A stretch of 64,000 nt of DNA from Proteiniphilum propionicum (GTDB lineage: Bacteria > Bacteroidota > Bacteroidia > Bacteroidales > Dysgonomonadaceae), in assembly GCF_022267555.1 (NCBI RefSeq), contig NZ_CP073586.1, forward strand, positions 1,913,501 to 1,977,500, written 5' to 3'. Position numbers and translations under genes: made by a program. Shown piece by piece: positions 1-64,000 of the stretch (its first letter is position 1; each line of letters begins with the position of its first letter). The notes under the pieces were generated by a model. It was not told where the DNA came from. It saw nothing but the letters and a program-made list of their open reading frames with translations, and did no database searches.

Positions 1-2
1 CC

Positions 3-797
3 ATGGGTGAAAAGCTGATGGTGGCCGACTGTGATGTGGATGCGGCCAACCTTCATCTGCTGCTGCAGCCTGCCGATCATTCCCGCCACCCTTTCTCCAC
101 CGGTGCCAAGGCGGTGATCGACCAGCAGCTATGTACACAATGCGGTGCCTGCATGGATGCCTGTCGCTTCGATGCGATCAGGTGCCAGGAGGATCGTTAC
201 ACCATCTCTGAGACATCATGTGACGGATGCCATCTCTGCATGCGCATCTGTCCGGCCGATGCCATCAGTATGATTGAAAGCAATGGCAGCTACTGGACTA
301 CCGGCACGTTCCGTAACGGCTGGATGGTACATGCCCGGCTGGAGCCTGGTGAGGAGAACTCCGGCAAGCTGGTCAATGTGGTGCGTGAGCAATCCCGTCA
401 GCTGTCGGAGCAGATGGGTGTGGAGACCATTCTGATTGACGGGCCTCCCGGCACCGGTTGTCCCACGATCTCTGCTATGAGCGGTGCCGATCTGGCATTG
501 CTGGTCACCGAACCGAGTCGTTCCGGTTTTCATGACCTGAAGAGGGTGAAACAGCTGACCGATGGGTTTGACATTCCGTCGGTCGTGGTGATCAATAAGT
601 ATGACCTGAATGAGCGGGTGACTGCCGAGATTGAGGCTTGGTGCCGCAGCGAGAAACTCCCTCTCATCGGCAGGATTCCTTTCGAGCCGGCGGTGGTGGA
701 GGCGATGTTACAATGCCGTACGGTGGTTGAGTGGGCTCCCCGCTCGGCAGCAGCCGGTGAGATCGCAGACATCCACCGGCAGATTTTCCAGTCGTGA
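3..797 (+). CDS. P-loop ATPase with inserted ferredoxin domain (MinD/Mrp-like, COG1149 type), 5' truncated
   Basis: The gene enters from the left edge, so the N-terminal Walker A loop lies outside and the first in-frame ATG at 3 is probably internal. What remains shows the family's DCDVDAANLHLLL segment, then two [4Fe-4S] ferredoxin motifs (C44, C47, C50, C54 and C73, C76, C79, C83 counted from that ATG) and the DGPPGTGCP switch-II-like loop. The family is a ParA/MinD-type ATPase with a 2x[4Fe-4S] insert, usually considered to act in iron-sulfur or metal-cofactor metabolism; its exact reaction is unknown. The neighbouring DUF5320 and MBL-fold genes often travel with such ATPases, which supports the call. 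The C-terminus (stop at 795-797) looks natural. Confidence 0.85.
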   Translation: MGEKLMVADCDVDAANLHLLLQPADHSRHPFSTGAKAVIDQQLCTQCGACMDACRFDAIRCQEDRYTISETSCDGCHLCMRICPADAISMIESNGSYWTTGTFRNGWMVHARLEPGEENSGKLVNVVREQSRQLSEQMGVETILIDGPPGTGCPTISAMSGADLALLVTEPSRSGFHDLKRVKQLTDGFDIPSVVVINKYDLNERVTAEIEAWCRSEKLPLIGRIPFEPAVVEAMLQCRTVVEWAPRSAAAGEIADIHRQIFQS

Positions 798-1119
798 AAA
801 TACCAATGAGACCTCTTTTGATCCATCTTCTGTATCCTAATTGATGGGCATGATCCGACACCTCTTCCGGGTTGTCATACGCCAGGCAGAGATGAGGATA
901 ACGCCCTCTCTCTCCCTTGGGGTCAATGAAGAGCTCCAGCTTCAAATCCTGTTGCTCCATCATGTAGACCTCAGTTTGCCTGTCGGTGGAAAAGATGGAA
1001 TGGAGCACCTCTTCTGAATCGAGGGTGAATTGTTTCAACTGGCGAAAATGCAAAACGGATTCGTAAAAGTTTTGAATCTCTGCTGGCTCAATAATGGATA
1101 ATCCTATATGTTGTAACAT
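664..1119 (-). CDS. VOC/glyoxalase-family protein with abnormal C-terminus
   Basis: The first ~105 residues read as a vicinal-oxygen-chelate fold: MLQHIGLSI start, an NFYESVL helix, LKLELFIDP and HLCLAY strands. Family members normally finish a short way after the 'GYRRWIKR' point with a YF-x-D-x-x-GN-x-x-E strand. Here that strand is missing; the frame instead runs as low-complexity sequence antisense through the last ~130 bp of the convergent ATPase gene. The -1 alternative frame at about 826 reads HWYFHDWKI, which weakly resembles the missing strand, so a frameshift near 825 is possible. Function of the intact protein is unknown; this copy is probably damaged. Confidence 0.55.
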   Translation of the reverse strand: MLQHIGLSIIEPAEIQNFYESVLHFRQLKQFTLDSEEVLHSIFSTDRQTEVYMMEQQDLKLELFIDPKGERGRYPHLCLAYDNPEEVSDHAHQLGYRRWIKRGLIGIFTTGKSAGGCLRSHRLLPSGEPTQPPYGIVTSPPPPPARKESCR

Positions 1120-1160
1120 CGTTCTATTTTTTAAGATTCTCTCTTTGTCTGATCGGTAAC

Positions 1161-1465
1161 CTACGGAATATAGGGTGTGTAATGATCGGGAGCGACCAGT
1201 TCCCGGTACTTGTAGACCACCTTCTTGAAATCATCCCAGGTATCCCTTTTCAGTGCAGGATTTCTCAGCAGCGCCGAGGGGTGATAGACCGGCCTATGAA
1301 AGGTCTCCCCACGCGGTCTTCATCTCTTACCGGAGCTTCGCCGATGATGAAGATGGGAGCATGATGATTCCCCTCACCGAAGATGAGATGATTCCGTGAT
1401 TGCCACAAATCGCATTTCCTGCACTGCTCCATCTCCTCCCGCAACTGCTCCATCGTCTGGCCCAT
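1161..1465 (-). pseudogene. Family 4 uracil-DNA glycosylase pseudogene (internal deletion plus frameshift)
   Basis: The N-terminal part (ATG at 1465 with AGGAGA 8 nt upstream) carries the first iron-sulfur CxxC (CRKC), the GEAP...ED motif and GRPFIGRS of family 4 uracil-DNA glycosylases. The next sequence, in another frame, is VYHPSALLRNPALKRDTWDD and continues to a TAG at 1161: this is the C-terminal HPSxLLR active-site motif. About 100 residues between the two blocks, with the remaining cluster cysteines, are missing. The frame change stops the N-terminal part at 1265. The enzyme would excise uracil from DNA; this copy cannot. Confidence 0.8.
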
Positions 1466-1484
1466 ATTGATTTTCTCCTGTTTA

Positions 1485-2012
1485 TTAATATTCAATTCCT
1501 TCCCGTGCTTCAATGCCCTGACGATAATAATGTTTCACCTCTCTCATCTCGGTCACCAGGTCGGCCACCTCAATCAGCTCCTCCGGTGCATAACGGCCGG
1601 TGACCACTACCTCACATCCGGCTGCTCTCGTCTTCAATATTTCGATTAACTCACCCACGGTGAAGAGATCATAATAGATGGCGATGGTTGCCTCATCCAG
1701 AATCACCATGTCATATTCTCCAGAAGTGAGCACCTCCGACACCACCGCCAGTCCCTCTCTTGCGGCTGACACATCCTCATCGGTCGGTTTTCCCACAATG
1801 AAGCAACCCCTGCCGAACTGCCGGATGGTGATCTGCGGCACGTGCTGCCTAACCGCCGTGATCTCGGAATAGTTTCTTCCTTTCACGAACTGCGCAATGT
1901 AGACGCTCATCCCTGCACCGGCTGCCCGCAGTGCCAGTCCGAAGGCCGCCGTGCTCTTTCCCTTGCCGTTCCCTGTGTAGATCTGCAGATAACCTCTCAT
2001 CTCTCTTTGCAT
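1485..2012 (-). CDS. cobO: Cob(I)yrinic acid a,c-diamide adenosyltransferase (CobO/BtuR type)
   Basis: Transfers the 5'-deoxyadenosyl group of ATP to cobalt(I) corrinoids, giving adenosylcobalamin or its precursor; cytoplasmic. The sequence opens with GYLQIYTGNGKGKSTAAFG, the P-loop diagnostic of this family, followed by AQFVKG, the VILDEATIAIYYDL strand and VVTGRYAPEELIEVADLVTEM near the end. At ~175 residues it has the usual length. The ATG at 2012 or the one at 2000 (MRGYLQ...) could start it; the latter overlaps the stop of the preceding methyltransferase stub as ATGA. No other cobalamin gene is in view, so it may serve salvage. Confidence 0.9.
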   Translation of the reverse strand: MQREMRGYLQIYTGNGKGKSTAAFGLALRAAGAGMSVYIAQFVKGRNYSEITAVRQHVPQITIRQFGRGCFIVGKPTDEDVSAAREGLAVVSEVLTSGEYDMVILDEATIAIYYDLFTVGELIEILKTRAAGCEVVVTGRYAPEELIEVADLVTEMREVKHYYRQGIEAREGIEY

Positions 2013-2137
2013 GCATTGAATATTTTCAGCAGGTTGCTGATAACTGCTTTCTCAACTTTGTCAACAGCCCAGCCACCATTTGTCCGGTAAAACTGATCAT
2101 ATTCCTGTACAAATGCTGACTTCTTATAAAAGTTCAT
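1997..2137 (-). pseudogene. N-terminal stub of a probable SAM methyltransferase
   Basis: A 46-codon reading frame starts at 2137 (MNFYKKSAFVQEYDQFY) and ends at TGA 1997-1999. Its pattern, a YDQFYxTNxGxxVDxxEK segment followed by an LLKIF helix, resembles the N-terminal cap of class I SAM methyltransferases just before the GxGxG motif, but the frame stops before that motif. The following gene is the corrinoid adenosyltransferase, so the full-length ancestor and it may have been an operon. The identification rests on a short pattern and is tentative; it could also be a genuine small protein. Confidence 0.4.
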
Positions 2138-2143
2138 CCTGTT

Positions 2144-2566
2144 TCATGATTCTTTGCGACTCTCTAATCTCCGTAGTTTCTCTTCCAGCTCCTCATTGGA
2201 GCGTTTGAGTCTTTGTGCTTCCGTTTTGAGCTCTTTCATCTCATCCCGTTTGTGTAGGATATCCTGCCAGGGAATATTTTGAATCAATTCTGAAATAAGA
2301 AGGCCAAAACTGTAAAGCCGGTCAACGCTGTAACCCTGAACAATTCCAGCTCCTCTGCTTGTTCCGGCTCTGCGTCCAAATCCTGTTCCTCTGGCTACTG
2401 CTATTCTTCTACCCGATCTGGCAATCTGGTCCCTGCCTGCTCCCCAGCCTCTGTTGCGATACAATCCATCTTCATATCCGGGTGTATCAAATCCCGAACA
2501 AAATCCTCTTGCTCTTCCGGTTCTGGGACCTTGTCCCATCGGTCCGGTACGATCTCCTGATGGCAT
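2144..2566 (-). CDS. DUF5320 family protein
   Basis: The N-terminus MPSGDRTGPMGQGPRTGRA, rich in Gly, Arg and Pro, is the signature of DUF5320 proteins. The C-terminal ~45 residues (DEMKELKTEAQRLKRSNEE...) form a strongly predicted coiled coil. Biochemical role is unknown; such genes commonly sit beside ferredoxin-ATPase (COG1149) and NifX/NifB-like genes, as here. A palindrome at 2629-2642, shared with the promoter of the neighbouring MBL gene, lies upstream and suggests common control. Confidence 0.8.
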   Translation of the reverse strand: MPSGDRTGPMGQGPRTGRARGFCSGFDTPGYEDGLYRNRGWGAGRDQIARSGRRIAVARGTGFGRRAGTSRGAGIVQGYSVDRLYSFGLLISELIQNIPWQDILHKRDEMKELKTEAQRLKRSNEELEEKLRRLESRKES

Positions 2567-2628
2567 AATGCTAATTTTTTAAGTGAAACAAATAATAAAT
2601 CGACAATGGCAAAAAGCCTAAATTAAAG

Positions 2629-2642
2629 TGAACATACGTTCA
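2629..2642. promoter_or_regulatory. Putative operator, copy 1: TGAAC-ATAC-GTTCA
   Basis: A perfect 5-bp inverted repeat with a 4-bp spacer lies about 65 bp upstream of the DUF5320 start codon (minus strand). The same arms and spacing recur at 3469-3482 in front of the MBL gene. I infer a dimeric repressor or activator site; the regulator is not in the window. Confidence 0.5.
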
Positions 2643-2650
2643 TTCATGTA

Positions 2651-3430
2651 TTAAAAGGTGTAGGTATCACCTGTTCTTACCGATTGAATCTGAAAACTCT
2701 CCGCAAATGCCACAAGTGCAGGCAATGCGGTACAGTGAGATGGGATGACATGTTCCACCCTGTTTTTTTTAAGGTAGTGGATAGTCTCGATGGTTTGCCG
2801 ATCGCGCTTCTTAAGATGAAAACCACCCATGATACCGAAGATCCTCTGCTCACCAGTGACGTTTCTTGCATGCTCCAGGGTGTTGACCACCCCGGCATGT
2901 CCGCAGCCTGTGATCACAAACAATCCTTTCTCTGTCTGCAGTGCTACGGCACTGTCATCTGCCACAAAATCGGGACTCCCATCTTCAAAAGAGAAGGAGG
3001 TCTGTTGTGATTCAAAATCGGTGATGCGGGGGATCTCTCCCAGAAACAGAATGAAGTTGCTGACATGGAGAGGTGCTTTGCTGGTGGTGAGATCAAATTT
3101 TTGTGCGATTTCATCCCGGCTGTTTTGCAGACCGATATAGGTGCGATCTGCCGTTCTGTATCGTTTCACAAAACAACCCGGATGGCAGAGCAGTCTGCCG
3201 CCTGAGAGATGAGTCAATCCGTTTCCGTGATCAAAATGACCGTGACTCAGGATGATCAGATTCCTCTTCTTCAAATCAATCCTCATTAGTGATGCATTTC
3301 GCAGGAAGAGATCACTTTGCCCCGTATCAAACAGGATCTTTGTCCCCTTATGCTCTATGAAATAGGAGAGTCCATGCTCTGCAGCGGTATTTCCGCCGGG
3401 ATAATTGTCGGTAAGAATCGATATTTTCAT
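2651..3430 (-). CDS. MBL-fold metallo-hydrolase (COG1237 type)
   Basis: 259 residues with the metal-binding HxHxDH motif as ILSHGHFDHGNGL, a downstream TGCGHAGVVN segment containing the third histidine, and a C-terminal HVIPSHCTAL. This is the pattern of the COG1237 metallo-beta-lactamase-like family related to dihydropterin-ribofuranosylaminobenzene phosphate synthase; the substrate is unknown. A Bacteroidota -7 element (TATATTTG on the minus strand, 3443-3450) and a TGAAC-N4-GTTCA palindrome precede it, so it is probably its own unit, co-regulated with DUF5320. Confidence 0.85.
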   Translation of the reverse strand: MKISILTDNYPGGNTAAEHGLSYFIEHKGTKILFDTGQSDLFLRNASLMRIDLKKRNLIILSHGHFDHGNGLTHLSGGRLLCHPGCFVKRYRTADRTYIGLQNSRDEIAQKFDLTTSKAPLHVSNFILFLGEIPRITDFESQQTSFSFEDGSPDFVADDSAVALQTEKGLFVITGCGHAGVVNTLEHARNVTGEQRIFGIMGGFHLKKRDRQTIETIHYLKKNRVEHVIPSHCTALPALVAFAESFQIQSVRTGDTYTF

Positions 3431-3442
3431 CTCCTTTTTTTA

Positions 3443-3450
3443 CAAATATA
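3443..3450 (-). promoter_or_regulatory. -7 element of the MBL gene promoter
   Basis: On the minus strand the octamer reads TATATTTG, matching Bacteroidota TAnnTTTG, 13 bp before the ATG at 3430. A TTTG (-33) lies 22 bp further upstream inside the palindrome at 3469-3482, so the palindrome would overlap the polymerase site. Confidence 0.55.
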
Positions 3451-3468
3451 ACCAATAAAATTTTATTA

Positions 3469-3482
3469 TGAACAAATGTTCA
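3469..3482. promoter_or_regulatory. Putative operator, copy 2: TGAAC-AAAT-GTTCA
   Basis: Perfect inverted repeat with the same arms and 4-bp spacer as 2629-2642, overlapping the -33 region of the MBL promoter, a position suited to repression. Confidence 0.5.
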
Positions 3483-3523
3483 AACAATTTTGCTATTGTT
3501 TTGCTGAAAAAGATAATGAATGA

Positions 3524-4084
3524 TCAGTTTCGTCTTGCAAGCTTTACCCATTTGAAGTATCCGAACATAGAGATCACGGTGTAGATGGCGAAGAGCAGTG
3601 CGGTTGGGTAGAGCCCTTTCCAGAGGTAGAGTCCGCAGGAAATAAGGTTGACCAGGAACCAGACCCACCACTGCTCCGCATGTTTCTGCGCAAGCATCCA
3701 CATACCCGCGATGCTCAACGCGGTGGTAAGGCTGTCGCCCCCGGCAACCGGACTATCGGTATATCGGGTGAGGATCAGGTAAATGACGCCAAAGAGTAGC
3801 ATCGTGATAAGAATTAGAGGAAGTATCTGCCGCTGCGGGGTGTGGATGATGGATGGTGTATCTCCTTCCGTATGGTTCCTGTTCCAGCGGATCCAGCCGT
3901 AGATGCTGGCGAAGAAGTAGTAGACGTTGATTCCCATGTCGGCATAGAACTTGCTCTGGAAGAAGATCCAGATATAGACCACCGGCATCAACACCCCCAC
4001 TGGCCAGAGCCATTTGTTGGCCTTGTATTCGAGGTAGAGATAGAGTAGGCCGATAAGGGCGCCGACGATTTCGATGGTTTGCAT
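3524..4084 (-). CDS. pnuT: PnuC-family transporter, probably thiamine-specific (PnuT)
   Basis: 186 residues and about six to seven hydrophobic helices, with the family pattern near the N-terminus (LYLEYKANKWLWPVG, then YGWIRWNR) and WVWFLVNLISCGLYLWKGLY later. PnuC proteins are inner-membrane facilitators of nicotinamide riboside; members placed next to a TPP-regulated TonB receptor are thiamine carriers (PnuT). Here the gene follows such a receptor by ~195 bp, which favours thiamine. The thiamine pyrophosphokinase gene often found third in this operon is absent. Confidence 0.8.
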   Translation of the reverse strand: MQTIEIVGALIGLLYLYLEYKANKWLWPVGVLMPVVYIWIFFQSKFYADMGINVYYFFASIYGWIRWNRNHTEGDTPSIIHTPQRQILPLILITMLLFGVIYLILTRYTDSPVAGGDSLTTALSIAGMWMLAQKHAEQWWVWFLVNLISCGLYLWKGLYPTALLFAIYTVISMFGYFKWVKLARRN

Positions 4085-4278
4085 GTCAATTCTGTTTGAT
4101 TTGAGATAATGAATTTATTTCTAAATCTCTGCTTCTTTTCGGGGTGCCCACCTGGTTAAACGAGCGTGATTTGATTTGTTGTCCGAGCGAAACGGGTTTA
4201 AAATCAAATAGTGAGTAAACCGGGAGTGCATCGAAATAAAGCTGCGAAAGAGAAATAAATTCCTTCTTTCGTATTTAC

Positions 4279-6573
4279 TTAAAACGAAATTGTGAGGCGC
4301 CCTATAAGGTTGCGCGTGGCCTGGGGGTAGTATCCAACCCAGTTGAAAGTGGTTCCGTCTTCAAATGCATCTGTTGAAGCCCATCCGTTTGCCACGTACT
4401 CCCTGTTGAACAGGTTGTTCACGAAAAACTGCAGGTTGATTACTCCCACTTGGCTCTTGGGGAAGGTGTAACCGGCGGAGAGGCTGCTCACGAAGTAGGA
4501 GCCGATCGACTTGTCCTCGTCCGACGTGTTGTCGATGTACTGTTTCCCCACATATTTGCCGTTCAGGTTCATGTAGAAGGCGGATACCGGTTGCCAGGTG
4601 ATGCCTGCCATTCCGATCAATTCCGGAGAGAAGGAGATATTGGTTGTTCCCAACTCATTTGCGATCTGTTTTTGTATTTCCGGATGGTTGTCGTCGGGGA
4701 TCGGGTTATAGTCGTCGGAATTGTCGTACAGGTCGAACCAGGCTACGTAGTTCCGGATTTTATTTCGGCTGAGGGTGGCGTTGGCATCGAGCAGTAGTTT
4801 TTCTGTCCACAGGGGAAGTGATGCCTCAATCTCGATACCTGCACGGTAGCTCTCCTTTACGTTTTCCATCAGCTTGTAACCAATATCAGTAAGTTTGCCG
4901 GTCTGCACCATCTGGTTGTGGTAATCCATGTAATAGAGATTAGCACCAAATTTCAACCCATTCCTGTTGTATCGGTAGCCAAGCTCATAATCGATCATCT
5001 TTTCCGGTTTTATAAAATTAGAAGCTCCTCCCTTTATGCCATCTTTCAGATCGGCACGCAGAGGCTCACGCTTGCCCACGGCTGCCGAAGCGTACAGGCG
5101 GTGATTGTTGCTCAGTTCATAGAACAGGCCCGCCTTAGGGTTGAAAAAGTTGTAGTAAAAATCGCCTGTCAGATCCATCTGGTCGTCATCCATACCACTG
5201 AAGCGGTAGCCCACACGACGGTATTGCAGGTCGCCGAAAAGTGATACTTTTTCATTCAGTTGATATTCCGCTTTGGTGAAGATATTTACTTCCGATTTTT
5301 TGCCTCTGTTTCTGTACCATTCATAATTAACAGGAATATTCTCGTTATGTTTTATCCATGGCAGACGACCGTAATGATCCCCGTCGTAAAAACTGTACAA
5401 ACCGCCGAAGGTGAGCTTCCATCGGTCGTCGGCATAGTCCAGTCCCGCGTTGGCTACATAGAAATTGTTTCGCATCAGCTTACGGCGGATGAAGTCGCTC
5501 TTGCGGTAGGTCTTCCCGTCAATGGTTTGCGGTTCCAGTCCAAAATCGGAGAACTTCTTGTTATACCTGTAGTTCTCATAATAACCGTATCCGTGGTTAT
5601 AACTCAGCCCTGAATTTAATGTGAGATTACGGCTCAGCTCTCTTGTGAGAGTGAGCTGCACAATATCAGAGTAGTAGTTGTCGGTCTCGTTGCCATAGTA
5701 CAATCGGTTGCCGGCATCATCGTAATACTCTCCTGCGGGGTTGTAGCGACGCCCATATTCCGGGTCCTGCATCTGCTTGTCCGACACCCCCTGCCACGAG
5801 ATGCCGGTATGCTGGATACCCCTCAGGTAACTGAGGCGAAGCAGCTGCCGTTCGCTATAGTGAGAAACTACCCCATAGAAATTGGTATGGTTCACTGTGC
5901 CGTTGCGCACATAACCGTCACCCAGCACCCGCGAAAAGCGGGCATCGAGTGATAGTCCGTTTTTCAAAACCCCTGTCCCCGCAGCAACATTCGATAAGAA
6001 TGTACCATAGCTTCCCACGGCGGTGGATGCCTCTCCGTATGCTTCGGAGCGGGCGCCTGCCGTCTGAAGTGAAATGCTTGCACCAAAGGCTCCCGGGCCA
6101 TTGGTGGATGTACCCACGCCACGCTGCACCTGTATGTCCTGCAGCGAGTTGGAAAGATCGGGAAGATTCACCCAGTAAACCTCCTGGCTTTCGGGGTTAT
6201 TCAATGGCATCCCGTTAAGAGTTACATTTATGCGAGTGGCGTCTGTTCCGCGAATCCTGAATGAGGTGTTTCCTACACCAAGGCCGTCTTCGGTAAAAGA
6301 TACAAGCGAAGGTGTGGTTTGAAGTATGGAGGGAATATTGCGTGCAGCATTTTGTTTTTTAATTTCGGAATGAGAGATATTAGAGTATGATACCGGGGTG
6401 TTTTTTCCGGCACGTGTTCCCGAGACAATAACCTCTTCCAGCTGAATAAGATCAAGACTGTCGGTTTGTTCTGCCTGTTCTGCCTGTTCTGACAGTTCTG
6501 CCTGCTCTGCCTGAGCCATCACTTGATAACTGAGTGCCGATAAAATTATCAGCATTAAAAAAACCTTTTTCAT
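4279..6573 (-). CDS. TonB-dependent outer-membrane receptor, probable thiamine transporter
   Basis: 764 residues: signal peptide to about residue 20, a short Glu-Gln-Ala repeat linker, a plug domain (LEEVIVSGTRAGKNTPVSYS, then SFRIRGTDATRINVTLNGMPL and IQVQRGVGTSTNGPGAFG) and a long beta-barrel ending in an aromatic strand (LIGRLTISF). The TonB-box-like segment LEEVIVSGTR is close to residue 46. It imports a ligand across the outer membrane using TonB energy. A TPP riboswitch in its leader and pnuT downstream identify thiamine or a derivative as the likely ligand. It lacks the SusC-type carboxypeptidase-like N-domain. Confidence 0.85.
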   Translation of the reverse strand: MKKVFLMLIILSALSYQVMAQAEQAELSEQAEQAEQTDSLDLIQLEEVIVSGTRAGKNTPVSYSNISHSEIKKQNAARNIPSILQTTPSLVSFTEDGLGVGNTSFRIRGTDATRINVTLNGMPLNNPESQEVYWVNLPDLSNSLQDIQVQRGVGTSTNGPGAFGASISLQTAGARSEAYGEASTAVGSYGTFLSNVAAGTGVLKNGLSLDARFSRVLGDGYVRNGTVNHTNFYGVVSHYSERQLLRLSYLRGIQHTGISWQGVSDKQMQDPEYGRRYNPAGEYYDDAGNRLYYGNETDNYYSDIVQLTLTRELSRNLTLNSGLSYNHGYGYYENYRYNKKFSDFGLEPQTIDGKTYRKSDFIRRKLMRNNFYVANAGLDYADDRWKLTFGGLYSFYDGDHYGRLPWIKHNENIPVNYEWYRNRGKKSEVNIFTKAEYQLNEKVSLFGDLQYRRVGYRFSGMDDDQMDLTGDFYYNFFNPKAGLFYELSNNHRLYASAAVGKREPLRADLKDGIKGGASNFIKPEKMIDYELGYRYNRNGLKFGANLYYMDYHNQMVQTGKLTDIGYKLMENVKESYRAGIEIEASLPLWTEKLLLDANATLSRNKIRNYVAWFDLYDNSDDYNPIPDDNHPEIQKQIANELGTTNISFSPELIGMAGITWQPVSAFYMNLNGKYVGKQYIDNTSDEDKSIGSYFVSSLSAGYTFPKSQVGVINLQFFVNNLFNREYVANGWASTDAFEDGTTFNWVGYYPQATRNLIGRLTISF

Positions 6574-6690
6574 TTACATAAGTTTTTAGGATAAACAGGG
6601 CCTGTGTGACTGCTTATCATTAGTTAGTGTAATAAAAAAGGGGATTTTGTAAAGATATATACCAAAAGCCACAAATTTGTGAGCTTTATA

Positions 6691-6765
6691 TTTTCCCTAC
6701 GCCGGCATTATCCGGATCAGGTATTTTGGGTATGATCTCAGCCCGTTTTATTTGGGCACCCCTTG
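6691..6765 (-). promoter_or_regulatory. TPP riboswitch (THI element)
   Basis: Read on the minus strand, the region has the conserved order GGGGTGC, GGCTGAGA, a variable P3-like arm, ACCTGATCCGGATAATGCC and GCGTAGGGAA, which are the diagnostic TPP-aptamer blocks. It lies ~120 nt upstream of the TonB receptor ATG. Binding of thiamine pyrophosphate is expected to shut off the receptor-pnuT operon. Confidence 0.93.
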
Positions 6766-6778
6766 TAGAATGACAGAA

Positions 6779-6786
6779 CAAAGATA
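6779..6786 (-). promoter_or_regulatory. -7 element of the thiamine operon promoter
   Basis: The minus strand reads TATCTTTG (TAnnTTTG) 14 nt before the first base of the TPP aptamer, so transcription would start at about 6772 and include the entire riboswitch. Confidence 0.6.
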
Positions 6787-7017
6787 GCACGTTTTTGTTC
6801 ATAAGAGAGCATACGACGGGAATTTAACATTTAGGGCCTGCTGTCATCTGTCATCACAATATCTTGAACATGCTAAAAAAACAGAGACGGATTTACGTGA
6901 GAATGTCCAGAAGATGCATATAACTGAAAAAACAGGAGTTAAATTGTAGTTTTCTCTGCTTTTATTTGTAATTTCGTTAGTTTTAAACGAACTAAGAAAA
7001 ATATAGTCACACGGTAT

Positions 7018-9312
7018 ATGAGCGATGAAGAAAAACTGGTTGCGGAAGATCAGATTATCGAAGAGGAGTTTCAGGGCCTTTTGAACGATTATTTGAACTC
7101 TAATCACCGGCGGAAAGTGGATGTCATTACCCGGGCTTTTAATATGGCGAAGGAGGCTCACAAAGGGGCACGTCGCCGCTCGGGCGAACCTTACATCATG
7201 CATCCGCTGGCGGTAGCCCGTATTGTGTCGAGGGAGATGGGTCTGGGATCGACCTCCATTTCTGCTTCGTTGCTGCACGATGTGGTTGAGGATACTGACT
7301 ATACCGTTGATGATATACGTGCCCTTTTTGGTGATAAGATTGCCCAGATTGTTGACGGGCTGACAAAGATATCGAGCGGAATGTTCGGTGAAAATGTGTC
7401 GGCTCAAGCAGAGAATTTCAGGAAATTGCTTCTCACAATGTCAGATGATATACGTGTTATACTTATAAAGATTGCTGATAGGCTTCATAACATGCGAACT
7501 CTCTCTTCCATGTCAGCAGCAAAGCAGTTTAAGATAACAGGCGAAACACTATATATCTACGCTCCGCTTGCTCACAGGCTTGGCCTGTTTGCCATAAAGA
7601 CTGAACTAGAAGAGCTCTGTTTCAAACACGAGCATCCTGAAGTATATGCAGACCTGTCAAAAAAGATTTTAGAGACTGCTCCCGAACGAAATAAGATATA
7701 TGAACATTTTGCCGTTCCGGTTATAATGGCGCTCGATAAGATGGATATTGAGTATGAAATGCGTGCACGGGTAAAATCAGTTTACTCTATCTGGAACAAG
7801 ATGCAAAACAAGGGTATCGATTTTTCAGAGGTGTACGACCTGTTTGCAGTACGCATAATCTTTGAGATCATTCCCGGAATGGATGAGAAAAAACAATGTT
7901 GGGACATCTATTCGGCCATTACCGATATATATAAGCTTCGCCCCGACCGTATCCGCGACTGGGTGAGCCACCCAAAGGCAAACGGCTATCAGGCATTGCA
8001 TCTTACCGTGATGGGCCCTGACGGGAAATGGATAGAGATTCAGATTAGGAGCCGTCGTATGGATGATATTGCCGAAAAAGGATTTGCAGCTCACTGGAAA
8101 TATAAAGAGAACAGGATTGAAGAGGATAACGAACTTGATAAATGGTTAAAAACTATTCAGGAGATTCTTGCCAACCCAAATCCCAATGCCATCGATTTCC
8201 TGGATACTGTGAAGATGAACCTGTTCTCTTCCGAGATATTTGTTTTTACACCAAAGGGAGATATCAAGACACTTCCTCAGGGTGCAACAGCTCTCGATTT
8301 TGCCTATACCATTCATACCCGGATAGGGGATCACTGCCTAGGGGCAAAGGTGAACCATACTCTTGCTCCACTCAGCCAGAAGCTCCGTAGTGGGGATCAG
8401 ATAGAAATTCTTACTTCGCAATCTGTTAATCCGCAGCCGGAATGGCTCAATTTTGTTACTACTGCTAAAGCCAGGACAAAAATTGAGGCATCGTTACGAC
8501 GACAACGCCGGCGTATTGTAGAGAAAGGGCAAAATATGCTTGATGAGCTCTTTGATCACGAACCAATAGACAATACTGTATTTAATAAGATATTACATGC
8601 GTATAAGGCTGGGAACAAGGAGGACCTGTATTATATGATCGGCAATGCCGAAGTCGCATTGCCCGCAAATAAAAGTGCTTTCTCAAAGGTGAAGCTGGTA
8701 CCGGAAAAGCAGGATAATCTTTTTGTACGTTACGTAAAGCAGGCTATGAATGCCATTATGAAATCGCCTGCCGATAACAAAAGCACTAAAAAGGAAGAAG
8801 TAGAGTCCGGAACATCAGACCTTATTCTTAACATGCCTTTAAAACAAAGAATAAACAGGGGTGTCACTTATCAGCTTACAGAGACTAACTTCCGGAAGAA
8901 CTTTATTGTACCTTCATGTTGCAATCCGCTTCCGGGAGATGATGTGTTTGGTTATATAACTGAGAAAGAAGAGGTGGAGGTTCATAAGCGTTCTTGCCAG
9001 ACCGGGCTGAAACTAAAATCTAATTATGGAGACCGTATAATTACAGTTTCATGGGGAGATTACCGGCAATACTCTTTTCTTGCTTCAATAGTTTTTACAG
9101 GGATAGACCGTGTGGGTATTCTCAGCAGTATCCTCGCCAAACTTGCTGAAGATGTGGTGGTGAACATACAGAGTGTTAATGTTTCATCGAATGACGGTAT
9201 CTTTGAAGGTGTGTTTAACGTGCATGTACATAGTGCAGAGGAGGTAAATCAACTTTGCGGTAAAATAGCAAAAGTGGACGGTGTAAGTACCGTCCACAGA
9301 TCTACTATTTGA
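7018..9312 (+). CDS. rel: Bifunctional (p)ppGpp synthetase/hydrolase, Rel/SpoT family
   Basis: Makes and degrades (p)ppGpp in the stringent response; cytoplasmic, ribosome-associated. 764 residues in the usual order: HD hydrolase domain (HPLAVARIV, LLHDVVEDTDY, IADRLHNMRTL), synthetase domain (RVKSVYSIWNKMQ, HPKANGYQALHLTV), TGS domain (IFVFTPKGDIKTLPQGATALDFAY), a zinc-finger/helical part (VPSCCNPLPGD, VHKRSCQ) and a C-terminal ACT domain (GIDRVGILSSILAKLAED). Hydrolase HD and synthetase residues both look intact, so it should be truly bifunctional. The gene is monocistronic, convergent with the next gene by an 8-bp overlap. Confidence 0.93.
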   Translation: MSDEEKLVAEDQIIEEEFQGLLNDYLNSNHRRKVDVITRAFNMAKEAHKGARRRSGEPYIMHPLAVARIVSREMGLGSTSISASLLHDVVEDTDYTVDDIRALFGDKIAQIVDGLTKISSGMFGENVSAQAENFRKLLLTMSDDIRVILIKIADRLHNMRTLSSMSAAKQFKITGETLYIYAPLAHRLGLFAIKTELEELCFKHEHPEVYADLSKKILETAPERNKIYEHFAVPVIMALDKMDIEYEMRARVKSVYSIWNKMQNKGIDFSEVYDLFAVRIIFEIIPGMDEKKQCWDIYSAITDIYKLRPDRIRDWVSHPKANGYQALHLTVMGPDGKWIEIQIRSRRMDDIAEKGFAAHWKYKENRIEEDNELDKWLKTIQEILANPNPNAIDFLDTVKMNLFSSEIFVFTPKGDIKTLPQGATALDFAYTIHTRIGDHCLGAKVNHTLAPLSQKLRSGDQIEILTSQSVNPQPEWLNFVTTAKARTKIEASLRRQRRRIVEKGQNMLDELFDHEPIDNTVFNKILHAYKAGNKEDLYYMIGNAEVALPANKSAFSKVKLVPEKQDNLFVRYVKQAMNAIMKSPADNKSTKKEEVESGTSDLILNMPLKQRINRGVTYQLTETNFRKNFIVPSCCNPLPGDDVFGYITEKEEVEVHKRSCQTGLKLKSNYGDRIITVSWGDYRQYSFLASIVFTGIDRVGILSSILAKLAEDVVVNIQSVNVSSNDGIFEGVFNVHVHSAEEVNQLCGKIAKVDGVSTVHRSTI

Positions 9313-9691
9313 TTTTTCTTTTCTTTCTTCTGCCGAATATCAATGATGAAACTTTCTTTGCAGCGTAGGCTACAAGAGCGGGTTTGGCAATATTCCACGC
9401 AAGCGATCCAATAAGCGGCAGGTTAGATATTACAAAGCTAAGCCAGGGGTTTGCCCGTTTTGTGATAAAAGGTGTAACATTATATGAATAACCGCCCGAA
9501 AAATTTTCCAAAGTCTCGGTCAGTTTTGATTTTACTGAAGAAGTAACACCTTTGGTAAGCATCGTTCCCCAATTGTCATTAAGGTACTGCAACTGGTAAG
9601 CGAGGCGTTGACTGGCAATAGCGCGTTCTTCCCTCAACTTTTTCTTTTCTAAACGCAACTCTTCAAGTGGAGTTAATTTGTAAGTTTTCAT
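9305..9691 (-). CDS. Conserved hypothetical protein of the YtxH/holin-like envelope cluster
   Basis: 128 residues: a charged N-terminal helix (ELRLEKKKLREERAIASQRL), a central part, then hydrophobic stretches (WLSFVISNLPLIGSLAWNIA) and a very basic tail (GRRKKRKIK). No enzyme motif. Its start overlaps the stop of the upstream holin-like gene (ATGA type), so the two are translationally coupled. I do not recognise a named family; the context indicates a membrane or envelope-stress role. Confidence 0.75.
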   Translation of the reverse strand: MKTYKLTPLEELRLEKKKLREERAIASQRLAYQLQYLNDNWGTMLTKGVTSSVKSKLTETLENFSGGYSYNVTPFITKRANPWLSFVISNLPLIGSLAWNIAKPALVAYAAKKVSSLIFGRRKKRKIK

Positions 9692-10065
9692 TTATTACTG
9701 TTTTTTCCATCCTTATCGTTTTGTTCCATCAAAAAGCGAACAACGCGATTGGTGACTTTTTTCTTGAAAGGTTTTTTTAGGAGAAGCATTATCAGCAGAA
9801 CCAGCAGGGCAAAAGCTGCCACTAAGCCGAATCCTACCCAGGTGTTCTGAAATACTTCACCCAAATAAATCCCTACAGTTACGAGTATGAAAAAAAGTGT
9901 TAATAATGCAATGCCCGCAACAATCAGGCTATAGGTGATTGTTGATGAAGCCAGGCTTATTTTTTCATAAACTTCCAGTTTTCCGAGCTCGAGTGTGGCA
10001 GTGATGAAGTTCGATATATCACCTCTCATTTCCTCGAACAGCGTACTTACTTTTTTTTCTTCCAT
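9688..10065 (-). CDS. Phage_holin_3_6-like two-TM membrane protein
   Basis: 125 residues with an amphipathic N-terminal helix (FEEMRGDISNFITATLELGKLEVYEK), two strong transmembrane segments (ITYSLIVAGIALLTLFFILV and VGFGLVAAFALLVLLIMLLL) and a basic tail. This matches the 'phage holin family' (Actinobacterial holin-like) of ordinary chromosomes, which is not a lysis protein. It forms an operon with the YtxH-type gene and the next protein. Confidence 0.75.
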   Translation of the reverse strand: MEEKKVSTLFEEMRGDISNFITATLELGKLEVYEKISLASSTITYSLIVAGIALLTLFFILVTVGIYLGEVFQNTWVGFGLVAAFALLVLLIMLLLKKPFKKKVTNRVVRFLMEQNDKDGKNSNK

Positions 10066-10089
10066 CGTTTAAGTAGATTAGAGGATAAA

Positions 10090-10332
10090 TTATTGTTTTG
10101 CAAGCTCTTTCTTTGCTATCTCAGCAATGTCATCAATATCCTCTTTTAGATCATGTACTTCGCTTTTTCCCTTGTAAACAGCAGATTTAATATTAGTTTT
10201 TAGTTTGTCTGCAAATTCATTGGCTTGCTCAAGCCATTCCTCTCTTCTGTCGGTTCCAATAATGTAACCCACAGCAGCGCCAAGCGCAATACCAATACCT
10301 AATCCCAGTAATAATTTTGCTTCTGATTTCAT
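10090..10332 (-). CDS. YtxH-domain protein
   Basis: 80 residues: a single glycine-rich transmembrane segment at the N-terminus (LLLGLGIGIALGAAVGYIIG), then a charged helix (DRREEWLEQANEFADKLKTN). This is the YtxH layout, a general stress-associated membrane family of unknown mechanism. First gene of the three-gene minus-strand operon. Confidence 0.8.
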   Translation of the reverse strand: MKSEAKLLLGLGIGIALGAAVGYIIGTDRREEWLEQANEFADKLKTNIKSAVYKGKSEVHDLKEDIDDIAEIAKKELAKQ

Positions 10333-10489
10333 AATTTATGCGTTTAATAATTAGTAGTTTTTATTTTATCTTATACCGTTATTTCATTTCTTGCGAGCAA
10401 CTCTTATGTCAGCTGTTTTCATGCTCTTCAAAAATTAAACACTTTATGGGCAAAAATGTTTTTTGAAATCATTAATAATGAGATGAGAA

Positions 10490-11839
10490 CTATTCTGCAG
10501 TTAAGGCCTCACCTAACAATGTTGCTGATGTGAATCCCGTTATTCTTACTTTAAGGAACTGCCCTATACGGTGATTTTTTTTGTCAAAGATGACCACTTT
10601 ATTCTGATCGGTACGACCGAAAAGCTGTTCCCGTGAACGTTTGGAGAAACCCTCTACCAGTATTTCAAACTCTTTACCCAGATCTCTTTCATTGCTTTGG
10701 TGAGACAGTTCCATCTGCAGGTCGATAATTTCCTGCAAACGCCTGGCCTTTACCTCTTCCGGTACATTGTCTTCCAGCTTTTTAGAAGCGTATGTCCCCG
10801 GCCTTTCTGAGTATTTGAACATAAAAGCCGAATCGAAGGCCACCTCACGCATTAATGAGAGTGTCTCCTGATGATCTTCCTCCGTTTCGGAATGGAAACC
10901 ACACATGATATCGGTTGATAGCCCGCAATCAGGAATAATACGTTTGATGGCTTCGATACGTTCTAAATACCACTCCCTGTTGTACCTCCTGTTCATCAAC
11001 TTAAGCATTCGCGAACTTCCCGATTGCACAGGAAGGTGGATGTAGTTGCAAAGATTTTTGTATTTAGCTATAGTCTCAAGAGTTTGGTCGTTCATATCCC
11101 AGGGATGGGAAGTAGTGAAGCGGATACGCATTTCAGGAGCAGCCTCTGCAACCATTGATAGCAGTTCATGAAACAGAATGCTTTTTTCCCCCTCTCTATA
11201 CCGGTATGAGTTTACGTTTTGTCCAAGCAGTATTACTTCTCTGAAACCTTTTTCGCGCATGTCGCGCAGCTCATTGAGGATGCTCTCAGGCTCGCGGCTT
11301 CGTTCGCGACCGCGGGTGTAGGGGACAATACAGTAGGTGCAAAATTTGTTACATCCGCGCATTATGGATATGTATCCCGAGATATTGCTTCCGCTCATTT
11401 TTAAGGGGATCACATCCTTATAAGTCTCTGTACGTGACAGCTCTATATTCATGGCTTTCTCTCCCCGTTCTGCCGCACCTACAAGGTTGGGCAGGTCGAG
11501 GTAGGCATCGGGGCCGACAACCAGGTCTACATTGTGATTCTCTATAAGACCAGTTTTTACACGTTCTGCCATGCATCCCAGCACACCTATTATAAGGTTC
11601 TCCTTCCTTTTTCTCTTCAATGCATTGAAATAGTCGAGTCGCTGAATAACCTTCTGTTCAGCGTTATCACGGATAGAGCATGTGTTTACGAAAATAGCAT
11701 CTGCATCACGGTCGTTATCTGTGAGTGTATAGCCATCCATCTCCATTATAGATGCAACTACCTCTGTATCTGCCACGTTCATCTGGCATCCGTAAGTCTC
11801 TATAAATAGTTTCTTTTCTTTAATTTTATCTGAATTCAT
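10490..11839 (-). CDS. miaB: tRNA-2-methylthio-N6-dimethylallyladenosine synthase MiaB
   Basis: Radical-SAM methylthiotransferase acting on i6A37 of tRNAs. 449 residues: an N-terminal UPF0004 domain with the three cluster cysteines (ETYGCQMN, NTCSIRDNA, LGCMAER), a radical-SAM CxxxCxxC as CNKFCTYCIVPYTRGRERS, the QSGSSRML motif, and a C-terminal TRAM domain (EGFSKRSREQLFGRTDQNK). Length and motifs are those of functional MiaB. Confidence 0.95.
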   Translation of the reverse strand: MNSDKIKEKKLFIETYGCQMNVADTEVVASIMEMDGYTLTDNDRDADAIFVNTCSIRDNAEQKVIQRLDYFNALKRKRKENLIIGVLGCMAERVKTGLIENHNVDLVVGPDAYLDLPNLVGAAERGEKAMNIELSRTETYKDVIPLKMSGSNISGYISIMRGCNKFCTYCIVPYTRGRERSREPESILNELRDMREKGFREVILLGQNVNSYRYREGEKSILFHELLSMVAEAAPEMRIRFTTSHPWDMNDQTLETIAKYKNLCNYIHLPVQSGSSRMLKLMNRRYNREWYLERIEAIKRIIPDCGLSTDIMCGFHSETEEDHQETLSLMREVAFDSAFMFKYSERPGTYASKKLEDNVPEEVKARRLQEIIDLQMELSHQSNERDLGKEFEILVEGFSKRSREQLFGRTDQNKVVIFDKKNHRIGQFLKVRITGFTSATLLGEALTAE

Positions 11840-11933
11840 CTCTTTGCTTGTAAACTGTGATATATTACACTCAAGGAAAAGTTAAAACAGTTATTTATCT
11901 GTTGGAAAAGTTGCAATATTACCTTTCTTGTAG

Positions 11934-12027
11934 TATTTTTGCCTCGAGGAAAAAATAAAAATTTTTTCATAGTTAAGGTTTTGGTTAAATGTTCGAGAGC
12001 GGCTGTGAAGTTGCTCTCGATTTTTTT
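11934..12027 (+). ncRNA. Candidate small RNA with own promoter and terminator
   Basis: A canonical Bacteroidota promoter, TTG (11911-11913), 20 bp, TATTTTTG (11934-11941), is followed ~50 bp later by an intrinsic terminator: TCGAGAGC (11993-12000) paired with GCTCTCGA (12013-12020) and seven Ts. The transcript would be about 80 nt (start near 11948) and has only a 14-codon ORF (ATG at 11990) running through the terminator. miaB is on the other strand and the next plus gene has its own -7 box, so this looks like a separate transcription unit. Confidence 0.45.
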
Positions 12028-12063
12028 ATATAACCAAATACACTCTATATCGTAAAAAATCAT

Positions 12064-12071
12064 TATTTTTG
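12064..12071 (+). promoter_or_regulatory. -7 element for the gene at 12096
   Basis: TATTTTTG matches TAnnTTTG 25 bp before the chosen ATG. No clear -33 TTTG at the best spacing. Confidence 0.45.
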
Positions 12072-12095
12072 CTGCGTTGCAAAATTAATAAAAAT

Positions 12096-12617
12096 ATGGA
12101 GTCCGGAGACATTATTTATTTGATCCTTCTTGTATTTTTCATGTTATTGGGATTTTTTAATGATTCCAGGAAGAAAAAAAATCAACAAGCGCAACAGGCC
12201 AGTGATAATCCTAAACCTATTACTGATGAAGAGACGTGGTACCCTCAACGTAAGCAGATAGTTAAGCATCTTAAGCCAGAGAAACCCATGCCTCCGCCTG
12301 TAACGTCCTTTAATAAAGGAGAAACAGTGCGCAGAGAATTTCAATCTTCCTTAGATCTTGTTTCAATTTCCAGTGATAGCTCACAAGAGGGCATTTCTGC
12401 TTTTGACTATGATACAGGTACTATTTTTGACAGCGGCATATATACTGATAATATTGCCGGTATATCTGATATGTCAGAAAAGCAACACGATAAAAACAGT
12501 GGTAGACAAAAAACATCTTCATGGCACCCTATCGTTGATGCTTTTTCAGGTGATGAAGGCAGGGAAGAGTTAAAAAAAGCGGTTTTATATAGTGAGATTT
12601 TACGAAGAAGGTACTAG
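12096..12617 (+). CDS. Small membrane-anchored hypothetical protein
   Basis: I start it at ATG 12096 (MESGDIIYLI), because the ATG at 12069 would overlap the -7 promoter element. 173 residues: one N-terminal transmembrane helix (IIYLILLVFFMLLGFF), a basic stop-transfer (NDSRKKKNQQAQQ), then a hydrophilic, Ser-rich, probably disordered cytosolic tail ending in EELKKAVLYSEILRRRY. No family recognised. It precedes the CoA-transferase by ~43 bp and may be cotranscribed. Confidence 0.7.
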   Translation: MESGDIIYLILLVFFMLLGFFNDSRKKKNQQAQQASDNPKPITDEETWYPQRKQIVKHLKPEKPMPPPVTSFNKGETVRREFQSSLDLVSISSDSSQEGISAFDYDTGTIFDSGIYTDNIAGISDMSEKQHDKNSGRQKTSSWHPIVDAFSGDEGREELKKAVLYSEILRRRY

Positions 12618-12660
12618 ATTTGGAAAAATCATTGATTAACATTTAATACAATCAATTCAT

Positions 12661-14157
12661 ATGGCATTAAAATTTATCAGTGCTGAAGAGGCTGCGTTTC
12701 TTGTGAAAAATAACGACAATGTTGGCTTCAGCGGTTTCACCCATGCCGGTTGCCCCAAAGTGGTACCGGTGGAGATAGCTAAAAGGGCGGAGGCAGAGCA
12801 TGCAAAGGGTAATCCGTTTAAGATTGGTATATTTACCGGGGCATCAACCGGTGATTCCATCGATGGAACTCTTTCCCGTGCAAAAGCAATTAAATTCCGT
12901 ACGCCTTATCAGACTAACAAAGATATGCGTGAGGCAATTAACCGGGGAGAGCTCGATTATTTTGATCTCCATCTTTCTCAACTGGCTCAGGAAATAAGAT
13001 ACGGATTCCTTGGTGGTATAAATGTAGCTATTATTGAGGCTAGCCAGGTGACTGAAAAGGGGGTAATTGTTCCGACAACTGCTGTGGGAATTGTCCCTAC
13101 CATATGCCGATTGGCAGATATTGTAATTGTAGAGTTGAATAAAAGAGTCCCGGCGAAATTACGCGGAATTCATGATATATATGAACTGCAGGATCCTCCC
13201 AAAAGGCGTGAAATACCTATATATGAAGTGCAAACACGTATAGGGTTGGACTATGTGAAAGTAAATCCTGAAAAGATATTTGTGGTGGAAACCGACAGGG
13301 ATGGCGAGGGTCACGGTTTTACCCCTGTAGATGATGTAACGGCGCAGATCGGCAACAACGTGGCTGATTTTTTCGTGTCGGAAATGAAAGCCGGTCGTAT
13401 CCCCCACCATTTTCTGCCAATACAGTCGGGAGTGGGAAATATTGCCAACGCAGTCCTGGCATCGATGGGTGGAAATCCCTATATTCCCCGTTTCGAAGTA
13501 TATACTGAAGTGATACAGGATGCTGTTCTTGACATGATGCAGAAGGGTTGTATCTCCTTTGCCAGCGGCTGTTCGCTTACCGTGAGCAACGATGCGCTTC
13601 ATCAGTTCTACGATGATCTGGATTTTTTTAAAAACAAACTTGTGTTGCGCCCCTCTGAAATTTCTAATAACCCGGGACTTGCACGTCGGTTGGGTGTTAT
13701 TGCTTTGAATACAGCTATTGAGGTAGATATTTTTGGAAGTGTAAACTCATCTCATGTTAATGGTAACAAGATGATGAATGGTATTGGAGGATCGGGGGAC
13801 TTTACACGTAACTCCTATCTGTCGGTATTTCTCACTCCTTCCACAGCAAAGGGTGGAGCTGTAAGCTGCATAGTTCCCAAGGTTACACACGAAGATCACA
13901 CCGAGCATTCAGTGAAGATTGTGGTATCTGAATATGGTGTGGCCGATTTGAGAGGAAAAGGGCCAAGAAACCGTGCCGAAGAGATAATAGAGAAATGTGC
14001 TCATCCCGATTATCGTCCTTTGTTGCACGAATATCTCAATCGTGGCGTGAAAGGGCATATTCCGCAGGATATTTATGCATGTTTCGCCTTTCATCATGCA
14101 CTGAAAGAGACGGGGAGTATGCTGAACACCGATTTTTTAAAGTATAAAATGCCCTGA
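12661..14157 (+). CDS. Acetyl-CoA hydrolase / succinyl-CoA:acetate CoA-transferase family
   Basis: 498 residues of the Cat1/AarC-type class I CoA-transferase family. Visible blocks are FSGFTHAGCPKVVP near the N-terminus, GASTGDSIDG, the catalytic-glutamate region FEVYTEVIQD, GCISFASGCSLTVSND, the glycine-rich NGIGGSGDFTRNSYLS and VVSEYGVADLRGK. The reaction moves CoA between succinate or propionate and acetate, recovering energy in fermentation with formation of acetate, consistent with an anaerobic Bacteroidales host. A perfect 9-bp hairpin follows the stop. Confidence 0.9.
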   Translation: MALKFISAEEAAFLVKNNDNVGFSGFTHAGCPKVVPVEIAKRAEAEHAKGNPFKIGIFTGASTGDSIDGTLSRAKAIKFRTPYQTNKDMREAINRGELDYFDLHLSQLAQEIRYGFLGGINVAIIEASQVTEKGVIVPTTAVGIVPTICRLADIVIVELNKRVPAKLRGIHDIYELQDPPKRREIPIYEVQTRIGLDYVKVNPEKIFVVETDRDGEGHGFTPVDDVTAQIGNNVADFFVSEMKAGRIPHHFLPIQSGVGNIANAVLASMGGNPYIPRFEVYTEVIQDAVLDMMQKGCISFASGCSLTVSNDALHQFYDDLDFFKNKLVLRPSEISNNPGLARRLGVIALNTAIEVDIFGSVNSSHVNGNKMMNGIGGSGDFTRNSYLSVFLTPSTAKGGAVSCIVPKVTHEDHTEHSVKIVVSEYGVADLRGKGPRNRAEEIIEKCAHPDYRPLLHEYLNRGVKGHIPQDIYACFAFHHALKETGSMLNTDFLKYKMP

Positions 14158-14161
14158 AACG

Positions 14162-14205
14162 TTAATGCCCTGGAGCACGGAACCCCGCCGGGGCATTAAT
14201 GCTTT
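14162..14205 (+). terminator. Terminator hairpin of the CoA-transferase gene
   Basis: TTAATGCCC (14162-14170) pairs with GGGCATTAA (14191-14199), with a GC-rich 20-nt loop and a weak T-run (CTTTTGC) after it. Confidence 0.6.
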
Positions 14206-14334
14206 TGCTACTAAACACTGATGGCGCCGGAAACCCTGCTGGTTACAGAAGGCAGCCAGTGCCTTAAACCGTTGATGCAAATTATTGCAGTGCCTATACC
14301 AGCCTGATACTGAAACCCGGCAGTATCTGATGCG

Positions 14335-14381
14335 CTTTAAAAAAATAAATGTCTATCTCACAACAGAAATAGACATTTATT
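14335..14381 (-). terminator. Perfect 13-bp hairpin terminator, original end of the tRNA-Pro unit
   Basis: AATAAATGTCTAT (14344-14356) pairs with 14369-14381. On the minus strand the stem runs into a T-run, so it can end leftward transcripts. Together with the next hairpin it lies immediately beyond attL, where the tRNA-Pro transcript ended before phage insertion. Confidence 0.65.
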
Positions 14382-14411
14382 AAAAATTAAACTGCTGAAA
14401 GATAGCAGTTT
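14382..14411 (-). terminator. Native tRNA-Pro terminator, now stranded at attL
   Basis: Minus strand: AAACTGCT, 7-nt loop, AGCAGTTT, then AATTTTTA. It lies ten bases from the 16-bp att core that matches the tRNA 3' end, so it was most likely the tRNA's own terminator before the prophage separated them by 44 kb. Confidence 0.6.
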
Positions 14412-14420
14412 GACTGTTTT

Positions 14421-14436
14421 TGTCGGGATGAGAAGA
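14421..14436. other. attL (16-bp core)
   Basis: TGTCGGGATGAGAAGA, identical to 58355-58370. It is the remnant of the tRNA-Pro 3' end and is followed inward by two TGTCCCG heptamers. Confidence 0.85.
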
Positions 14437-14508
14437 GTCTATCTACTCCGTTTCATTTGTCTAATGCTCTGATATCCAATAAAATTTCTTTCTTGATTAA
14501 ATAAACAT

Positions 14509-14527
14509 TGTCCCGGGGGCTGTCCCG
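14509..14527 (+). promoter_or_regulatory. Putative integrase arm-site pair (left)
   Basis: Two direct TGTCCCG heptamers start at 14509 and 14521 (12 bp apart). A matching pair in the same orientation lies at 58280-58297 inside the right end. Symmetric placement next to both att cores suggests arm-type binding sites for the integrase or a directionality factor. Confidence 0.4.
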
Positions 14528-14559
14528 TTTCAATGTTATAAAAAAAACAAATAAACTGT

Positions 14560-14763
14560 TCACAAAGAGTTGTTTAACACTTTGTTTATTTCTATTCTTT
14601 TGTCAATATTTTTAAGATATACCTTCAAAAGGTTATATAGATCCATAGTGTTGGTTGATCCTGAAGTTATACCTAATCTTTTCATAAATACCTCTGTTGC
14701 GACAACTATTTCATTATCCTTTAAGTGCGAGTAGTTGGGTACACCAAATTCTTCAAGTTTCAT
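14560..14763 (-). CDS. Small hypothetical protein downstream of the repressor
   Basis: I use the ATG at 14763 (MKLEEFGVPNYSHLKDNEIV), just after the repressor stop, since the longer frame from 14838 would overlap the repressor C-terminus. 67 residues, mixed charge, no motif recognised. It probably shares the leftward lysogenic transcript with the repressor. Confidence 0.55.
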   Translation of the reverse strand: MKLEEFGVPNYSHLKDNEIVVATEVFMKRLGITSGSTNTMDLYNLLKVYLKNIDKRIEINKVLNNSL

Positions 14764-14782
14764 AATTATATTTTTTAAATCG

Positions 14783-15160
14783 TTATTTAATTTCAATTTT
14801 TTTAGACAAATTCTCAATTGTACGCTGCTGTGATTCAATCAACTTCAATAATCTCTCTTGTGTGATTTGATATTCTTCTTTAGTATCTGAATTAATATCC
14901 TTATCGGATTTCTTCATTTCACCAACTCCGGAAATCAGCCATTCGGAATTTATTCCTGTTTTTGTAATTAATGAATTTATAACTTCTGCTGAAGGTGTTG
15001 ATATTCTAATTTCACCGTCTTTTTTCTTTTTTCCTTTTATGTAGCTGACTATACTACCTTCAGTAACGCCTATACTTCTTGCCATTTCAGAATAATTCCC
15101 TTCAAAGTACTCATCAAGAATAATTTTTAAGCGATTGGATAATAGAGTATTATAATCCAT
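14783..15160 (-). CDS. Phage repressor with N-terminal XRE-type helix-turn-helix
   Basis: 125 residues: an N-terminal helix-turn-helix (NYSEMARSIGVTEGSIVSYI), an extension found in Bacteroidota phage repressors (STPSAEVINSLITKTGINSEWLISG) and a C-terminal coiled coil (QERLLKLIESQQRTIENLSKK) that would dimerise it. No peptidase domain is present, so induction is not by LexA-like self-cleavage. Transcribed leftward, away from the early genes across a 156-bp region carrying two similar palindromes. I infer it keeps the lysogenic state. Confidence 0.8.
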   Translation of the reverse strand: MDYNTLLSNRLKIILDEYFEGNYSEMARSIGVTEGSIVSYIKGKKKKDGEIRISTPSAEVINSLITKTGINSEWLISGVGEMKKSDKDINSDTKEEYQITQERLLKLIESQQRTIENLSKKIEIK

Positions 15161-15174
15161 GTCTAAAATTTGTT

Positions 15175-15217
15175 GGAATATATTCCGAAAATATTTGTAT
15201 TATTAGGAATATATTCT
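15175..15217. promoter_or_regulatory. Twin operators between repressor and early genes
   Basis: GGAATATATTCC, a perfect 12-bp palindrome, occupies 15175-15186. A near-copy, GGAATATATTCT, occupies 15206-15217. Centres are 31 bp apart, about three helical turns, so two repressor dimers would sit on the same face. The first lies 15 bp from the repressor start codon, so autoregulation is likely. Confidence 0.7.
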
Positions 15218-15316
15218 GTATGTTTGTGTCGTATATAATTAATGAACAAAGGTAAATAAATAATTAACGCTAAAAAATAGCGTAAACAGCTTATTTCCTT
15301 TTAAAAAACATGACAA

Positions 15317-15538
15317 ATGGAGCGATTCTCATTCAAAAAAGGTTACAACCAGGTAGCACAAAAAGATGCTACTGAAGTTCGCCGGAAAATCATGGAGGCA
15401 TTAAATCTAAATGTAGATAGCCGGTCATCATGGAAATTGCGGCTTGATGGAACTGTAGAGCCCAAAGTTTCAGAAGCTGAAGCGATTGAAGGCATTTTTG
15501 CTGAATATGGTATAACCGAAGTGTGGGGAACAGTATGA
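15317..15538 (+). CDS. Small early protein, possible Cro-like regulator
   Basis: 73 residues, first gene of the rightward early operon. A conserved-looking pattern is visible: TEVRRKIMEALNL, a tryptophan-containing WKLRLDGTVEPKVSEAEAIE and a C-terminal FAEYGI. Position opposite the repressor suggests a Cro-type regulator, but no clear helix-turn-helix can be assigned. ATGA overlap with the next gene. Confidence 0.6.
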   Translation: MERFSFKKGYNQVAQKDATEVRRKIMEALNLNVDSRSSWKLRLDGTVEPKVSEAEAIEGIFAEYGITEVWGTV

Positions 15539-15930
15539 AAATATCAGAACTCACACCCCGGGAACAACAGGTTTCTGAATTAATAGCCTGGGGCTCTTCA
15601 AAAAAGGAAGTAGCCCATCTTCTCTTTATATCTGAGCGTACTGTAGATCAGCACGTACGAAATATATACGAAAAGACAGGCTGCAACAAAATTAACGAGC
15701 TTTCTGCTTGGTGGTTTTGTAACCGGTTTAACATCAGCTTCAACCTCTCACCGTTAGTAAGCAAAGCAATAGCCGGAATACTTCTAATTATATTCTCTTA
15801 CGGAGAAATACATGACACCTCACAATATACTCAACAAAGATCTTCTCGGATTAGAATAGAGCGACTTTATAGACGTTCACGTTCTCGTACTCAATCATGC
15901 CGATTTAGCGAAGATCCATTAACTGCATGA
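15535..15930 (+). CDS. LuxR/GerE-type helix-turn-helix protein with hydrophobic segment
   Basis: Start chosen at 15535, overlapping the previous stop. The N-terminal 60 residues are a textbook LuxR C-terminal domain: LTPREQQVSELIAWGSSKKE, then LLFISERTVDQHVRNIYEKTG. A hydrophobic stretch follows (AIAGILLIIFSY), then a basic Arg/Ser-rich tail. No receiver domain is present. A single-domain LuxR-type early protein probably regulates phage transcription; the membrane-like segment is unusual for that. Confidence 0.7.
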   Translation: MKISELTPREQQVSELIAWGSSKKEVAHLLFISERTVDQHVRNIYEKTGCNKINELSAWWFCNRFNISFNLSPLVSKAIAGILLIIFSYGEIHDTSQYTQQRSSRIRIERLYRRSRSRTQSCRFSEDPLTA

Positions 15931-15934
15931 TGTT

Positions 15935-16243
15935 ATGAACAACAAGTTGAAAGTAGTTATAAATGAAAGTGCCTCATACATCTATTACAATGATCTTTCC
16001 ATGCATTACAGTAATCAAATGACTGAAGGACTCAGTATCGTCCATTTAAACACTCTGCTTTCTAAAACAGATATCGATCGCTTGAATAACCTTAAAGTAA
16101 TAGAAATTGTTTCTTACAAAAACTTACAGGAAAATTCATATTTCACCTTCAAGCCTAAGCAATTCTTCGATATCGCTAAGCTAGCTGTATTAATGTCTGA
16201 ATTTATAATTTACAAAGCCAAACTTCAACTTGAAATATCATGA
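15935..16243 (+). CDS. Hypothetical early phage protein
   Basis: 102 residues, no recognised domain; mixed alpha/beta-like composition (SIVHLNTLLSKTDIDRLNNL). It overlaps the next start by 4 bp (ATGA) and so belongs to the early operon. Confidence 0.6.
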   Translation: MNNKLKVVINESASYIYYNDLSMHYSNQMTEGLSIVHLNTLLSKTDIDRLNNLKVIEIVSYKNLQENSYFTFKPKQFFDIAKLAVLMSEFIIYKAKLQLEIS

Positions 16244-16677
16244 GCAAACAAATCATTGAAACATATATGGCCAAGCTTGGACCTGAAACATTCTGGAGAT
16301 ATGTGGAGTGGAATTATAATAAGATACGTTTGATGCACTCCGGAGAATCTTTTAAAATAAAGGATAATTGCAGTGAAGAGATGGAACCTCTTTATATGGA
16401 AGTCCTCAAATCATTTGCGATAATGCATTACGGCGAATACCTGTTTTCAAATGACTACACTAAATTTATTAAACAGCATGTACACCAACTGGAAGAAGCA
16501 CGAAAAATACGTGAGAAAACACATAGGAAAAATGAGCACAGAAGAGATGGCGAAGGAGCTGGGAGTAACGGAATACGACCTGAAACTATATATACACCGG
16601 GAGCGGATATTTCCAATACAGCACAAATTTCGAAATCTCGCATACGAAATAATCAAAATAAAATTCGTGCATCCTGA
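16240..16677 (+). CDS. Hypothetical early protein with suspicious C-terminal third
   Basis: 145 residues. Up to about residue 90 the sequence looks like an ordinary helical protein (ETFWRYVEWNYNKIRLMHSG; QHVHQLEEARKIREK). The last ~55 residues are low-quality and coincide with the first 200 bp of the next gene in another frame. Either a real out-of-frame overlap or a lost stop/frameshift near 16510. Function unknown. Confidence 0.5.
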   Translation: MSKQIIETYMAKLGPETFWRYVEWNYNKIRLMHSGESFKIKDNCSEEMEPLYMEVLKSFAIMHYGEYLFSNDYTKFIKQHVHQLEEARKIREKTHRKNEHRRDGEGAGSNGIRPETIYTPGADISNTAQISKSRIRNNQNKIRAS

Positions 16678-16876
16678 ATACTTTCGACCAACCACTAAGT
16701 TTTATGTTGCAGTAGGCATTTCTCAGCGTCAATGGTGGTCGGCATACAGAGGTGAGCGTAAACTGACTGAAGACCAGTATAAAGCCCTTTGCTCCCATCT
16801 CGGAGTAACACTCCAGGAAGCATTCGACGCAAGGCAAACATCCTGGCTGGATTCAAATTTTTTCGAACAAGATTAG
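16478..16876 (+). CDS. Putative DNA-binding early protein (helix-turn-helix)
   Basis: From ATG 16478 (MYTNWKKHEKYVRKHIGKMS) the sequence shows a helix-turn-helix-like STEEMAKELGVTEYDLKLYI, and a second HTH-like repeat in the C-terminal half (ISQRQWWSAYRGERKLTEDQ, then CSHLGVTLQEAFD). About 132 residues. Lies directly in front of the primase-helicase; possible origin or promoter binding. The start is uncertain because of the overlap with the previous frame. Confidence 0.55.
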   Translation: MYTNWKKHEKYVRKHIGKMSTEEMAKELGVTEYDLKLYIHRERIFPIQHKFRNLAYEIIKIKFVHPEYFRPTTKFYVAVGISQRQWWSAYRGERKLTEDQYKALCSHLGVTLQEAFDARQTSWLDSNFFEQD

Positions 16877-16889
16877 CACTCAATATATC

Positions 16890-19800
16890 ATGCATATTAA
16901 AAAAGAAGATCAAGACAAAGTAAAACAAGCGGCTGAAGGCCGTCTTCTCGATGTTATAAAAGAGAATGTCCCAATGGCACGTCGCGGATCAACCTATTAC
17001 GGTCAGTGTCCAAGTTGTCATGAAGTGAAAGGTTTTGAATTTAGCGAGAAGAAAAATATATTTAAGTGCTTTAAGTGCGGCTTTGGAGGTAATGACCCGG
17101 TTTCGTTTTACATGAAATTAGGCAAAGAGTATCTAGAAGCTATTCAAGAATTGGCCAACCAGTTTAATGTTTACATAGAACCACCAAAAGAAAAGAGAAA
17201 AAAAACATCCGGAAAAACCTATTGCAGGCGAATGCTCGAAGAGTCAGGATTAACACCTGCAGATGTTCAGGCAAAAATATTCAGTAAAGATGTAAACAAT
17301 ACAACCACGGTTTCAAAGGTTTTTTTGTCCGGAACAATCAATAGTCGTAATGAAAGGGTATTTGATGATGGTGATGATGTGATAATTGAATATTACGACC
17401 TGGAAGGTGAACCTGTCAGATATGAACAAATTTTAAACGGTAAACCTACCGGTAAGGTTAAAGACTATTTCCGTGTTCGCTGGCAATACCCGGACGAACA
17501 CCTTGACAAAAATGGTAAGCCATTTAAATACAAATCGCCGGTAGGTTCAGGATCCTTTATTTATATTCCACACAGAATTCGAGAAAAATATAAAACTGGT
17601 CAGAAAATTCAGAGATTATTTATCCAGGAAGGAGAAAAAAAAGCTGAAAAAGCATGTAAGGAAGGTATTGATTCTGTTGCAATTTCAGGAATTCACAATT
17701 TGGCCAGAAATGGAAAACTTCATGAGGATCTGGTCAAATTGATTCAAGCATGTGAAGTTAAGGAAATAGTGCTATTGTTCGATTCGGACTGGAACCAGAT
17801 ATCAAAAAACATTGGTATTAATGATTATGCGGATCAACGGCCAAGATCATTTTTCACATCAGTGAGAAATTTTAAAGAATACTGTGTACAGCTTCGTAAC
17901 TCCCGTTCTATTCACTTAGAAATATTCTTTGGCCATATAAAAGAAAATGAAAAGAAAGATAAGGGAATTGATGATCTATTATCAAATACACTTAAGAAAA
18001 AAGAACATCTGCTGAAAGAAGATATCGACTTCCTTATCAATGAAAAATCGCTCGAGGGTAAGTATCTGCAGCTTTATAAAATTACTACCATGAGTGACTC
18101 CAAAATTGCAAATATTTGGAGTCTTAACAGTGCAAATGACTTTGCTGAAGCTCACAGGGAAGTGTTAAAGCAACTTCCGGAATTTCGTATAGGAAAATAT
18201 CGCTGGCGTTTCAATGATAAAGGGGAAATCGAGTCAGCTCAGCCAATTGAGGCAGATGAAAAATACTGGGAAGAAATAGATAAGTTTGACAGAAGCGGTG
18301 CATTTGTGCGAACTGAATATCGATTTAGATATGAGCGTTCATTCCGGTTCCTTCAAAACAGGGGTTTTTATCGTTTTGCAAAACCTGATGGCTCTTACGA
18401 GTTTATACGCACTGAGTATCCATTTGTTGAAACAATACCCAGTCACGAAAAAATAAGAGACTTTGTAAAAGATTTCACTCGCGAAATAGCAAATGAAGAG
18501 GTTTTAGAAATGCTACACCGGGGAGGACCGCAATTCCTTGGACCAGAAAAGCTATCAAACCTTTTCTTTCATGAGCCCAGCTTTGAGAAACCACTTCGTG
18601 ATCGGCAGCTATTCTATTTTAAAGATAACTATTGGGAGGTTAAAGAAAACGGGATTATTGAAAATGATTATACATCAATTAATCACCAGATTTGGAGAGA
18701 TCAAGTAAATGACTTCCAGGCCAAACGTGTCAATCCATTAATGAATATCACAAAAGTTGATGATAAGTTCAAAATAACCATAAATAAAAATGGCCAGAAA
18801 TCACACTTCCTGCAGTTCCTAATAAACACTTCAAATTTTACGTGGCGTTTAGAACAAAAAGAGCTTCCAGTTCCTGAGGATGAGCTTGACGAAAACAACA
18901 CACATCTCATTTCAAAACTTGCTGCAGTTGGCTATATGCTTATGTCGGCCAAAGATAGGTCGGTTTCCAGAGCAGTTGTAGCCATGGATGGAAAGCAATC
19001 TGAAGTTGGAACTTCAAATGGACGTTCAGGGAAATCTATTCTGGGTGAATTATTTAAGCAAGTACTGCCAACTGTAAGCATAAATGGGAAGCATAAAGAC
19101 TTTGATAAGGATCCTTTTATTTGGGACGAGGTAACGGTGAAAACGAAGGTTGTATTCATTGATGACGTTAGAACTAATTTTAATTTTGAATTCCTTTTCG
19201 CCAACATTACCGGTGACTGGTCCATTAATTACAAAGGCGAACGTCGTGCAACTCTTTCGTTCTACGACTCACCAAAAGTATATATTACTACAAATCATGC
19301 ATTGAACGGTGAAGGGGCATCATTCAATGACCGTCAGTGGAAAATAGCCTTTTCGGACTACTACAATGATAAGCATAAACCGGTTGATGATTTCGGTACC
19401 CTCTTTTTTGATGAATGGGATTTTGAGCAATGGAACCTTATGTGGAATCTGCTTGCTGAGTGTGTGCAGATATATTTACGTTTCGGCATTGTTGAAGCTC
19501 CATCTCAGAGAATTGAACAGCGTAAGCTCCGCCAGTCAATGGGTGAAGATTTCATCTCCTGGGCAGATGAATATTTCTCAGATGACGAACGTCGAAACGT
19601 AAGACTTAAGAGAAGAGAAGTCTATGATGATTATCTGGAGTATGCTCCGGATCAGAGAAGATATACAACAGCTTCTCGCTTCAAGTCGCTTATACGCTTT
19701 TACTGCCAATGGAAGGACTATCTTTTCAATCCACACAAATATGATCCAGCAACAGGTCTCTGTCAATTCTTTGATAAAGATGGGCGTCCTGATGATTCGG

Positions 19801-19910
19801 ATAAGTCAGGTGGTGTGGAATATATCATGCTAGGAGATCAGGAAAAATGGAGCGATCCTAATGCCAGTCCGGAATTAAGTGAAGAGAGACCATCAGACCT
19901 GCCATTCTAA
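16890..19910 (+). CDS. Phage primase-helicase (zinc finger, TOPRIM, SF3/D5-like ATPase)
   Basis: 1006 residues with three replication domains. A CHC2-type zinc ribbon has C40, C43, C60 and C63. A TOPRIM region follows: LFIQEGEKKAEKACKEGID (residues ~248-266) and EIVLLFDSDW (~291-300). The C-terminal ATPase has a Walker A loop TSNGRSGKS (~709-717), Walker B VVFIDDV (~752-758) and a sensor-like TTNH (~799). It should synthesise primers and unwind DNA at the phage origin. Largest early gene; it is followed by a string of tiny ORFs and then a gene-free repeat-rich region that could be the origin. Confidence 0.85.
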   Translation: MHIKKEDQDKVKQAAEGRLLDVIKENVPMARRGSTYYGQCPSCHEVKGFEFSEKKNIFKCFKCGFGGNDPVSFYMKLGKEYLEAIQELANQFNVYIEPPKEKRKKTSGKTYCRRMLEESGLTPADVQAKIFSKDVNNTTTVSKVFLSGTINSRNERVFDDGDDVIIEYYDLEGEPVRYEQILNGKPTGKVKDYFRVRWQYPDEHLDKNGKPFKYKSPVGSGSFIYIPHRIREKYKTGQKIQRLFIQEGEKKAEKACKEGIDSVAISGIHNLARNGKLHEDLVKLIQACEVKEIVLLFDSDWNQISKNIGINDYADQRPRSFFTSVRNFKEYCVQLRNSRSIHLEIFFGHIKENEKKDKGIDDLLSNTLKKKEHLLKEDIDFLINEKSLEGKYLQLYKITTMSDSKIANIWSLNSANDFAEAHREVLKQLPEFRIGKYRWRFNDKGEIESAQPIEADEKYWEEIDKFDRSGAFVRTEYRFRYERSFRFLQNRGFYRFAKPDGSYEFIRTEYPFVETIPSHEKIRDFVKDFTREIANEEVLEMLHRGGPQFLGPEKLSNLFFHEPSFEKPLRDRQLFYFKDNYWEVKENGIIENDYTSINHQIWRDQVNDFQAKRVNPLMNITKVDDKFKITINKNGQKSHFLQFLINTSNFTWRLEQKELPVPEDELDENNTHLISKLAAVGYMLMSAKDRSVSRAVVAMDGKQSEVGTSNGRSGKSILGELFKQVLPTVSINGKHKDFDKDPFIWDEVTVKTKVVFIDDVRTNFNFEFLFANITGDWSINYKGERRATLSFYDSPKVYITTNHALNGEGASFNDRQWKIAFSDYYNDKHKPVDDFGTLFFDEWDFEQWNLMWNLLAECVQIYLRFGIVEAPSQRIEQRKLRQSMGEDFISWADEYFSDDERRNVRLKRREVYDDYLEYAPDQRRYTTASRFKSLIRFYCQWKDYLFNPHKYDPATGLCQFFDKDGRPDDSDKSGGVEYIMLGDQEKWSDPNASPELSEERPSDLPF

Positions 19911-19945
19911 AATAATAAGAGTATTAACTACAAAAAACCATTAAC

Positions 19946-20170
19946 ATGATTATCAAATTCAACAAAAAAAAACAGGAGCAATTTAACAAGATGTATGCTA
20001 CACTGAAGCATATATCTCAGGAGTACTATCAGGTTGCAGCCCTAAGAGCAGCAGCTGAAGCTCGCTATAACATCAGGCCGGATGATGCAGTTGATCAGGC
20101 TTATGAAAATATGAGAAATGATGCGCGAAAAGCCATATCGGGCGTAAGGCCATTTCGAAGTCAACAATAA
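19946..20170 (+). CDS. Small hypothetical protein
   Basis: 74 residues, basic and helical (KKKQEQFNKMYATLKHIS; YENMRNDARKAISGV). No family recognised. A hairpin terminator follows at about 20194-20226. Confidence 0.55.
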   Translation: MIIKFNKKKQEQFNKMYATLKHISQEYYQVAALRAAAEARYNIRPDDAVDQAYENMRNDARKAISGVRPFRSQQ

Positions 20171-20193
20171 CTTTTTTTCATAATTAAATTCAT

Positions 20194-20226
20194 GCAGTTC
20201 CGGCTGTGAAGTTAGAGCTGCTTTTT
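20194..20226 (+). terminator. Intrinsic terminator after the replication genes
   Basis: GCAGTTC pairs with GAGCTGC (one G-T) and is followed by a run of five Ts. Confidence 0.5.
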
Positions 20227-20266
20227 CAAAAACTAATTATTAACTAACTAAATAATTTATTGCGAT

Positions 20267-20533
20267 ATGAAACAAGTAATAGTAATAGCAAAATATAGAG
20301 GCACAATTCCTGAGGATATGACAATTTCGCAAATTGAGAATCTTTGCAATGATAAGATAAAAGATAATCTGTACACTTTTAGAATTGACGTTAAAGAATA
20401 CGATGAGAAGACAAAAAGTAAACCTTTATTTGAGTTTGGAGGTGTCATGGTAGGTGTCGATCATTATGAAATTAGAATCGGTACAGACGAAAAGCATGAA
20501 AATATGAATTATAAATCATCAGACAATGATTAA
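20267..20533 (+). CDS. Hypothetical phage protein
   Basis: 88 residues with a beta-rich pattern (VIVIAKYRGTIPEDMTISQI). No family recognised. It overlaps the next ORF by 8 bp. Confidence 0.5.
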   Translation: MKQVIVIAKYRGTIPEDMTISQIENLCNDKIKDNLYTFRIDVKEYDEKTKSKPLFEFGGVMVGVDHYEIRIGTDEKHENMNYKSSDND

Positions 20534-20765
20534 AATAACCCTCATAAACTCCGGACAATCATTTCAGCAATTCATTTGTGACGATACAGGTAAGATAATA
20601 GATGTTCAACCTAAACAGGACACTCCATCTATATGGATTGGCTCACTGATACCGGTTAATGATCCAGATCTCATGCAAGAAGGCAAATACTGCCCTATAA
20701 AAAAGGCATATAGTTCAAGCTATGGTTATCTAAGACATATAATAAAGAAGATAGAAACGATATAA
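20526..20765 (+). CDS. Hypothetical phage protein
   Basis: 79 residues (MIKITLINSGQSFQQFICDD), compact and probably beta-rich. No family recognised; part of the small-ORF cluster after the primase. Confidence 0.5.
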   Translation: MIKITLINSGQSFQQFICDDTGKIIDVQPKQDTPSIWIGSLIPVNDPDLMQEGKYCPIKKAYSSSYGYLRHIIKKIETI

Positions 20766-20792
20766 AACAGAAAACTAAAAACTAAAAAGATT

Positions 20793-21170
20793 ATGACACA
20801 AAAATTACAAAACGTAACAGACAGAATTAAAACGTATGAGGATGCATGTAATGAATTGGGAAGATCTATAGATCCGTGTATGGTTTTAAACATGACAGAT
20901 GAATTGGCTTATCGCAAACTTAAAGTGATTTCCAAAGCACTAAATGAGGGGTGGGAGGCAGATTGGACAGATCTCTTTCAACCTAAATATTATCCATACT
21001 TTGAAGTAGAAATCAACGGTTCGACTTCCGGGCTCGTTTACGTGAACTCGGCTCACGCTTTCTCGCATGCGAACACGCTCATCGGGTCTCGCCTTGCTTT
21101 TAAATCAAGAGAATTAGCAGAGTATGCGGGAAAACAATTTATAGACATTTACAAAGCCTTTATATTATAG
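20793..21170 (+). CDS. Hypothetical phage protein
   Basis: 125 residues. The C-terminal half has a GS-x-LVYVNSAHAFSHANT and RLAFKSRELAEYAGKQF pattern, seen in small hypothetical proteins common in Bacteroidota mobile elements. Function unknown. The GC-rich patch at 21015-21095 contrasts with its AT-rich surroundings. Confidence 0.6.
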   Translation: MTQKLQNVTDRIKTYEDACNELGRSIDPCMVLNMTDELAYRKLKVISKALNEGWEADWTDLFQPKYYPYFEVEINGSTSGLVYVNSAHAFSHANTLIGSRLAFKSRELAEYAGKQFIDIYKAFIL

Positions 21171-21176
21171 GATAGA

Positions 21177-21344
21177 ATGAGATATCAAGCAAAAACAAAA
21201 GACGATTTAAACAAAAACCCGGAAACGGTAGATACCTCAAAGTACTTAAGAATAAGCTCAATGAACTGGGCTATGATTACGAGGAATTTACATTTAATTT
21301 CTAAAAATAAAACAACATGGACGAAACAATTATTTCAAGAATAG
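21177..21344 (+). CDS. Possible tiny ORF, maybe frameshifted
   Basis: ATG 21177 opens a 55-codon frame that overlaps the next gene. A different frame over 21218-21302 reads as a more protein-like tail (GNGRYLKVLKNKLNELGYDY) ending at TAA 21300-21302 but has no start codon. Either frame may be real; the pattern suggests a small gene broken by a frameshift at about 21220. Confidence 0.25.
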   Translation: MRYQAKTKDDLNKNPETVDTSKYLRISSMNWAMITRNLHLISKNKTTWTKQLFQE

Positions 21345-21571
21345 AAGAACTAGCAATCTTGCAGAAAGATTTACAGAATGTGTGCATTAAAATCGATAAT
21401 CCGGGCAATGTAATACCAGCAACATATAATTCTTCCCTAAAGCGGATAGTAAATCACATTGAGCTGCAGAGACAGCAAATCCAAGAATTAAAAGAAGAAA
21501 TCACTAAACTGGGTTATACAGTTCATGAATATGACGCGTCTGGTAAAGTGAATGGGATAAAACAACATTAA
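21317..21571 (+). CDS. Small coiled-coil hypothetical protein
   Basis: 84 residues, mostly helical with heptad-like spacing (RIEELAILQKDLQNVC; HIELQRQQIQELKEEITKLG). No family recognised. Confidence 0.55.
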   Translation: MDETIISRIEELAILQKDLQNVCIKIDNPGNVIPATYNSSLKRIVNHIELQRQQIQELKEEITKLGYTVHEYDASGKVNGIKQH

Positions 21572-21584
21572 AATCAAACGCATT

Positions 21585-21896
21585 ATGAAGCAAAATAAAA
21601 TCATAGTAGCAGTCCATCCGGACGCTCAGGAGCGTCGCAGAATTATCCAGGGTATTATGATACGGCTGGGCTTTGCTTTAACTCAGAATGACGCAGGAAA
21701 GTTTATCAAGCCATTGGTTCATGACTTCGACCTGCAACAATGCTATTTCGTATGTGCCGAGCTTCACAACTTCAGCGAAAGTCCGATCACCAATCAGCGA
21801 CTATATGAACTTGCAGCCCGTGGACTGGCGGTAGTTGTGGGAACAAAGCGTTTACCGGCTCAATACGAGATTATCTGTCAAGCAGTTTATGATTGA
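21585..21896 (+). CDS. Hypothetical early phage protein
   Basis: 103 residues, mixed alpha/beta (IIVAVHPDAQERRRIIQGIM; YELAARGLAVVVGTKRLP). Last ORF of the early block, followed at once by a strong terminator. Function unknown. Confidence 0.55.
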   Translation: MKQNKIIVAVHPDAQERRRIIQGIMIRLGFALTQNDAGKFIKPLVHDFDLQQCYFVCAELHNFSESPITNQRLYELAARGLAVVVGTKRLPAQYEIICQAVYD

Positions 21897-21923
21897 TCTC
21901 TGCATTTATGGCAGTCTCTTCAG

Positions 21924-21958
21924 CCTCACGCTGTCAAGCGTGGGGCTGTTTTGTCTTA
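21924..21958 (+). terminator. Strong terminator closing the early operon
   Basis: CAGCCTCACGC pairs with GCGTGGGGCTG (one G-T) around a TGTCAA loop and is followed by TTTT. Confidence 0.75.
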
Positions 21959-22190
21959 TGAGTGCCAAAGGCACGAATACCTTTGATATACTCCTCTTCG
22001 TTCGATTTTCCCCTTGCACCCCAATTTTATGCTTGTCAGAAAATGGAACAATTGTACACATAAAAAATTCAAGCTCCCGGGAAAGGCGCAAAAACCAACC
22101 GCAAACAAACAGCCACAGTGACATATAATATATTATTTATTTATTATTATATTTTTAGAAATAGACTTATTAAAAAAGTAAGAAAAAAAT

Positions 22191-22420
22191 CGTACAATCG
22201 TACAATCTGAAAATTTAAACAGATAAGTAGTTTATTATCATAATTATATGAGTGCACGAATTTTGCACGAATCTGCACGATTTGTACTTTCTGCACGAAA
22301 AACACGATTAGTACGTAAAAGTACACATTAGTACAAAATAGTACGGAATTATTAAGTCTCTAAAACATTGTATATCAGTGGTAAATCGAAAATGTTTAAA
22401 ATAAACGCACGAATGCACGA
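22191..22420. repeat. Iteron-like short repeat array, candidate phage origin or control region
   Basis: This lies in a 660-bp gene-free, AT-rich stretch (21897-22558). It contains CGTACAAT twice in tandem (22191-22206), six GCACGA (22254, 22265, 22275, 22293, 22407, 22415) plus one ACACGA (22302), and GTAC at 22311, 22321, 22331 and 22341, exactly every 10 bp. Such phased arrays are typical of replication-initiator or regulator binding regions. It separates the primase module from the head genes. Confidence 0.6.
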
Positions 22421-22558
22421 ATTTAAACTAATGTTTTACGCAGGTCACCCTGTCAAACTCATTTGGGCAATGAAAATATATCAGTAAACATTTGTATATT
22501 TCATGAATATTCACTAATTTAATACTATTAACGGTTTAGTATACAAGTGTTTAAAAAT

Positions 22559-23038
22559 ATGGTTACAACAAAAATCAACATTAAACCGCACTTGGCAGAA
22601 TATGTCAAAGGCCGATTTGTCGGATGCCAGGATAAACCGGTTCAGTTTCCGGCTGGATCAGATATCTATATTGTAATTTGGGATCTAATGTCAAAACGAC
22701 CTGCAGATGCACCTCCAATTGACAGAGGAAATTTGGAGATCATTCTTCCGTCCCGCTCAATTGGTAAACGCCCTGAATATTATAACTATCTTTCCAAACG
22801 TTCACAAACTATAATCGAAAAGAAGATCGAAGAGATAATGTTCGAGGAGCTTCATCACCGTCTTCGGTTTAACAAACGAAAGGGAATTACGTATATTGAT
22901 TCCATTCATTGGTTCATGTGTGAATATGCAATTAACTCAATTTCTGAGGATGCTTATAAGAAAGAATTCTACAGATTACGAAGAAATGAGTTTAATCGAC
23001 GTAAAAAAGATAAAAAATACTGCGATCAAACGGCGTGA
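22559..23038 (+). CDS. Hypothetical protein opening the late block
   Basis: Start placed at 22559 (MVTTKINIKPHLAEYVKGRF); the ATG at 22547 is also possible. About 159 residues, with a very basic C-terminus (EFYRLRRNEFNRRKKDKKY), suggestive of nucleic-acid binding. It sits directly downstream of the repeat array and ahead of the structural genes; a late-gene activator or small packaging factor is conceivable but unproven. Confidence 0.6.
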   Translation: MVTTKINIKPHLAEYVKGRFVGCQDKPVQFPAGSDIYIVIWDLMSKRPADAPPIDRGNLEIILPSRSIGKRPEYYNYLSKRSQTIIEKKIEEIMFEELHHRLRFNKRKGITYIDSIHWFMCEYAINSISEDAYKKEFYRLRRNEFNRRKKDKKYCDQTA

Positions 23039-23126
23039 TTAGTCCCTTTTACAGTCAAATTGATGTCAAAATGATGTAAACTATTTACCACGTCCACAAT
23101 ATCAACTACTTACAACACTGAAAATC

Positions 23127-23561
23127 ATGCACACAACAGACAGAATGGGCGGTTTCATATCAGCCCGAATAATCGAAACAAAAAACATTGAATCTTTTGC
23201 TGTTATCTCTGATAAGGTTGAAATAACTCTTAAACCGGGTATGTCATTTTTTGATATAGATGTAAAAAAGTATGGAATATCTCCGATAGTTTCTGTTTCT
23301 AAGGAAAAAATGGGACATATTTATGAAATAAATCTATCTATTTCTTCAAAAAACAGAACAGGTCTAAAACTAAAACCTTTCAATAAAATGATTGCAATAT
23401 GTAAAAACTCACTGGGTGAAGAGATTGTTTTTGGTATTCCAAGTTTTCCACTAACAGGTGCTACCTCTCCGATAATGTCGGATCGCCCGGAAGGTGAAGT
23501 AGGTGAGATAATATCACTCACCGGTCGACAGCCTTATTATCCTTACCTATTGCGCCAGTAA
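23127..23561 (+). CDS. Hypothetical phage protein, probably structural
   Basis: 144 residues with beta-rich sequence (VEITLKPGMSFFDIDVKKYG; TGLKLKPFNKMIAICKNSLG) and a Pro/Tyr-rich end. No family recognised; its place before the capsid protease suggests a head component. Confidence 0.55.
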   Translation: MHTTDRMGGFISARIIETKNIESFAVISDKVEITLKPGMSFFDIDVKKYGISPIVSVSKEKMGHIYEINLSISSKNRTGLKLKPFNKMIAICKNSLGEEIVFGIPSFPLTGATSPIMSDRPEGEVGEIISLTGRQPYYPYLLRQ

Positions 23562-23681
23562 ATAGTTGTAATTTATATAATTAAACACACGTTCAGTATA
23601 AGATACTATACAGCAGTAGTATAATCTCCGTCCCTTAATTCACCCATTAATACCGGTAATATTGTCATAAAATTACTGGTA

Positions 23682-24530
23682 ATGCTACACAAACACGGAA
23701 TTCTCTCAAATATCTGGTTAATTAATGCATCACATGCATCTAATTATTTACCTCTTATCACTTCATATCTTAAAGGTGAGTTGAAAGAAAAAGAAAATAA
23801 TCAGCACGATTATTTACGCTTTGCAGAAAAAAACCTCTCCGGGTACCATGTTTCTGAATTCGGCAATGCTACTCCACCGGAAGAAGCTCATGAAGATTCA
23901 ATTGCAATTATTGATTTTACCAATGCTATAACAAAATATGATTCTTGGTGTGATGCAGGAATGCTAACAAAATCAGATCTGCTTCAAAGATGTTTCGACA
24001 ATGACAATATTAAAGGCATCATTTTCAATATCGACTCAGGTGGTGGTGAAGGTGCAGCAATGCGTCATATATCTGAAACTATAGCACAGAGAAATAAACC
24101 CATTATTTCATACGTATCCGACTTTGCATGTTCTGCTGCTTATGGAATAGCTTCCTGCACAGATCTTATCGTTGCAAATTCAGAACTGGCTACTGTAGGA
24201 TCTATAGGTACATATGTCAGTGTAGCTGATTATACCGAATATTTCAAAAAGATGGGTATTAACCTTATTGAGGTTTATGCAAGCGACTCAACTGAAAAAA
24301 ACATGGAGGTTCGCGAAGCTGTAAAAGGTAATACTAAACCTCTTCTAGAATTGGCCAACCGGTACAATGAACACTTTCTCTCGATGATAGAAGAGAATAG
24401 AAAAGAGCATCTTAAAGCTGATCGCTCGAAATGGGGTACCGGTAAAACATTCTTTGCTTCTGATGCCCTGGAAATAGGGCTAATTGATAAAATTGACTCA
24501 TTTTCTAACATCTTAAATTACTTTGTATGA
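23682..24530 (+). CDS. S49/SppA-type prohead protease
   Basis: 282 residues of the ClpP/SppA crotonase-like fold. DSGGGEGAAM is the oxyanion loop, the nucleophile is the serine in FACSAAYGIAS, and a VGSIGTYV strand leads to the region of the general-base lysine. Directly followed (4-bp overlap) by a scaffold-like gene and the capsid gene, which fits capsid maturation. Confidence 0.85.
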   Translation: MLHKHGILSNIWLINASHASNYLPLITSYLKGELKEKENNQHDYLRFAEKNLSGYHVSEFGNATPPEEAHEDSIAIIDFTNAITKYDSWCDAGMLTKSDLLQRCFDNDNIKGIIFNIDSGGGEGAAMRHISETIAQRNKPIISYVSDFACSAAYGIASCTDLIVANSELATVGSIGTYVSVADYTEYFKKMGINLIEVYASDSTEKNMEVREAVKGNTKPLLELANRYNEHFLSMIEENRKEHLKADRSKWGTGKTFFASDALEIGLIDKIDSFSNILNYFV

Positions 24531-24946
24531 AATTTTTAACTGACCAGCAGTATAATGAACTGAAAGAAAAGTCTGATGCTTATTCTCAGATCGTAACTGC
24601 CATTATTGGAAATTCTGAGGGTGTCGAAGCAAAAGACATTACTGCAGAACATATTATCGAGGCCCTACAGGCTGAAGGTAAAGATGCCAAAACCGTTGAT
24701 TTGCAGCCGCAACTCGACCTGGCAAATGCACGTATCACCGAACTTGAAGGTGAACTGGAAACTTCAAACAGTAAAGTTGCAGAGCTTGAAGAAGAGCTTG
24801 ACGCAAAACCTGCTGAAGAATCTGCAAAAATTACCTCTAAGGGAGAAACAACCGGAGAGAAGAAAGATCTTATTGATTTTGCCAAGGAAAATCAAAAGAA
24901 TCCGTTTGCCGTAATTGAGCAGGCTAAAAAAGAAGGACTTATTTAA
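24527..24946 (+). CDS. Scaffold-like coiled-coil head protein
   Basis: 139 residues; the middle is a long Glu-rich coiled coil (LANARITELEGELETSNSKV AELEEELD region, ~65-95) and the end is DFAKENQKNPFAVIEQAKKE. Placement between S49 protease and capsid is that of a scaffolding protein. Confidence 0.7.
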   Translation: MKFLTDQQYNELKEKSDAYSQIVTAIIGNSEGVEAKDITAEHIIEALQAEGKDAKTVDLQPQLDLANARITELEGELETSNSKVAELEEELDAKPAEESAKITSKGETTGEKKDLIDFAKENQKNPFAVIEQAKKEGLI

Positions 24947-24966
24947 ACCAAAACAAATACTTAACT

Positions 24967-26001
24967 ATGGCTACAATTAATTTAGAAGGCTTAACATCAG
25001 CTGCTAAAAGGTACGATCCTGTTTTAAGGATGCTTCCTTTCAATACGCTTAATGATATGGCCCTACGCATGAGATTGAACATCATAGATGTTCCTTCAGG
25101 TGAACATATTCTGAAGAACATGCGCCGTGATGCAGGAATTCTTGCTCCTTATTCTGTAGGTCTTACCTTAGATCAACAAAAAGAAATGATCAAGTTTATG
25201 GAGGCTTCACTTAAGCCCGAAATCGTGTTTGCACATGTTCCTGATAATGTGACAAACTATGAAGAAATGGACGTATTGTCAAGTCAGGGTAATCCTGTTG
25301 ACAATAAGTCCAAGAAACACCCAATTGAAGCAACTCTGCTTGCTGCAATTGTGAAATCATTCTCTGAGGATGTTGCTTTTAACATCTTTCATGCTCAGCG
25401 AGACACAGCTGTTCTCACACCTGCAACTGCATTCAACGGTGTGAACTACAAGTTGAGCCTATTGAAAACCACTTCACAAATTACCGTGGACAACAAAAAC
25501 CTTGTAGCATCAGGTAAATTTGGTGTGGTTCCTGCTGAAGGAGAACCGCGAGATGATTATCAGGCTTTGGTAGATTGGCTGCGTCAAGCTAGCTGGTACC
25601 TGAGACGCAAAGAGGTTCTCCTCTATGCTTCTGAAACTGTTATGAATGCTGTTCGTGCATCCTACAAAGAGCGAGTAAAAGCTCACGAGGATCCAACATT
25701 AGAGCAAACCGTTAAACTTCTCCGTGATGATGCTAACATGCCACGTTTGCAGATCATTTCGGAACCTGAATATGGAATCGGCTCTCAACTGATGCTTGTT
25801 ATACCTGGACTGATCGATATCGGTACCAGAGACAAAAATGACAAGCAGTTCGTCCAGGTGCGCAATGTAAAGGATGATCCAAATGAAGTTCAATTCTGGG
25901 TACAATCGGCATACGATACCAGAATTCGTGACATCCATCCAAAGGTGTTCATGGTCAATGAAGAAATCAACACAGTCAACGATCTGTCTGGTGATTATTA
26001 A
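24967..26001 (+). CDS. Major capsid protein
   Basis: 344 residues, located after protease and scaffold and followed by its own terminator. A long alpha/beta sequence without enzyme motifs, with a SLLKTTSQITVDNKNLVASGK stretch and an ERVKAHEDPTLEQTVKLL segment. Assignment rests mainly on gene order and length; it could not be checked against a database. Forms the icosahedral shell. Confidence 0.75.
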   Translation: MATINLEGLTSAAKRYDPVLRMLPFNTLNDMALRMRLNIIDVPSGEHILKNMRRDAGILAPYSVGLTLDQQKEMIKFMEASLKPEIVFAHVPDNVTNYEEMDVLSSQGNPVDNKSKKHPIEATLLAAIVKSFSEDVAFNIFHAQRDTAVLTPATAFNGVNYKLSLLKTTSQITVDNKNLVASGKFGVVPAEGEPRDDYQALVDWLRQASWYLRRKEVLLYASETVMNAVRASYKERVKAHEDPTLEQTVKLLRDDANMPRLQIISEPEYGIGSQLMLVIPGLIDIGTRDKNDKQFVQVRNVKDDPNEVQFWVQSAYDTRIRDIHPKVFMVNEEINTVNDLSGDY

Positions 26002-26018
26002 TAGTGATTATAAGGATT

Positions 26019-26041
26019 AGCGGATAAACTCCGCTTTTCCT
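26019..26041 (+). terminator. Terminator after the capsid gene
   Basis: AGCGGA (26019-26024), loop TAAAC-like, TCCGCT (26030-26035), then TTTCC. It probably lowers transcription of downstream genes relative to capsid. Confidence 0.5.
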
Positions 26042-26097
26042 TAAAATGTATCACTTTGAAAAAAGATAAATTCATTTTCAAATAAAAATACAACAAA

Positions 26098-26769
26098 ATG
26101 AAAAATGTATTTCAAAAAATATTGGGGATAATGGTTTTAGCCATAATTTCCATAGTGATAGCCCAAATTGATATGGGCTCAGGTATCGCTCTTGCCTTTG
26201 CTCTGCCCGTAGGGTTCGCAGGACCACTTAAATGGAACTGTGGATCTGAAAATATGGGTGGATATAAAAATAGGGTAGCGTTTATACCGGATTGTGCTGT
26301 TACAGCTGTGCCAACATTACCGGATAAAGATACGGTCGTCGATGCTGGTGATCTTGTAACGGCAGCCGGTGCTTTTGTATTTAAAGATGGAGATTCACCT
26401 CAATTCATCTATGCAACCAAAGGAACTGTCAATTATAATGCAGAACCTCAGGGTGAAATTGATGGTCAGTCATTCGTTCAAACCTTAGAATTTGGACACC
26501 CGGGTTCTGCAGCTGAAGTAGGCGCTTTTGCCCGGTTAGTTAATAACACTCCAGGTTATGTGATTTACGAAGGTCACGACGGTCAACAGTATATGGTGGG
26601 ACAAAAAGGTTATCCTGCTAATATAAGTCCTGCATTTGCAGGTGGTGCCGCTGCAGCCGATCGTAAAGCTCATACTTTCACGGCTGAAGCTGATAGCTTC
26701 TGTCCGTATATTTTATTGGGTACACCAATAGATTTTGATGAATTGGAGAATCCGGTAGTGGTTCCTTGA
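26098..26769 (+). CDS. Putative major tail tube or head-tail structural protein with hydrophobic N-terminus
   Basis: 223 residues. The C-terminal ~180 resemble a phage tail-tube-like domain (ENMGGYKNRVAFIPD; QSFVQTLEFGHPG; PGYVIYEGHDGQQYMVG). The first ~40 residues are strongly hydrophobic (ILGIMVLAIISIVIAQ, then GIALAFALPVGFAG), like a membrane anchor or signal sequence, unusual for a virion protein. An alternative start at the internal ATG 26173 would shorten but not remove it. Ends at a strong terminator, so it is probably expressed at high level. Confidence 0.6.
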   Translation: MKNVFQKILGIMVLAIISIVIAQIDMGSGIALAFALPVGFAGPLKWNCGSENMGGYKNRVAFIPDCAVTAVPTLPDKDTVVDAGDLVTAAGAFVFKDGDSPQFIYATKGTVNYNAEPQGEIDGQSFVQTLEFGHPGSAAEVGAFARLVNNTPGYVIYEGHDGQQYMVGQKGYPANISPAFAGGAAAADRKAHTFTAEADSFCPYILLGTPIDFDELENPVVVP

Positions 26770-26807
26770 TAGCTCTTTTTTCTCTTGTTTGATTTGTCAT
26801 GTTGATA

Positions 26808-26843
26808 GGGAGTGGTGCATGATTACTGCCCACTCCCTTTTTT
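26808..26843 (+). terminator. Strong terminator after the tail-tube-like gene
   Basis: GGGAGTGG (26808-26815) pairs with CCACTCCC (26830-26837) and is followed by six Ts. It ends a high-expression head block 20 bp before the next start. Confidence 0.75.
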
Positions 26844-26862
26844 AAAATTAAAGACTTCAATT

Positions 26863-27645
26863 ATGCTAAAAAAAATACAAAACTGGATGGCCAATCCCAA
26901 GCGTGAATATGCTGAAGGATTAAAGTTTTTCAATGATCTGGCCAATAAAGAACAAAATGCATCTTTCGGTAAATTTCTGAATGATGTTGATCAAAAGGAA
27001 ATTGCTCAATTCGATCCGGCAGGTCGATTCTCAATCCTGATAAACCAGGTGAGATTTATTGAGCGTAGGATTAAAGCTTCACCTGATCAGTTAAAGCTTG
27101 CCCAAAGTGCTAAAGTGAAATCTATTAATACTGAAACACCATCTGGTGATTCAGGTAAAGGAAAAGATGATACAGCACCAACAGGTTCAGAGTCAAAAAT
27201 AACTGATCTTAGTCAGTTGCCTGAAGAGTTTGCTCCGGATGTTGCTAGACTTAAAGAGATTGTGCCTTTAATGGCAAAAATCCATGCTGATATGGCTAAT
27301 GAACTTGCTGATGATGTTCGAGCTAATCTTCGCACTCAATTAGTTGATTTGGATGATGAGCGTCGAGCTATCTGGGATCGCATCAATAAGTTCATGGCTG
27401 AAGGTGAAAAGGAATCTATTGAAAAGTCTGAGTCTGAACAAGCTGTCGAAAAAAACATGTTTGATTTTGGAAAAGCAGTTGCTGAAGATATTTCTAAACT
27501 CAAAGGTTATGTAACCAGAAATACAAATCTGGTAAAAAAATATACCGAAGAAGGGAAAGCAGATAAAGCTGCAGATGCACAGCAACGTGTTGATGAATAT
27601 GCAAAACAACTTGCAGAACTCGAAGCTCTATTCTCAAAAGAGTAA
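26863..27645 (+). CDS. Helical hypothetical phage protein
   Basis: Started at 26863 (MLKKIQNWMANPKREYAEG); the upstream ATG lies inside the terminator. 260 residues, with a compact N-terminal region (FDPAGRFSILINQVRFIERR), a Ser/Gly/Asp linker, and two long helical segments (VARLKEIVPLMAKIHADMAN; DAQQRVDEYAKQLAELEALF). Function unknown; assembly or scaffolding role is plausible. Confidence 0.65.
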   Translation: MLKKIQNWMANPKREYAEGLKFFNDLANKEQNASFGKFLNDVDQKEIAQFDPAGRFSILINQVRFIERRIKASPDQLKLAQSAKVKSINTETPSGDSGKGKDDTAPTGSESKITDLSQLPEEFAPDVARLKEIVPLMAKIHADMANELADDVRANLRTQLVDLDDERRAIWDRINKFMAEGEKESIEKSESEQAVEKNMFDFGKAVAEDISKLKGYVTRNTNLVKKYTEEGKADKAADAQQRVDEYAKQLAELEALFSKE

Positions 27646-27684
27646 TCATTTTTAGAATAACTCAACCTTTATTCCAGAAATGAG

Positions 27685-28179
27685 ATGAAAACTATATTTA
27701 AGGAGTATTTTCCGCATGGGCCGTTGCCCGGCAAAATAATTCCTTACGCGCATAAAGGGGAATGGGCAGTACATGAGATACTGCCTTTTCTTTTTCAATA
27801 TATCGGACCATTTCATTTGTCCGTAGCATCTTTCAATATATCAGAGGATAGCCTCCGGCCAATGTTTTTCATGAAAGAAAAAAATAAGCTGTTAAGCGTT
27901 CGTTTTCTCTTTGACATGAATGTACACCGGCATAAAATAGACATGATGTTTTTTTCTTCAAGTGTTGCTGATCAGATCAGACTCTCATCAACTCACATGA
28001 AGATTTTGCTGGTCCAAAACAGGCTTATAAACTTTGCAATGGTGGGAAGTGCCAATATGAACCTGGTAATGCGTCATGAAGCTGGAATAATGACAACAGA
28101 GGATACTACGTTCAATTATTATAAACAGTATTACGATAAAGTTTTCGAAAATGACTCTATACCCTTCATATTCGAATAA
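27685..28179 (+). CDS. Phospholipase D-like domain protein
   Basis: 164 residues with one degenerate HKD motif: H104-x-K106 (STHMKILLV) followed by VGSANMN at 120-126, where family members have GSxNx(T/S). Only one HKD motif is present, so activity would require a dimer, as in PLD-type nucleases. It sits between head genes and terminase; a nuclease or structural role is possible, and activity is not shown. Confidence 0.65.
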   Translation: MKTIFKEYFPHGPLPGKIIPYAHKGEWAVHEILPFLFQYIGPFHLSVASFNISEDSLRPMFFMKEKNKLLSVRFLFDMNVHRHKIDMMFFSSSVADQIRLSSTHMKILLVQNRLINFAMVGSANMNLVMRHEAGIMTTEDTTFNYYKQYYDKVFENDSIPFIFE

Positions 28180-28282
28180 TATAGCGATACCGGTTAGCGA
28201 GCAAAGGCCTTATCGTGGGAAGCCAAAAACTAATTTGCTGCCGACATTCATGACGTGAGCAAATTATAAATGACTGATAAAC

Positions 28283-28561
28283 ATGACCGAAGATTATCTT
28301 AAACTACTACAGGATTATGCAGCTGCTCTGCTTACACCTGCCGAAATTGCAATACTGCTTGGAATACCACCTGCAGATCGAAAGAATTTCGTTGTTCGCT
28401 GCCGTTCTCAGCATGGTTCTCCGGAGTATGAAGCTTTTAATCGTGGACGATTACAAACTAAGCTTGAATTGCGTCAAAACATTATAAAGTTAGCTAAAGC
28501 AGGGTCACCAGCTGCTGAGCCGTTGGCATTGAAATTTATTAAAGAGCAAAATATTGATTAA
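28283..28561 (+). CDS. Small helix-turn-helix protein, candidate small terminase subunit
   Basis: 92 residues: LLTPAEIAILLGIPPADRKN is a helix-turn-helix-like start, followed by a helix ending KAGSPAAEPLALKFI. Length, fold and position two genes before the large terminase suit a DNA-recognition subunit. Confidence 0.55.
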   Translation: MTEDYLKLLQDYAAALLTPAEIAILLGIPPADRKNFVVRCRSQHGSPEYEAFNRGRLQTKLELRQNIIKLAKAGSPAAEPLALKFIKEQNID

Positions 28562-28563
28562 CC

Positions 28564-29145
28564 ATGAAGGAAGACGCTTTTAAAAAAATAGAATCTGTTT
28601 TATATCTCCCGGAAACGGAAGCTCTTCAACATCTCACACCAGCTGAAAACGAAAGGCGTAAAAGGTGGGTGCACTGCATTACTCAAAAAATGGAGGATCC
28701 TCTTAAGCCTGATAAAAAGTTAGTTGATGAGCTTGAGGCAGGTTTCGATGGTATATTCACCCCGGTATCAACAACAACAGCGTACCGAGACCTTGCAGCT
28801 GTTCAAAAAATTATAGGTAATATTCAGTTATCAGCCAAAAGCTGGTACCGATACATGATCATAGAGGGAGCTAAAAAAGCTTATGAAATTGCAGAAACTG
28901 AAAGGGATGCCCGGGGTATGGCTTCAGCTCTCGATAAGATTGGAAAATATACTATGGCCGACAAGCCAGATAATGATTTTGATTGGGAACAAATGATTCC
29001 ACTCGATATTGAACCTGCAGCTGATCCTGATCTACTCGAAAATATTGAGCCGATCGATAATCTTGAAGAGCGTCGTCGTGAACTTCGTAAGCTGTGGAAG
29101 GGAAATTTGCAGTCAGAGGCAATTGATATCTCACCTGAAGAATAG
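28564..29145 (+). CDS. Terminase-associated hypothetical protein
   Basis: 193 residues, helical (AVQKIIGNIQLSAKSWYRYM; AKKAYEIAETERDARGMASA) with an acidic C-terminus. It is 2 bp after the preceding gene and 18 bp before the large terminase, so either it or the previous protein could be the small terminase. Confidence 0.6.
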   Translation: MKEDAFKKIESVLYLPETEALQHLTPAENERRKRWVHCITQKMEDPLKPDKKLVDELEAGFDGIFTPVSTTTAYRDLAAVQKIIGNIQLSAKSWYRYMIIEGAKKAYEIAETERDARGMASALDKIGKYTMADKPDNDFDWEQMIPLDIEPAADPDLLENIEPIDNLEERRRELRKLWKGNLQSEAIDISPEE

Positions 29146-29163
29146 TAACCCGGAACGAATTAT

Positions 29164-30858
29164 ATGGAAGAATTAGGAACATATACAGCTCCGGAACGCA
29201 CTCAAAAGTATTTTAACCGAATGCAGCGTGAGGTTATGTTGGTGCAGGCCAATAAAACTTATGTTGTGGCTGCTCGTGGAACAGGAAAATCTGAGGGAAT
29301 TGATGCCCCATTTGTATTACGTAATGTTTGGGCAATGCCTGGTTCAACCGGAGCATTAATTTCACCTTCTTACGCCAAAGCCTGGGGAAATACTCTGCCC
29401 GCCCTTATTAACGGACTAAAAATGTGGGGCTACTATCCGGAAAAACACTACTATATAGGACGTCGTGCCCCGGAACATGCTAATTTCGCAAAACCTAAGC
29501 GTGAGCCACTTCGTGATGCGTGGAGCAATTCTGTTCACTTCTGGAATGGAACGGTTATGTTGATTCTTTCTTTTTCAAATGCTATGTCAGCCAACTCTAT
29601 GTCACTGGACTGGCTGATTGCTCCGGAAGCTAAATTTTTAGACCATGATAAAATCAAGTCTGAGGTTAACCCGGCTAATCGTGGTAACATTGATAAATTT
29701 GGCTATTCACCATTTCACCATTCAGAGCTTTACACCACTGATATGCCAACAAACAAGGCAGGACGTTGGATTCTTAACCAGCGGGAAAGCATGTCTCCAG
29801 AGCATATTAATTTGATTAAAACGCTCTATCAGATGCGTGAGAAGTATCGTAAAATAGAACCTCACAAACGAACAGAGTGGGAACAAAGACAATACCGGGA
29901 ATTAACGGCTGATATCAACGGGGCCAGGGAATTTCAACCAGTACAAAAAGAGGATCCACTCAGTAGACAAAAACGTGAATTCACAGTTTTTTATGGAGAA
30001 TATGATGTCTTAGAAAATCTCGAAATATTAGGCGAGGATTTTATTTGGCAAATGAAGCGCGACAATCCGCCGTTAATATGGCGGACTGCCTTCTTGAATG
30101 AGCGGCTTTTTAAGGTCGCTAACGGCTTTTATTCTGCTTTAGATGAAAATATACACTTCTATATTCCAAAGGACGTAAAAGAGGTTTATGGCCTTAATTT
30201 TGATGCTGATGATTGCCTTAATGATGATGACCTGCAGACGCTCGAACCTCTTCACATTGCGTTTGATGCCAACGCTGCAATTTCCTCTGCATGCCTTGGC
30301 CAGAAGGATGGCGATAAAATGTTAACTCTCAAATCATTTTTTGTAAAAACACCGGATAAGCTCCCGGAGCTGTGCGCAAAGATTGGGCACTACTATCGGA
30401 ATAAAATAAACAGAGAGATCGTTTTTTATTTCGATCACTCGTTTGTATGGGAAGACGCCAAGGATGATGAGTCCTACGCTGATACAATTACTCGTTGTTT
30501 GACTGATGCCGGCTTTAAAGTTACTCAGGTTTACATGGGACAGATCACCAGGCACGACTGGAGACATAAGGAAATTGACCGTGCACTCAAAGGTGATACT
30601 GAATTACTATTTCCGCTTTTCAACGAATATAATAATGAATTTTTGAAAATAGCAATGGAGCAGACAGGCGTCAAAACTGGTAAAAATGGTTTCGAAAAAG
30701 ACAAATCACCCGAAAAAACGGCAGACTCTCCAGAAGATCCTGACGAACATAAGACACACATCACCGATGCCTGGGACAATCTCTTTGTCGGTATGAATTA
30801 TCACTATACAGAGCCATCTCATTCTTCCGTTAACGTCGCTTTTTTAGGGAAACAATAA
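29164..30858 (+). CDS. Terminase large subunit
   Basis: 564 residues. Walker A is AARGTGKSEG near residue 42, followed by an ATPase core and an RNase H-like nuclease beginning with HIAFDANAAISS, with further acidic positions at FYFDHSFVW and THITDAWDNLF. It drives ATP-dependent DNA packaging through the portal and cuts the concatemer. Length and motif order are normal. Confidence 0.88.
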   Translation: MEELGTYTAPERTQKYFNRMQREVMLVQANKTYVVAARGTGKSEGIDAPFVLRNVWAMPGSTGALISPSYAKAWGNTLPALINGLKMWGYYPEKHYYIGRRAPEHANFAKPKREPLRDAWSNSVHFWNGTVMLILSFSNAMSANSMSLDWLIAPEAKFLDHDKIKSEVNPANRGNIDKFGYSPFHHSELYTTDMPTNKAGRWILNQRESMSPEHINLIKTLYQMREKYRKIEPHKRTEWEQRQYRELTADINGAREFQPVQKEDPLSRQKREFTVFYGEYDVLENLEILGEDFIWQMKRDNPPLIWRTAFLNERLFKVANGFYSALDENIHFYIPKDVKEVYGLNFDADDCLNDDDLQTLEPLHIAFDANAAISSACLGQKDGDKMLTLKSFFVKTPDKLPELCAKIGHYYRNKINREIVFYFDHSFVWEDAKDDESYADTITRCLTDAGFKVTQVYMGQITRHDWRHKEIDRALKGDTELLFPLFNEYNNEFLKIAMEQTGVKTGKNGFEKDKSPEKTADSPEDPDEHKTHITDAWDNLFVGMNYHYTEPSHSSVNVAFLGKQ

Positions 30859-30917
30859 CGTTAATAACTTGTTTGAAACATAGTATCAACATTCAGTTAA
30901 TCTCACTTTTATTTAAC

Positions 30918-30925
30918 TATATTTG
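30918..30925 (+). promoter_or_regulatory. -7 element of the DnaB-like gene promoter
   Basis: TATATTTG (TAnnTTTG) 26 bp before the chosen ATG at 30951. It gives the gene a host-type promoter inside the late region. Confidence 0.55.
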
Positions 30926-30950
30926 CAAATACACAATTAAAATAGTTAAC

Positions 30951-31820
30951 ATGGAAAAAATAAGTGAAATAGTAGAAAGCACGCTAAGCAAGGAGAATAG
31001 TTCTGATAGTAATTTGACTTCAGGGATCAAGGATTTAGACAAAGGTCTCGTAAATTGGAGGAATGGTGAGCTCATTTTAATTTCAGGAAGGCCTTCAATG
31101 GGGAAAACTGCTTTTATGACAACTCTAATTGTAAACTTGGCTGTAAAATCAAAGATTCCTGTAGGTGTATTCTCGATTGTAGATAGTGAAAATCAACTTG
31201 TAGTAAATTTGTTGTCAAATTACTGTAAGGTTGATAATTTCGGATTGAGAAATAATAGTTTAATTGATGAAGAGTGGGAGCGTTTAGATAAAAAAATTAA
31301 GGATGTCATAGATTCCGATATTTATATTGAATGCCCTTCCAGGCTACTTATTGATGATTTGACAGAAAAAGCTTCATCCTTGGTTAAAGAAAAAGGAGTT
31401 AAAGCAATATTTATTGATTACGTTCAGTTGCTAACTGTCACCAATAAATATAGCGAGAACAGATATAATGAAATGAATTATATCTCTCGTGAATTAAAGG
31501 CTTTAGCTAGAGAATACGATATACCGGTATTTGTCGTATCGCAAATGAATCGCAGATCAGAAACAGAAAGAAATAATTTTACAGTTGAAGGTCTAAAGCC
31601 ACGTCTTTCAGATCTCAGGGACAGTGGAACTCTCTGTGATGATGCTGATGTAGTATTATTTATATTCAGACCAGAATACTATCGCATTACTGAAGATGAA
31701 TATGGAAACTCTTTACTTGGTACGGCTGAGATCTTAGTGAAAAAGAACAGGAATGGATATCCTTTTAGTGTCAATCTTAACTATAAACCGGAACATCTTC
31801 TGTTTACTGATATCACTTAA
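30951..31820 (+). CDS. Stand-alone DnaB/RecA-like ATPase domain (accessory gene)
   Basis: Start at 30951 (MEKISEIVESTLSKENSSDS), just after a -7 box; the ATG at 30873 would lie before it. 289 residues matching only the C-terminal ATPase of DnaB: TSGIKDLDKGLVNWRNGELI, Walker A SGRPSMGKTAF, Walker B FIDYVQLL, SQMNRRSE and a C-terminal ILVKKNRNG. The N-terminal primase-interaction domain is missing. Being separate from the replication genes, AT-rich and with its own promoter, it reads as cargo, possibly defensive or regulatory. Confidence 0.75.
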   Translation: MEKISEIVESTLSKENSSDSNLTSGIKDLDKGLVNWRNGELILISGRPSMGKTAFMTTLIVNLAVKSKIPVGVFSIVDSENQLVVNLLSNYCKVDNFGLRNNSLIDEEWERLDKKIKDVIDSDIYIECPSRLLIDDLTEKASSLVKEKGVKAIFIDYVQLLTVTNKYSENRYNEMNYISRELKALAREYDIPVFVVSQMNRRSETERNNFTVEGLKPRLSDLRDSGTLCDDADVVLFIFRPEYYRITEDEYGNSLLGTAEILVKKNRNGYPFSVNLNYKPEHLLFTDIT

Positions 31821-31829
31821 AAATATTGC

Positions 31830-31868
31830 AAAAAAAAACCGTCGTGATGCATTATTGCACACGACGGT
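31830..31868 (-). terminator. Terminator of the hicAB unit
   Basis: ACCGTCGTG (31838-31846) and CACGACGGT (31860-31868) form a 9-bp stem. Read leftward it runs into eight Ts, so it ends the minus-strand hicAB transcript; the plus strand lacks a T-run. Confidence 0.7.
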
Positions 31869-31885
31869 ATAATCTATCTATGTTG

Positions 31886-32329
31886 TTAAACAAATTCTAT
31901 TTTAGATATCTCTGAAGCAAAATTATGCAGCTCTTTTTCTATTTTATGTACTGTTCTTTTACTTGGCTTTCTTCTACCAGTTACATAGTGACTCAGCTGC
32001 CCTTGATTTACTCCTGTCAACTGTTCCAGACCTGATAAGGTCAGTATTTTAGAGTAATATGAGAGAAATGATGCCATATCATACTTAAAAGAGAAACTTA
32101 CGTTTTTAGGAAATTCCATATTTGATTTCTTATAATATGATTTCATATCTTCAAAGCTCTGCATAAAATCATCCATAGCTTCCTGAACGGTATTACCGTC
32201 ACCTATCAGACCAAACGGAAGAGGATTTTCACCAGAGATAAAAGCACTATAAGTTTTATCTTCACCCTTCTCTACAGTAACTTCAATTTGGTGTTTTAAT
32301 GTTCTGTTTTTATACATATTGTTATTCAT
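31886..32329 (-). CDS. hicB: HicB-family antitoxin
   Basis: 147 residues: an N-terminal HicB-like fold (YSAFISGENPLPFGLIGDGN, then TVQEAMDDFMQSFEDM) and a C-terminal helix-turn-helix (LEQLTGVNQGQLSHYVTGRR). It neutralises the HicA mRNA interferase and represses the operon. Encoded downstream of hicA on the minus strand, opposite to the phage late genes. Confidence 0.85.
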   Translation of the reverse strand: MNNNMYKNRTLKHQIEVTVEKGEDKTYSAFISGENPLPFGLIGDGNTVQEAMDDFMQSFEDMKSYYKKSNMEFPKNVSFSFKYDMASFLSYYSKILTLSGLEQLTGVNQGQLSHYVTGRRKPSKRTVHKIEKELHNFASEISKIEFV

Positions 32330-32372
32330 AACTTTAATTTTTAAACTATTTTATTTGTTATATATATATAGG

Positions 32373-32450
32373 TAACAGTATCAAGCGCGATAAGGAGAGA
32401 TGTGATAGGGGGGTTAAAGACTAACCCCCGAATCACGCTCGATACTGTGG
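32373..32450. promoter_or_regulatory. Nested hairpin spanning the hicA 3' end and the hicA-hicB gap
   Basis: Outer arms ACAGTATC (32375-32382) and GATACTGT (32441-32448) enclose an inner stem GGGGGTTA/TAACCCCC (32409-32416 and 32422-32429, loop AAGAC). The hicA stop codon lies inside the inner stem. It could tune hicB translation or mRNA stability, or act as an attenuator; there is no T-run. Confidence 0.5.
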
Positions 32451-32602
32451 AGAGTACCTTTTTTTACTTCTTGTGATTTATGATGCCCAAGTGTAAATTG
32501 TTTTCCGGTAATTGGACTAAACCACACGGGGTGTTTTCCACTATCATCAACACAATAACACCCCTTTTTTTTGAGCTTTCGCTCAACTTCAGAATACTTC
32601 AT
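32414..32602 (-). CDS. hicA: HicA-family mRNA interferase toxin
   Basis: 62 residues from ATG 32602 (MKYSEVERKLKKKGCYCVDD); the family dsRBD-like fold is recognisable with the catalytic histidine in GKHPVWF, then GHHKSQEVKKGTLHSIERD. HicA cleaves mRNA when free of HicB. The order toxin-antitoxin is normal for hicAB. Confidence 0.85.
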   Translation of the reverse strand: MKYSEVERKLKKKGCYCVDDSGKHPVWFSPITGKQFTLGHHKSQEVKKGTLHSIERDSGVSL

Positions 32603-32653
32603 ATTTGCAAATTTTGAAGTCAATATTTCAAAGATCGTTGTCTTTCAACACTA

Positions 32654-32675
32654 CAAAGATACGAAAAATCGTATC
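32654..32675 (-). promoter_or_regulatory. hicAB promoter with overlapping operator palindrome
   Basis: The -7 box (TATCTTTG on the minus strand, 32654-32661) overlaps GATACGA-AAAA-TCGTATC (32658-32675), a 7-bp inverted repeat suited to HicB autorepression. A second inverted repeat, TGATATTTAATATCA, lies just upstream at about 32703-32717. Confidence 0.6.
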
Positions 32676-32821
32676 ATAAACAAACGAAACAGTAAAAAAG
32701 ATATGATATTTAATATCATTTAACCAATAAAGAAGTCCGATGAATGTGTTTTAGCCTCACCCTATAATCTACCTGATTTAGCTGGTGAACTCCGGATTTT
32801 TTTGCTTCTTTATTTGCCGGG

Positions 32822-32873
32822 ACAAAAAAAGAAGCGCCCGAGAGGGTCCCCACCGGGCACCCTTCTCAGGCTT
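32822..32873 (-). terminator. Terminator of the SymE-like/ArdC-like operon
   Basis: Read leftward, GCCCG...CGGGC and an overlapping GAGAAGGGT...ACCCTCTC form alternative GC-rich stems, followed by TTCTTTTTTT. The two stems are mutually exclusive. Confidence 0.5.
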
Positions 32874-32890
32874 GTATGCGTTATTTTAAC

Positions 32891-33136
32891 TTATTCGCAA
32901 ATTGAGCAATCAAATTGTTTTACTAGTTCATCAACTGCCGGGTTTTCTTTTGCCATTTGTCGGAGTATCTGCCGGGCATCCATTTTTTTTATTCTTATCT
33001 CATCCCTGTAAAACTCTACTTGCACGTTATCACCAATATTAAAATTAAACTCCTGTAAATAAATTCCCTGAAGGCTTACGCTTGGCACTGCCTTACTTCC
33101 TGACCATTTACGGCAAACTTTCAACTTCTTAACCAT
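32891..33136 (-). CDS. SymE-like (AbrB-superfamily) small protein
   Basis: 81 residues from ATG 33136. The core KVCRKWSGSKAVPSVSLQGI then YLQEFNFNIGDNVQVEFYRD matches SymE-type toxins, which have a swapped-hairpin AbrB fold. SymE of E. coli is an SOS-induced type I toxin; many relatives are uncharacterised. No antisense RNA was identified here. The start overlaps the preceding ArdC-like gene by 8 bp, so they are one operon. Confidence 0.65.
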   Translation of the reverse strand: MVKKLKVCRKWSGSKAVPSVSLQGIYLQEFNFNIGDNVQVEFYRDEIRIKKMDARQILRQMAKENPAVDELVKQFDCSICE

Positions 33137-33521
33137 TGTTAGCCTCCTTTCCTGCTCTCTTTGTTTCTGCTTCCTGTACTTGTTTTTGCGAAAATACGTA
33201 ACAGATTGGGAAAAATGATAATTCGTCAACCTCTCCATTTTCGCCCGTTTCCGCTTTTTCTTTGTTCTCCACTTCTTTAACTCGTGGAGATCCCCACAAT
33301 AAAAGAGCCTTTTCTCCTTTTTTTACTCGCTTGCCCTCTTTGTTCCATTGCCTTATGGTTTTCAAATCTTCGTGACCCTCTTCGCCGTAAATTAGTTTTA
33401 ATCCCTCGTTTACGCTTTGGAGTGCGCCCTCTTTAACAAGTGCCTGAATTGGTTTACTTAATCCTCGGAGGAAGTTCCTTTTTTCCTGTATATTGGTTTG
33501 TTTTGTTTCAATTGTTTTCAT
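33129..33521 (-). CDS. ArdC-N-like (antirestriction/ssDNA-binding) small protein
   Basis: 130 residues. TIRQWNKEGKRVKKGEKALL LWG, a Glu-rich insert, then SFFPICYVFSQKQVQ reproduce the N-terminal domain of ArdC-type proteins (DUF1738), without the C-terminal metallopeptidase part. The ArdC N-domain binds ssDNA and is linked to antirestriction on plasmids. The gene's presence in a cargo block fits defence-evasion, but function is inferred. Confidence 0.6.
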   Translation of the reverse strand: MKTIETKQTNIQEKRNFLRGLSKPIQALVKEGALQSVNEGLKLIYGEEGHEDLKTIRQWNKEGKRVKKGEKALLLWGSPRVKEVENKEKAETGENGEVDELSFFPICYVFSQKQVQEAETKRAGKEANNG

Positions 33522-33561
33522 AAATTTGTGATGTTTTAGTTTTACATAAAATTAAAATGTG

Positions 33562-33600
33562 AAAAAAGGCGGGGCAGTCTCATAATATCCCCGCCTTTTT
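33562..33600. terminator. Bidirectional terminator
   Basis: AAAAAAGGCGGGG pairs with CCCCGCCTTTTT across a 15-nt loop, giving T-runs on both strands. It separates the ORF at 33604 from the ArdC-like operon. Confidence 0.75.
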
Positions 33601-33603
33601 ATG

Positions 33604-33999
33604 TTATGCAATATCTTGCAAAAGTTCCTTTTCTATCTTCTCAATTGCTTTTTTAATTTCATCGCTTAAAAAAACAACAAATTTCAAAAGCATTTCAGGG
33701 TTAGTAATTGAAAAATTACTACTGTTACGATAATCATCTTTAACCGTAAAATTCAATTTAAAATCTTCTGTTTCAAAAAGACTATCAATTGCAAGCTGTT
33801 GCAGTTGTTTTTGGTACTCCTCTAAACTTTTGCTTTTCGAAATAAAAACATCCCGATTATCAGCCAAGCGTTTTTTGCGTTTAATTTCTTTTAATTGCAA
33901 TTCCAAAATTTCCGTAATGGATTGTGTTTTTCCGATTCTTTTCGGTTCTTCAACTTTAACGGCTATAGTTTTAGCCTTTTCATTCTTTTTAGTTTCCAT
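33604..33999 (-). CDS. Hypothetical mobile-element protein
   Basis: From ATG 33999 (METKKNEKAKTIAVKVEEPK), 131 residues: basic helical part (EILELQLKEIKRKKRLADNR), a coiled coil and a helical C-terminus (IEKIEKELLQDIA). Similar-looking proteins occur in Bacteroidota mobile elements; no function known. Confidence 0.6.
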   Translation of the reverse strand: METKKNEKAKTIAVKVEEPKRIGKTQSITEILELQLKEIKRKKRLADNRDVFISKSKSLEEYQKQLQQLAIDSLFETEDFKLNFTVKDDYRNSSNFSITNPEMLLKFVVFLSDEIKKAIEKIEKELLQDIA

Positions 34000-34610
34000 A
34001 AAATTAAAATTTAAAATGTGAATAATAATAGGGGTCTCACTCCCTTTTTGTATATACAAATATACAAAATTATAACAACCTGTACAACAAGCATTTAGTG
34101 AGGTTTAATGCGGTTTTGTGTATTACTTGCCTATGCAATCCTTTAGAGCTGCATAGTTACGCATATTTGCACGTTTAACACTAAAACCAAAAAAACAAGC
34201 AATTTATAAAAAAAGGGATGTACAACCTATTAAAAAGCCCCTTAATGTTTTGAACATCAAACAGATGTTAAGCATTAATAAATAAAACTCAATGTATTTT
34301 TATTTTCGAGAACGTAAAAGTCTGGAGGTCAGCTTAAAAGGGTTGTTAAGGGAAAATAATTTCCCTTATCTTTCTCGGAAGACCACGCACCGCCCTGCGA
34401 AAAGATTGCATAAGCAACACAATTTTTTTGCGTAATATGCCAAGTGTTAAAAAATGCGCCCCCTGAAAAATCATCACACGTGTGTGATTCCGATAAATAA
34501 GCTGTTTGCCGTCACGTGCAATCAGCTGAAGTAAATGGAAAAAGCATTCTCACGAAGTGTGTATGCTTTTTTTTATTATGTTTGTGCTTATTAATTATAA
34601 AATAGCATTC
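34000..34610. other. Gene-free stretch with paired arms and a plus-strand terminator
   Basis: No credible ORF. It contains nested inverted repeats: CGAGAA (34307-34312) with TTCTCG (34372-34377), enclosing a perfect 9-bp hairpin TAAGGGAAA-ATAA-TTTCCCTTA (34347-34368). It ends in an intrinsic terminator (AAAGCAT...ATGCTTTTTTTT, about 34543-34574), although no plus-strand gene precedes that terminator within this stretch. An RNA gene is possible. Confidence 0.4.
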
Positions 34611-35189
34611 ATGAAAAAAAAGTTGTTAATCGTAGTTTTATTGGTGTTAATCAGCAAAAGTATTTCTTCTCAAACCGAGTCTCTAGAAGTTAGTGGGCCA
34701 ATACACGCAGGTTTAGATGTTGGTTTTTCTCCTGATGGATATGTGCCTATAGGAATTCATTTCAGCTCCTATAATACAAAATTTCAATTTGGTTTAACTT
34801 TTGCATTATCAACCAAAACGGGAGTAATAGGAGAGGATTATACAGGGACTATCAATTGGAGTGAATATCCAGAAGATTTTGTTTCTGAAGGTAGCTATTA
34901 CACTCCATTTTCAATAGATATCGGATATAAATTATATAAAGGCATAATTCTTGGGGGCGGTATAGGTTTAAGTAGAGAAACAGTTTATAAGAATATGTTT
35001 GATGATTTACACATATTAGGCTATAATGGATCATATCACATTAGAGCTAAAGGAGAAAACATACCAGAGTATAAAGGGTTTATTACTTACTATATTCCGA
35101 GAGAGTATGATAAGCTGGGCTCTCTTTTCATAAAACTTTACTATTCTAAAATTATGGGGCCGGGAGCCACAATAGGTTTCACAATATAA
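34611..35189 (+). CDS. Secreted outer-membrane beta-barrel-like protein (cargo)
   Basis: 192 residues from ATG 34611: a Sec signal peptide (MKKKLLIVVLLVLISKSISS) then alternating, aromatic, glycine-rich strands (HAGLDVGFSPDGYVPIGIHF; IILGGGIGLSRET) ending in the aromatic-terminated GATIGFTI. This is the layout of a small outer-membrane barrel. As a lysogenic cargo gene it could alter the host surface, for example superinfection exclusion; that is inference. Confidence 0.65.
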   Translation: MKKKLLIVVLLVLISKSISSQTESLEVSGPIHAGLDVGFSPDGYVPIGIHFSSYNTKFQFGLTFALSTKTGVIGEDYTGTINWSEYPEDFVSEGSYYTPFSIDIGYKLYKGIILGGGIGLSRETVYKNMFDDLHILGYNGSYHIRAKGENIPEYKGFITYYIPREYDKLGSLFIKLYYSKIMGPGATIGFTI

Positions 35190-35285
35190 ATCCATTCTCA
35201 TCAAATATGAATATTTAATTTAAATAATACTAGAACAGATCTGAGGATTTTATGTTTTAGAACATACTGAAAATACAAATACAAT

Positions 35286-35316
35286 TTTGTGATTTAAAGA
35301 ATAATATCCATCTTTG
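35286..35316 (+). promoter_or_regulatory. Promoter of the candidate structured RNA
   Basis: TTTG (35286-35289), exactly 19 bp, then CATCTTTG (35309-35316), one mismatch from TAnnTTTG. Transcription would begin at about 35322, at the foot of the long stem. Confidence 0.55.
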
Positions 35317-35319
35317 TAG

Positions 35320-35472
35320 TGCATTTCATTACAGAGGCGGGTAAGCTCGCCAAATTAGCGGGCATTTTTTATGCCTTAAAAATAAAATATTTGGGTTCTG
35401 CCCCCGTGTCGAGTCTTAATGGACCGACTGCCTCTGTAGGTGAAATGCAACGGGAAAGCGGAACCCTTTTTT
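35320..35472 (+). ncRNA. Candidate structured non-coding RNA
   Basis: About 150 nt without an ORF. A 17-bp closing helix is made of TGCATTTCA (35320-35328) with TGAAATGCA (35441-35449) and ACAGAGGC (35331-35338) with GCCTCTGT (35430-35437), separated by a TT/AGG internal loop. Inside are hairpins CTCGC/GCGGG, GCAT/ATGC and GTC...GAC. GGGTTC (35393-35398) can pair with GAACCC (35461-35466) outside the closing helix, making a pseudoknot. A T6 run ends it and a promoter precedes it. No known RNA class recognised. Confidence 0.6.
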
Positions 35473-35510
35473 ATATCCGTACAATATTATTCATTTAAAA
35501 GCATTTCAAA

Positions 35511-35696
35511 ATGAAAAAAGATCAATCCGTTCAGTCAATGAACAATGCACTGGGTGCTTTACCTACAGGTGCGAGAATTCAGTCAGCAAAAGGTTATTAC
35601 AATCGTTCAGGTAGAAGTCGTATGGATATGTCCTACTCAGTAGGATCAGCATACTTCAAGACAACCATTACAACACCGGGAGGGCAAAGAGCATGA
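35511..35696 (+). CDS. Small hypothetical phage protein
   Basis: 61 residues (MKKDQSVQSMNNALGALPTG), basic and Tyr/Ser-rich. ATGA overlap with the next ORF. First ORF after the structured RNA; function unknown. Confidence 0.6.
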   Translation: MKKDQSVQSMNNALGALPTGARIQSAKGYYNRSGRSRMDMSYSVGSAYFKTTITTPGGQRA

Positions 35697-35818
35697 CCAA
35701 ACAAGAGGCTATTGCTCTGCTGGACACATTGAATTCCAACACTGCAAATAAGCATGAACGAAAAATTGCTTATGAACGATTACGAGAATTGATAATGCTA
35801 CTTCTTCCGGAAACATAA
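35693..35818 (+). CDS. Tiny hypothetical phage protein
   Basis: 41 residues, MTKQEAIALLDTLNSNTANK followed by a basic helix (HERKIAYERLRELIMLLLP). Starts inside the stop of the preceding gene (ATGA) and is followed by a terminator, so it is probably translated. Confidence 0.55.
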   Translation: MTKQEAIALLDTLNSNTANKHERKIAYERLRELIMLLLPET

Positions 35819-35842
35819 TGTTTCCTTAAGCACTGTTAAAAT

Positions 35843-35872
35843 AGGCAGCTCATTTATGGGCTGCTTTTTTTT
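35843..35872 (+). terminator. Intrinsic terminator
   Basis: GGCAGCTC pairs with GGGCTGC (one G-T) around a short loop, followed by eight Ts. Confidence 0.75.
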
Positions 35873-35927
35873 GTCCTTTGTTTTAGACTGAATAAGCGGT
35901 TGTTTTGCCTTGTGTAAAACAATCGCG

Positions 35928-36182
35928 ATGAATATCAAATTAATAAAACAAGCAAGGATTTGGGATATAATGGAGCGCACAGACTCTCAAGGCAAACGTC
36001 TACCATTCCAAATAAAGTTTGTAAAACAAAACGGAGAAATAAAGGAGTATGAAAAATGTGTTCTCACATCATTTCATTCTGCCGGTACAACTTTAAATGT
36101 TTTACCAGAAAATGAATACTTCCCCCGCAAAATCCGTCGTGTTACCATAATCGAATTCAACCATATAAGAGTATATCTATGA
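35928..36182 (+). CDS. Small hypothetical protein before the portal gene
   Basis: 84 residues from ATG 35928 (MNIKLIKQARIWDIMERTDS); strand-rich (LPFQIKFVKQNGEIKEYEKC). ATGA overlap with the portal gene indicates coupling. Conserved position next to portals in Bacteroidota phages is my impression only. Confidence 0.6.
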   Translation: MNIKLIKQARIWDIMERTDSQGKRLPFQIKFVKQNGEIKEYEKCVLTSFHSAGTTLNVLPENEYFPRKIRRVTIIEFNHIRVYL

Positions 36183-37579
36183 AAGTATTTGAAAATTATG
36201 CCATACTAGAAGGTAGTAATCCTGCAATTGTAGTTGAATCTAACAGGGCAAAAGATATAACAGTTGACTCTGATGGTAAAACACCAATTCAGGTAATACC
36301 TAAGGGAGCAAAAAATCAGATCGATTTTTATCCATGGGGAAAAGACAATGATTTGCCTAACAAGTTGATTAAATATGCATTTAAGAATAATATTGTAGCA
36401 TCTAACATAGATTTTAACAGCAATATAGGTCACGGTGAAGCCGCCATACCTGTGAAAGTTTCAGTAGACGAGATTTCCGGTAAATTAAAACACACACCTA
36501 TCTTACGTAATTCGCAAGATAAAGATATCACTGCCGTTTTCGACTTCTTAGACGATAACAACTTCCCTCTTGTTCAGCAGGAAATTGGTAGTGATCTAGC
36601 GTTGCTTCATAATTGTTTTGTGGAGTTTATATTTAACACGACAGGTACAAAGATCGTTCAGATGACATTTAAAGAGGCAGCATACAGCCGCTTATCTGTA
36701 ATGAACGATGATGGTCAAATTGAATATCACGGTTACAGTTCTAAGTGGGGAGAAGAATCTGCTCCTGAAGATGTTGTGACAACTCCAATACTCGACTATG
36801 ATAATCCACTTCTTGATCTTAAAATTCGTCTAGGCTTGAAAGCAGGTCCAAAAGGAAAACAGAAAAAAACAAAAGATCGCCGTTTTATTCTTCACCTGGG
36901 CAGACCGTCACCTGGGAAGTTTTACTACCAAAAGGCTTATTGGTGGTCTATTTTTGAAAGTCACTGGTATGATCTAAGCTGTGCAATTCCAGAATTTAAA
37001 ATGAACCTTCTAAGTAACCAGATGGTACTCAAATATCATATCGAGGTTCGAAAAGGTTTTTTTGACGATTTGTATAAAGCAGAAAAAATAACAGACGAAA
37101 AAAAACAAAAAGAAAGACAAAAAGAGTTTTACCAGCAGCTAGAGGATTTTCTTTCCGGAAAAGAAAATGCAGGTAAAAACTTCACTTCAGAAATAGACTA
37201 TGGTTCTTTAGGAAAGGAAGTGTCAAGATCTGACATAAAATTCACTCCGATAGAGTCATTTATTAAAGGTGGTGAATACATAGAGGACAGCGAAGAGGCC
37301 AGCAATGCCATCTGTTACGCAATGGGCGTACACCCGAGTCTTCAAGGTGCATCACCCGGTAAAAATAAAAATATTAACGGCACTGAAGCAAGAGAGCTAT
37401 TCATCATTAAGCAAAGTCTAATGAAACCTGTTCGTGAATTATTGGTTCAGCCACTGAAAATAGTTAAGGCAATAAATAAATGGCCGGATGATATCGACTT
37501 TATTATCCCGAATATAATGCTCACAACATTGGATAAAAACACCGGTGCTGAAAAACAAATAGGTAACCCAGAAGTGTAA
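36179..37579 (+). CDS. Portal protein
   Basis: 466 residues. Portal-like features are the early YPWGKDNDLPNKLIKYAFKN, the central YHIEVRKGFFDDLYKAE arm and helical C-terminus SNAICYAMGVHPSLQGASPG followed by NGTEARELFIIKQ, typical of the wing/stem region. It forms the dodecameric DNA gate at one capsid vertex. Located after the accessory island, ~5.3 kb from the terminase, which is farther than usual. Confidence 0.78.
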   Translation: MKVFENYAILEGSNPAIVVESNRAKDITVDSDGKTPIQVIPKGAKNQIDFYPWGKDNDLPNKLIKYAFKNNIVASNIDFNSNIGHGEAAIPVKVSVDEISGKLKHTPILRNSQDKDITAVFDFLDDNNFPLVQQEIGSDLALLHNCFVEFIFNTTGTKIVQMTFKEAAYSRLSVMNDDGQIEYHGYSSKWGEESAPEDVVTTPILDYDNPLLDLKIRLGLKAGPKGKQKKTKDRRFILHLGRPSPGKFYYQKAYWWSIFESHWYDLSCAIPEFKMNLLSNQMVLKYHIEVRKGFFDDLYKAEKITDEKKQKERQKEFYQQLEDFLSGKENAGKNFTSEIDYGSLGKEVSRSDIKFTPIESFIKGGEYIEDSEEASNAICYAMGVHPSLQGASPGKNKNINGTEARELFIIKQSLMKPVRELLVQPLKIVKAINKWPDDIDFIIPNIMLTTLDKNTGAEKQIGNPEV

Positions 37580-37584
37580 AAAAT

Positions 37585-38484
37585 ATGGAAACATTAATAA
37601 AATCTACAGCTGAACTTCAGAAGTATGTAAAGGTAAACAAGTCGATGAATTTTGAAATGTTTCGTTCTTTTCTCATCGATGCCCAGGACAAGTATATACT
37701 ACCATACATAGGTCAGGAAACTATTGATCAGATAAAAGACTCAGAAAGTGATAAGCTACGCGAATATCTTTGCCGTGCTCTTGGCCCATTTGCAATGGCT
37801 TCAGCTACAGATGAGTTTAGTATAGGTTTCGGAGAGAGCGGGCACACTGTTGCCCGGAGCGAGGTTTTGGCTCCAGCTTCAGATGCGAAAATTGAGAAGG
37901 CAAAGGAGAGCCTTTACAAGCGAGGTTGGAGTAATATGGATACAGCTCTTAAGTATCTTGAAAAGCAAAAAGAAACATATCCTGACTGGGCAAACAACCG
38001 ACAGATATCAACCAAGTTGTTTGAAAATGCATCGGAGTTTCAGGAAAAAGGTTTAGTCGATATAGATAACAGCCCTCTCACATTTCACCATATGCGTATG
38101 CTGATACTTCGCATAGAGAGCAGTGAGACATTCAAGCTTCTACCTGAAGAAATGCAGGATAATTTCAATAAAAGTGAAGTGGCAAAAATCACTGATGCTA
38201 TGCAGGCTTATACCGGTTCACGTGTGGCGGCTCTCCATACATCGCAGTCAACAAAGATGCAACGATCTAAACCCGCAAATGGAGTTGAATTCAAACCTAC
38301 AATAAGACCATTATATGATGATATAGAACAAACGGGCAACTATTTTGCTGAGCAGGCAATTTATTGGCGTGGCGTGCTTGATGAAGCCTTGGTGGAAAAT
38401 GATAAAAAGTCGGAAGATGAGAATAAAATGAAATTTAATGGCCCGGATCGTAAATTATTTGTTGCAACAGCTTCCAGATTATGA
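37585..38484 (+). CDS. DUF6712-like head-tail connector protein
   Basis: 299 residues. The start, TLIKSTAELQKYVKVNKSMN FE followed by FLIDAQDKYILPYIGQETID, is the pattern of the Bacteroidota-phage DUF6712 family, placed right after portals. Probably a connector or neck protein. Confidence 0.65.
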   Translation: METLIKSTAELQKYVKVNKSMNFEMFRSFLIDAQDKYILPYIGQETIDQIKDSESDKLREYLCRALGPFAMASATDEFSIGFGESGHTVARSEVLAPASDAKIEKAKESLYKRGWSNMDTALKYLEKQKETYPDWANNRQISTKLFENASEFQEKGLVDIDNSPLTFHHMRMLILRIESSETFKLLPEEMQDNFNKSEVAKITDAMQAYTGSRVAALHTSQSTKMQRSKPANGVEFKPTIRPLYDDIEQTGNYFAEQAIYWRGVLDEALVENDKKSEDENKMKFNGPDRKLFVATASRL

Positions 38485-39284
38485 TAAAGATTAGAATTCA
38501 AGATGCTACTTATGAAGTGCCGGCCAGTTGGGACGAAATGACAAAAGAACAATTAGTTTTTTTGATCAAGCTTTCCATGAAATCTAAAATATCTTATGTG
38601 GAAATGCAACTGAAGTTTTTCCTGTACTGCATAAAGGCTACCGTTCGTGAGAATGTTGGTTTTGGTTTATTTTTGATTAAGACGTCAAAAGGATGTCATG
38701 CATTGTTTTCCGATGAACTTACTGCTGTTCTTACAACGTTTGATTATTTATTTGATAAAAATGAAGACAATATATACCAGCTCACTCCCAGACTTACTGA
38801 AAATCACTTCAAACGTGTAAAGTGCAGGTGTAAGTATTTGTATGGGCCGGGTGATGCTCTGGAAGACATTACTTATGAAAAATTTGTCTGGCTGCAGACT
38901 TGGCAAAGCCAGTTAAATGTTAATCCGGATGCCGTTAATCAATTCATCAATGTAATTTATGCAACTAAATCGGACAAACGCAGCTTGTCGTCCGTACGTC
39001 GTATGTCAAAAATAGCCAAGACTGGAATTCTCTGGTACTTTCAAGGCACAATGTCATTCCTTCATCAGCAATTTCCACATGTGTTCACTTCCGGGGATGA
39101 TAATAAAAAAACAAATGTTTTTGATTATCAGCAACGCATAATTGACTCCCTGGCTGAAGGTGACGTGACTAAAAAGAAACAGGTACGCCAGTCACTTTTG
39201 TATGATGCTCTTTACAGCATGGAAATGGCAGCTATACGACTTGAAGATATGGAAAAAGAACATCGGAAACGCTCAAAAAAATAA
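38481..39284 (+). CDS. Hypothetical phage protein (neck/assembly region)
   Basis: 267 residues; starts by ATGA overlap with the previous gene. A beta start (IKIRIQDATYEVPASWDEMT) is followed by helices and a basic C-terminus (IRLEDMEKEHRKRSKK). No family recognised. Position between connector and tail completion genes suggests an assembly role. Confidence 0.6.
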   Translation: MIKIRIQDATYEVPASWDEMTKEQLVFLIKLSMKSKISYVEMQLKFFLYCIKATVRENVGFGLFLIKTSKGCHALFSDELTAVLTTFDYLFDKNEDNIYQLTPRLTENHFKRVKCRCKYLYGPGDALEDITYEKFVWLQTWQSQLNVNPDAVNQFINVIYATKSDKRSLSSVRRMSKIAKTGILWYFQGTMSFLHQQFPHVFTSGDDNKKTNVFDYQQRIIDSLAEGDVTKKKQVRQSLLYDALYSMEMAAIRLEDMEKEHRKRSKK

Positions 39285-39287
39285 GTT

Positions 39288-39782
39288 ATGAAATATAATC
39301 ATTTTGAATATACTGAAATGTTGGCCAGGCAACTTATCCCTATATCACATACTGACACTGACCGTCATTACTTTAGAGCTTCAGAAGAATCTGAGCTTAA
39401 AGAGCTTAATGAAATGATGTCACAGGCTCACGGAATGATAATGATTGCTATTGACGGCAAAAATTCAGAATTTGGGTTCAACTTAGCCGACAATCTTATA
39501 GAGAAATCAGGTTTTAGTTTAGTTATAGCTAAACAAACAGCTTCATCGGATACAGACACGATATTCCAGGCTCAAAAAGACAGTTACAATGTCATGATGA
39601 ATATTGTAGCCAGATACATGAGAGATTATCAGCATTCAAATTATGGTTGTGATTTTCTGGATCCTGAAAGTTTTGCTTTCGAAGGCTTTGGTCCAATCGG
39701 AGATCTCTTTTACGGGGTTATTCTTGATTTCTATTTAGAGACAGGAGTGAATTACAAAATAAACCCTGAAATGTGGAAATAA
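39288..39782 (+). CDS. Hypothetical neck protein
   Basis: 164 residues, alpha/beta (MIMIAIDGKNSEFGFNLADN; FEGFGPIGDLFYGVILDFYL). No family recognised; gene order places it in head completion. Confidence 0.55.
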   Translation: MKYNHFEYTEMLARQLIPISHTDTDRHYFRASEESELKELNEMMSQAHGMIMIAIDGKNSEFGFNLADNLIEKSGFSLVIAKQTASSDTDTIFQAQKDSYNVMMNIVARYMRDYQHSNYGCDFLDPESFAFEGFGPIGDLFYGVILDFYLETGVNYKINPEMWK

Positions 39783-39783
39783 T

Positions 39784-40371
39784 ATGAGTTATCAAAAGCG
39801 AAGAATAGAGGCAGGCGAACATCGCCGAAAATTATCCAATCAAATAAGGGGTTCCAGGAGATTATCAAGTCTTCCTTTTGAACTTTCCCTAGAGAGTAGC
39901 TCCGAAGTAGATAAGTTTCAACGTTCACAGGACCGTGATAGACAAAAGGAGTTTAACAAAGAAGTTAGAGATTGGAGTAATAAAAGTACTTCAGCACTCA
40001 AAGGATCTGTCTCAAGATTGATAAAACGTAACGTATCACTATCGGCATCAATAAAGGCGAACTTATATTATGACAGAAAATATGCAAGTGAGGTCAATCG
40101 TGTTGGATTTTCATTTGTACGTGAAGGAATCTATATTCATAAAGGAGCTGGTCGCGGTCAGGGTGGTCATATCGGCGGACGCTGGATAGATCGTTATGGT
40201 AATCAAAAAACACGTGCTGAAGAGAGCGCCGGTAAACAAGGCAAAGGAAATCGTCAGCCAATTTTGTGGTTCGATCCGGTAATTGATAATAGACTCCCCC
40301 AGTTGGCAGATTTAGTTGCTGATTATTCAGCAACAATGCAGATAAATGCGACGAATCTATTTATCGACTAA
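39784..40371 (+). CDS. Putative tail-completion (gp10-like) protein
   Basis: 195 residues, very basic N-terminus, a long helix (SALKGSVSRLIKRNVSLSAS), then RVGFSFVREGIYIHKGAGRG, similar in layout to HK97 gp10/virion-morphogenesis proteins. Assignment by layout and order. Confidence 0.5.
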   Translation: MSYQKRRIEAGEHRRKLSNQIRGSRRLSSLPFELSLESSSEVDKFQRSQDRDRQKEFNKEVRDWSNKSTSALKGSVSRLIKRNVSLSASIKANLYYDRKYASEVNRVGFSFVREGIYIHKGAGRGQGGHIGGRWIDRYGNQKTRAEESAGKQGKGNRQPILWFDPVIDNRLPQLADLVADYSATMQINATNLFID

Positions 40372-40418
40372 CTGTCCTTTGATGTAGCCTTTATTTAAAG
40401 GAAATTTGAAATAAAAAC

Positions 40419-40910
40419 ATGGATAGACTTACCAAAACTGCCATTATGGAAAACTTTGTTGATAGATTGAAAGAACTGATGTATTTGATTGTCGCTGGAA
40501 TTGGTTCAGCCCTATTGCCGGTACAAGACATTTTAATTTTACTCTCTATGGGTTTCGTGTTTAATATTTTTACAGGAATAGTCACCGACATACACGTGAA
40601 TCACGCACGATTTGACATAAAAAAAGCATTCAGTGCAATTACACAGCTTACATTTTACGCCACATGTGTAGTGTTTTTGAATCACGGTGCAAAACTCCTG
40701 GATGAACCACAGATGGGTATTGTAGCTGTCAAATGGGTAACAATGATTGTAATATACTTTTATCTCACTAATATTTTTAAAAACGCAAAGCAAGTTTATC
40801 CACGTAATTTAGCTATAAGTTTCATTTACGAAATCTTATCTACTGAAATATTTACACGCTTGAAAGAGACAATTGGTATTAAAAATAACAACGATGAGAA
40901 AGATAAATAA
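40419..40910 (+). CDS. Phage holin
   Basis: 163 residues with three to four hydrophobic helices (LIVAGIGSALLPV; ILILLSMGFVFNIFTGIVTD; LTFYATCVVFLNHG; WVTMIVIYFYLTNIF) and a short charged tail. Directly followed by an amidase endolysin and a spanin-like protein, so it is the membrane-permeabilising component of lysis. Confidence 0.8.
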   Translation: MDRLTKTAIMENFVDRLKELMYLIVAGIGSALLPVQDILILLSMGFVFNIFTGIVTDIHVNHARFDIKKAFSAITQLTFYATCVVFLNHGAKLLDEPQMGIVAVKWVTMIVIYFYLTNIFKNAKQVYPRNLAISFIYEILSTEIFTRLKETIGIKNNNDEKDK

Positions 40911-41292
40911 AATAATAATCCACTGCTCTGCAACCCCTGAAGGAAGGCATGTAACAGTACAGGATATAGACCGTTGGCATAGAGATCGGGGATTCTCGCA
41001 AATTGGATATCACTGGGTCATTTACCTGGACGGATCAATCCACAAAGGTAGATCAGAAGAAATTGCCGGAGCTCATGTGGTTGGCCATAATGCAAACAGT
41101 GTTGGTATATGCTATATTGGCGGTGTAGATGAAATGATGCGTCCAAAAGACACCAGAACAAAAGAGCAACGAGCAACCATGCGAAGTTTGGTTAGTTCTC
41201 TCAAAAATAAACATCCTGATGCAACAGTCCACGGACATAATGAGTTTGCTGCAAAGGCTTGTCCAAGTTTCGATGTGAAAAAAGAATTTTAA
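40894..41292 (+). CDS. Endolysin: N-acetylmuramoyl-L-alanine amidase (Amidase_2/PGRP type)
   Basis: 132 residues from ATG 40894. Zinc ligands appear as IIIHCSATPEG, H in GAHVVGHNANSVGICYIGG, and the C-terminal HGHNEFAAKACPSFDV with a catalytic-region CPSFDV. It cuts the amide between muramic acid and the stem peptide. It has no signal peptide and so needs the holin. Overlaps the holin by 17 bp. Confidence 0.9.
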   Translation: MRKINKIIIHCSATPEGRHVTVQDIDRWHRDRGFSQIGYHWVIYLDGSIHKGRSEEIAGAHVVGHNANSVGICYIGGVDEMMRPKDTRTKEQRATMRSLVSSLKNKHPDATVHGHNEFAAKACPSFDVKKEF

Positions 41293-41298
41293 AAATAT

Positions 41299-41823
41299 AT
41301 GAGAAATGATTCTAGAAATATTTTCAATCGTAGTAGTATGCTTATTAGTACTATTATTCTTTTGGCTCTATTATCGCTTATTGGTTGCCGTAGTAAAAGA
41401 AATACATCCCGATATGAATTACATACTGTGGGATCTGAGCGAGTGGAACGAGTCATTGATTCAATTCGAATTGTGGAAGACAATCAACAAACAACAGAAC
41501 GAAGAGGATCGGAAACTGATCAATCATTCACCCGGGTTACTGAATTCGACTCAACAGGCACAGTACGACGCATACAGGAAACGTGGCGGGACCGACAGCG
41601 AATCGACGTGGTTACAAAAGAGCGATTTGGACGAACTGTTTCCGTAGCCGAAACAAATCAGCAAATCATCATTCGAGATACAGCTTCAACAGAAACAAAT
41701 GAAGTGGTAGAAGTCAAAACTGATTCCCGTCCAATCCAAGGTTTTGAATGGTTTTGGATAGTGCTTTCCGGAGTACTCGTTTTAACGGTAATAATTTACA
41801 TAATATATAACAGACTCAAATAA
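41299..41823 (+). CDS. Unimolecular spanin (u-spanin)-like lipoprotein
   Basis: 174 residues: a lipoprotein signal with lipobox LIGC (C30), a long polar periplasmic part, and a C-terminal transmembrane helix (FWIVLSGVLVLTVIIYIIYN). An outer-membrane lipid anchor at one end and an inner-membrane helix at the other is the u-spanin architecture, which fuses the two membranes at the final lysis step. Position right after holin and endolysin supports it. Confidence 0.75.
   Translation: MRNDSRNIFNRSSMLISTIILLALLSLIGCRSKRNTSRYELHTVGSERVERVIDSIRIVEDNQQTTERRGSETDQSFTRVTEFDSTGTVRRIQETWRDRQRIDVVTKERFGRTVSVAETNQQIIIRDTASTETNEVVEVKTDSRPIQGFEWFWIVLSGVLVLTVIIYIIYNRLK
41306..41647 (+). CDS. Embedded ORF with N-terminal membrane helix (uncertain)
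   Basis: A 113-codon frame inside the u-spanin gene (different frame) has a strong N-terminal helix (LEIFSIVVVCLLVLLFFWLY) and a polar tail. Nested Rz/Rz1-type genes are common in lysis cassettes, but the hydrophobic start is also expected by chance over a signal-peptide region. Kept as a low-confidence entry. Confidence 0.2.
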   Translation: MILEIFSIVVVCLLVLLFFWLYYRLLVAVVKEIHPDMNYILWDLSEWNESLIQFELWKTINKQQNEEDRKLINHSPGLLNSTQQAQYDAYRKRGGTDSESTWLQKSDLDELFP

Positions 41824-43394
41824 TGGCAATAATACAACAACCGGATGCTTTATCGATGTCAGGCAACATGAAAAAATTCATAGTGAGCTCCGGCACTCAG
41901 ATCTCCTTTGAGTTAAAAGAAGGTGATACTGTTTTGCTTTCTGCTACTTATGAGCCGGGCATGGATGGGCGTGCCACTATAGATATAAAAGATATCATAG
42001 AAAGCCGTCTTAATTATATTATTAAGTACGATAATATTTATGAACAAACAGAGTTGGTTAAGTCTTTTACTGCCACAATTGATGGTGTAACATCTGCTTT
42101 TAAAGTTATTCGTTCAGGAGTGGCCAACTTACAGGATACTCCTGCCAACTGGCTTAAAAACAATTTTCTAACATGGCAGCCACAAAATAAGTATGTCACT
42201 TACAACTCTCCTGAATGGCTCACTTACTATGCTCAAGAATCATGTAATATAATGTTGAAGGCATACCTTCCCGGCAACACAGTTCAAAATGTTAATCTGG
42301 GTGCTTGTGAACCCGGGAAGGCCTTCACTTTTAATTTGCAATACGCATTTATAGTCGGTAAATTAAATCAGCAGTATCCCACTTATTTTGATGTATGGGC
42401 AGAAACAACAGCCGGAATAAGACTCACGTACATACAGCGATATCTTTACAGCGATCCAAAATCAGAACAGGAACAATGGTTCATGTTTGAAAATAGTCTG
42501 GGCGGACTTGATACTGTTCGTGCTTCCGGTGACAGTGATTTCACTGGCCGGCACGATCATAAATTGTCAGCAATTGACAATTTCTCAGCTGAATATGATG
42601 TAGATACAGAGCGAACATATAATAAGAATACAGGGTACCTCGATAATTATGAACGTCGCTGGTTACTTGATTTCTTTCCATCCAAAAAGAAATATATTTA
42701 TCACCTTTCAGCTATACGTGCAATTGTGGTGACATATAGCGACGTGAAATATACGTCTTCTGATCTGCCATCAGAATACAACTTTACCTATAAATTCTCC
42801 GATGCTGACACCTCGGTTCTGTTAAACTTAATTCGAAATGAAGACATTCCGGCGGATATAACCATACCAAACCTTGACTCGCCGGATTTTCATTTACCCC
42901 CTCGGCTGAGTGAGTACCCGCTAGCTTACCTTCACGAGGGGGTAATTTTTCCTGTGTTTGATCCAAATTCGGAACAGGCACAGATAACTACGTTCGGCAG
43001 ATTGGTTGAACGTATTACGCAAGATGTATCGAATGCAGTTAAAGATAAAAGGCTATCGATGCGATTTCAGTTTTCAAATGGTAATTCATTTGCAAATACT
43101 CCATGGCAGACAACCGTAACGGTTCATGTCTTCCGGGGCTTTGACGAAATTACTGCCTCCATTCCTGCAGAAAACTGGGATTGGACCAGAGCTACTACTG
43201 ATCCGATTGATGATAATGCCTGGAATATATCACATGATAGAGTGACAGATACGCTTACTCTTCGCATGGATGATCAGCAGAATGATTTCGGTAATAATAT
43301 TTTTAAAGACCGTCAGTGTACATTTACTGTAACGGTTTTGGTACCTGACTCAGGAGAAACAATTTCACATACATTCAATTATGCGCCTTACTAG
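41823..43394 (+). CDS. Tail or fibre structural protein
   Basis: 523 residues, beta-rich without enzyme motifs (FIVSSGTQISFELKEGDTVL; AFTFNLQYAFIVGKLNQQYP; ending TFTVTVLVPDSGETISHTFN). First of a run of large beta-rich virion genes after the lysis cassette. A baseplate or fibre role is inferred from order only. Confidence 0.6.
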   Translation: MAIIQQPDALSMSGNMKKFIVSSGTQISFELKEGDTVLLSATYEPGMDGRATIDIKDIIESRLNYIIKYDNIYEQTELVKSFTATIDGVTSAFKVIRSGVANLQDTPANWLKNNFLTWQPQNKYVTYNSPEWLTYYAQESCNIMLKAYLPGNTVQNVNLGACEPGKAFTFNLQYAFIVGKLNQQYPTYFDVWAETTAGIRLTYIQRYLYSDPKSEQEQWFMFENSLGGLDTVRASGDSDFTGRHDHKLSAIDNFSAEYDVDTERTYNKNTGYLDNYERRWLLDFFPSKKKYIYHLSAIRAIVVTYSDVKYTSSDLPSEYNFTYKFSDADTSVLLNLIRNEDIPADITIPNLDSPDFHLPPRLSEYPLAYLHEGVIFPVFDPNSEQAQITTFGRLVERITQDVSNAVKDKRLSMRFQFSNGNSFANTPWQTTVTVHVFRGFDEITASIPAENWDWTRATTDPIDDNAWNISHDRVTDTLTLRMDDQQNDFGNNIFKDRQCTFTVTVLVPDSGETISHTFNYAPY

Positions 43395-44502
43395 TGATTT
43401 AATACGAAATTTCAGTCCGCTCAACAAAACATTTTCACTTTTGGTTGAAGGTGGTGCGGTTACGCAAATATACTACCCTGACAAAAATGAATGGGTACCT
43501 GATCATGCAATTACTCCGGTGGTAATTTATCCACGGTGCAGTATCGTCGATCCTGATCAGATACTTCCAAATGGACTGGTAAATAAAGAACTCAGCGGCA
43601 TTACTTGGCGTGCAAATGGGAGTAGTGTTGCAGGTAACAGCAATTATCAGATAGATACTTCTACCGGTGATAGCCGGGGAACATTGCTGGTAATGCAAAA
43701 TGTACCTGCAGGTCAGCAAATAGAACTGGAATTTGAAGCTCAGTATTTCGACACACGCACGGGAGACTGGATCAAGTTTGCCGGCAATATGATGTTGAAC
43801 ACCAATATTGCGGCCAATGAAATTATCTCTATTGAGGTTGACAGCCCTGCAGTAGTGGAATATAATCCTATTGCGGAACAGTTTTTATTTAAATTAACTC
43901 CGACATCCAGGCTTGGCGGTATCCAGATAACCGGTGCTAATACTAAATATTTTCTTAAGATATTAGAAAACGGAATTGAGCGAGAGGTTGATCCAATTGA
44001 TGATCTTGAGTTTCAAAGCATCGATGCTGAAGGAGTCTGCACTTTTGACATGAGATTTGTTCCTGAGAAAAAGAACTACAGATTGTATGTTGATTACGTA
44101 CGTACAGGTGATGTTGTCCCGGCAGCTCCAACTGCACGTGCTGCACTTATTGATTTTTCTCTTCGTCGCAGATATGAACCCTTTACTATTGATCTGAAAG
44201 ATTTCGGACCAATACAGCCATGGCAACGACAGTATTATATTGAGGCAGTAATAATTTTAGCATCTTCCGGCCAGATATTATCAGAGCCTAATCGATTCTT
44301 CAATATTGAGTATCTCTACAAGCATATAGGAGTTGAGCAGCATATTGCTTATGGCAATAATGCCACGCTTGATATACCGGCATATATGATAAGCTTTGAT
44401 TCTCAAATATTGCTCGACATTGAAGAGAAAAGTCAATTGATGGCTTTATCAAATGCAGGCTTTGTTTTGACAGACAATGGTAAGGTACTAGTAACAAATT
44501 AG
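43381..44502 (+). CDS. Tail or fibre structural protein
   Basis: 373 residues, beta-rich with an Ig-like feel (FSLLVEGGAVTQIYYPDKNE; GTLLVMQNVPAGQQIELEFE). Overlaps the previous gene by 14 bp. No family recognised. Confidence 0.6.
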   Translation: MRLTSDLIRNFSPLNKTFSLLVEGGAVTQIYYPDKNEWVPDHAITPVVIYPRCSIVDPDQILPNGLVNKELSGITWRANGSSVAGNSNYQIDTSTGDSRGTLLVMQNVPAGQQIELEFEAQYFDTRTGDWIKFAGNMMLNTNIAANEIISIEVDSPAVVEYNPIAEQFLFKLTPTSRLGGIQITGANTKYFLKILENGIEREVDPIDDLEFQSIDAEGVCTFDMRFVPEKKNYRLYVDYVRTGDVVPAAPTARAALIDFSLRRRYEPFTIDLKDFGPIQPWQRQYYIEAVIILASSGQILSEPNRFFNIEYLYKHIGVEQHIAYGNNATLDIPAYMISFDSQILLDIEEKSQLMALSNAGFVLTDNGKVLVTN

Positions 44503-44506
44503 AATT

Positions 44507-44728
44507 ATGAACTACGCAAAAATAAAAATTTCATCACTGCCCGATCCGGCAATAGCTAACCGTCGTCTTGCTTATAACGGATATATTTTAATAAATGAAA
44601 AGGATGTTGCAGGTTTCCATACAGGCACGTTCGAAGATTTTGTAATTAGCCTGGGCGGCACACTTCTTACAGCACACGAAGCAAAAGTTGAACTTTCAAA
44701 AAACAAATACAAATGGTACAGCAAGTAA
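44507..44728 (+). CDS. Small hypothetical tail-region protein
   Basis: 73 residues (MNYAKIKISSLPDPAIANRR). Overlaps the next gene by 16 bp in another frame. Unknown function. Confidence 0.55.
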   Translation: MNYAKIKISSLPDPAIANRRLAYNGYILINEKDVAGFHTGTFEDFVISLGGTLLTAHEAKVELSKNKYKWYSK

Positions 44729-45756
44729 ATGATAGTTTCACCGTAATACTTCTATCAAAAGGAGATTCTCCAACGGTTTTTCTTGAAGCTAATCCGCTTC
44801 TTTGGCAAGGCATAAGCTCCGATGGGCTTACAATTGTTCCTGATTTCAAGATACCGGCCAACCAACCGGTAATAAAACCAAAAATTTTATCTTCTCTGCA
44901 GTCTGCCTATATAAATATAATCCCTGAGTCAGATCGCTGGTGGTACAATGATCAGGAGCTTACATTTGATGCAAATGGAAATGTAACTGCTCCTGCAGCT
45001 TATGTCGGACTTTTCAAAAGAGATAAAGTTGCCGGCACACTTAAGGTTATTGACAACCTGGTATCGATGACAAATAAAACTCCGGATACGATTAAATTTG
45101 AAGGAGTGATTGAGACTGGTGGCACCACAACTGTAGTTTCTCATACTATTCGCGTGCAAATTGAAGAGATGGCCGGTTCAACATACTCAGGCCAGGTACA
45201 ACTGTCATCTACTACCATTGATGCTCCGGATGCAGTGATAACTGCAACGGCCAGACTTTTTGCAGCAGCTGCAGAAATAACCACGGGGTTTCAAGTTAAT
45301 TATTATGAAGCGGTGCCACTCTCTCAGAATCCCAGCGGCTGGGTGCCTTTTAAACCCGGGTCCGGCAAAGTAGTTACGATTGGAGCAGTTGATGTAGACA
45401 GTCGTCAGCTATTCAAGGCAGATTTCATTGTCAACAGCAATGTAGTGTCCACGGTCATTTTTGCAATTTATGACACCCAGGATCCTTACATGATCAGCAT
45501 GCCTTTCAAAACAAAATATATCACGAAAGATGAGTCAACCACAGCTACACTTAGTCTTATAGATCGGAAAACCGGAGCAACAGTATCCGGAGTAACCTGG
45601 GAAATGTGGCATCAAGATACACTTGGTAGAATAGTGGATATATCCACTCCTGTAGTGAATAACGTGGTTACAATTAAAGGTAGCGATTTAGAACAGCTTA
45701 ATAATGAAGGTGAAAAAATAGGTTCTATAAGAACTTATATCACAGCAACAAAATAA
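44713..45756 (+). CDS. Beta-rich tail/fibre protein
   Basis: 347 residues built of repeated beta segments (DSFTVILLSKGDSPTVFLEA; STTIDAPDAVITATARLFAA; STTATLSLIDRKTGATVSGV), resembling tandem Ig-like domains. Likely a fibre or baseplate component. Confidence 0.55.
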   Translation: MVQQVNDSFTVILLSKGDSPTVFLEANPLLWQGISSDGLTIVPDFKIPANQPVIKPKILSSLQSAYINIIPESDRWWYNDQELTFDANGNVTAPAAYVGLFKRDKVAGTLKVIDNLVSMTNKTPDTIKFEGVIETGGTTTVVSHTIRVQIEEMAGSTYSGQVQLSSTTIDAPDAVITATARLFAAAAEITTGFQVNYYEAVPLSQNPSGWVPFKPGSGKVVTIGAVDVDSRQLFKADFIVNSNVVSTVIFAIYDTQDPYMISMPFKTKYITKDESTTATLSLIDRKTGATVSGVTWEMWHQDTLGRIVDISTPVVNNVVTIKGSDLEQLNNEGEKIGSIRTYITATK

Positions 45757-45761
45757 CACTT

Positions 45762-46958
45762 ATGGGTAAAAAATATCATAGTTATTTTGATGTAGGATTA
45801 ATGCCAAAAGATGGGACACAAGGTGATCCCGGACCCACCTATTATCCTGCCGGGATTTATGATGATACCATAGAATATGTACGTACTAAAATACATGCCC
45901 CTTATGTGATAACTGTAAGTGGCCAATATTATGTTCTTGAAAAGTTTGGAATAACAAAGGGTGTAGATCCGGAAACAGACACTACAGGAACATGGGTTAT
46001 ATTTGATTTTATAAAATATGCTTTTTTTGAAGTTGCGATGGTCAACTTTGGAAAGATAGCTGCTGCGGTTTTCTCAGGTAATGTAATGATGAGTCAGTAT
46101 GGGATTGATGGGACAAATAATTATAAAAACTATTCCGGTGAAGCTGGTGCCTGGCAACCAAATATACTATTCAATTTTTTAACAGGATCTGGTCATTTAG
46201 CTGGTGGTAATATAAAATGGGATGAGGAGGGCAATTCATTGTTTACCGGGTCAATCCAATCCTCTGATGAAGGCAACAAAATTGTTATTGATGGCGGGGA
46301 TAGGAGTCTGAAAATGATAAATAAATACGACAAACAACTTGTCAATTTTTATTTCTATGAAGGCACGAGCGGCTGGGGAACTTCATATCCTGTTTTAAGG
46401 ATGGACTTATGGCGTAAAGATGCTATAGGTGAATGGACATGGGATGATTATACGGATTATTCACCATTTGGTATAGATTTTAGAAGCTGGGATAACAGTC
46501 TTCCTTGGGTCGGTCAGTTAAATTCTTCCAGTATGAATATTTCGTATGGCTGGGAGGGAACTGCAAGCGAGAGAAGAATTTCAATAAATCTATTCGATGA
46601 CCAGTATCTTGAAATGAGGATGAAGGGGTCAGTAATATCAAACCTGTCTTTAAAGCCAAGGATAATCTTAGGAAGTAGCTCTGTGTGGCTTGACCACTGG
46701 GATGTGTTTGTTACATGCTATAATACTGCGAACATTAATGTTTACTTGCCTTCCTCCCCTTCTCTTGGTGCTATTAAATTTATACGCAGAATGAATGCTT
46801 CATCCATAACTGTTATGGGAAATGGCAAGCAAATCTCTCATGGGAATGGCTCTATATCAACATCTATTCCAGCTGGATCAGGTCGTGGTGATACTGCGGT
46901 CTTTTTTTGGGATGGTCAATATTGGACTTATAATTATTGGGTGAGAGATCCAAATTAA
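45762..46958 (+). CDS. Tail fibre protein
   Basis: 398 residues. A short collagen-like segment (KDGTQGDPGPTYYPAG) near the N-terminus is followed by a fibre repeat region (VFSGNVMMSQYGIDGTNNYK; GSGHLAGGNIKWDEEGNSLF). The C-terminal ~200 residues form a beta-rich head. Probable receptor-contact fibre, next to the DGR target. Confidence 0.65.
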   Translation: MGKKYHSYFDVGLMPKDGTQGDPGPTYYPAGIYDDTIEYVRTKIHAPYVITVSGQYYVLEKFGITKGVDPETDTTGTWVIFDFIKYAFFEVAMVNFGKIAAAVFSGNVMMSQYGIDGTNNYKNYSGEAGAWQPNILFNFLTGSGHLAGGNIKWDEEGNSLFTGSIQSSDEGNKIVIDGGDRSLKMINKYDKQLVNFYFYEGTSGWGTSYPVLRMDLWRKDAIGEWTWDDYTDYSPFGIDFRSWDNSLPWVGQLNSSSMNISYGWEGTASERRISINLFDDQYLEMRMKGSVISNLSLKPRIILGSSSVWLDHWDVFVTCYNTANINVYLPSSPSLGAIKFIRRMNASSITVMGNGKQISHGNGSISTSIPAGSGRGDTAVFFWDGQYWTYNYWVRDPN

Positions 46959-46969
46959 TAAAAAATAAT

Positions 46970-47257
46970 ATGAAAAAGATAAACTTTGAAGAAATGGAGT
47001 TTTTTCTGAACATCGAAAAAACTCAAAAAAGAACACAGGACGTTAAGAGTCAGTTCGCGAATGCTATATATGTAAGTGCAACGGGCATTGAAATGCATGC
47101 CCTGGCCATGAAGATATATAATTCAAAAGGTGCTACCGAATTTACAGACAAAGAGTGTAGTATGATTCAGCAAGTAACAAACCAGTTTACACCTATGTTT
47201 ATTGATGCAATAAACAACGTTCTCGACAAACAGGATAACAACAAAAATGAAAAATAA
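46970..47257 (+). CDS. Small helical protein upstream of the DGR target
   Basis: 95 residues from ATG 46970, mostly alpha-helical (FEEMEFFLNIEKTQKRTQDV; ATEFTDKECSMIQQVTNQFT). It lies 6 bp before the DGR target gene. Avd, the DGR accessory factor, is a small helical-bundle protein, but usually basic and between target and RT; this one is near neutral and upstream. Chaperone or tail-assembly role equally possible. Confidence 0.55.
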   Translation: MKKINFEEMEFFLNIEKTQKRTQDVKSQFANAIYVSATGIEMHALAMKIYNSKGATEFTDKECSMIQQVTNQFTPMFIDAINNVLDKQDNNKNEK

Positions 47258-47263
47258 AACATT

Positions 47264-48673
47264 ATGGCAACAGAAACTCAAGAAGTAAAATTACTCGAAG
47301 ATCTTGCATCATTTGACATTGCTGATAAACTAATGGTGTACAGCAAAAAATACAACAAATTAGGCTTTCTGCCTGCAGGTCTTTTAAGCAGTAGTTCCGG
47401 TTACGCTGCACGTCGCTGGAATGTAAATAACAGTTCTCCTATTGGTGAAGCAGTCGGAGACATTGATTATCTGAGAAACCTTCCATCCTTACTTGGACTT
47501 GGTTGTTATCTAGTTGACAATAATCATAACCGGCGCAAGCTCGATCCTACAAACCATTACAAGTTTGCCGACGGAAATGTAGCAGCTCTTGATGGCTCAA
47601 TGGGACATTACATGTGGGGTTGGGGAACAAACTGGTATTACAGCTGGTGGGTCGAAGGTAATTATTACTATGAAGCTGCATCCTTAAAACCAATACTTGG
47701 CAGAATGAATTATGCTATACCTGTAGCAAGTATGTCAGCTATTGGCGGCGGTGTTATAGACAGAGATACAGACACACTTGTATCCTATATTAATAATTCA
47801 GCTCGATATCGTGGAGGTAACAACAATGCAACACTGGATGGAGCTTACAATACCCAGTTAGGTAGAGCCGCCTCAAATTTATCTGCGATATCATTTAGTA
47901 GCATGGCTGTTAAAAATGGTCCCGGCTGGAATTCATTATTCTACGCACATCACGCTATGGCAGCTGCACTGTCACGAATAATATTCGGAACACGTCATTT
48001 GCAAACAGCTTTTAATCCAAATAAGGATGCTAATGGTTTATTTCAGGGTGGTCTTGGTCCAGGAGTATCAAACGTAAACGGTACACAATGGAGTGATAAG
48101 TTTGGCTATCATAGTTTTGTACCAACTGATATAGGAATAGATCTGGCTGATGGATGCGGTGAAGCACCCTATGCTGTACCGGATCTTGATGGTACCACAT
48201 GGACTAATGTGAATGTTCCGGTATTTTTTGGTTATAAAAACATGTTCGGTCTGCTAAATAAATGGGAATACGGCTTGATTATTGATAAAGCAGCAGACGG
48301 TTCCACCGGTGATGTATATATTCTACCAAAATTTTATTCAGAGTTTAATTATAATTCGCTCGCCGGACTTAAAAAAGTCGGAACAATTCCTGCAGGGAAT
48401 GGATATATTTCACAGTTGAACATGACACATCTTTGCCACAAGCCGACAGAAAATATCGGATCAGAATCAACATATTACGCAGATCATCAGTATAACAACA
48501 CCTCTACAGGTCTTCGTGTTTCTGCTGTTGGTGGTACTGCTAGCTATGGTGGCGTTGCTGGTCCGGAGTGCTTGGATGCGTCTAATGCGCCCTCGTCGGT
48601 CATTGGTGTCTATGGCTCGCCGCTCTGCGAAACGGAAAGCGACTGGGACACAACGCCTGTCTTGGTTGTCTAG
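47264..48673 (+). CDS. DGR variable target protein (fibre-tip ligand-binding protein)
   Basis: 469 residues. The N-terminal half contains AARRWNVNNSSPIGEAVGDI and a Gly/Asn/Tyr-rich body with a GWNSLFYAHHAMAAAL helix. The C-terminal ~150 residues look like a formylglycine-enzyme/C-type-lectin fold that displays variability. Residues ~415-455 are encoded by the 122-bp variable repeat, and 14 residues follow it. Predicted to bind the host receptor at the virion tip, diversified by mutagenic retrohoming. Confidence 0.88.
   Translation: MATETQEVKLLEDLASFDIADKLMVYSKKYNKLGFLPAGLLSSSSGYAARRWNVNNSSPIGEAVGDIDYLRNLPSLLGLGCYLVDNNHNRRKLDPTNHYKFADGNVAALDGSMGHYMWGWGTNWYYSWWVEGNYYYEAASLKPILGRMNYAIPVASMSAIGGGVIDRDTDTLVSYINNSARYRGGNNNATLDGAYNTQLGRAASNLSAISFSSMAVKNGPGWNSLFYAHHAMAAALSRIIFGTRHLQTAFNPNKDANGLFQGGLGPGVSNVNGTQWSDKFGYHSFVPTDIGIDLADGCGEAPYAVPDLDGTTWTNVNVPVFFGYKNMFGLLNKWEYGLIIDKAADGSTGDVYILPKFYSEFNYNSLAGLKKVGTIPAGNGYISQLNMTHLCHKPTENIGSESTYYADHQYNNTSTGLRVSAVGGTASYGGVAGPECLDASNAPSSVIGVYGSPLCETESDWDTTPVLVV
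48507..48628 (+). repeat. DGR variable repeat (VR)
   Basis: 122 bp, same length as the template at 48863-48984. 15 of its positions differ from the template, and every one is an A in the template (A to G, T or C). The changed codons give T, S, Y, V, C, D, S, S, I, V and C where the template has mostly Asn (AAY). Non-adenine positions are all identical. Confidence 0.97.
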
Positions 48674-48674
48674 A

Positions 48675-48699
48675 GTTGCCGGGGTGAACACCCCGCAAC
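48675..48699 (+). promoter_or_regulatory. Hairpin 1 downstream of VR
   Basis: GTTGC/GCAAC plus GGGGT/ACCCC arms with one bulged C and a GAAC tetraloop, starting 2 bp after the target gene's stop. DGRs often need a hairpin or cruciform after VR for efficient homing. Confidence 0.55.
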
Positions 48700-48711
48700 C
48701 AAAGCAAACAG

Positions 48712-48727
48712 TGCCCCGGTAGGGGCA
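48712..48727 (+). promoter_or_regulatory. Hairpin 2 downstream of VR, with a GRNA tetraloop
   Basis: TGCCCC-GGTA-GGGGCA: a perfect 6-bp stem with a GGTA loop, matching the GRNA tetraloop of phage DGR homing hairpins. It lies 84 bp after VR. Either this or hairpin 1 could serve homing; it may also end the target transcript. Confidence 0.6.
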
Positions 48728-48805
48728 GGGGGTATTTCACTTTTAGTGAAATCAAAAATAGAAAGAGTTCTTTGACATATTTTTTCATATTTAGGATTTA
48801 AACAT

Positions 48806-48813
48806 TATCTTTG
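48806..48813 (+). promoter_or_regulatory. -7 element upstream of the template repeat
   Basis: TATCTTTG (TAnnTTTG) 50 bp before the TR. It would start a template RNA at about 48820, led by the hairpin GGTTCGTT/AATGAACC (48818-48837). Confidence 0.5.
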
Positions 48814-48862
48814 TTGCGGTTCGTTAAAGAATGAACCAGGTTGTTGTTTCTTGAGTCCTGCT

Positions 48863-48984
48863 CAGGTCTTCGTGTTTCTGCTGTTGGTGGTAATGCTAAC
48901 AATGGTGGCAATGCTGGTCCGGAGTACTTGAATGCGAATAATGCGCCCTCGACGGTCAATGGTAACTATGGCTCGCCGCTCAAC
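48863..48984 (+). repeat. DGR template repeat (TR)
   Basis: 122 bp, pairs with VR at 48507-48628. It is enriched in AAY codons (ten in the VR reading frame), which gives the widest amino-acid choice after adenine mutagenesis. The frame remains open to TAA at 49018-49020 (NFKGESLSASLL), like an ancestral gene end. Confidence 0.97.
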
Positions 48985-49232
48985 TTTAAAGGAGAGAGTT
49001 TGTCAGCTTCTCTCCTATAAAATGAGACAAGACCTCACCCCACGGTGAAAAATTCACAACAAACATGAAGTGCTGGTAGGCTTCCCACCCGGGAAGTTCG
49101 ACGGCAGGGAATTAAAAAAAGCAGACAATCCGATTTACACCGCACACACCGAAAAGACCCACATTCTTTATTAACACCGCAATACACCGTTCAAACACCG
49201 CATGACACTTAACCACTTTTTGTCACACGGTT
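48985..49232 (+). ncRNA. TR-RNA 3' region between template and RT (structured spacer)
   Basis: No protein gene. Contains hairpins GGAGAGA/TCTCTCC (48991-48997 and 49009-49015) and CTTCCC/GGGAAG (49081-49086 and 49091-49096). In studied DGRs the RNA just past TR binds RT and primes cDNA synthesis; this spacer is the natural candidate. Confidence 0.5.
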
Positions 49233-50774
49233 ATGAAACGGAAGGGACACATAGAAAATGCAAATAAGAAGAATTTTGAAGATGCTTTTTATGGCTATTC
49301 AGAAGGTAAACACTACAGAAATGAGGTGCAAGCCTTTGAGAAAAACCTAGAAGAGAATCTTCAGCTTCTTCTTGATGCATATGTGGGCAAGTCATGGAAA
49401 ACATCTCCTTATCAGTCAAAAGAAGTTTTTAAGCCTAAACACCGCATAGTTCATTCTTCACCGGTACCAGATCATGTCATTCAGTGGGCATCAGTATTGC
49501 CAATTGAGATGTGGTTGTTCGATACAATATTCCACAGAGCACCTGCATGTGTGCCGGGTAAAGGGACACATCATTTTGTTTACCAGGAGCGTGATGAGTT
49601 GAGAAAATATTCACAACAGGAGCTTTACTATACTGTCCAGCTTGATGTACATCATTATTTTGAATATATAAATCACGAATTGATGAAGAACCGGATTCGT
49701 AAAAAAATTAAGGATCCTGTTTTACTTCATTTTATAGATGAGTTTATTGATAGTTTTCAGGATGGTCTTGTATTAGGAGTTAAACTATCACAGCTTTTAT
49801 CAGGCTTATACTTGTCTCCATTTGACAGATCAGCACTCAAATGCTTTGGTTTGCAAGAAAACCTGAAACTTTTCAAACATTGGCAAGATATATATGTAAC
49901 AAACTCATTTAACACATGTCGCACGCGAGAGCAAGCTCTTGAATTAGCCAAAGGTGTAGAATATCTTAATAAAAAGTTTGAGCGATTTGTAAATGAAGGT
50001 CTCCAACACTACAGTCGATTTGCAGACAATATTGTAATCAAACACCAGGACAAAACATTCCTGCATATAATGGTCAGGCTGGCCATTTCAAACCTCAAAA
50101 AGGACTATAAACTTGAAGTAAATAAAAGCTGGAATGTACGTCCTACATGGATGGGGAATGATGTTTGCGGTTACGTGTTTTTCCACGAGTATGTGAAACT
50201 AAGAAAAAGAAATAAAAAATCGCTCTGCAGGCAGGTAGCAAAATTGCGAAAGAAAGGCTACTCCGAAGAGGATATCTCTCTTAAAACAGCTTCCCGGGTA
50301 GGCTTTGCCTCGCATGCAGACACAAAAAATTTAATGAACAAACTAAATATGGAAAAGAGACTGGGCAAAGTCATTCGCAAGCGTAAACGAAAAGCTCCCT
50401 TTGCAGGTATGAAACCAGATCAAAAAAGATCTATCGAAACTATAGTATGCACACCGTTTGACTCAGAAGATGCTAAACTGATAAGGCTAATTGATTATAA
50501 CGTACAAGACTCAATTATAAGTAATAATGATGACGGATCACCAAAGCAGAGAATTGCAATAAGATATAATATCTGCACTTACGTCGAGCATCCGGAAGAA
50601 GAGGGTGGTCAGACAATATATACATGGAGCGAACAGGAGTTTTACAGCTTCAGCGGTTCAAAAGTTATGATCGATCAGGCTACAAATGATTTCACAAAGG
50701 ATGATCTCCCTATTGCTACAGTTGTCAAAGAATTCAAAAACGCCCATAATAAGAAGTTTTACAAATTTACATAA
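49233..50774 (+). CDS. DGR reverse transcriptase with non-canonical FADN box and C-terminal extension
   Basis: 513 residues. Visible RT blocks are KHRIVHSSPVPDHVIQWASV (69-88), motif A VQLDVHHYFEYI (135-146, D138), motif B GVKLSQLLSGLYL (182-194) with the DGR-typical SQ instead of QG, motif C YSRFADNIVI (260-269) and thumb-proximal CGYVFFHEYVKLRKRNKK (312-329). Motif C has F263 and N266 in place of Y and the second Asp of YxDD. An extra ~125-residue domain follows residue ~388. It should copy TR RNA into adenine-mutagenised cDNA. Confidence 0.9.
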   Translation: MKRKGHIENANKKNFEDAFYGYSEGKHYRNEVQAFEKNLEENLQLLLDAYVGKSWKTSPYQSKEVFKPKHRIVHSSPVPDHVIQWASVLPIEMWLFDTIFHRAPACVPGKGTHHFVYQERDELRKYSQQELYYTVQLDVHHYFEYINHELMKNRIRKKIKDPVLLHFIDEFIDSFQDGLVLGVKLSQLLSGLYLSPFDRSALKCFGLQENLKLFKHWQDIYVTNSFNTCRTREQALELAKGVEYLNKKFERFVNEGLQHYSRFADNIVIKHQDKTFLHIMVRLAISNLKKDYKLEVNKSWNVRPTWMGNDVCGYVFFHEYVKLRKRNKKSLCRQVAKLRKKGYSEEDISLKTASRVGFASHADTKNLMNKLNMEKRLGKVIRKRKRKAPFAGMKPDQKRSIETIVCTPFDSEDAKLIRLIDYNVQDSIISNNDDGSPKQRIAIRYNICTYVEHPEEEGGQTIYTWSEQEFYSFSGSKVMIDQATNDFTKDDLPIATVVKEFKNAHNKKFYKFT

Positions 50775-50793
50775 ACATCAAAACACCGAAATT

Positions 50794-51171
50794 ATGAACA
50801 CTGCTATTTACAACACAAAAAAAACTTACAATCGCTACGACGATGGTAGGTTCCTACTTTATCTCAACGAAGAGATAATTGAGAATTATGTACCGGAAGA
50901 TGCTGAGCCGGATACAGATCCAATCACAGCATATAAATATACCGGTAGTTTTCCGGATGGGGGGACTCTAATTGAAGCTAAAAGTGATACTTACGAAGAT
51001 TTTGTGTCGGGCCTAGTTCGTACTCGTTATTCTGCCGACCAGGTAGAAGCTATTCTGCTTAACATTCAATCTAATAACCCTGAACGCATGGCTGAATTCG
51101 AAAATGAACTTAATCAGCTCAATGATTTTCGGGACGAATGTAAACTGATTGCTTCTATGCTTTTTGAGTAG
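50794..51171 (+). CDS. Hypothetical protein following the DGR RT
   Basis: Start chosen at 50794 (MNTAIYNTKKTYNRYDDGRF), 20 bp after the RT stop. 125 residues: a strand-rich N-terminal part (FLLYLNEEIIENYVPEDAEP), then an acidic helical end (AEFENELNQLNDFRDECKLI). Function unknown; tail assembly chaperone before the tape measure gene is a possibility. Confidence 0.6.
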   Translation: MNTAIYNTKKTYNRYDDGRFLLYLNEEIIENYVPEDAEPDTDPITAYKYTGSFPDGGTLIEAKSDTYEDFVSGLVRTRYSADQVEAILLNIQSNNPERMAEFENELNQLNDFRDECKLIASMLFE

Positions 51172-51188
51172 ACAATTGTATGATTAGG

Positions 51189-51228
51189 CTTAAGTCGGTT
51201 ACGTTGTGATAACGTGCCGGCTTTTTTT
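51189..51228 (+). terminator. Intrinsic terminator after the DGR block
   Basis: AAGTCGGTTACGTT pairs imperfectly with AACGTGCCGGCTT around GTGAT, followed by seven Ts, 58 bp before the tape measure gene. Confidence 0.65.
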
Positions 51229-51285
51229 GTCCCTTGAAACAGCCATTGAATTGCAGAAATTTGCATCAAACCAAATATAGCAACT

Positions 51286-54200
51286 ATGGCTAAAAGAGAT
51301 CTCAACCGCTCAATAAAAATATTTATTGACAATTCTGATGCGATGACTAACGTTGAATCGCTGGAAAAGAAAATGGGTGAACTTCGTGCAGAGCTACAAA
51401 AGCTCGATGCTCAGGGTCAGAAAGATTCAAAAACAAGCAAGACTAAAGAGAGGGAACTCAAACAACTTGAACAATCTTACGGAAATTATCAGAACAAAGT
51501 CCGGGAAACAGAAAGAATCCTTAAAAATCTATCTGGAGCAACATATAACGAACTACGTAAAACTCGTAACCTTTTACGTCGTGAACTATCTGAAACAACA
51601 AAAGGCACTGACAAATATAATGCTATTCTAAAAAATTTAACTGCAACACAAAAGCAACTAAACATTTCTCAAAAAGAAATGTACGGTACTCTTGGACGTC
51701 AGAAATCCGTTATGTCTCGTGTGACTGATGGGTTCAATAAATATGGTGCAATTCTGGCCAGTACAATAGCATCAATAACAGGAGTGAGCTTTGCCCTACG
51801 TAAACTCAGCCAGGATGCTGCTGCCATGGATGACGTTTATGCAGATGTTATGAAAACTACCGGTATGACAAAAGATGAAGTCCTGGAGTTAAATGAAGTT
51901 TTTAAACAGATGGATACCCGGACATCTCGAGAACAGTTAAATATGCTTGCGCGTGATGCCGGTAAACTTGGTTTACAATCTCGTGAAGATATACTGGGAT
52001 TCGTGACAGCTGCAAATCAAATTGATGTTGCACTTGGTGAAGATCTTGGTGAAGGAGCGGTTCGAGAAGTTGGTAAGATGGTAGATGTTTTCACCAAATC
52101 TACACATGAGCTTGAAAATCTTGACCTAGAAGGGAAAATGCTGGCTGTAGGCTCGGCCATAAATGAGCTGGGCGCATCATCATCTACTCAGGAGGATTAT
52201 CTTGTCCAGTTTGCCGGTCGGCTAGGCGGTGTAGCTTCTCAGGCAAATATCGGTATTGATGCCATACTTGGTTTTGCGTCAGTTCTTGATCAGGATATGC
52301 AGAAAGTTGAAATGTCAGCTACGGCATTGCAGCAAGTAATCGTGAAAATGATGGGCGAACCTGCAAAATTCGCACAGATCGCAGGAGTCGAAGTCTCTAA
52401 ATTCACAGAATTAGTAAGAACCGATGCAAACGAAGCAATAAAGGTATTACTTAGGTCTCTCAATGAACGTGGAGGGTTTCAGGAATTAATACCTTTGTTT
52501 GATGAAATGGGACTATCCGGGACCCGTGCAGTCGGCGTTATTTCATCTTTGGCCAGCAGTGTTGATAAAATTGACGAAGCTCAGCAGATCGCAAATAAAA
52601 CTATGATCGAGGCTACCAGTCTTACAGAAGAGTATAATATTAAAAACAACAATGCCAATGCGGAATTAGAAAAACGTCGCAAAGCATTTAAAGATTCGTC
52701 TGAAGAGCTTGGGAAACGTCTTAATCCGGCTCTATTGAAAAGCACTAATATAGTTACATACATAGTAAAATTACTTCCTGCAGTGCTTGACTTCTTTGAG
52801 AAATGGGGCAAATGCATTATGTATATGGTTACTGCTTATGCAGCATATACAGTTGGGGTTAAGATTGCTGCAATGTGGGAAAAACGTCTTGGTCTGGAGC
52901 TTACTAAGACTAATGTAATTATGGCTATAAAGAATGCCAGACTAAAAGCAGGTCGTGCTTTAACACTAGCTTATGCTGCTGCATCTGCACTTCTCACCGG
53001 CAATCTGGCAAAAGCAAGAAAAGCCTGGCGTTTATTAAATGCTACTATGGCTACAAATCCAATTGGGCTTTTGATGGTCGGCATTACAGCAGCTGTTGCT
53101 GGATTAATCAAGCTTGTTCAATGGATAAACAGGACAAATGCAGCTACAAAAGCCATAAAAAATGCAACAAAAGAATTTAATAATGAGCTCGCCACTGAAA
53201 CTCGAGAGGCTAATTCACTGTTTGAAGCTCTACAAAAGACTAATCCGGAAAGCGACACATTTCTTCAAATAAGAAAAGAAATTATTAGCCGTTATGGTAA
53301 ATATCTACAAGGTTTAATAGATGAAGAGGGTAATATAACAGATATCGGTAAAGCAATTAATGCTGTTAATAATGGTCTGCGTGAGCAAATAGCTCTTAAA
53401 GTTAAAAATCAAGCTGCAGATAAGATAACCACCGATTCACTGGATAAACAATTGAAAATTACCGATAAAGCTATGAAGCGGATTGGTAAGCAGGTAGATG
53501 ATGAACCGATTCTCTCTTCTATCCGTGAGACAATCAACCGGACTGTAAGCCAGTTTACTGCTCAGGGTGGTAATGACTATGATAAATTGCAGAGGCAACT
53601 TCTACAAGATATACAGCAAACCTATGGTATAGACGCATATAAAGGTGTTTTCAATGTAAAAAATGTGATTGAGGATCTAGTTAGTGAGGTTAAAAACAGC
53701 AGTGAAGCTCTGGACGAAGTCGATCAACGTTTCAGTGGAATTATCACTAAACTCACAGATGTAAGTTCAGTAATTCAGGATATAGAGAGTGAAGATGATC
53801 CCAATCCCACACCACTTGGGACATCAACTGCTACTGAATATGAGAAAGCTCTAAAACGACTAGAAGACTATATAGCAAAAGAAAAAGCAGCTATTCAATG
53901 GAAATATGTGAATGGTATAATATCTCAGGAAGAATATAATAGAGAGCTTGAATATCTCGAGATGGAACGCCTCCGGAAGAATCTAGAACTGGCCGGCTTA
54001 ACATTTGAACAGCAGCAAGAAATAGAGTTAAAGCTCTTCGATATGAAAAAAACAATGCTTCAGAAAATCCAGGATGAAGAGCGCGCACATCAGGCAAAGC
54101 TTCTGGAAATTCAAGAAAAAGCGGATAAAGCAAGGGCAGAACAAAATTGGGCAAATCTTAAAGCAATCGCAAAACAAAATGAAGAGCAAGCTAAAATTCA

Positions 54201-55014
54201 ATTTGAAGCCGATTTAAAACAAAAAGCGGATTTGGCCTCATTAGGTTTCGATTTTGCAAATGAGATGGGAACCTTAGTTGGAGGGGCTTTGTCTGGCAAT
54301 GAAGATATAGTTCAGAGTTCACTTAAGACTCTTATAAATATGGCACTGGATGCACTTAAAGTACAAGTTCAAATAGCAATAGCTGGTGCAACTGCAACAT
54401 CTTTAGCTCAACCCGATTCTGTTGCAACATTCGGCGCATCAGGTTTTGCCAGAGCTGCTGTCTTAGTAGGTTTAATTGAGGCTGCTTTTGCTGTGGCAAA
54501 GTCAGCTGTAAATGGAGCTTTTAACAACAGAGCAACGCAAAACATTCAAGTAAATTCTGATACAGTCGTAGAAGGTGCAAGAGTCCCACAGCGTGCCACT
54601 GGTAAGTATGATGTGGTTGGAGCTGATGATGGACGAACATACCGGGGAGTGCCCTATAAAGGCATTGCTCAAACCGGGTTTGTTTCTACACCGACTCTTA
54701 TGGGTGAGCAGGGCCGTGAATTGGTTGTATCAGCACCAGACTTGTCGCGTTTGCAAAGGCATATAAACTACCCAATGATAATTAATGCAATCAATGATGC
54801 TCGTTCGGGTACTGTCCCGCAACGTGCCAGTGGGAACTATTCTCAGACCGAGCAAACAATACAACAAGTGTCAACTTTTGATCCTATCTTACTGGCAGAG
54901 GTTCGAGACTTGCTTAAGTCACTTTCAAAAGGTATTCCTGCTTCTGTTTCGCTTACTGAAATTCAGCAAAAGCAAAATCTTCAAAATGCATCACGTAAAA
55001 TTGGTTCAAAATGA
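51286..55014 (+). CDS. Tail tape measure protein
   Basis: 1242 residues. Long N-terminal coiled coil (EKKMGELRAELQKLDAQGQK), a PhageMin_Tail-like core (GVSFALRKLSQDAAAMDDVY ADVMKTTGMT region), hydrophobic central helices (IMYMVTAYAAYTVGVKIAAM; PIGLLMVGITAAVAGLIKLV), another coiled coil near 860-980 and a C-terminal GEQGRELVV element. It sets tail length; by the usual ~1.5 angstrom per residue this is a tail of roughly 190 nm, typical of siphoviruses. Confidence 0.9.
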   Translation: MAKRDLNRSIKIFIDNSDAMTNVESLEKKMGELRAELQKLDAQGQKDSKTSKTKERELKQLEQSYGNYQNKVRETERILKNLSGATYNELRKTRNLLRRELSETTKGTDKYNAILKNLTATQKQLNISQKEMYGTLGRQKSVMSRVTDGFNKYGAILASTIASITGVSFALRKLSQDAAAMDDVYADVMKTTGMTKDEVLELNEVFKQMDTRTSREQLNMLARDAGKLGLQSREDILGFVTAANQIDVALGEDLGEGAVREVGKMVDVFTKSTHELENLDLEGKMLAVGSAINELGASSSTQEDYLVQFAGRLGGVASQANIGIDAILGFASVLDQDMQKVEMSATALQQVIVKMMGEPAKFAQIAGVEVSKFTELVRTDANEAIKVLLRSLNERGGFQELIPLFDEMGLSGTRAVGVISSLASSVDKIDEAQQIANKTMIEATSLTEEYNIKNNNANAELEKRRKAFKDSSEELGKRLNPALLKSTNIVTYIVKLLPAVLDFFEKWGKCIMYMVTAYAAYTVGVKIAAMWEKRLGLELTKTNVIMAIKNARLKAGRALTLAYAAASALLTGNLAKARKAWRLLNATMATNPIGLLMVGITAAVAGLIKLVQWINRTNAATKAIKNATKEFNNELATETREANSLFEALQKTNPESDTFLQIRKEIISRYGKYLQGLIDEEGNITDIGKAINAVNNGLREQIALKVKNQAADKITTDSLDKQLKITDKAMKRIGKQVDDEPILSSIRETINRTVSQFTAQGGNDYDKLQRQLLQDIQQTYGIDAYKGVFNVKNVIEDLVSEVKNSSEALDEVDQRFSGIITKLTDVSSVIQDIESEDDPNPTPLGTSTATEYEKALKRLEDYIAKEKAAIQWKYVNGIISQEEYNRELEYLEMERLRKNLELAGLTFEQQQEIELKLFDMKKTMLQKIQDEERAHQAKLLEIQEKADKARAEQNWANLKAIAKQNEEQAKIQFEADLKQKADLASLGFDFANEMGTLVGGALSGNEDIVQSSLKTLINMALDALKVQVQIAIAGATATSLAQPDSVATFGASGFARAAVLVGLIEAAFAVAKSAVNGAFNNRATQNIQVNSDTVVEGARVPQRATGKYDVVGADDGRTYRGVPYKGIAQTGFVSTPTLMGEQGRELVVSAPDLSRLQRHINYPMIINAINDARSGTVPQRASGNYSQTEQTIQQVSTFDPILLAEVRDLLKSLSKGIPASVSLTEIQQKQNLQNASRKIGSK

Positions 55015-56975
55015 AAATAACACATCCATCCGGAGAATCATACGATCTTTTCCCGGAAACACAGATTGAGCTTACTCGTTTTAATCCATTTTTCAATGAT
55101 TTGGGCGAACAGAGCGTTCCAATCACAATACCGGCAACATCGAAAAACTTAAAACTTCTCAATTATCCTAATCGTGGAGACGGATCCGATAAAATTACAC
55201 GTAGGCTAAATGTCCAACTTCAAGAAGGGGCATTTTCCATAGTAGGCCGTCAGGCTATTCTTTCTGCCAGCTCAAAAGATAATATAGAAACATCCTTTTA
55301 CCTAAACGAGGGTGCATTTTATGAAAAAATTAAAGATGTATCTCTGAAAGAAATATTTGAAGGCAAAAGTATTGTTTTCTCCAGTATGGACCAGACAATA
55401 GATTTTATGCGTTCCCTTATCACGGCTTCAGATCATCGGTTTGCATGCTTTCAGGTTGCCACGGATAACTATATCTTAAATGAGATGAAGTTCTCGACAA
55501 CTTTAAATAAATATGATTTCAAAAAGAATGTTGATACAATTGAGATTATTGATGGAAATAAAATCAACGTTCCGCGAGGTTTTTATATTACGCCATTCCC
55601 TAAATTTAAACATGTGCTTCAAGAGGTTCTTTTATATTTTGGATATACTCTTAACCCTTCATTTCTTGATGATGAGCCTTTCTCAACCATGTCGCTCTTA
55701 AATGATAATATAGACACAATTGTCAATAACAGGATAGACTATGTTGATATTATCCCAAATATAATGGTGAGTTCATTTTTCGACCTTATACGTAAATTCA
55801 ATATGGAAATTGTTCCGGATGAAATTCATAAGACTGTTGACATTATTCATTTTGATGAACAGATAAATCAACCTATAAGTGTAGATCTTTCAAATAATAT
55901 AACATCACCTTTGAGATTTGATTATACAGATGAGTATAAGCAAGTAAAATTATCTTCAGAAATTTTGCCTGCACCAAAAGAGGTACATGGTTTTTCAAGT
56001 CTTTTTGGTGATCCATGGGTTCTCTACCCATATCAAATACAAGAAAGATTGCCAATCTCAATGTTAGCTGTAAATTTTCCAACAGCGTATATACGTCCTG
56101 CAGATGGGTCTATTGTGCGTCAAGGTGTTTTTGGGGATAAAATTACTTATGAAGTAGTTGGATATCTTAGCAACAGTTATTATGACGGCGGTGTAATTAC
56201 TGCTGATGATAAAACATTCCCAGACATAATTCCGGATGTTATCACATATTGGATTACTTATCCTTATGTGGGTCCTGGCAGGGCATTACACAGCACAATA
56301 ATTATGTCAGATGAGTCTGAAGAACAAAGTTCAAATGCCGGAGAGCTTAAACCTATGCTTTGCTTCAGTTATTATGATAACTATTACACTTATAATATTG
56401 GGACACTTTCAAATTATGACTGGACCGGTCTTCGCCTTTGGGATTATTCATTATTTTACAATGGAGCTGACGGTATATTTGAGAGATTTTGGCGAAGTCG
56501 CGATACTCTGATGCGTAATGCGCTGGTTAACATGAATGCTGATTTGCAGCTATCCGAAGACCAGAAGCTCTCACTTACGACACTGAGAAGAGTTTTGGTA
56601 GATAATCAGCCCTATCTTATTTCAGAACTAAAATACGTGCCCGGTTTGAAGGATCCTCAAAACTGTAGTTTCTTGACAACAAATTTGCAAAAGCCTATAT
56701 CTAACGCTCGTACAGAGTCTGATTATTTTCCTGACAGACCTTATGAATGGGAACTTAAAACACAGAGGAGCAATACAACTGCTAAACATTTTATTTATAA
56801 AACATCTCGCACTACATTTTACCCACCACATCCAACAGCTGCACAATATAGTGCCGGAGGCAGGTATTTTGAGAGGGTTTATGAGGTTGAATATGGACAT
56901 TATGATATAAATCAAAAATTCATAAAAGAGTCTGACGGCACTTTAACGGTTTGGCTTGAAGCTGTATTAAATTAA
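55011..56975 (+). CDS. Distal tail protein
   Basis: 654 residues, ATGA overlap with the tape measure gene. Beta-rich (PSGESYDLFPETQIELTRFN; FSIVGRQAILSASSKDNIET) with no enzymatic motif. The place directly after the tape measure is that of distal tail or tail-tip hub proteins. Last gene of the rightward late block. Confidence 0.65.
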   Translation: MKITHPSGESYDLFPETQIELTRFNPFFNDLGEQSVPITIPATSKNLKLLNYPNRGDGSDKITRRLNVQLQEGAFSIVGRQAILSASSKDNIETSFYLNEGAFYEKIKDVSLKEIFEGKSIVFSSMDQTIDFMRSLITASDHRFACFQVATDNYILNEMKFSTTLNKYDFKKNVDTIEIIDGNKINVPRGFYITPFPKFKHVLQEVLLYFGYTLNPSFLDDEPFSTMSLLNDNIDTIVNNRIDYVDIIPNIMVSSFFDLIRKFNMEIVPDEIHKTVDIIHFDEQINQPISVDLSNNITSPLRFDYTDEYKQVKLSSEILPAPKEVHGFSSLFGDPWVLYPYQIQERLPISMLAVNFPTAYIRPADGSIVRQGVFGDKITYEVVGYLSNSYYDGGVITADDKTFPDIIPDVITYWITYPYVGPGRALHSTIIMSDESEEQSSNAGELKPMLCFSYYDNYYTYNIGTLSNYDWTGLRLWDYSLFYNGADGIFERFWRSRDTLMRNALVNMNADLQLSEDQKLSLTTLRRVLVDNQPYLISELKYVPGLKDPQNCSFLTTNLQKPISNARTESDYFPDRPYEWELKTQRSNTTAKHFIYKTSRTTFYPPHPTAAQYSAGGRYFERVYEVEYGHYDINQKFIKESDGTLTVWLEAVLN

Positions 56976-56987
56976 AATACTGTTTTT

Positions 56988-57021
56988 AAAAAGCGTACGT
57001 ATGCACACATGTACGCTTTTT
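56988..57021. terminator. Bidirectional terminator between tail and integrase genes
   Basis: AAAAAGCGTAC (56988-56998) pairs perfectly with GTACGCTTTTT (57011-57021). It serves the late operon on plus and integrase on minus. Confidence 0.8.
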
Positions 57022-57047
57022 AAATGTCTTCAGGGTAAGTATATATA

Positions 57048-58220
57048 TCAGAAATATGTCTCGTGGTTTTTTATTAACTCGTTGGCCTCTTGAATATCAT
57101 GTGGAGTGTATTTATCTGTCATGAGAAGAGATGAGTGTCTGGCCTGATCTCTAACTGTAATAGATGGTTGAGTTCTCAACATGGCAGTAATACCGGTATC
57201 TTTTAATGAATAAAACTTATAGGAAGCAGGAAGATCCAGTTTTTTTCTAACGTGGTGAAACCAAAAGTCTCTAAATTGTTTTTCACTTCTTTGTTCTTTC
57301 CCAGGCATAAAATTATTTGAAAATAAAAAATAACCACTTGGATATTTGAATATATTAAGTTCTAGCATCAATCTTATAACCTTTGCCGGCAATGTTAGGG
57401 TGCCATCTTTTTTATTTTTTGAATTCACGTCAGGAATAAAAAGAGTCTGTCTTTTAAGTGAAATATGTGATATCTTAATTTGTCCAATTTCTTTTGGTCT
57501 TACAAAACAGTAATACAACATGTAGCATGCTAGCAGGTAGTGTTTATTTGTTTTTTCAACATGTATTTTTATCCTCTTCATGTCAGCATCAGGTATTGCA
57601 CTTCTGCTCTTTTTTATAGACTTTTTACCATAACTTATAAAACCATCTGTTGGTCTTACTTTTAAATATTGATTTTGAATTAACCAGGAAGAAAAAACTT
57701 TCATCCATCTTAGATAGTTATCTCTGGTTTGCGGCTTACTTTCTCTTTCAAGATAAATATGTTCAAGCATCATTCTAACGAATGATTGGTCAAACTGATA
57801 GATATATACAGCTTTGTTTGAACGGTTGTTATTCCATGATTCAACATTTTTTAGATAAGAAATGTATGTGTCATAAGTGTCTTTTCTATAGATATCATCT
57901 GCAAACATTTTATCTAAATAACGTCTGTAATGTTCAAATACACTTTCAAGAGTATGGTATGCTCTACTGTTGTCAGCCTCAATCCATGGATTCCAGCCGT
58001 TCACAAGCTGAGTGTTAAGCCTTTTAATTAGTTCCCCGGCATATTTTCTGCGCTCACCAGTTTTTTTAATGAAATTTAGTTTGATCCTTTTTCTACGCAT
58101 TTTATTTTGCGACGGATCATAAGCATAAAAACCCACATACCAGTCTTTGCCGGTATATAATTGTGGCGGTGTGTACGAAATAATGGGCAATACGGATGTT
58201 TTCCCTACTTGGCTAAACAT
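57048..58220 (-). CDS. int: Tyrosine-recombinase integrase
   Basis: 390 residues: an N-terminal arm-binding-like region (TGKDWYVGFYAYDPSQNKMR), a SAM-like core-binding domain (~90-185) and a catalytic domain with R241 (FVRPKEIG), box II YSLKDTGI (337-344), H362 (ARHSS) and nucleophile Y371 (TDKYTP). Box II has Lys (K340) where most family members have Arg. It integrates the phage into tRNA-Pro. No clear promoter lies in its 136-bp leader, so readthrough from the tRNA promoter is plausible. Confidence 0.92.
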   Translation of the reverse strand: MFSQVGKTSVLPIISYTPPQLYTGKDWYVGFYAYDPSQNKMRRKRIKLNFIKKTGERRKYAGELIKRLNTQLVNGWNPWIEADNSRAYHTLESVFEHYRRYLDKMFADDIYRKDTYDTYISYLKNVESWNNNRSNKAVYIYQFDQSFVRMMLEHIYLERESKPQTRDNYLRWMKVFSSWLIQNQYLKVRPTDGFISYGKKSIKKSRSAIPDADMKRIKIHVEKTNKHYLLACYMLYYCFVRPKEIGQIKISHISLKRQTLFIPDVNSKNKKDGTLTLPAKVIRLMLELNIFKYPSGYFLFSNNFMPGKEQRSEKQFRDFWFHHVRKKLDLPASYKFYSLKDTGITAMLRTQPSITVRDQARHSSLLMTDKYTPHDIQEANELIKNHETYF

Positions 58221-58279
58221 AATTTTTTTTTACCTCTCAGACTTTATCAGACTGAAACGTAAAATAAATTAATCTCTGT

Positions 58280-58297
58280 TGTCCCGATACTGTCCCG
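58280..58297 (+). promoter_or_regulatory. Putative integrase arm-site pair (right)
   Basis: TGTCCCG heptamers start at 58280 and 58291 (11 bp apart), mirroring the pair near attL. Confidence 0.4.
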
Positions 58298-58354
58298 GCT
58301 AGTCATTGCGACAATGTCTCAACTTCTATGCCAGTACAGGTTTCGGACTTTCTC

Positions 58355-58370
58355 TGTCGGGATGAGAAGA
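58355..58370. other. attR (16-bp core, overlaps tRNA-Pro 3' end)
   Basis: Same 16 bases as 14421-14436. Bases 58357-58370 are the last 14 nt of the tRNA, so the phage restores the gene on integration. Confidence 0.88.
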
Positions 58371-58432
58371 TTCGAACTTCCGACCCCACGCCCCCCAGAC
58401 GCGTACTCTAAACCGGACTGAGCTACATCCCG
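58357..58432 (-). tRNA. tRNA-Pro (anticodon GGG)
   Basis: 76 nt on the minus strand. The acceptor stem CGGGATG pairs with CATCCCG and the discriminator is A. The D arm is GCTC...GAGT, the anticodon loop CTGGGGG gives GGG, and the T arm is GGAAG-TTCGAAT-CTTCT. CCA is not encoded. It reads the CCC codon. A -7 box (TACTTTTG, 58445-58452 minus) lies just upstream. Its 3' end is the phage attachment site. Confidence 0.95.
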
Positions 58433-58444
58433 AAAATGTGAATG

Positions 58445-58452
58445 CAAAAGTA
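58445..58452 (-). promoter_or_regulatory. -7 element of the tRNA-Pro promoter
   Basis: Minus-strand TACTTTTG (TAnnTTTG), 12 bp before the tRNA 5' end, with TTTG about 24 bp further upstream. Confidence 0.5.
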
Positions 58453-58677
58453 GTATTTTAATTTTAATTGCACAAGCAAAGTAAGGTATCAATTAATGTA
58501 TATTATGAATTTATTTGTTTCCTGATATAAAAAATAGTTGTTAATTTGCACATTGAAAAATTAAGAGGTTGTATTAATTGCACCAGAAACAAATAACTGA
58601 AATTATTGAAATAGAAGAATAAAAAATATGTTTACCGTGAGTGATTTAAACAGCCTTCAAAAAAATATTTACAGTCA

Positions 58678-59724
58678 ATGGCATTTACAGCAAAACAAAT
58701 AGCCGATTTTCTTAAAGGAGAAATTGTCGGTAATCCGGATGTAAAAGTATCCGGTTTTTCAAAGATAGAAGAGGGTAAAGCAGGGACAATAACTTTTCTG
58801 GGTAACCCCAAATATACTCAATATATTTACGAGACCGGTGCCGATATCGTACTTGTAAACAACGATTTTGTACAGGAAGGTGTTATAAAGGCAACCCTGA
58901 TAAGAGTGTCTAACGCCTATACCGCCCTGGCATCGCTGATGGAGTTGGTTAACAATCATACCCCACAGAAGAGTGGAGCGGACGATATCTGTTTTATCTC
59001 ATCTACAGCTACACTTGGCGAAAATGTTTATGTAGGAAGTTTTGCTTATATTGGAGACAATGCTCAGATAGGTGAGAACAGTAAGATTTACCCGCAATCG
59101 TATGTGGGAGAGAATGTAAAGATAGGAAATAACTGTATTCTCTATCCCGGAGTGAAAATTTATCACAATTGTGTAATAGGGGATAACTGCATACTGCATT
59201 CAGGAGCAGTGATAGGAGCAGATGGTTTCGGTTTCAGCAAAGAAGATGATGTGTATCATAAAATTCCACAGATGGGCAATGTGATTATTGAAGATAATGT
59301 GGAGGTGGGTGCCAATACCACTGTTGACCGTGCTGTGATTGGTTCAACAGTAATACGTAAGGGTGTAAAACTCGACAACCTTATACAGATAGCTCATAAT
59401 TGCGAGATAGGCGAAAACACCGCAATGGCAGCCCAGGTTGGAATAGCAGGCTCAACCAAGATAGGTGAAAACAGTGTGTTTGGCGGACAAGTAGGAATTG
59501 GCGGGCATATTACCATTGGGAAAAATTGTAAGATAGGCGCTCAATCAGGTATTATCAGTAATACAAAAGAGGGATCTGAAATATTAGGATCCCCCGCTAT
59601 TCCAGTGAAAAACTTCTTTAAATCGAGTATTATTATTTCTAAACTTCCTGAAATGTACAGGCAGTTGAATTCAATGGAGAAAGAGATCGCAGAGCTTAAA
59701 AATAAGCTATGTACCGACGATTAA
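58678..59724 (+). CDS. lpxD: UDP-3-O-(3-hydroxyacyl)glucosamine N-acyltransferase LpxD
   Basis: 348 residues: N-terminal uridine-binding domain ([31 protein letters not shown]), then a long left-handed beta-helix of hexapeptide repeats ([34 protein letters not shown]) with catalytic His-containing GADGFGF and [10 protein letters not shown], and a C-terminal helix ([20 protein letters not shown]). Third step of lipid A synthesis; trimeric, cytoplasmic. Confidence 0.95.
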
Positions 59725-59754
59725 TCAATCGTTTTCAGGCTCATTTTAGCAAAC

Positions 59755-59780
59755 ATTTCACAAATTTAGGTGAAATGTGT
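59755..59780 (+). terminator. Hairpin after lpxD
   Basis: ACATTTCAC pairs perfectly with GTGAAATGT around an 8-nt loop. It lacks a long T-run, so termination is uncertain. Confidence 0.4.
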
Positions 59781-59839
59781 GTATTTGGTTGTATATTTGC
59801 ACAAAAGTTTGTAAAATGAGCTATTTTAGTATAGCATTT

Positions 59840-60010
59840 AGTGAACTATTTGCGTTAAGCCGTATGAGCAGAGCCAAGCTTGCTTGAGCTATGCCACGGC
59901 GAGCAAATATCTAACTTTAGTGAACTATTTGCGTTAAGCCGTATGAGCAGAGCCAAGCTTGCTTGAGCTATGCCACGGCGAGCAAATATCTAACTTTAGT
60001 GAACTATTTC
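59840..60010. repeat. 79-bp tandem repeat upstream of lpxC-fabZ
   Basis: 59840-59918 is repeated exactly at 59919-59997, and a third, degenerate copy begins at 59998 (AGTGAACTATTTCGTTAAGC...). A -7-like TATATTTG (59792-59799) precedes the array, so it would lie in the lpxC-fabZ leader. Each unit has a C/G-rich inner part (GCCAAGCTTGCTTGAGC) with partial dyad symmetry. Confidence 0.85.
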
Positions 60011-60151
60011 GTTAAGCGAGACAGAAGCAAACTCGATTGAGTTATGCAATTGCGGACGAAAATATAACAGGATTCAAAGCAACTAAATTTGCCTGAACTT
60101 GTTTTACGCTGTAAAAACCTGAAAGGAAACTACTATTTAAAAGTATATAAA

Positions 60152-61534
60152 GTGAAACAGAATACATTAAAAGATAACTTCACCCTACGTGGAACCGGAC
60201 TCCACACGGGACTAGAAATTGAGGTAACCTTTAAACCCGCCCCGGTAGATCACGGATATAAGATAAAAAGAATTGATCTAGAAGATCAGCCTGTGATTGA
60301 AGCATTGGCAGAAAATGTGGTTAATACCCAACGAGGAACCGTTGTAGGTAAAGGGGACGTAGTCGTTAGCACGATAGAGCACGGACTTGCAGCACTATAT
60401 GCATCCGGAATTGATAATTGCCTTATAGAAGTCAATGCTTCAGAGTTCCCTATTCTTGACGGAAGTGCTGCCGAATATGTCAGAGCCATACTTGCTACGG
60501 GTATTCAGGAGCAAGAAAAGGAGAAGGATTATTATATTGTACGCAATAAAATAGAGGTGTCTGACCCCGAAACCGGATCAAAACTGACATTGTTGCCGGA
60601 CGATGCTTTCTGTGTCAATTCATTTATTGAATTTGATTCATACTATATTCCAAATCAGTCCGCTACAATGGACTCTGTTACCGATTTTGGAACAGAGATA
60701 GCCCCGGCGCGCACGTTTGTTTTTGTTCGTGAGATACAAAAACTAAGGCAGTCAGGGCTTATTAAGGGGGGAAACCTGGATAATGCAATTGTGATCTATG
60801 AGAGGAAATTGTCGCAGAATGAACTTGATGAGATTGCAGATGAGTTGAATGTGCCACGCCACAATGCAGAAGAACTTGGATATCTTAACAATCGTGAACT
60901 TGCTTTTCCGAATGAACCTGCCCGTCACAAGCTTCTTGATATCATCGGGGATATAGCACTTATTGGAAAGCCTATTAAAGGAAGGCTTATCGCCATCAGG
61001 CCCGGACACAAGATCAACAATCATCTGGCAAGGCTTATTCGTAAAGATATTAAACTAAATGAAGTTCAGCCTCCCGTTTATGATGTAACTGCAGAGCCAG
61101 TGATGGACAATAACCGTATCCGCGAATTGCTGCCGCACCGTTATCCATTTCTTATGGTGGACAAGATTATACAGATGACCGACAATTATATTGTAGGGGT
61201 TAAGAACATTACGACCAATGAACCCTTTTTTATGGGCCATTTTCCTCAGGAGCCTGTTATGCCAGGTGTCTTGCAGATTGAGGCGATGGCTCAAACAGGT
61301 GGCTTGCTGGTCCTTGGGAGGTTAGATGAGCCGGAAAGATATTCTACATATTTTCTGAAGATTGATAACGTGAAATTCCGACATAAAGTGGTTCCTGGTG
61401 ATACCCTAATTTTCAGGGTAGAACTTACAAGTGAGTTACGTCGGGGAATTGCCACGATGCGAGGATTGGCATTTATAGGAGACAAAGTAATCTCTGAAGC
61501 CGATTTTACTGCGCAAATAATTAAAAATAAATAA
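60152..61534 (+). CDS. lpxC/fabZ: Fused LpxC deacetylase / FabZ dehydratase
   Basis: Start chosen at GTG 60152 (KQNTLKDNFTLRGTGLHTGL), because homologues begin there; the TTG at 60089 would add 21 unlikely residues. 460 residues. The LpxC part carries STIEHGLAALYASGIDNCL and FPILDGS, with zinc ligands including H in ARHKLLDIIGDI (UDP-3-O-acyl-GlcNAc deacetylase, committed step of lipid A). The FabZ part, from about residue 325, has LLPHRYPFLMVD and FFMGHFPQEPVMPGVLQIEA with catalytic His and Glu (3-hydroxyacyl-ACP dehydratase). This fusion is a Bacteroidota hallmark. Confidence 0.95.
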   Translation: MKQNTLKDNFTLRGTGLHTGLEIEVTFKPAPVDHGYKIKRIDLEDQPVIEALAENVVNTQRGTVVGKGDVVVSTIEHGLAALYASGIDNCLIEVNASEFPILDGSAAEYVRAILATGIQEQEKEKDYYIVRNKIEVSDPETGSKLTLLPDDAFCVNSFIEFDSYYIPNQSATMDSVTDFGTEIAPARTFVFVREIQKLRQSGLIKGGNLDNAIVIYERKLSQNELDEIADELNVPRHNAEELGYLNNRELAFPNEPARHKLLDIIGDIALIGKPIKGRLIAIRPGHKINNHLARLIRKDIKLNEVQPPVYDVTAEPVMDNNRIRELLPHRYPFLMVDKIIQMTDNYIVGVKNITTNEPFFMGHFPQEPVMPGVLQIEAMAQTGGLLVLGRLDEPERYSTYFLKIDNVKFRHKVVPGDTLIFRVELTSELRRGIATMRGLAFIGDKVISEADFTAQIIKNK

Positions 61535-61554
61535 TTTTAATCGTTCTCATATTT

Positions 61555-62343
61555 ATGAACAGTGTTTCATCTTTGGCCTTTGTACATCCTGAGGCCGTAC
61601 TGGGAGATAATGTGGTTGTAGAACCGTTTGCTTATGTCGATCGGAATACTGAAATAGGAGATGGTAGCCGGGTGATGACCCATGCGACAGTCCTGAGCGG
61701 AGCCCGTATCGGAAAAGACTGTACAATTTTTCCACATGCTACTATTTCAGGCATTCCTCAAGATCTGAAGTTTCAGGGTGAAGAAACAACAGCAATTATC
61801 GGGGATAATACTACAATTCGCGAATGTGCAACAGTGAACAGAGGTACTGCTTCAAAAGGATTTACAAAAGTCGGCAACGATTGTCTTATTATGGCTTACA
61901 GTCATGTGGCTCACGACTGTGTAATTAATGACAGCGTGATATTGGGTAACTCAACGCAACTAGCAGGTGAAGTAGAGATTGACGATTTTGCCATTGTCAG
62001 CGGCGGTACCCTGATACATCAGTTTTCTCGTATTGGAGCCCATGTTATGATTCAGGGAGGATCGAAGATCCCGAAAGATATCCCTCCATATGTAATGGTT
62101 GGACGGGAACCGATAATTTTTGTTGGACTCAACGTTGTAGGACTTCGCCGTAGAGGGTTTACCAGCGAACGCATTAATTCAATACAGGAGGTGTACCGTT
62201 ATCTGTACCAGTCGGGTTATAACATCACACAGGCAGTGGAGAGAATTGAAAAAGAGCTGCCGCAAAGTGACGACCTCAGCCTGATACTCGATTTCATCCG
62301 CTTATCGAATCGCGGTATTGTACGCGGCAACATGGAAGGGTAG
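61555..62343 (+). CDS. lpxA: UDP-N-acetylglucosamine O-acyltransferase LpxA
   Basis: 262 residues: hexapeptide beta-helix (SLAFVHPEAVLGDNVVVEPF; TIFPHATISGIPQDLKFQGE) with the catalytic histidine in MAYSHVAHDC and the family GLNVVGLRRRGF, then a helical C-terminus. First step of lipid A synthesis. 20 bp after lpxC-fabZ, in operon. Confidence 0.95.
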   Translation: MNSVSSLAFVHPEAVLGDNVVVEPFAYVDRNTEIGDGSRVMTHATVLSGARIGKDCTIFPHATISGIPQDLKFQGEETTAIIGDNTTIRECATVNRGTASKGFTKVGNDCLIMAYSHVAHDCVINDSVILGNSTQLAGEVEIDDFAIVSGGTLIHQFSRIGAHVMIQGGSKIPKDIPPYVMVGREPIIFVGLNVVGLRRRGFTSERINSIQEVYRYLYQSGYNITQAVERIEKELPQSDDLSLILDFIRLSNRGIVRGNMEG

Positions 62344-62347
62344 TTTT

Positions 62348-63370
62348 ATGGCAGGTATTGTTTTCCCTGCCGAATGGAGTCATCAGAGCGGTGTGCAGAT
62401 AACATGGCCTCATCACGGTACCGACTGGGTTGATATACTGGATGAGGTTACAGCTTGTTACATAACCCTGTCGAAAGAGATTCTTAAGAGGGAGAAACTG
62501 CTTATCGTTGCTAGGGAAGGCTATGAAATATTGAAACATTTCACCGAGAATGAGCGAAAAAATATTATCATGGCCGAAATAGATAGCAACGATACATGGG
62601 CGCGCGACCATGGGGCCATATCTGTTTTTATCGATAATAAACCCATGCTGTTGGATTTTGGATTCAATGCCTGGGGGTTGAAATTTGCAGCCGACAAAGA
62701 CAACCTTATCACAGGGAGATTGTTTGACAAGGGGGTTTTCAAAGCTCAAACCGGTTATAAGAGCATGTTGGATTTTATCCTTGAAGGGGGATCAATTGAA
62801 TCTGACGGTGCAGGAACAATACTTACTACCAGTGCGTGTCTTTTGGCTCCCAACCGCAATCAGCCGATGAGTCAGGAGGAAATTGAAAAATATTTGAAGA
62901 GGTCATTGGGCGCAGAGCGTGTACTCTGGTTACAACACGGATACCTCGCAGGTGATGATACTGATAGCCATATTGATACGCTTGCACGCTTCTGTAACGA
63001 AGATACAATAGCTTACGTGAAGTGTTACGATGTAAACGATGAACATTTCAGCGAGTTGAGGGCGATGGAGGATGAACTGAAGTCACATGTTACCATGGAC
63101 GGGCAACCCTACAGGCTTATAGATTTGCCGATGGCGGATCCGGTGTTCGATAATGGTTGCCGGCTTCCCGCAACATATGCCAATTTTTTGATTATAAACG
63201 GTGCGGTTTTACTTCCATTTTACGGAACAGAAAAAGATGAAATTGCGAAAAAGCAACTTCAGAAAGCTTTTCCCGGCAGAGAGATTACCGGTATCGATTG
63301 CATGCCTTTAATTAAACAACATGGTTCATTGCACTGCATAACCATGCAATTACCCGAGGGCTTCATTTAA
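62348..63370 (+). CDS. aguA: Agmatine deiminase
   Basis: 340 residues from ATG 62348, 4 bp after lpxA. Guanidino-group-modifying fold: FPAEWSHQSGVQITWPHHGT, SNDTWARDHGAI, LEGGSIESDGAGTILTT, DDTDSHIDTLARF and the catalytic cysteine in GSLHCITMQLP. Converts agmatine to N-carbamoylputrescine and ammonia in putrescine synthesis. The next gene on the same strand performs the following step. Confidence 0.93.
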   Translation: MAGIVFPAEWSHQSGVQITWPHHGTDWVDILDEVTACYITLSKEILKREKLLIVAREGYEILKHFTENERKNIIMAEIDSNDTWARDHGAISVFIDNKPMLLDFGFNAWGLKFAADKDNLITGRLFDKGVFKAQTGYKSMLDFILEGGSIESDGAGTILTTSACLLAPNRNQPMSQEEIEKYLKRSLGAERVLWLQHGYLAGDDTDSHIDTLARFCNEDTIAYVKCYDVNDEHFSELRAMEDELKSHVTMDGQPYRLIDLPMADPVFDNGCRLPATYANFLIINGAVLLPFYGTEKDEIAKKQLQKAFPGREITGIDCMPLIKQHGSLHCITMQLPEGFI

Positions 63371-63447
63371 AAAATTGTAATATATCCGAAACGTCTTATA
63401 TCAAACGTAAAAAATTGACTAATCAGGGCTTCATTTAAGAAATTATT
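63355..63447 (+). repeat. Direct repeat of the aguA 3' end
   Basis: AGGGCTTCATTTAA occurs at the aguA stop (63357-63370) and again at 63425-63438, followed in both by a near-identical AAATT context. The rest of 63371-63728 is AT-rich with no credible gene. Confidence 0.5.
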
Positions 63448-63728
63448 ATCTTACTGTGAGGATAAGATGAATGAATGCGAAAAAAATGATTATGGGACTG
63501 TATTGTTTGGAATAATAGTTAAATACCTGGAGGATATGATTATCTTAAATATCATAGGATTTTTATGCCAATACTTCGGTAATTATTTCAAAATAATTCA
63601 TATAATTTACAGAATATCAATAGAGTATAGTACTTTCGAGAATTTAGTATAACATATTGATTGCCAGTATTATAAATAAAGTTTTAACAGAACATTTTTA
63701 TACCATAAAGTGAAAAAATAATAATTGT

Positions 63729-64000
63729 ATGAAAGTAGGAGTAATACAACAAGCCAACAGTGCAGGCAGGGATGAGAACATCTCCAGATTACAGCAAAAA
63801 ATTAGACAGCTGGCCAGTGAAGGGGCAGAACTGATTGTAATGCAGGAACTGCATAATGGGCTTTATTTTTGTCAAACCGAGGATACTGATGTTTTTGACC
63901 AGGCGGAAACAATACCCGGGCCTTCTACCAGTCTGTTCGGGCAGCTGGCTAAAGAGCTTAGGGTAGTGATCGTACTTTCCCTTTTCGAGAAACGTGCTGC
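63729..64000 (+). CDS. aguB: N-carbamoylputrescine amidohydrolase, 3' truncated by window
   Basis: Starts at ATG 63729 with MKVGVIQQANSAGRDENISR. Nitrilase-fold N-terminus: the catalytic Glu is in LIVMQELHNGLYF, followed by IPGPSTSLFGQLAKEL. The Lys and Cys of the triad lie beyond the edge. It would hydrolyse N-carbamoylputrescine to putrescine, completing the aguA pathway. Confidence 0.9.
   Translation, partial: MKVGVIQQANSAGRDENISRLQQKIRQLASEGAELIVMQELHNGLYFCQTEDTDVFDQAETIPGPSTSLFGQLAKELRVVIVLSLFEKRA

What the first reader, a model, noticed from the sequence alone, without database searches (positions are those of the whole stretch)
48507..48984. Diversity-generating retroelement with purely adenine-directed VR/TR differences
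A 122-bp segment at the 3' end of a fibre-tip-like gene (48507-48628) is repeated downstream (48863-48984). Aligning by eye gives 15 differences and all are at adenines of the downstream copy; every non-A base matches. Template codons are mostly AAY. This is the defining mark of a DGR, so the phage varies its putative receptor-binding tip. The 15 changes out of 24-25 adenines show the system has been active.
Basis: seen in the sequence. Interest (0 to 1): 0.85.

Follow-up and report, generated by a model that had tools for sequence, protein, structure and literature searches.

The report
Phage DGR with altered catalytic motif
A phage sitting in this bacterial genome carries a known kind of mutation machine that reshapes the tip protein it probably uses to grip bacteria, but its copying enzyme, like those of the relatives found here, lacks an acidic residue thought to be essential, although the machine still looks active.

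Summary
The repeat pair is real and is a diversity-generating retroelement (DGR). The target is predicted to have a C-type-lectin fold, closest to DGR protein TaqVP. An Rfam RT-17 RNA (49031-49128) lies between TR and RT, where Phage_DGR RNA lies in BPP-1.

All 51 long-form RTs that cover the site (window included) have F[AMV]DN; 122 other RT rows all have DD. On the tree FxDN is one supported branch among DGR RTs. Most of these RTs share a ~50-residue insert before the motif and a C-terminal domain that other DGRs carry as a separate gene. A published survey reports both aspartates 100% conserved in DGR RTs. Yet 39 FxDN cassettes show 427 of 858 TR adenines changed against 17 of 3,663 other bases, and three close pairs of relatives differ in VR only at adenines.

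The parts
47264..48673 (+). target gene (469 aa), predicted C-type-lectin-fold tail protein
48507..48625 (+). variable repeat (VR), 119 bp
48610..48625 (+). 16-bp invariant 3' end of VR, IMH-like
   Evidence: identical to TR 48966-48981, read; role inferred from BPP-1
48863..48981 (+). template repeat (TR), 119 bp, 23 adenines
49031..49128 (+). RT-17 RNA (Rfam RF03020), 75.5 bits, in the TR-RT spacer
   Evidence: own model R1 finds it upstream of the RT in 41 of 50 sources
49233..50774 (+). DGR reverse transcriptase, 513 aa
49773..49793 (+). RT motif 4 LGVKLSQ ((I/V/L)GxxxSQ of DGR RTs)
   Evidence: motif as in PMC3521204
49839..49994 (+). approximate ~50-residue insert between motif 4 and motif C
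   Evidence: 74-75 residues between the two motifs in 49 of 51 FxDN RTs, 25 in 106 of 109 other DGR-side RT rows
50019..50030 (+). motif C, FADN (codons TTT GCA GAC AAT) in place of YxDD
50412..50771 (+). C-terminal domain of the RT, homologous to a separate gene next to many canonical DGR RTs
   Evidence: order of strands and one helix; a separate next-frame ORF in 8 of 51 FxDN loci
50794..51171 (+). 125-aa ORF of unknown function after the RT, also present in L003-L005 and L012
57048..58220 (-). prophage tyrosine integrase
   Evidence: PF00589 E=3e-10

Best explanation
This is a phage DGR that diversifies a C-type-lectin-fold tail-tip protein by mutagenic retrohoming. The TR-containing transcript, with the RT-17 RNA just 3' of TR, is bound by the RT, which copies TR into cDNA with errors opposite adenines; the cDNA then replaces VR. 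The RT belongs to one clade in which the second aspartate of the YxDD box is asparagine (FxDN), with a ~50-residue palm insert and a C-terminal domain that is fused in most members. I infer that this enzyme is catalytically competent and itself makes the adenine-directed changes. SHOWN by computation: the A-only repeat pair, the RNA element, FxDN in every clade member scored, one origin on the tree, A-only variation between close relatives. INFERRED: that the RNA primes and recruits, that the RT works as FxDN, that the insert or C-terminal domain compensates, and that the target binds a receptor.
Against: No enzyme of this clade has been assayed here. In HIV RT, changing both motif-C aspartates to Asn abolishes polymerase activity (PMC5498913, passages), so loss of one may be costly. 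Two of the three closest viral relatives (L003, L004) have only one copy of the repeat, and 10 of 51 FxDN loci gave no repeat pair, several of them at contig ends. Eight of 14 FVDN loci and L099 gave no convincing RT-17-like RNA. The Avd protein, needed in BPP-1, was not recognised. VR changes could have been made in an earlier host.
Confidence: 0.85

Rival explanations
1. A DGR whose RT is dead: FxDN is inactivating, and the VR differences are relics made before the change or by another RT acting in trans.
For: The second motif-C aspartate is reported as 100% conserved in DGR RTs (PMC3521204, passages); L003 and L004 hold a single repeat copy; L045 has an in-frame stop in its RT.
Against: FxDN is found without exception in RTs down to 31% identity to the window's, yet VR still differs only at adenines between near-identical phages. 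In 43 of 51 loci motif C and the C-terminal domain lie in one open frame, in 8 the domain is the next ORF. The window genome shows no second DGR-type RT at E<=0.001.
Confidence: 0.08
2. An ordinary duplicated gene end with substitutions that happen to fall on A, not a retroelement.
For: Two-copy repeats are common in genomes (general knowledge).
Against: Chance about 5e-13 for adenine-only; adjacent DGR-type RT and RNA; the same layout and bias in 39 FxDN loci.
Confidence: 0.005
3. A fully ordinary DGR in which Asn at this place is a neutral substitution with no consequence.
For: Adenine targeting is kept. Birnavirus polymerases naturally carry ADN in place of GDD (PMC3121795, passages), so xDN active sites exist.
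Against: Asn is fixed in 51 of 51 together with Tyr to Phe, a 50-residue insert and other clade-fixed changes (H81, K184, N297). The A-to-N spectrum differs from DD cassettes: A>G 42% against 59%, adenines changed 51% against 65%; this comparison is not corrected for kinship, codon make-up or selection.
Confidence: 0.3

Closest known systems
Bordetella phage BPP-1 DGR (Mtd, Avd, bRT)
   Same: VR at the 3' end of a target whose solved fold (Mtd) the model resembles, TR downstream, structured RNA between TR and RT (Phage_DGR RF03022 in BPP-1, RT-17 RF03020 here), RT 3' of it; same RT fold
   Different: YMDD there, FADN here; ~50-residue insert and C-terminal domain here; no Avd recognised; no long perfect stem found directly after VR (best in the window at +108)
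crAss-like and other gut Bacteroidota phage DGRs (cr55_1, LMMB, Bacteroides phage Versailles)
   Same: target gene upstream of the RT and a small gene after the RT; the targets of cr55_1 and Versailles are related to this one (27-29% identity; LMMB was not among the hits)
   Different: annotated RTs of 441, 431 and 395 aa, all DD
crAssE-Sib DGR (PMC11054128, passages)
   Same: a DGR RT that departs from a canonical motif
   Different: there the change is in motif 4 (GxxxSP) and YxDD is kept; here motif 4 is canonical and motif C is changed
Birnavirus RNA polymerases with ADN for GDD (PMC3121795, passages)
   Same: natural Asp-to-Asn at the second motif-C acid in a polymerase
   Different: RNA-dependent RNA polymerase with re-ordered motifs

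Membership tests
Diversity-generating retroelement (DGR) | VR/TR pair with differences confined to TR adenines | tested here: met
   13 of 13 over 119 bp
Diversity-generating retroelement (DGR) | VR at the 3' end of a target gene of C-type-lectin fold | tested here: met
Diversity-generating retroelement (DGR) | RT of the DGR clade | tested here: met
   PHROG 1423 RT E=1e-63; among DGR RTs on the tree with group-II-like rows outside; best PDB fold match is a DGR RT
Diversity-generating retroelement (DGR) | (I/V/L)GxxxSQ in RT domain 4 | tested here: met
   LGVKLSQ in the window; some relatives have AQ, TQ or ST
Diversity-generating retroelement (DGR) | YxDD with two catalytic aspartates in RT domain 5 (reported 100% for DD in PMC3521204) | tested here: not met
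   FADN in the window, FxDN in 51 of 51 clade members scored. I keep the DGR filing because this is a survey observation, while the defining mutational pattern is met and one search places the clade among DGR RTs.
Diversity-generating retroelement (DGR) | structured RNA in the TR-RT spacer | tested here: met
   RT-17 RNA 49031-49128; pairs supported by covariation on 13 sequences
Diversity-generating retroelement (DGR) | accessory protein Avd | tested here: inconclusive
   no Avd-type Pfam match for the two small neighbouring ORFs at 46970 and 50686; no fold comparison done
Diversity-generating retroelement (DGR) | demonstrated mutagenic retrohoming | not testable with these tools
   needs the phage and sequencing
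Rfam RT-17 RNA (RF03020) | score over the gathering threshold | tested here: met
   75.5 bits against 40.4

The most novel reading that the evidence does not exclude
A clade of DGR reverse transcriptases in gut Bacteroidales and their phages works with a two-carboxylate active site (one Asp in motif A, one in motif C, Asn at the second motif-C place). The insert, and a small beta-rich domain fused to the RT or encoded next to it, make up for it and may stand in for Avd, giving different metal use and a different adenine error spectrum.
Probability: 0.35. Interest if true: 0.75.

Novelty: new variant of a known kind. Interest (0 to 1): 0.58.

Why it matters
The source of adenine-specific infidelity in DGR RTs is not settled (a 2026 paper, PMC12875486, passages, says the mutagenic propensity is not fully understood). 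A natural clade that keeps adenine targeting without the second catalytic aspartate bears on which residues set error and which set chemistry, and it gives natural enzymes (FxDN and YxDD) to compare. It also warns that tools or surveys keyed on YxDD could drop such cassettes, as happened for a motif-4 variant with myDGR (PMC11054128, passages). The C-terminal domain marks a candidate partner protein for DGRs that carry it as a separate gene.

Tried and rejected
Sequence searches of the target gave nothing useful in the PDB or Pfam, so its fold rests on the AF2 model. Pfam and PHROGs gave the C-terminal domain no named function (weak PHROG hits of unknown function for the separate gene). The RT fold search tested residues 1-384 only and I did not fold the domain alone, so 'beta-rich with one helix' is a reading. 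A first regex hit 'YSDG' in L095/L097 was a false lead: their motif C is FMDN. A hairpin directly after VR, as in BPP-1, was not found; perfect stems of 7 bp or more are commoner in the 160 nt after VR than at random places (41% of 41 loci, some near-identical, against 8%), mostly near +100, and may be terminators. The mutation-spectrum difference is suggestive only. The first genome scan found no relative; re-found two. RT-17 is rare: 4 of 395 genomes of the phylum at E<=0.001, 2 over the cut-off. Within the genus, the only match over more than 200 residues in one frame was the window's own RT (39 genomes; one further genome, G036, has a canonical-length relative seen in two pieces).

Biases. 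The 122 DD rows are not an unbiased sample: 79 came, one of whose two patterns requires DD; the other 43 include BPP-1 twice, some genes seen through two overlapping loci, and 13 rows that one search set aside as not DGR-side. cr53_1 (L187) was fetched but not scored. The scan did not use motif C: of its 33 loci 30 are FxDN, 1 (L048, 30% identity, short form) is YADD, 2 do not cover the site in the frame taken. One of the two patterns contains DN; of its 21 loci 19 are FxDN and 2 do not cover the site. The other two FxDN are the window and L012. Of 51 FxDN loci, one search found a repeat in 41 and used 39 (L026 is a copy of L024; L099 has a run of N at the repeat); 10 had none: L003, L004, L012, L031, L079, L082, L086, L091, L092, L097. 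Many of the 39 are close kin and not independent. In one search the copy at whose adenines more differences fall was taken as TR. The A-favouring detector (478/901 against 4/3,569) penalises non-A mismatches, so I rely. In one search, 26 of 27 pairs have no VR-VR difference outside TR adenines (one of these, L024/L026, is a duplicate) and L028/L029 have 2; places where the two TRs differ were skipped, and RT identities are too low where ORF ends differ. For one search pairs with fewer than 5 differences or under 75% at A were dropped (37 FxDN, 73 DD kept). Model R1 was built from 13 sequences, 10 of which are among the 50 sources; of the 41 hits, 38 have E<=3e-4 and 3 E 0.003-0.02.

Papers: listings, abstracts in listings and passages only; none was read whole. 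PMC5737381 (the RT-RNA paper) is not held, so whether RT-17 was already linked to DGRs in print is unknown. A search for FADN, FxDN, YxDN, YMDN or 'second aspartate' with DGR gave 0 papers; the wider search listed 12 of 26. The passages I read from PMC3521204, PMC11054128, PMC4244168, PMC6199706 and PMC12875486 report no such RT; most listed papers were not opened.

Full report
Observation. Over 122 bp there are 15 differences, all at adenines of the downstream copy. Cut at the natural end, the shared repeat is 119 bp, VR 48507-48625 and TR 48863-48981, with 13 differences at 23 adenines and none elsewhere. The genome is a single 3.9 Mb contig and holds no other copy.

Cassette. In order: target gene 47264-48673, TR, RT-17 RNA 49031-49128 (Rfam RF03020, 75.5 bits), RT gene 49233-50774, and a 125-aa ORF 50794-51171 that is also present in four relatives. 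The cassette lies beside a tape-measure gene in a prophage that seems to end at a tRNA-Pro, with a 16-bp repeat at 14421 and 58355.

Spacer RNA. At Rfam's threshold RT-17 lies upstream of the RT in the window, L003-L005 and L012, in 7 of 11 further long-form loci, in 0 of 9 others (seven FVDN loci, L045 and the DD locus L048), and in 8 of 20 DD loci. In that last call the BPP-1 spacer matched Phage_DGR (RF03022) and the BalMu-1 locus matched RT-14 just upstream of the RT. A model built from 13 copies (R1) finds the element upstream of the RT in 41 of 50 sources, 10 of which helped build it; 6 of 14 FVDN loci have it, with weak scores, and 8 do not. On the 13 copies, base pairs covary: 16 cells changed on both sides against 6.5 in shuffles, 93.6% of cells paired against 27-43% in slid versions. 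The BPP-1 spacer folds, recruits the RT-Avd complex and primes cDNA (PMC12875486, passages); I infer the same role for RT-17.

The enzyme. The RT is 513 aa; published means for DGR RTs are 375-378 aa (PMC3521204 and PMC4244168, passages). Motif 4 is LGVKLSQ, but motif C is FADN. Aligned to the BPP-1 YMDD, 51 of 51 long-form RTs that cover the site (window included) are FADN (22), FMDN (15) or FVDN (14); 122 of 122 other RT rows are DD; 4 rows did not cover it. Sampling limits are told under Tried and rejected. On a quick tree without the motif columns (87 rows, 28 FxDN and 59 DD), FxDN is one side of a branch with SH-aLRT 99, among the DGR RTs when the group-II-like rows are taken as outgroup. 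Named hosts are Bacteroidales: Muribaculaceae, Alistipes, Parabacteroides, Phocaeicola, Bacteroides cellulosilyticus DSM 14838, mostly MAGs. The spacing from motif 4 to motif C is 74-75 residues in 49 of 51 FxDN RTs (36 and 40 in the other two) and 25 in 106 of 109 DGR-side DD rows; H81, K184, F263, N266 and N297 also set the clade apart. [quoted passage not shown]

Activity. With one mismatch penalty for all bases, 39 FxDN pairs show 427 of 858 adenines changed and 17 of 3,663 other bases. After filtering, 37 FxDN pairs give A>G/T/C of 175/145/100, against 855/329/262 in 73 DD pairs, and 51% against 65% of adenines changed. This hints at a different error spectrum but is confounded by kinship, codon make-up and selection. 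Pairs with identical or near-identical TR and 98.6-99.3% identical RT DNA differ in VR at 7-12 adenine positions and at no others (L022/L027, L033/L034, L080/L081). An enzyme dead across the clade would not leave this pattern unless another RT supplied it. In this genome the two other RT places found at E<=0.001 are group II intron type: QG rather than (I/V/L)G before motif 4, YADD, and a group II RT match for one (L011 also falls with the outgroup rows). For the window's own phage no close pair with two VRs was found.

Judgement. As a DGR this is a new member of a well-known kind. What lifts it is the enzyme clade. Natural polymerases with Asn at this place exist (birnavirus ADN, PMC3121795, passages), so FxDN need not be dead, while HIV RT with both aspartates changed to Asn is inactive (PMC5498913, passages; a double change, so only an indirect guide). 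I found no report of FxDN DGR RTs in the searches and passages named, but key papers are not held and most listed papers were not opened.

Noticed in passing
14421-14436 and 58355-58370: 16-bp direct repeat at the 3' end of tRNA-Pro(GGG) 58356-58432 and 44 kb upstream: likely att sites of the prophage.
   Followed up: partly
L003:3288-3409 and L004:5626-5747: Two close relatives have a single repeat copy; the target gene runs straight into the TR-side tail. In L003 it is identical to the window's TR. Either VR-TR recombination or an assembly collapse.
   Followed up: partly
L080 and L081: One isolate (Muribaculaceae Isolate-037) has two contigs with near-identical copies of this DGR and different VRs.
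   Followed up: partly
L036, L037, L039-L041, L043, L044 and L086, downstream of motif C: The RT's C-terminal domain is a separate next-frame ORF at nearly the same place in eight FxDN loci, as it is in many DD cassettes.
   Followed up: partly
L183:1334-1477: Rfam RT-14 RNA lies just upstream of the RT gene of Bacillus phage BalMu-1; the RT-n RNA families may be DGR RNAs more widely.
   Followed up: no
L018:6022-6384 and similar ORFs in 42 of 121 DD loci: A small conserved gene (FTGSxVLIxQ signature) follows many DGR RTs and got no Pfam name in the three examples scanned.
   Followed up: partly
window 6676-6773 (-): TPP riboswitch upstream of a receptor-like gene at 4279-6573 (-), outside the prophage (gene name by eye only).
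   Followed up: no
window 48675-48740: GC-rich near-perfect hairpins between the target stop codon and TR, read; relatives have perfect stems near +100 after VR more often than random places.
   Followed up: partly
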